Assembly: GCA_934296355.1 (NCBI GenBank)
Contig: CAKRAY010000023.1
Coordinates: forward strand, 1 to 15,644
Reading direction: 5' to 3'
Origin: an uncultured Clostridia bacterium
GTDB lineage: Bacteria > Bacillota > Clostridia > Christensenellales > DTU072
Length of the DNA stretch: 15,644 nucleotides
In this document: positions 1-15,644 of the stretch, in pieces
Layout: every line of letters begins with the position of its first letter
How positions within the stretch are numbered: position 1 is the stretch's first letter
The notes under the pieces: generated by a model
Seen by the model: the letters and a program-made list of their open reading frames with translations, nothing else
Told to the model about the DNA's origin: nothing
The model's database searches: none
Program-made: the position numbers and the translations under genes

Positions 1-42
1 AACAATAACAATCTCGAATCCGAGTATAAGAAATCCGAATAA
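1..42 (+). CDS. Possible C-terminal tail of an upstream gene (partial)
   Basis: Reading frame 1 is open from the window edge and stops with TAA at 40-42, giving a 13-residue hydrophilic tail (NNNNLESEYKKSE). The codons resemble those of the neighbouring genes. If real, it would be the end of the gene before the opp operon, and an OppA-type binding protein would be the natural candidate, but nothing in these residues identifies a family. Frame 2 is also open, to position 67. This is a weak call resting on position and frame only. Confidence 0.25.
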   Translation, partial: NNNNLESEYKKSE

Positions 43-65
43 TAAATATTTTCTTAAAAATTTAT

Positions 66-125
66 AATATTCGAACAAACGCCTTGCGATGAGCGTATCG
101 CTCATCGCAAGGAAGTTTGAATATT
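66..125. repeat. Long imperfect palindrome / stem-loop at left end
   Basis: A perfect 14-bp inverted repeat (82-95 with 99-112, loop TAT at 96-98) is flanked by further pairing: 76-80 (CAAAC) with 115-119 (GTTTG), and AATATT at 66-71 with AATATT at 120-125, separated by small internal loops. No T-run follows on either strand, so it is not an ordinary Rho-independent terminator. Just after the core stem comes AAG..T, GAATA and, 10 bases on, T.TAATA. The same arrangement follows the hairpin units at the right end of the window, so this may be a diverged copy of that repeat family. Confidence 0.65.
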
Positions 126-339
126 TATGGCTTTCTAATATAAATGAAGATAACGAGCGTTTTTCGGCGCAAGTTATTAGGTTTTATGGTAATGCTTGTC
201 TCTTGGCTGTAGAGCAGGCATTATGTCTAAATATGAACTTATGTCAAGCGCTACCGAAAGCGGCGCCTTGACGTTGCGTTTTGAAGGAAAAGTTTTTTCT
301 CTTGACGTAGGAAAAAATTTAAGAGGAGAAAAACTCATT
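126..339 (+). other. Leader of the opp operon with two imperfect stem-loops
   Basis: No convincing gene or consensus promoter is seen here. Two further hairpins can be drawn. In the first, 190-202 pairs with 212-223 (12 bp, one G-U pair, one bulged T). In the second, 243-251 pairs with 263-272 (9 bp, one bulged C). A Shine-Dalgarno AGAGGAG lies at 322-328. I could not match the region to a T-box, cobalamin, SAM, lysine, glycine, preQ1 or guanidine riboswitch core. It may be a structured 5' leader or the remains of the repeat at 66-125. Confidence 0.35.
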
Positions 340-1347
340 ATGTATATGACAAAATACGTGTTGAAGCGTTTGGGGCTTATGTTATTCACGTTTGCTATAA
401 TTATGATTATGTGCTTCGTGCTTATCAAACTTTTGCCGCCAATCATCAACGTCGGAGCAAATCAAGATCCGCTTATAGCATATAAGCAGTATGAAGCCAG
501 GGGTTGGATAACCAACATAGAAAAACTGGATAACGGTAATTATAGTTATGACGTAGTACCCGTATTCGAACAACTCGGTAACTACTTAAAGCGAATTTTT
601 ACCGAAGGTGATTTTGGTATTGCTACCACTTACGGCGAATACATCAATCAGCCGGTTTGGGACGTTTTTATTGAAAAACTTCCTCCGACGATTTTAATAA
701 ATATATACTCAACCATAATCGGCGTTCCGATAGGCTTGGCTCTCGGCATCTTTGCCGCGTTAAAGAAGAACAAATGGCAAGACCAACTTATCAACGTAGG
801 CGTTATCTTGTTCATTTCGGTACCGTCCGTAGTTATGGGCTTAATTATTCAATATTTTTTCTGTTTCAAACTCGGTTGGTTTCCTATTACAATGAAATCG
901 GGCTTCGACTACTTTTCTTGGCAAATGTTCAAAAGCATGTTACCCGCCGTACTCTCGTTGTGCTTGGGAAGCATAGCGGGCTACGCGAGATATACTCGCG
1001 CGGAACTTACAGAGGTTTTGACTTCGGACTTTATGCTTCTTGCGCGTACTAAAGGTTTAACGAAAAGTCAAGCCACGGTCAGACATGCGCTAAGAAACGC
1101 TATGGTGCCGATTTTTCCGATGATTTTATCGGAATTCGTTGCAGTGCTTTCGGGATCGCTTATCATAGAACAAATGTTCTCTATCCCGGGCGTAGGAAGA
1201 CTATATTTGAATTCGATAAACTTTCAAGATTACGATTTCTTTATGCTCTTGTCGGGCTTCTATACGCTTGTCGGGCTTGCGGCGGGTATCGTTGTCGACA
1301 TAAGTTACGGATTTATCGATCCTCGTATCAGAATGGGGGCTAAGTAA
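340..1347 (+). CDS. oppB: Oligopeptide ABC importer, permease subunit OppB
   Basis: This inner-membrane permease forms the translocation path with OppC for uptake of oligopeptides powered by OppD/OppF. From ATG 340 it is 335 residues, the usual OppB length. TM1 is at about residues 8-33, followed by an extracytoplasmic segment with FGIATTYGEYINQPVWDVFIEKLPPT, then the permease core. The cytoplasmic EAA loop, which docks on the ATPase, is at about 229-257 (LLARTKGLTKSQATVRHALRN), and the family-typical IIEQMFSIPGVG follows at 275-285. I chose ATG 340 because AGAGGAG at 322-328 is placed for it. The open frame extends back to 196, but those residues do not look like protein of this family. The next start, ATG 346, is possible. 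The stop is one base before oppC, so the two are co-translated. Peptide specificity (Opp versus Dpp) cannot be settled from sequence. Confidence 0.93.
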   Translation: MYMTKYVLKRLGLMLFTFAIIMIMCFVLIKLLPPIINVGANQDPLIAYKQYEARGWITNIEKLDNGNYSYDVVPVFEQLGNYLKRIFTEGDFGIATTYGEYINQPVWDVFIEKLPPTILINIYSTIIGVPIGLALGIFAALKKNKWQDQLINVGVILFISVPSVVMGLIIQYFFCFKLGWFPITMKSGFDYFSWQMFKSMLPAVLSLCLGSIAGYARYTRAELTEVLTSDFMLLARTKGLTKSQATVRHALRNAMVPIFPMILSEFVAVLSGSLIIEQMFSIPGVGRLYLNSINFQDYDFFMLLSGFYTLVGLAAGIVVDISYGFIDPRIRMGAK

Positions 1348-1348
1348 A

Positions 1349-2920
1349 ATGGATGAAATGAAAAGAATCACGGACATTCCGGCAGAAAAATTCGAGTTCG
1401 CCCAAAAAAGCGATTTAATTCACGATACGAAATTCGATACTAAACCCGAAAGTTATTTCAGAGGAGCGTTTCGTAGATTTTGCAAAAATAAAGGCGCGGT
1501 TGTAGGCGGCGTCGTAATACTGATTTTATTATTATTTGCTTTGATCGGTCCGCTTTGCACGGAGTATACCGTTTCGTATTACGATTCGGTGTATACCACT
1601 ACTCAACCGAAGAGTAAAGCGTTCTCTTTCTTAGGCTGGGACGGCTGTAAAGAAAAGGAGACGGGATATAACGGATATATCGAAGACTTAGCGATTCAGT
1701 TGGAAACGGGTAAGGAAGTCATCAAAGACGGTAAGTATACGCTTAGCGACGACGGAAAAATATATACCTATAAATACGACACGTATTACGGCGTAGGTTT
1801 CGGTAGATATAAGATTATCACGATGGACGAATACTTAGATATTCAAAGATATCAAAACGAAACTAACAGACAAGTCCTTTATCCGACGGTGCGATTGAGC
1901 GCAAGACCGGAAAGATCTCCCGATAAAGAAAATGCCAACATTTACTATAAAACCAAAAAGGTCGGCGGAAAAATAAGAGCGGATTTGGTTAACGGAAAGA
2001 TAGTTCCTAACTATTGGACCTATTCCGCAGAAGACGGTAAACCGAGTGTCGCCGCAGAGTATAATTCCTTAAGAATAGAAGGGGAAGACGGCGTTATGAA
2101 GGACGGCGTTCAGTCGTACTATGTTTATGGCAGAATAGTCGGGGGCGGCGTAGAAGTTAGAGCCGAATATTACGAATACTATTGCTATTATCATACGCAA
2201 GTCGCAAAAGACGGTATTACCGAACCGTATTTCTTGTTCGGAACAACGTCTTTCGGTAAAGACATTTTTACTTGTCTTTCGTCGGGCGCGAGATTCTCGT
2301 TCTTATTCGCGATAGTGGTAGCCGCCGTAAATTTGTTAGTAGGAGCGATTTGGGGCGCCGTGGCGGGTTATTTCGGTGGAAAGATAGACCTATTTATGGA
2401 ACGGTTTACCGATATTCTCGGCGCAGTGCCGACGGTTATAGTCATTACGCTTTTGAAACTGCACATGGGCACGTCCAGTCAGGCGTTAGTGTTGTTTATC
2501 GCTTTCTTTATGACCGGATGGATAGGTATGGCGTCCACAACGCGTATGCAGTTCTATAGGTTCAAAAATCAAGAATACGTCCTCGTTGCGAGAACTTTGG
2601 GCGCGAAAGATTGGCGTATTATGTTCAAGCATATTTTCCCGAACGCCATAGGTACTTTGGTGACAAGTTGCGCGCTCGTAATACCTTCGATGATTTATTC
2701 GGAAACGAATCTTTCGTATCTCGGCATTATCAATCTCGAAGCAGGTAACATTACCAGCGTCGGCACAATGATTGCGGCGGGACAAAGAGATATGGTTATG
2801 GCGCCTTTTGTAGCGGTATTCCCATCGCTGTTCCTTGCTCTCATGATGCTTAGTTTTAACTTGTTCGGCAATGGTTTAAGAGACGCGTTTAACCCGTCGT
2901 TGAGAGGTTCGGAGGACTAA
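1349..2920 (+). CDS. oppC: Oligopeptide ABC importer, permease subunit OppC with large extracytoplasmic insertion
   Basis: This is the partner permease of OppB. It has 523 residues where OppC is normally near 300. A cytoplasmic N-terminal tail (1-48) and TM1 (about 50-68) are followed by about 220 extra residues (about 70-293), then the normal OppC core resumes with FLFGTTSFGKDIFTCLSSGARFS (about 295-317). The EAA loop is at about 409-437 (YVLVARTLGAKDWRIMFKHIFPNA). The insertion must face outward, is hydrophilic and very rich in tyrosine (for example clusters at 256-260 and 274-281), and has no TM segment or cysteine-binding motif I recognise. It could contact the binding protein or the peptide, but that is inference. 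The gene begins 1 base after oppB (weak GGGGG site at 1335-1339) and its end carries the ribosome site of oppD. Confidence 0.92.
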   Translation: MDEMKRITDIPAEKFEFAQKSDLIHDTKFDTKPESYFRGAFRRFCKNKGAVVGGVVILILLLFALIGPLCTEYTVSYYDSVYTTTQPKSKAFSFLGWDGCKEKETGYNGYIEDLAIQLETGKEVIKDGKYTLSDDGKIYTYKYDTYYGVGFGRYKIITMDEYLDIQRYQNETNRQVLYPTVRLSARPERSPDKENANIYYKTKKVGGKIRADLVNGKIVPNYWTYSAEDGKPSVAAEYNSLRIEGEDGVMKDGVQSYYVYGRIVGGGVEVRAEYYEYYCYYHTQVAKDGITEPYFLFGTTSFGKDIFTCLSSGARFSFLFAIVVAAVNLLVGAIWGAVAGYFGGKIDLFMERFTDILGAVPTVIVITLLKLHMGTSSQALVLFIAFFMTGWIGMASTTRMQFYRFKNQEYVLVARTLGAKDWRIMFKHIFPNAIGTLVTSCALVIPSMIYSETNLSYLGIINLEAGNITSVGTMIAAGQRDMVMAPFVAVFPSLFLALMMLSFNLFGNGLRDAFNPSLRGSED

Positions 2921-2923
2921 TAT

Positions 2924-5077
2924 ATGGAAAAGAAACTGGAAGTAAAAAATTTGCGGATTTCTTTCCGCACCGACAGCGGAAAGGTACAAGCCGTAAGAGA
3001 CGTAAGTTTCGATCTTTACAAAGGCGAGACGTTGGCGATTGTAGGCGAGTCCGGTAGCGGTAAATCGGTTACCAATAAGGCGATAATGGGCATTTCCGCC
3101 AATAACGCGATAATAGAGAGCGGCGAGATTATTTACGACGGAATGGATCTTCTAAAAATAGACGAAGAACAGTTCCATCAAATCCGCGGCGACAAAATCG
3201 CTATGATTTTCCAAGACCCTATGTCGAGTTTGAACCCGATTATGCGTATAGGCAAGCAAGTAACGGAGGCTATGCTTCTAAAAAACAAAGCAAAACGCCG
3301 TAGCAGTCGTAATATTTTTAACAATACGATGGCGTTACTGTGCAAGTATATGGATTTGACGTACGGCGAAGAGAGCGCGGAGGTCAATAAAGCCGCCGTA
3401 AAGAAGTTCGACAAATTCGAATACAAGCATATTGAACTCGAAGCGAAGTATAATAGAGCGTTCGAGTCCGCGGTCGAAGCAATAGAAACGATAAAAGAAC
3501 TATTGTTAGAGATTGATAAAAATACTTTTGTGAATGCGCCGTCGTTCATAAACAAGATAGTATTAAAAGCCAAAAGTTCCGTAGACCGCTTTGTCGTTGA
3601 AGACGAAGCATCGCTTAAAGGACTCATTCTCAACTTGCAAGAAGCCGAAAAAATTGCGAGAAAAGAGAAAAACTATAAGCGTTGCGTTACTGCGTTGGAA
3701 CAGTTGCTGGTTTGTCTCGAAGCCGCGACAAAACTTGAAAAACCCAACTTTTTCGGACTTGGATACTATTTGACGTACGTAGACGAAAACATACCGAGAC
3801 TTCCCGTAAACGAACTTAACGACAAAACGCACGAGATATTGGCTAACGACTTTATGGAGCCGTTTATAGACCGCGCGGCAAAGGCGGTGGAGTACTCGTT
3901 TAACGAGTCTTTGAAAAACAAGGAACTGGCAATAGCGATCTTGGAAAAGAACGCGGAAGTTTTTAAGCGTGAATTTACCAAAAAAGAAGTGGCGGCGGCG
4001 ATAAAAGAAATGGTCGAAGCCGTTGAAAAATCCATCGACAGACTGGTTTTGGTAAAAGATAATCAGGCTTACGTATTCGCTTCGAGTATCAAAAGCGAGG
4101 TCAGCGGATATTTCGAAAGACTAAAAAAGAATGCGAAAGAAACCAAGCGGTATGAAAAGCAATCGAAAAAGCGCGCCGCATTAGCGGCGAAAGGCAAAGA
4201 GCCGAGTTGGAAGTTAATTCCCGCGGACGTAGTGGAGCCCGAGTTTGTCAGAGCGCAAATATTAAAGATTGTCGAGGACCTTATCGCGCACTATAAAGAA
4301 GAAATCAATGCGAACACGAAGCGTGACCATAGAGCGAGCGCGTTGGCTATCGTTGATTTTCTTAAAGAGAAAGCGTCCGAAGTCGTATACAAAGTAACGC
4401 ACTCGATGGCAAAATCGAAAGCGATTAAGTTAATGGAAGAAGTCGGTATCGCGGAACCCGCAAAACGTTATAAGCAATACCCGTTCGAATTCTCCGGCGG
4501 TATGCGTCAACGTATCGTTATAGCGATCGCGCTTGCGGCTAATCCTGATATTCTTATTTGCGACGAACCTACGACCGCGCTTGACGTTACTATTCAGTCG
4601 CAAATTCTCGAACTGATAAATAAACTTAAGAGAGAAAGGAATCTTTCGATTATATTCATTACGCACGACTTAGGCGTAGTTGCAAACATGGCGGACAGAA
4701 TTGCCGTTATGTATGCGGGTAAAATAGTCGAATTCGGCACGTCGGAAGATATCTTCTATTCTCCCGTACATCCTTATACCTGGGCGCTTTTGTCGAGTAT
4801 GCCCGACCTCGATACCAACGAAAAACTCGAGGCTATTCCGGGTACGCCGCCGAATATGATCTATCCGCCTAAGGGAGACGCGTTTGCGGCAAGAAACAAG
4901 TATGCGTTAAAGATTGATTTTGAAGAGCAACCTCCTATGTTTAAGGTGTCGGAAACGCACAGCGCGGCAACATGGCTGTTGCATCCCAATGCGCCTAAGG
5001 TCGAGCCGCCTAAAATAGTCGTCGACAGAATAAAGAGAATGAAACAAAGAGGAGGTATTGAAGATGGAGAAAAATAA
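2924..5077 (+). CDS. oppD: Oligopeptide ABC importer ATPase OppD with 370-residue helical insertion
   Basis: This cytoplasmic ATPase energises peptide import as a heterodimer with OppF. It has 717 residues; OppD is usually 320-350. Walker A is GESGSGKS (41-48), Q-loop Q97 lies in MIFQDPMSSLNP, the signature is FSGGMRQR (523-530), Walker B is LICDEP with catalytic E548, and the switch is H581. All catalytic parts are intact. After the Q-loop helix (about residue 120) the family sequence breaks off and resumes at about 497 (KAIKLMEEVGIAEPAKRY..YP). The intervening part is rich in Lys, Glu and Ala, lacks TM segments and looks alpha-helical, probably coiled coil. At the C-terminus the conserved motif GCxFxxRCxYAxxxC..ACW has D652, N658, D665 and T683 in place of its four cysteines. 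In some relatives those cysteines hold an iron-sulfur cluster. The ATG is set by GGAGG at 2911-2915. The gene overlaps oppF. Confidence 0.93.
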   Translation: MEKKLEVKNLRISFRTDSGKVQAVRDVSFDLYKGETLAIVGESGSGKSVTNKAIMGISANNAIIESGEIIYDGMDLLKIDEEQFHQIRGDKIAMIFQDPMSSLNPIMRIGKQVTEAMLLKNKAKRRSSRNIFNNTMALLCKYMDLTYGEESAEVNKAAVKKFDKFEYKHIELEAKYNRAFESAVEAIETIKELLLEIDKNTFVNAPSFINKIVLKAKSSVDRFVVEDEASLKGLILNLQEAEKIARKEKNYKRCVTALEQLLVCLEAATKLEKPNFFGLGYYLTYVDENIPRLPVNELNDKTHEILANDFMEPFIDRAAKAVEYSFNESLKNKELAIAILEKNAEVFKREFTKKEVAAAIKEMVEAVEKSIDRLVLVKDNQAYVFASSIKSEVSGYFERLKKNAKETKRYEKQSKKRAALAAKGKEPSWKLIPADVVEPEFVRAQILKIVEDLIAHYKEEINANTKRDHRASALAIVDFLKEKASEVVYKVTHSMAKSKAIKLMEEVGIAEPAKRYKQYPFEFSGGMRQRIVIAIALAANPDILICDEPTTALDVTIQSQILELINKLKRERNLSIIFITHDLGVVANMADRIAVMYAGKIVEFGTSEDIFYSPVHPYTWALLSSMPDLDTNEKLEAIPGTPPNMIYPPKGDAFAARNKYALKIDFEEQPPMFKVSETHSAATWLLHPNAPKVEPPKIVVDRIKRMKQRGGIEDGEK

Positions 5078-6323
5078 TAACGACGTATTATTACGAGTAG
5101 AACATTTATGTCAATACTTCAAAATGGGCAGAGGCGTACTTAAAGCCGTTGACGACGTCAGTTTTGAAATAAAAAAAGGCGAAGTATTCGGCTTGGTGGG
5201 CGAGTCGGGTTGCGGCAAAACAACTACCGGACGCTCTATCATAAAACTATATGACATTACCGGCGGAGATATTTACTTTAAAGGTCAACGCATAGCCGCC
5301 GGAGCAAAAAGTTATAATGACGCGATTAAAGCCGAAAAAACGGCAATGAGAGCGGATATTAAAAAAATCATAGCGGACGAAACGCTTAGCGCCGAAGAAA
5401 AAAATAAGAGGATTATAAAAAGAAGAGAAGAGGCGTATAAGGTTATCTTTGAAAACAGGAAAGAGCGTAGAAAGGCAAAAGACGACCATAAGCATTGCGA
5501 TAGGAAATATTCCAAAGGACTTATAGAAAAGATTAACGAAGAATATCTTCCGAAAATCGACTTAGCTAAAGACGAACAAGAGAGAGCCGCGTTAAACAAG
5601 GAAAGAAGGAAAAAAATAAGACTTGCGTCCAAGGATAAATTCATTACGCAAATCCAAATGATTTTCCAAGACCCGATTGCTTCGCTGGATCCCCGTATGA
5701 CCATTAGGGATATAATCGCCGAAGGACTGATTATTAAAGGCATAAAAGATAAAAAGTATATCGACGAAAAGGTTTACGAGGTTTTGGAAATGGTAGGACT
5801 CGTACGCGAGCATGCGTGCAGATATCCTCACGAATTCTCGGGCGGTCAAAGACAGCGTATCGGCGTTGCTCGTTCCGTAATAATGCAACCGGAATTGATA
5901 ATCGCGGACGAACCGGTATCCGCGCTCGACGTTTCGATTCAGGCTCAGGTAATAAACCTTCTGAACGAATTAAGAGAAAAACTCGGCTTAACGATCTTGT
6001 TCATTGCGCACGACTTGTCCGTAGTAAAGTATTTTAGCGATAGAATAGGCGTTATGTATTACGGAAATATGGTAGAGTTAGCGTCAAGCGACGAACTCTT
6101 TGCAAATCCGTTGCATCCTTATACAAAATCCTTGTTGTCGGCAATTCCTCTTCCCGACCCGATTTATGAAAAGAATCGTCAGCGTATAACGTATAATCCT
6201 TTGGTAGAGCATGATTATACCGTTGACAAACCGAGTTTCAGAGAGGTAAAGCCGGGTCATTTTGTAAAGTGTAACGACGCCGAGTTCGCAAGATATCAAG
6301 AAATATTGAACAGTGAAAAGTAA
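5064..6323 (+). CDS. oppF: Oligopeptide ABC importer ATPase OppF with charged insertion
   Basis: This is the second ATPase of the Opp complex, 419 residues from ATG 5064 (OppF is usually near 320). Walker A is GESGCGKT (46-53), the Q-loop is MIFQDPIASLDPRM (Q202), the signature is SGGQRQR (259-265), Walker B is IADEP with E283, and H316 is the switch. The C-terminal oligopeptide-transporter extension (HPYTKSLLSAIPLPDP) is present and ends in a KPGHFVKCND tail. About 115 residues (about 78-195), extremely rich in Lys, Arg and Glu, are inserted between the strand after Walker A and the Q-loop. This is a different place from the OppD insertion. I chose ATG 5064 because AGGAGG at 5050-5055 sits 8 bases upstream; a TTG at 5058 is less likely. 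The start lies 14 bases inside oppD, which suggests translational coupling. Confidence 0.93.
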   Translation: MEKNNNDVLLRVEHLCQYFKMGRGVLKAVDDVSFEIKKGEVFGLVGESGCGKTTTGRSIIKLYDITGGDIYFKGQRIAAGAKSYNDAIKAEKTAMRADIKKIIADETLSAEEKNKRIIKRREEAYKVIFENRKERRKAKDDHKHCDRKYSKGLIEKINEEYLPKIDLAKDEQERAALNKERRKKIRLASKDKFITQIQMIFQDPIASLDPRMTIRDIIAEGLIIKGIKDKKYIDEKVYEVLEMVGLVREHACRYPHEFSGGQRQRIGVARSVIMQPELIIADEPVSALDVSIQAQVINLLNELREKLGLTILFIAHDLSVVKYFSDRIGVMYYGNMVELASSDELFANPLHPYTKSLLSAIPLPDPIYEKNRQRITYNPLVEHDYTVDKPSFREVKPGHFVKCNDAEFARYQEILNSEK

Positions 6324-6714
6324 ATTCGTAAAATACTCGATAACCATTTGCGTCGGAGCGGCAATCGCTTTTATAGTATGGGGCATAAACGGTTTATTCA
6401 ATGCCGATACCGCTGTAAGAGTGCTTGCAAAACTTACGGACGGATTTTTTGTAGCCGGCGTTCTTTTGGCGGGAATCGGGGGATTGCTCGTTTCGTATAA
6501 CGAAGGGGTAATCGACGGGCTTGCTTATGGGTTACACGGACTTTTCGGTTTTAGGAATATAAAAAAAGACAGTACGCCTAAAAAAGAAACATACCATGAC
6601 TATAAAAAAAGAAAACACGCAAAAAAAATATCGGTAAAACATTTTATAATAGTAGGACTTGCGTATATAATCGTTTCGATAATAATTTTTATAGTCTATG
6701 TGAATGTCAGATAG
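6313..6714 (+). CDS. Small three-TM protein at end of opp operon (DUF3899-like)
   Basis: A 133-residue membrane protein of unknown function. TM segments are predicted at about 7-26, 40-61 and 107-131. Between TM2 and TM3 is a short amphipathic region (NEGVIDGLAYGLHGLFGF) followed by a strongly basic stretch (about 84-106, many Lys), which the positive-inside rule would place in the cytoplasm. The SYNEGVIDGLAYG region resembles the DUF3899 family, which I recall near peptide transporters in Firmicutes; I hold this assignment loosely. The start is GTG at 6313, inside the last 11 bases of oppF. No good ribosome site and no nearby ATG is seen, so it probably relies on coupling to oppF. Its position suggests an accessory role in the transporter or simply co-expression. 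Confidence 0.72.
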   Translation: MKSKFVKYSITICVGAAIAFIVWGINGLFNADTAVRVLAKLTDGFFVAGVLLAGIGGLLVSYNEGVIDGLAYGLHGLFGFRNIKKDSTPKKETYHDYKKRKHAKKISVKHFIIVGLAYIIVSIIIFIVYVNVR

Positions 6715-6742
6715 CCTATCGGAAAGTTTAATTTAGTATAAA

Positions 6743-6775
6743 AATCGGTGAAACAAAAATTTTGTTTCACCGATT
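6743..6775. terminator. Long perfect stem-loop between opp and exporter genes
   Basis: A 16-bp perfect inverted repeat (6743-6758 with 6760-6775, single central A) contains CGGTGAAAC/GTTTCACCG. In the plus direction, that of the flanking genes, it is followed by TTAAACG and no T-run. In the minus direction it is followed by five Ts. It therefore looks like a good terminator only for minus-strand transcription, where no gene ends, and a leaky one or an RNA-stabilising hairpin for the opp transcript. Confidence 0.6.
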
Positions 6776-6845
6776 AAACGTAAGTGTCGAGATTTCGAGT
6801 TTCTAAAAGCCGTTTTGATACGAAAGTTTAGTTCACAAAATAATT

Positions 6846-8630
6846 ATGATTTTAGGAAAACACATTAACAAATATTATTTGAAGTTTTTGCCGATACTTT
6901 TGTTAGGCGCGATTGCGCTCATAGCGGTAGATTTATTTCAAATGAAAGTTCCCGAGGCGTACAGGATTGTCGTTAACGGACTTACATACGGCGTGGTGGA
7001 TATAGACGGCGAAACGCTGCCTTTTAATTGGGACGTGGCGTTAAAGTACGTCTTTTTACCGCTGCTCGTCGTGGCGGGCGTTATGATAGTCGGGCGTTTC
7101 GCTTGGCGTATGTGCTTTTTGGGAACTTCCGCGAGAGTAGAAAAGTCGCTTCGTCGCAGTATGTTCGACAAGTGCAAAGATTTATCGGCTAATTTTTATC
7201 AAACCAATAAAGTGGGCAGTCTTATGTCGTATTTTACCAACGATATCGACACGATTCAAGACTGTTTCGGGTGGGGCGTGATGATGCTTATGGACGCCCT
7301 TTTCTTGGGTGGCCTTTCTATCTACAAAATGGCGAGCATGGACTGGAAACTCGCGTTATTATCCCTGATTCCCGTGGTATTTATGCTGACAAGCAGTATC
7401 GTAGTAGGCGTATACCTATCGAAAAAGTGGGACGAGCGGCAAGAGGCGTTTTCAAAAATTTCCGACTTCGCGCAAGAGAGTTTTTCGGGCTTTGCCGTGA
7501 TAAAAGCGTTCGTAAAAGAAGCCAAAGAACTGAGCGCGTTCAAAAGATTAAACAAAGATAACGAGAAAATCAACGTGCAGTTCACGAAATTGTCCACGCT
7601 TCTTAACGTTTCGATTACGTTGTTTGTAAACAGCGTCGTTTGCATAGTCTTGGGTTACGGCGGCTATCTCGTATATAAAGGAAAGTTTAACGCGGGTCAA
7701 CTCGTTGAGTTTTTGGGTTATTTTAACGCGATAGTATGGCCGGTACTATCGATTTCCGACCTTATAGATATGCACTCGCGCGGCAAGGCGTCGTTAAAAC
7801 GAGTGGGAAAACTCCTCGACGAACAAGCGGACGTGGTCGATAGAGAGGGGGCGGAAGTTATCGAGAACGTAAAAGGAAAAATCGAGTTCAGAGATTTGAC
7901 TTTCCGCTATCCGGGCGCAAACTACGACGCGCTGTCGCACGTGAGTTTCGTAATAAACGCGGGAGAAAACGTGGGCATAGTAGGAAAGACCGGCTCGGGA
8001 AAATCGACGGTTGCCGAATTACTGCTCAGAGTTTTCAACGTGGAGGACGGTACGATTTTCGTGGACGATAAAGACGTCAACGATATTACTATCGATTCGC
8101 TGAGGAATAATTTCGCGTACGTGCCGCAAGACAACTTCTTGTTCGGAGATACGATTGCCGAAAACATAGCGTTCGCAAGCGATAGTAAAGACCGTGAAAG
8201 CGTCGTTAAATACGCGAGATTATCGGATATCGATAAGGATATAGAAGAATTTCGCGAGCGGTACGATACCATGCTGGGGGAGAGAGGCGTAACCGTTTCC
8301 GGCGGGCAAAAACAACGCATATCCATTGCGAGGGCGTTTATGAAAGAAGCGGCGGTAACCATACTCGACGATTCGGTTTCCGCGGTGGATACGAGAACGG
8401 AAAGCATAATTCTCGGCAGTATAAAAAGCACGAGAAAAGGGCGTACCACGATACTCGTTTCGCATAGAGTGCTTACGGTAAAAGATATGGATAAAATCAT
8501 TCTTCTCGACGAAGGAAAAGTCATAGGCGTAGGCACGCACGAGTACTTGTACGAGAACGTAGAAGAATACAGAAATATGGTCGAGTTACAAAAACTCGAC
8601 GACGAAAAGGAGGAAAAAGGCAATGAATAA
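6846..8630 (+). CDS. Heterodimeric ABC exporter, subunit with degenerate ATP site
   Basis: A type I ABC exporter half-transporter of the LmrC/BmrC/TM287 kind, 594 residues. The N-terminal six-helix membrane domain covers about 1-320 (helices near 13-31, 68-90, 144-165, 170-192, 253-275, 285-303). The nucleotide-binding domain follows: Walker A GKTGSGKST (380-388), Q-loop YVPQD (Q428), signature VSGGQKQR (484-491), Walker B ILDD, H-switch H540. The residue after Walker B, normally the catalytic Glu, is Asp509, the mark of the degenerate half in heterodimeric exporters, while its signature is canonical. Substrate is unknown; drugs, lipids and peptides are possible. The ATG is the only sensible start but lacks a Shine-Dalgarno site, and no clear promoter is seen in 6776-6845. 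It overlaps the next gene by 8 bases. Confidence 0.88.
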   Translation: MILGKHINKYYLKFLPILLLGAIALIAVDLFQMKVPEAYRIVVNGLTYGVVDIDGETLPFNWDVALKYVFLPLLVVAGVMIVGRFAWRMCFLGTSARVEKSLRRSMFDKCKDLSANFYQTNKVGSLMSYFTNDIDTIQDCFGWGVMMLMDALFLGGLSIYKMASMDWKLALLSLIPVVFMLTSSIVVGVYLSKKWDERQEAFSKISDFAQESFSGFAVIKAFVKEAKELSAFKRLNKDNEKINVQFTKLSTLLNVSITLFVNSVVCIVLGYGGYLVYKGKFNAGQLVEFLGYFNAIVWPVLSISDLIDMHSRGKASLKRVGKLLDEQADVVDREGAEVIENVKGKIEFRDLTFRYPGANYDALSHVSFVINAGENVGIVGKTGSGKSTVAELLLRVFNVEDGTIFVDDKDVNDITIDSLRNNFAYVPQDNFLFGDTIAENIAFASDSKDRESVVKYARLSDIDKDIEEFRERYDTMLGERGVTVSGGQKQRISIARAFMKEAAVTILDDSVSAVDTRTESIILGSIKSTRKGRTTILVSHRVLTVKDMDKIILLDEGKVIGVGTHEYLYENVEEYRNMVELQKLDDEKEEKGNE

Positions 8631-10518
8631 GTATCTCCCGATAATCATCGTCGGGGCGGCCGTAGGCGTCTTTTCTTCCGTTTTGATATTCTTGCTCTTT
8701 GTTTTCAAAGACAAGACGGTAGAGAACGAATATAACAGAAAAGTCAAAGATTCGGTACTCATAAAGTGGCTTTTGAGATACGCAAAGCCCTATTGGAAGG
8801 GATTCTTAGCGGCGTTTTTCTTAATGGGATTATCGATAGTTTACAGCGTTGTTTCTCCCATATTGGTTGCCGATATAGAAAACTTAGTAAAGAGCGAGTT
8901 CGCGCTAAGTTCGTTATTTATACGCGTCGGCGTGTACGCGAGCGTCATCGCGGTATCCATGATAGCGACGTATTTACAAGCGGTTCTTTTGCAAAAAATC
9001 GGACAAAGAATAATTTCCGACGTAAGAGAAGAACTTTTTGAGCATATAGAAAAACTTTCGCATAATCAGATAAACACGCTCCACAACGGCGCGCTCGTAA
9101 CGAGGGTAACGAACGATATCGACGCGCTTTCCTCGATGTTCACGAACGTTTTCATCAATTTGTTTAAGAACGCGTTCATCATCGTGGCGATAATAGCGGT
9201 TATGTTTGCCGTCAACGTATTGCTGACGTTGGTAACGCTGTGTTTTATGCCGTTTATCGTGCTGATAACGCTGGTTTTCAGAAAGTTTGCGCGGCGCGCT
9301 CATCGTAAAGTCAAGAACGGTACGACCGATATGAACACTTTTTTGTCGGAAAATCTATCGGGCATGAAAATCGTGCAAATTTTCAATCGTCAAGGAAGAA
9401 AACTCGCCGAATTCGACCAAAAGAACGACAAAATATACAAAGCGCGTCGAGAACGAATATTCGTATTCTCGGTGTATAGACCCATGATATATATGCTTTA
9501 TATATGCTCGGTTATATGTATATTTTTTGCGGGCGTAGCGGGGTATCTCGACGGAGTTAGTTTATTGGGACAAGCCATTTCGGGCAGTACCATTGTGGCG
9601 TTCTATATGTTTATAGATAAATTTTTCCAACCCGTACAGTGGCTTGCCGAACAGTTCAACGTACTGCAATCGGCTTTTGCTTCGGCGGAAAAGGTTTATT
9701 CCATTTACGACGTGAAACCCGAAATAACCGACGCGGACGACGCTATCGAGTTAGAAAACGTACGCGGCGAAATCGAGTTTAAGAACGTATGGTTCTATTA
9801 CGTCGAGGGCGAATGGGTGTTAAAAGACGTGTCGTTTAAGGTAAACGCCGGCGAAACCGTCGCGTTCGTGGGGCAAACCGGCTCGGGAAAATCGACGATT
9901 CTCTCCTTAATCACTCGCAATTACGACATACAAAAAGGACAAATACTTTTAGACGGAATAGATATAAGGAAAATAAAACTTTCCTCTTTAAGGAAGCAGT
10001 TCGGACAAATGTTGCAAGACGTTTTCTTGTTCTCGGGAACGGTAAGAAGCAATATCGCGCTTCGTAACGAGTACACGGACGAAGAAATCAACGAGGCGTG
10101 TCGTTTTGTCAACGCCGATAAGTTTATCGCCAAGTTAGGAAAGGGCTTGGACGAAGAAGTACGGGAACGCGGCAACAACTTTTCCGCGGGGCAAAGACAG
10201 TTGATATCCTTTGCGAGAACGATTATTCACAAGCCGAAAGTAATGATACTCGACGAGGCTACGGCGAATATCGATACCGAAACGGAAGTGCTTATCCAAG
10301 AATCTTTGGAAAAACTCATGAATTACGGCACGATGCTAATCGTCGCGCACCGTCTTTCTACGATACAACATTCGGATAAAATCATTCTTTTAAGCGGCGG
10401 CGAGATTATAGAGCAAGGCACGCATAACGAACTTTTGAAACAAAAGGGGAGATATTACGAACTTTACCTTTTACAATATGGAAGTGACGAAGGCGCGTTG
10501 ATTTCTTGCGAAAACTAA
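8623..10518 (+). CDS. Heterodimeric ABC exporter, subunit with catalytic ATP site
   Basis: The partner half-transporter (LmrD/BmrD/TM288 kind), 631 residues. An additional hydrophobic helix at about 4-28 precedes the standard six-TM domain (about 48-345). In the nucleotide-binding domain Walker A is GQTGSGKST (417-425), Q-loop QMLQD (Q465), signature NFSAGQRQ (519-526), Walker B MILDEA with catalytic Glu545, and H576. The signature has Ala in place of the first Gly (SAGQ). In the dimer this gives one canonical site (this subunit's Walker motifs with the partner's SGGQ) and one degenerate site (the partner's Asp509 with this SAGQ), as expected for this class. The start is firm: AAGGAGG at 8607-8613, with ATG 8 bases inside the preceding gene. 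A strong terminator follows at 10567. The transported substrate cannot be inferred. Confidence 0.9.
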   Translation: MNKYLPIIIVGAAVGVFSSVLIFLLFVFKDKTVENEYNRKVKDSVLIKWLLRYAKPYWKGFLAAFFLMGLSIVYSVVSPILVADIENLVKSEFALSSLFIRVGVYASVIAVSMIATYLQAVLLQKIGQRIISDVREELFEHIEKLSHNQINTLHNGALVTRVTNDIDALSSMFTNVFINLFKNAFIIVAIIAVMFAVNVLLTLVTLCFMPFIVLITLVFRKFARRAHRKVKNGTTDMNTFLSENLSGMKIVQIFNRQGRKLAEFDQKNDKIYKARRERIFVFSVYRPMIYMLYICSVICIFFAGVAGYLDGVSLLGQAISGSTIVAFYMFIDKFFQPVQWLAEQFNVLQSAFASAEKVYSIYDVKPEITDADDAIELENVRGEIEFKNVWFYYVEGEWVLKDVSFKVNAGETVAFVGQTGSGKSTILSLITRNYDIQKGQILLDGIDIRKIKLSSLRKQFGQMLQDVFLFSGTVRSNIALRNEYTDEEINEACRFVNADKFIAKLGKGLDEEVRERGNNFSAGQRQLISFARTIIHKPKVMILDEATANIDTETEVLIQESLEKLMNYGTMLIVAHRLSTIQHSDKIILLSGGEIIEQGTHNELLKQKGRYYELYLLQYGSDEGALISCEN

Positions 10519-10566
10519 GCGGTAACGCGCATAGGTCGCTCCGTGCAATATTCCGATAATAACGAA

Positions 10567-10599
10567 AGTGGCAACGAATAACGTTGCCACTCTTTTTTT
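10567..10599 (+). terminator. Rho-independent terminator of the exporter operon
   Basis: A 10-bp perfect stem AGTGGCAACG/CGTTGCCACT (10567-10576 with 10582-10591, loop AATAA) is followed by C and seven Ts. It lies 48 bases after the exporter stop codon. Confidence 0.93.
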
Positions 10600-10815
10600 G
10601 TTAGATACGATTGTTTTTTATAGCGATTTACCTGGTTCGTAAGCGCGTTTTATAGAAACGAACGGCGCGCCGAATTAAACCGCGCCCCCCCTAAGGAATA
10701 TTTTACTATAAAATAAGTTCGATGTGAATACCCGAACGTAAAATGAAGATTTATATAAGGATAATGAAATCTATAAATATATATATAAAAACGCGATTTT
10801 TTGTAAGCAGACTTT
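10600..10815. other. Intergenic spacer without a supported gene
   Basis: I see no gene. The first part is GC-rich with short GCGC tracts, a weak 6-bp inverted repeat (GGCGCG 10664-10669 with CGCGCC 10681-10686) and a run of seven Cs. The second part is strongly AT-rich. A short inverted repeat AGACT/AGTCT at the end of the XRE gene (about 10809-10825), followed on the minus strand by a run of As, is too weak to call as that gene's terminator. An open frame starting at 10743 is antisense to the XRE gene and was rejected. Confidence 0.5.
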
Positions 10816-11028
10816 TTAATAGTCTTTCTTGCCGAACAAATAATCGAGAGATACGTCGTATATCTCGCAAAGTTTACTCAGTTGGTCGTAATTACATTCG
10901 AAAATGCCTTTTTCGAAACGTTGATAGACGGGTTGCGCCACGCCCAAGCGGCTGGCAACCTCACGTTGCGACATTTTTAACGCCAGTCTACATTCTTTAA
11001 GTCTGTTTCCTACTTCAACTTTTAACAT
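10816..11028 (-). CDS. XRE-family helix-turn-helix regulator
   Basis: A compact 70-residue single-domain DNA-binding protein of the Cro/C1 type: VGNRLKECRLALKMSQREVASRLGVAQPVYQRFEKG, then a two-helix tail ending LSKLCEIYDVSLDYLFGKKDY. It has no sensor or peptidase domain, so it probably acts as a simple dimeric repressor. I chose ATG at 11028; a TTG at 11037 (three residues longer) is possible, and neither has a strong ribosome site (only TTGGA just upstream). It diverges from the beta-helix-like gene at 11204. The 175-base space between them holds a consensus promoter and two palindromic sites, so regulation of that neighbour, and possibly of itself, is the natural inference. Confidence 0.88.
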   Translation of the reverse strand: MLKVEVGNRLKECRLALKMSQREVASRLGVAQPVYQRFEKGIFECNYDQLSKLCEIYDVSLDYLFGKKDY

Positions 11029-11055
11029 TTTTTCCAAAAAAATATAATTTTATTA

Positions 11056-11084
11056 TTGACATAATGATACAGTGAATGTATAAT
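11056..11084 (+). promoter_or_regulatory. Consensus sigma-A promoter for the 11204 gene
   Basis: TTGACA at 11056-11061 and TATAAT at 11079-11084 are separated by exactly 17 bases: a perfect match to the housekeeping consensus at both hexamers. Transcription would begin near 11091, leaving a leader of about 113 bases before ATG 11204. Confidence 0.9.
11066..11082. promoter_or_regulatory. Operator copy 1 (likely XRE site), inside promoter
   Basis: GATACA-5 bases-TGTATA, a near-perfect dyad (outermost pair G/A mismatched), lies in the promoter spacer and overlaps the -10 box. A protein bound here would block RNA polymerase. The second copy is centred 32 bp downstream. Confidence 0.65.
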
Positions 11085-11097
11085 AAAAATAATAAAA

Positions 11098-11114
11098 GAT
11101 ACACTTAATGTATC
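11098..11114. promoter_or_regulatory. Operator copy 2 (likely XRE site), just past start of transcription
   Basis: GATACA-5 bases-TGTATC is a perfect 6-bp dyad. It shares GATACA, the AA before TGTAT, and the 17-bp length with copy 1. The 32-bp centre spacing is about three helical turns, so two dimers would sit on the same DNA face. Confidence 0.65.
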
Positions 11115-11203
11115 AAAAAATGCATTTTAACGTTTACTATACCGGCAACCGAATTTCATAAAGGTGCGTTATAGAATAAAAAAAAATTTTAGGAGAGGGT
11201 AAA

Positions 11204-11740
11204 ATGATATTAGCAGGTATGGTTTTATACTTAGTAATCGGCGGAGCAGCAGGGCTTGCCGCAATACTGTTAGTTGTATTGATATGTGTAGGCGCGAATA
11301 GAAGCAAGTACAACATAATACGCAACGAGAAATTCGAAAACCTTGTTAAATGGCACAAGGGTACCGGCAAAAAGAAGATAATTTACTTTATCAACTGCGA
11401 ATTTGACGGAAACACCGTGTTGAGAGGCGAAGGAATGTATTATATTAAGAATTGCGTTTTCCACGGTACGTTGTCGGTAAACAAAGGCGGAATCAGATAT
11501 ATCGGTAACGAAAACGTCTTTAACGACAGAATTATCACCAACTTCTTAGGTCAAGGCGCGATACACGTCGGTAACGGAGTGGTTAACGAATACGGCTCGC
11601 TTACCGGAGGAATCAATATGGGTAGATACACGGGTAGAGTGCAAGTCGGTCCTAACGGGACGTTGTTCGACGAATACGGCAGAAAACTCGTTAAACGCGG
11701 TAGCGAGTGGTATACGCAAGACGGTTTATTGGTTTGCTAA
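11204..11740 (+). CDS. Membrane-anchored small protein with beta-helix-like repeats
   Basis: A 178-residue protein I do not recognise as a named family. A single hydrophobic segment (about 4-30) is followed by Asn/Arg/Ser/Lys and a soluble part. Residues about 58-145 have short strand-turn repeats rich in Gly, Asn, Ile and Val (IIYFINCEFDGNTVL, MYYIKNCVFHGTLSV, IRYIGNENVFNDRIITNF), resembling the coils of a right-handed beta-helix. It ends in a short polar tail (EYGRKLVKRGSEWYTQDGLLVC). It has no catalytic motif of pectate lyases. Whether the soluble part faces in or out is unclear. The start is supported by AGGAGAGG at 11191-11198. It is a single-gene unit with a consensus promoter, two operator-like sites and its own terminator, and it is probably controlled by the divergent XRE protein. 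Confidence 0.75.
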   Translation: MILAGMVLYLVIGGAAGLAAILLVVLICVGANRSKYNIIRNEKFENLVKWHKGTGKKKIIYFINCEFDGNTVLRGEGMYYIKNCVFHGTLSVNKGGIRYIGNENVFNDRIITNFLGQGAIHVGNGVVNEYGSLTGGINMGRYTGRVQVGPNGTLFDEYGRKLVKRGSEWYTQDGLLVC

Positions 11741-11760
11741 GGGAGAAAATACCGATAAAG

Positions 11761-11791
11761 AATTGTTCGTCCTCGGGCGAACAATTTTTTT
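11761..11791 (+). terminator. Rho-independent terminator of the 11204 gene
   Basis: AATTGTTCG (11761-11769) pairs with CGAACAATT (11778-11786) over an 8-base loop, followed by a T-run to 11791. It lies 20 bases after the stop codon. Confidence 0.9.
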
Positions 11792-11793
11792 AT

Positions 11794-11833
11794 AAAAAAA
11801 CAGCCGATTTTTTGCTGAAACGGCTGTTTTTTT
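11794..11833. terminator. Bidirectional terminator between convergent operons
   Basis: A 13-bp perfect stem, A7-CAGCCG with CGGCTG-T7 (11794-11806 with 11821-11833, 14-base loop), has a T-run at its 3' side whichever strand is transcribed. On the minus strand it ends the malate-enzyme operon 23 bases after its last stop. On the plus strand it backs up the terminator at 11761. Confidence 0.9.
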
Positions 11834-11855
11834 GATTATGCTATATATTATCGAA

Positions 11856-12902
11856 TCAAATTATCCATCTGATATCTTTAGGCGCGTCGATATGGAGTTC
11901 TCCCCATTTTCCGTCTTTCTTTACGCGGCACTCGCCGTTTATTACCGGCGTTCCCGCGGAGTATATGAAGTCGATTATCGTTTCGTTAGCGGTGTTGATA
12001 TAGCCGCAATACTCGCCCTTAAATACGCAAGCGTAACCCTCGCTGAAAGAAGTGGCGCAATCGTACATTACGGGTATGATTTCTTCGCCTTGGCGGTTAA
12101 TAAAGCCGAATTTTTCTTCCTTTTGCACGCAACATAAATCGTCTTTGAAGTTAAAGACTTCGTCGTAAACGGCGGGAACCGCCATTTCTTTGCCGTCTCT
12201 GGTGCGGAACCCCCATTTGCCGCCTTTATTGATTTTCACGTAAATATCTTGTTCGTCTTTGACGGGAACGTGTACCGGTTTAGGCGGTTTTTCGGGAATC
12301 GTCTTCATAACGTACGGCTGTTCGGGTTGCTTTTTTTGCGGTTTGTTGCCGTTAGGTTTGTTTTGACGGTTTTGCCTTGTTTGCGCGGAGTCGTTTTGAG
12401 TTTGTTGCTGAGCCTTTTTGTTTTGTTCGGGCTTGGCGTTTTGTTCGTTATTCGGTTTGCCGTTCGGCTTTTTTTGCTGAGGTTTTTGAGTTTGCGCGCG
12501 GTTATTATTGCCGTTTGCTTGCGTTTGCGGCTTTTCGGACGAAACTATCGGTTTTTGGCGGTTTTGCGCGACGGGTTTTTGTTCGGTTGCCGCTACTTCG
12601 CTTTCCGCGTTCGTCGTCGGCGGCGGGGGAGTGGGACGCAAAAACAAGTTACGCTTTTTTAGGGCGTTTTTTACGTCGTTTAGGTTTTGCTTGTTAAAGT
12701 GACAAATCCTATAAAAATCGACCTCCATTCTTTTCACTACGTCCGCTATCGTGGTCACGTTCGCGCCCGAAAGCAGTTCGAGCGTGTCGCTTCTGAGCGA
12801 TAGATTGCTTACGGGTTCGCTGAGAACCGCGTCGTTAAACGGCGGGACGTAGTTGTCGCGTTTAACGGGTTTTTTGTAATATCTTTTTTTGTTGTTTGCC
12901 AT
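11856..12902 (-). CDS. RNAP alpha-CTD-like domain / low-complexity linker / WG-repeat protein
   Basis: A 348-residue three-part protein. Residues about 28-90 (VSNLSLRSDTLELLSGANVT, then TIADVVKRMEVDFYRICHFN, KQNLNDVKNALKKRNLFLRP) match the pattern of the helix-hairpin-helix C-terminal domain of the RNA polymerase alpha subunit. Residues about 91-212 are a disordered-looking linker very rich in Gln, Asn, Lys and Pro. Residues about 222-348 hold WG-type repeats: KWGFRTRDGKEMAVPAVYDEV, KFGFINRQGEEIIPVMYD, YCGYINTANETIIDFIY and KWGELHI. There is no signal peptide or TM segment, so it is probably cytoplasmic. The alpha-CTD fold binds DNA or protein partners, and WG repeats are thought to mediate binding; function here is unknown. 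It starts 8 bases after the malic enzyme stop, with AAGGA inside that gene's last codons, so it is translationally coupled. Confidence 0.83.
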   Translation of the reverse strand: MANNKKRYYKKPVKRDNYVPPFNDAVLSEPVSNLSLRSDTLELLSGANVTTIADVVKRMEVDFYRICHFNKQNLNDVKNALKKRNLFLRPTPPPPTTNAESEVAATEQKPVAQNRQKPIVSSEKPQTQANGNNNRAQTQKPQQKKPNGKPNNEQNAKPEQNKKAQQQTQNDSAQTRQNRQNKPNGNKPQKKQPEQPYVMKTIPEKPPKPVHVPVKDEQDIYVKINKGGKWGFRTRDGKEMAVPAVYDEVFNFKDDLCCVQKEEKFGFINRQGEEIIPVMYDCATSFSEGYACVFKGEYCGYINTANETIIDFIYSAGTPVINGECRVKKDGKWGELHIDAPKDIRWII

Positions 12903-12910
12903 AAATTGTT

Positions 12911-14086
12911 CTATATCCTTGCTACGCCGCTTTTCCGAGCTGCTTCCGCTACCGCATTCGCTACGGCTTTACCTACTTCGGGGTCGAAAGCCATGGGCAT
13001 TATATGGTCGGGGCGTAAATCTTCGTCTTTGACGAGGGAAGCGATTGCTTTGGCTGCGGCAATGTTCATTTCGTCGTTAATATCTCTTGCTCTCACGTCT
13101 AACGCGCCGCGGAAAATTCCGGGGAAAGCAAGAACGTTGTTTATTTGGTTAGGATAATCGCTTCTGCCGGTGCCGACAACCGCCGCGCCCGCTTGGAGAG
13201 CGAGGTCGGGCATAATCTCCGGAGTGGGATTAGCCATAGGGAAAACTATCGCGTTTTCGTTCATACTACGGATCATATCTTGCGTAACCAATCCGGGAGC
13301 GGATACTCCGATAAATATGTCCGCGCCTTTCATTGCGTCCGCAAGAGTGCCTTGCTTGAAGGTTCTATTGGTTATTTTAGCCATTTCTTGCTTGCCTATG
13401 TCTAAGCCGGTCATATCTTTTTCGCAAAGAATTCCGAGTTTATCGCTCATTATGAGGTCTTTTGGCCGCATTTTCAAGATAAGTTTAGCAATAGACGAGC
13501 CTGCCGCGCCCGCGCCGCTGATAACGACCACGGAGTCTTCGATTTTTTTCTTGACTACTTTAAGCGCGTTGAGTACCGCCGCCGCGCATACGACCGCCGT
13601 GCCGTGTTGGTCGTCGTGATAAACGGGAATGTCCAGCGTTTCTTTTAAGCGTCTTTCTATTTCGAAACATCTCGGCGCGCTGATGTCTTCGAGGTTAATG
13701 CCTCCGAAACTGCCGCTGATAAGTTGAATGGTGCGTACGATTTCGTCCGTGTCTTTGCTTTTTATGCAAATAGGGAAGGCGTCTACGCCGCAAAACTCCT
13801 TGAAAAGAATACATTTTCCTTCCATGACGGGCATACCCGCTTCGGGACCGATGTCGCCTAAACCGAGAATTGCCGTGCCGTCGGTTATTACGGCAACCAA
13901 GTTCCAACGCCGAGTAAGTTCAAAAGATTTATTTACGTCTTTTTGGATTTCCAAACAAGGTTGCGCCACGCCCGGAGTGTACGCTAAAGACAGCGCTTCC
14001 TTTGTTTTTACCGATACGCGAGAAACGACTTCTATTTTTCCTTTTAATTGCTCGTGCAGTTCGAGCGATTTTTTCGAATAGTTCAT
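12911..14086 (-). CDS. NAD(P)-dependent malic enzyme (short bacterial form)
   Basis: This cytoplasmic enzyme oxidatively decarboxylates malate to pyruvate and CO2 with reduction of NAD(P). From ATG 14086 it has 391 residues, the size of the short bacterial malic enzymes without a phosphotransacetylase domain. It has AYTPGVAQPC with the catalytic Tyr36, MPVMEGKCILFK with Lys91, the metal-binding region INLEDISAPRCFEIE (130-144) and YHDDQHGTA (156-164), a Rossmann motif ISGAGAAGSS (189-198), and PLANPTPE-like FPMANPTPE (282-290). The frame extends to 14128, but family members begin at MNYSKKSLELHEQ, and the extra 14 codons run into a hairpin. The ribosome site is weak (CGGAAC). Asp215 at the end of the second nucleotide-fold strand hints at NAD, with low certainty. 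It lies between the dehydrogenase and the WG gene in one operon. Confidence 0.93.
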   Translation of the reverse strand: MNYSKKSLELHEQLKGKIEVVSRVSVKTKEALSLAYTPGVAQPCLEIQKDVNKSFELTRRWNLVAVITDGTAILGLGDIGPEAGMPVMEGKCILFKEFCGVDAFPICIKSKDTDEIVRTIQLISGSFGGINLEDISAPRCFEIERRLKETLDIPVYHDDQHGTAVVCAAAVLNALKVVKKKIEDSVVVISGAGAAGSSIAKLILKMRPKDLIMSDKLGILCEKDMTGLDIGKQEMAKITNRTFKQGTLADAMKGADIFIGVSAPGLVTQDMIRSMNENAIVFPMANPTPEIMPDLALQAGAAVVGTGRSDYPNQINNVLAFPGIFRGALDVRARDINDEMNIAAAKAIASLVKDEDLRPDHIMPMAFDPEVGKAVANAVAEAARKSGVARI

Positions 14087-14113
14087 TTTGTTCCGATATT
14101 GATTTAATAAAAT

Positions 14114-14159
14114 ATAACGGTAACCCAAGGGTTTTTTGTCGCGATTGAGTTACCGTTAT
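14114..14159 (-). terminator. Hairpin between the two malate-enzyme genes (possible attenuator)
   Basis: An 11-bp perfect stem, ATAACGGTAAC with GTTACCGTTAT (14114-14124 with 14149-14159), encloses a 24-base loop. The right side of the loop can form a rival small hairpin (AACCC/GGGTT on the minus strand). On the minus strand the stem is followed by ATTTTATT, not a clean T-run, so it may terminate only partly and lower expression of the downstream malic enzyme, or may protect an mRNA end. Confidence 0.5.
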
Positions 14160-14169
14160 CGTTTCTATA

Positions 14170-15282
14170 TTACTTTTCCCACGGGAAAACGTATTGGGTA
14201 AGTCCGAGGTCGTCGCGGACTTTGCTCATTTCTTTTTGTACCGCTTCGTTAATCGGTACGCCGGTGTCTTTTCTGGATTGCCATACGAGGTATTCTTTTT
14301 CTCCGGCGGAGTAGATGCGGTCGCAACCGGGAGCCTTTCTGGACGCTCTTACCGAACGAATGATATCGCCTGCCTTCTTTCTGCAAAGTTCTTCGCCGAG
14401 GAAGTGGTTGGTATCGATTGCAATAAAGAAGTGACCGAGGTGGTAAGGAATCTTGTTGCCGTTTTCGTCTTTACCGTTAAGGTCTTTACCGTAAATACCG
14501 TCTTGGAGTACTGCGGAGAGGAGTTCTACTACCATAGCGTAGCCGTAACCCTTGTATCCGCCGAGGCTTTCGCCGATACCGCCGAGGGTGGTAAGAGCCG
14601 CTTTGCCGCTACGAATCATTTTAAGCGCTTCGCCCGCGTCGCCTTCAACGGGTTTGCCGTTGAGATCGACCATCGTTCCGGGGTGAACGTTTTCTCCGAT
14701 TCTCGCATAGTATTCGATTTTACCGTTTTGCGTAATGGAAGTAGCGCAGTCGATAAGGAAGTCAAAGGGTTCGTCGGTAGGAATACCGATAGTAAGAGGG
14801 TTAGTACCGAACATACCTTCTACGCCGAACGTAGGAGCAACCGACGGACGAGCGTTCGTTCCGGTAATACCGATACAGCCTTGTTTGCAAGCCATGGTGG
14901 GATAGTAACCCGCGATACCGTAGTGGCAAGAGTTACGAACGACTACCATACCCATACCGTATTCTTTCGCCTTTTTGATAGCGAGGGACATAGCTTTGTA
15001 GCCGATTACTTGACCCATACCGTCGTGACCGTCTACGACAGCCGTGGTGGGCGTTTCTTTAACAATTTCGAAGTTGGTAACGGGGTTTTGAATACCGTCG
15101 TTAATTCTGTCTATATAAATAGGCTTAAAACGATTGCAACCGTGGCTTTCGATACCGCGTCTGTCGCTTTCGAGTAAAACGTCGGCGCAAATCGCAGCGT
15201 CTTCTCTGGGAACGCCTACGCCTACGAACGCGTCGATGACGAAGTCGTTAGCGGTTTTCCAATCTAAATTCATCTTGGGCAT
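14170..15282 (-). CDS. Malate/L-lactate dehydrogenase family (Ldh2/YlbC type) oxidoreductase
   Basis: A 370-residue NAD(P)-dependent 2-hydroxyacid dehydrogenase of the malate/lactate/ureidoglycolate/sulfolactate family, unrelated in fold to classical lactate and malate dehydrogenases. Family marks are RRGIESHGCNRF (catalytic His47), VVRNSCHYGIAGYY (113-127, His120), GTNPLTIGIPTDEPFDFLIDCATS (159-182), GGYKGYGYAMVVELLS (241-256) and GHFFIAIDTNHF (283-294). Length is normal for the family. The substrate cannot be fixed from sequence, but the next gene is a malic enzyme, so malate to oxaloacetate is the favoured guess; lactate or sulfolactate remain possible. The start at 15282 is supported by AAGGAG (15298-15293); ATG 15273 is an alternative. 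It is the first gene of the operon, behind a strong promoter at 15343-15371. Confidence 0.9.
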   Translation of the reverse strand: MPKMNLDWKTANDFVIDAFVGVGVPREDAAICADVLLESDRRGIESHGCNRFKPIYIDRINDGIQNPVTNFEIVKETPTTAVVDGHDGMGQVIGYKAMSLAIKKAKEYGMGMVVVRNSCHYGIAGYYPTMACKQGCIGITGTNARPSVAPTFGVEGMFGTNPLTIGIPTDEPFDFLIDCATSITQNGKIEYYARIGENVHPGTMVDLNGKPVEGDAGEALKMIRSGKAALTTLGGIGESLGGYKGYGYAMVVELLSAVLQDGIYGKDLNGKDENGNKIPYHLGHFFIAIDTNHFLGEELCRKKAGDIIRSVRASRKAPGCDRIYSAGEKEYLVWQSRKDTGVPINEAVQKEMSKVRDDLGLTQYVFPWEK

Positions 15283-15318
15283 AATACAATATCTCCTTAA
15301 AAAAATTTTTTTCTATAT

Positions 15319-15335
15319 GGCGAAACTCTTTCGCC
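15319..15335 (-). other. Small hairpin in the 5' untranslated leader
   Basis: GGCGAAA (15319-15325) pairs perfectly with TTTCGCC (15329-15335) over a 3-base loop, just downstream of the predicted transcription start of the minus-strand operon. It may stabilise the mRNA 5' end. Confidence 0.5.
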
Positions 15336-15342
15336 GTCTAAT

Positions 15343-15371
15343 ATAATACCAAATAATATATTATTTGTCAA
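15343..15371 (-). promoter_or_regulatory. Sigma-A promoter of the malate-enzyme operon
   Basis: On the minus strand TTGACA (15371-15366) and TATTAT (15348-15343) are separated by 17 bases, giving a start of transcription near 15336 and a leader of about 55 bases to ATG 15282. Confidence 0.87.
15350..15367. promoter_or_regulatory. 18-bp perfect palindrome in promoter spacer, possible operator
   Basis: CAAATAATATATTATTTG is a perfect dyad that overlaps the -35 box by two bases and fills nearly the whole spacer. The location is right for a repressor site. It does not match Rex, Fur or the XRE operator sites at 11066-11114. AT-rich sequence makes chance palindromes likelier, so the call is moderate. 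Confidence 0.5.
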
Positions 15372-15411
15372 TACAACTTGGCAAATGAAGCGGCAACGGA
15401 AGCGTGTGACG

Positions 15412-15477
15412 GCAACGTGTGACGTTGCATCCAATCTTCGCGAACCGACAGTATTCTTTAATAAGCATATAGCCGCG
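15412..15477. repeat. Hairpin repeat unit A (66 bp)
   Basis: A 6-bp stem GCAACG/CGTTGC (15412-15417 with 15423-15428) with loop TGTGA is followed by 49 bases ending in CTTTAATAAGCATATAGCCGCG. It abuts unit B directly; the two align without gaps with 51 of 66 bases identical. A 15-base fragment identical to the start of unit B and its flank (CGGAAGCGTGTGACG) lies just upstream at 15397-15411, as if left by an earlier duplication. Confidence 0.85.
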
Positions 15478-15543
15478 GAAGCGTGTGACGCTTCACCCAA
15501 GTTACGCGAATACTCCGTATACTTTAATAAGCGTATAGCCGCG
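15478..15543. repeat. Hairpin repeat unit B (66 bp)
   Basis: A 6-bp stem GAAGCG/CGCTTC (15478-15483 with 15489-15494) with the same TGTGA loop is followed by the same 3' segment (ACTTTAATAAGCGTATAGCCGCG). Compared with unit A, stem positions 2 and 4 and their partners 16 and 14 have both changed, so pairing is kept (C-G to A-T, A-T to G-C). Confidence 0.85.
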
Positions 15544-15610
15544 AATAAAATTTTATTTAGCGAAGAGAAAAGGTTAACGGTATAATACGAAAATACGAAA
15601 ACGACGCTTT

Positions 15611-15644
15611 TGCAACGTACGCACGTTGCATCGCAGTTTCGCGA
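15611..15644. repeat. Hairpin repeat unit C, cut by window edge
   Basis: An 8-bp stem TGCAACGT/ACGTTGCA (15611-15618 with 15623-15630) with loop ACGC is followed by ATCGCAGTTTCGCGA, which matches the segment after the unit A stem at 11 of 15 positions, in register. It starts 68 bases after unit B; that spacer (15544-15611) is AT-rich, starts with a 14-bp palindrome AATAAAATTTTATT, and shows no gene. Confidence 0.65.

Follow-up and report, generated by a model that had tools for sequence, protein, structure and literature searches.

A GGRT-tagged hairpin array at the end of a Clostridia contig, probably part of a dispersed mosaic repeat

Why should the hairpins of two adjacent repeat units differ solely by changes that leave their stems paired? 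The question is raised by the last 248 bases (15397..15644) of a 15,644-nt stretch of DNA from an uncultured Clostridia bacterium, here called the window, whose contig end falls inside the hairpin array. Read on the minus strand, the array opens with hairpin C, which a 69-nt spacer separates from unit B; unit A and a lone hairpin arm follow. The features concerned are the following.

14170..15282, minus strand: gene for an Ldh_2 family dehydrogenase (LDH), flanking the element and outside it
15343..15371, minus strand: sigma-70-like LDH promoter, TTGACA-17-TATTAT, a consensus match only, 25 bases from the array
15397..15409, minus strand: lone 3′ hairpin arm, part of an exact 15-nt repeat of the start of unit B that runs to 15411 (15397-15411)
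15410..15475, minus strand: unit A, made up of a type I tagged hairpin and a linker; its hairpin scores 34.8 bits against our model R1, among whose building rows it is
15412..15428, minus strand: hairpin A, 7-bp stem GCAACGT/ACGTTGC, loop CAC on the minus strand, tag GGAT at 15429-15432
15476..15541, minus strand: unit B, made up of a type II tagged hairpin and a linker; its hairpin, likewise a building row of R1, scores 37.7 bits
15478..15494, minus strand: hairpin B, 7-bp stem GAAGCGT/ACGCTTC, loop CAC on the minus strand, tag GGGT at 15495-15498
15542..15610, minus strand: spacer that separates unit C from unit B and belongs to the element, its translation recurring in the predicted proteins P0121, P0122, P0124 and P0125
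15611..15644, minus strand: unit C, cut by the contig end; type III hairpin at 15611-15630 with 8 bp and the plus-strand loop ACGC, tag CGAT at 15630-15633

Since the closest relative of the LDH gene is that of genome G001 (91% identity in protein, 83% in DNA), the window was placed in the family of G001, to which it would belong on the strength of this gene. Elsewhere in the window, an OppD-like ABC ATPase of 717 residues (2924-5077) carries a long insert between two ABC_tran stretches, its OppF-like neighbour (5058-6323) also matches in two stretches, and a small Cro/C1-type HTH protein (HTH_3) is encoded at 10822-11028 on the minus strand within DNA that is conserved around 10813-11132 in several relatives.

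The initial annotation had described A and B as adjacent, gap-free 66-nt units with 51 of 66 positions identical, and had placed four of the 15 differences in the stem, where they form two exact compensatory pairs. Alignment of the two units bears this out, and the two 17-nt hairpins differ at nothing else than these pairs (unit positions 4-18 and 6-16). A hairpin is indeed present in both units, but the TGTGA loop on a 6-bp stem has to be redrawn: the outer T and A of that loop also pair, so that the stem has 7 bp and the loop is GTG. A third unit with another stem and loop had been noted as well and is found in hairpin C; with 6.2 bits (E 7.4) it scores weakly against R1. On the minus strand all three stems are preceded by an unpaired tag (GGAT-GCAACG in A, GGGT-GAAGCG in B and CGAT-GCAACGT in C). 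Random placement of 15 differences left the seven pairs unbroken, with two or more compensations among them, in 0.05% of 200,000 trials, a figure uncorrected for the choice of place. The folding energy of the whole units A and B is ordinary (z 0.48 and −0.97, plus strand), while the three hairpins alone, folded as DNA, are modestly unusual (z −2.0, −2.5 and −3.7). A separate perfect hairpin of 14 bp with a 3-nt loop lies at 60-125 of the window, within a larger imperfect palindrome (z −9.1 versus shuffles) and with no T-run right behind it.

Copies of the window type could be seen through translation. The open minus frame of the array (115 aa), searched against a protein set, found P0121, P0122 and, weakly, P0123 (E 0.82); an alignment of these added P0124, P0125 and P0126, and P0127 at E 9.8 was left uncounted. 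The six are known from translations alone and all come from ENA, with longest contigs of 517 to 1,122 bases for four of them and of 7.8 kb and 56 kb for the remaining two. P0121, P0122, P0124 and P0125 share a spacer 'KSV..SY..VN..FLD..L', followed by a linker 'AAICLLK.T..SR' and then by a tagged hairpin, which reads GEASHAS for type II, DATSHVA for type I and DATCVRC for type III. The translated counterparts of unit C (DATCVRC) occur in P0121, P0122 and P0125. After the first linker stands type II in the window, P0121, P0122 and P0124 and type III in P0125; after the second linker the window has type I, P0121 type II and P0122 type III. Hairpin types are thus swapped at equivalent positions, which makes the tag plus hairpin an exchangeable module.

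That the frame is open throughout the array and has relatives in the protein set might suggest a real repeat protein of 22-residue units, but this reading is hardly credible and was rejected: differences between A and B fall on the three codon positions without pattern (5, 4 and 6), the hairpin types would encode the unlike peptides given above, no Pfam match was obtained, and the frame continues through the LDH promoter-like site. P0121 to P0126 are probably spurious, being translated repeats.

At the DNA level, the basic tagged hairpin (GGRT followed by GNARCG, a loop and CGYTNC on the minus strand) was sought by pattern and by model. One pattern was found in 1 of 396 genomes of the order, another in 2 of the 396, with 2 of 46 genomes in the family of G062 and, in the class, 2 of 391, one of them (G562) judged to be chance, its arms not being complementary. 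With model R1, built mostly from G062 hairpins, 4 of the 396 genomes of the order gave matches at E≤3e-4 (20 candidates scored per genome), namely G062, G179, G225 and G408, all within the family list of G062. Among 150 candidates scored in each, 135 matches in G062 and 81 in G179 reached E≤0.01. In the family of G001, 34 of 38 genomes have no R1 match at E≤0.1 (150 candidates scored per genome) and four have one each. That of G009, GGGTGCAGCGTCACGCTGCTG, is identical letter for letter to a G179 copy in locus L229 and was accepted as a true copy, G009 being a genome of the window's probable family. The G001 match may be an imperfect intergenic copy, and those of G031 and G027 are likely chance. 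What the relatives share is the tagged hairpin and not the 66-nt linker. The exact linker pattern had no match in genome contigs or viral contigs, BLAST of the array gave none in 22 relatives at E≤0.001 and only chance-level pieces in 40 family genomes (best E 0.02), and no plasmid match was seen. A 35-nt match to a Microviridae phage (E 0.1) was judged to be chance. In viral contigs the hairpin patterns had no match; five loci found there with a generic hairpin pattern were also set aside as chance, four having non-complementary arms and L118 pairing only via two G-T wobbles, and none of 71 pattern matches from an LDH search was confirmed. The hairpin is patchily distributed: copies abound in one group of relatives, occur in the lineage of the window and are found as traces elsewhere. 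Using simple ORF calls, 47 of 53 hairpin cores in the G062 and G179 loci fall in no ORF of 120 aa or more, whereas 72% of random positions in the same loci do. The suggestion of a dispersed or mobile hairpin element in the initial annotation is supported by the translated copies, by the copy numbers in G062 and G179 and by the order-wide model search.

In G062 the hairpins belong in part to larger composites. One composite used as a BLAST query recovered 89 segments in G062 and 4 in G179. Fifteen pairs of terminal inverted repeats (TIRs) of ~26 bp, of the form TACCC[GA]TA-N-CCAACC[CT]CAGTAGAACA, bound elements of 130-358 bp that are intergenic and palindromic. Hairpins found by pattern lie inside 4 of these 15 (L175, L182, L198 and L213, one or two each), and tagged hairpins also occur outside TIR-bounded elements. 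The outer nine letters of the TIRs were compared in 14 of the 15 elements, L204 with its three TIR hits being left out. The two arms agree better inside one copy than across copies, with 6 mismatches versus 13.9 in shuffles, and 2 versus 10.4 in the 13 elements without L213, one end of which is degraded. The elements begin and end with TA, which could be a TA target duplication. One inner TIR position differs constantly between the two ends in most of them (e.g. L174 and L191), with C at the CACTTTAATCG end but T at the CACATTTTAC one, and so shows which way the element is oriented. Of 29 G062 modules found by their body sequence, five have no hairpin; stems deviate at 16% of positions versus 6.5% for bodies over all 29, and at 10 of 288 positions (3.5%, counted by hand) once these five are removed. 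Like the window contig, the G062 contigs C6, C15, C18, C19 and C20 end in or near copies.

The lone arm of the window also has parallels. Within 20 nt behind a full hairpin, the 3′ arm of another hairpin was seen in 1 of 2 cases in the window, 3 of 52 in G062 (one doubtful) and 13 of 32 in G179, with none of 6 in G408 and none of 1 in G009; the pattern used missed the G225 copy. Such a junction explains 15397-15409, which may be the remnant of a collapsed fourth unit. Eight of the 17 lone-arm junctions join at CGTC, and in the G179 loci L228, L229, L231 and L237 chains of two or more lone 3′ arms stand behind a full hairpin.

Covariation across copies had been proposed as a check on the folded form, and it is supported in hairpin sets from relatives. 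Alignment A3 comprises 31 distinct rows picked mainly by their upstream flank: from 134 flank-selected rows we kept those distinct 23-mers that resembled this hairpin, bore a GGRY or TGGT tag and had 5 or more pairs, and two further rows came from elsewhere. The cut fragment L199, the N-containing L188 and rows judged unrelated were left out, among them some that pair at 5 or 6 positions (e.g. L177 and L204). Since rows were chosen by pairing, and the structure was derived from the A3 sequences themselves, A3 favours the structure somewhat. Within it 94.9% of cells are paired versus 85.3% in shuffles, double-change cells number 23 versus 6.3, and the covariation score is 0.370 versus 0.173 in shuffles and 0.041 to 0.180 when the structure is slid along. 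No excess over shuffles is seen in the number of pairs that carry a double change (3 versus 2.9) or in that of further pair types (8 versus 8.1). Three of the seven pairs covary, the two inner ones and the closing one, partly by single-pair steps. Alignment A4 (24 distinct rows from 55) agrees, and as its rows were picked by the model its counts lean to the structure. The tag is GGRT in most rows of both alignments. Single compensated pairs link the stems GGAGCG, GAAGCG, GCAGCG and GCAACG, and in both main hairpin types the stem closes with T-A or C-G. A and B thus represent two out of a wider range of states. Neither a lack of further copies nor uncompensated stem changes, the outcomes that the initial annotation had regarded as fatal to its view, were seen in the relatives' genomes searched.

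The paired changes had been taken as a sign of selection for the folded form. Stem mismatches comprise 8 G-T and 8 A-C, without strand preference, and this equality does not support selection at the RNA level. Selection for the fold does not follow from the paired changes, since template switching, reported to create hairpins and to keep them up (PMC8794818), would leave an identical pattern when it corrects palindromes. One arm would be rewritten from the other, and the hairpins would be passive sequences that stay palindromic. To this mutational account, the main rival to selection, we give a little less than an even chance; it concerns why the pairing persists and is compatible with a dispersed repeat. 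It draws support from the mismatches, which favour neither strand, and from the TIR tips, which also match within copies. The orientation of the loop speaks against it, being constant with an inverted CAC loop in none of the 31 A3 rows, as do G-T intermediates at the covarying pairs.

The position upstream of the LDH gene, together with the compensatory changes, might also point to a structured RNA or cis-regulatory element of that gene kept by selection for an RNA fold. We consider this very improbable. The array lies upstream and not downstream of the promoter-like site and has no Rfam match at gathering score, which likewise counts against the small RNA suggested earlier; G-T and A-C mismatches are equal, copies adjoin unrelated genes, and the 80 LDH loci from relatives, some of which do not reach upstream of the gene, yield no R1 match at E≤1. 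Any effect of the array on the flanking LDH gene is probably incidental. Equally little credence can be given to an array of protein-binding sites, whether an operator or sites for a nucleoid protein. Tandem palindromes with a short conserved core beside a promoter-like site would suit such sites, but an operator of a single gene sits ill with 135 model matches in G062 and with stem letters that change in pairs; a nucleoid-type protein is conceivable.

In our view the array likely belongs to a dispersed mosaic repeat of the REP, BIME, BOX or MITE kind, a new GGRT-tagged family that is probably non-autonomous and mobile. Its copies are many, modular in order, mostly placed outside ORFs, covarying in their stems and shared between lineages. 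The basic unit of ~21 nt starts from the unpaired GGRT and has a stem of 6-7 bp, in which covariation affects two inner pairs and the closing one, around a short loop (CAC, CCC or TCA, for example). Linkers join tagged hairpins into composite, mostly intergenic elements. In the proposed model these would spread within a genome, probably as non-autonomous DNA, through a transposase acting on the hairpin or the terminal repeats. Deletions running from a CG dinucleotide of one hairpin to that of its neighbour might remove units and leave lone 3′ arms behind, and pairing may be kept by constraint on the hairpin DNA, by palindrome correction during replication, or by both. Y1_Tnp is present in G062 (at one place, with one stop inside) and in G179; the tagged hairpin was not found in the 3-kb loci L119-L122 around the Y1 transposases of these genomes (L123 overlaps L122), nor a transposase beside hairpins in the loci examined. 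The G062 frame with the stop is IS200-like and lies in L120 (G062:C20, around 1369-1683 of the contig), away from the hairpin repeat.

A bolder reading, which we hold to be doubtful, is that of a third REP superfamily, GGRT-tagged, in Clostridia and moved between families. Some enzyme would read the tag and the fold, tolerate paired changes at defined stem positions and build both hairpin clusters and TIR-bounded composites. The dispersed repeat that we favour adds a differently tagged palindromic family to a large uncultured gut lineage, and with its conserved tag, its lone-arm junctions and the defined pairs that covary, a mobilising or palindrome-correcting mechanism can be tested. It also matters for metagenomes: contigs break at such repeats, and predicted proteins like P0121-P0126 are probably translated repeats.

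How does this family compare with known systems? With CRISPR arrays it shares a period near 66 nt, and this identity was rejected as the differences are spread over the whole unit rather than confined to spacers. Rfam 15 gave no match at gathering score in the window or in seven G062 loci (one chance-level hit, E 4.1). Among the papers listed by our literature search, which covered little of the subscription literature, none dealt with Christensenellales repeats, to judge by titles and the starts of abstracts. In Streptococcus pneumoniae, BOX elements are built of modules and may contain ORFs (PMC3049150). They share with the array a composite make-up with a variable number of inner modules, predicted stem-loops and ORFs that run through the repeat. 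The modular order with variable number and type is seen here in the swapped hairpin types and in the one or two hairpins per TIR-bounded G062 element. BOX differs in sequence and module structure, and the likeness is drawn from descriptions, not from sequence comparison. Prokaryotic MITEs fold and tend to sit between genes (PMC10969869), and the G062 composites with their size, TIRs, intergenic position and palindromic form resemble them. TIRs are known here from G062 composites only, the outer end of the window element lying beyond the contig, and unlike in MITEs the GGRT hairpin also occurs outside TIR-bounded elements.

The closest likeness is with REPs, for whose dimers and clusters the term BIME is used. 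REPs carry unpaired 4-nt tags and mostly have stems of 6-9 bp, and their subfamilies differ in complementary stem residues that replace one another (Di Nocera 2013, PMC3733652). The array hairpin shares with them the short stem of this length, the unpaired 4-nt tag, the many copies, the mostly extragenic position, the alternative complementary stems and the clustering; a palindrome of 20-40 bp in high copy number was found in G062 (135) and G179 (81), and in the loci of both it lies mostly outside coding regions. It differs in its tag, GGRT (CGAT in unit C) instead of GTAG or CGTC, and in its occurrence in Clostridia, outside the groups listed in that text. As for the RAYT transposases that go with GTAG REPs, none was found beside copies of the GGRT hairpin in the loci examined. 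The CGTC that follows some hairpins is the start of a lone arm and not a constant tag. With neither GTAG nor CGTC as its tag, the array hairpin does not belong to those REP superfamilies, though it is similar to them in the features tested.
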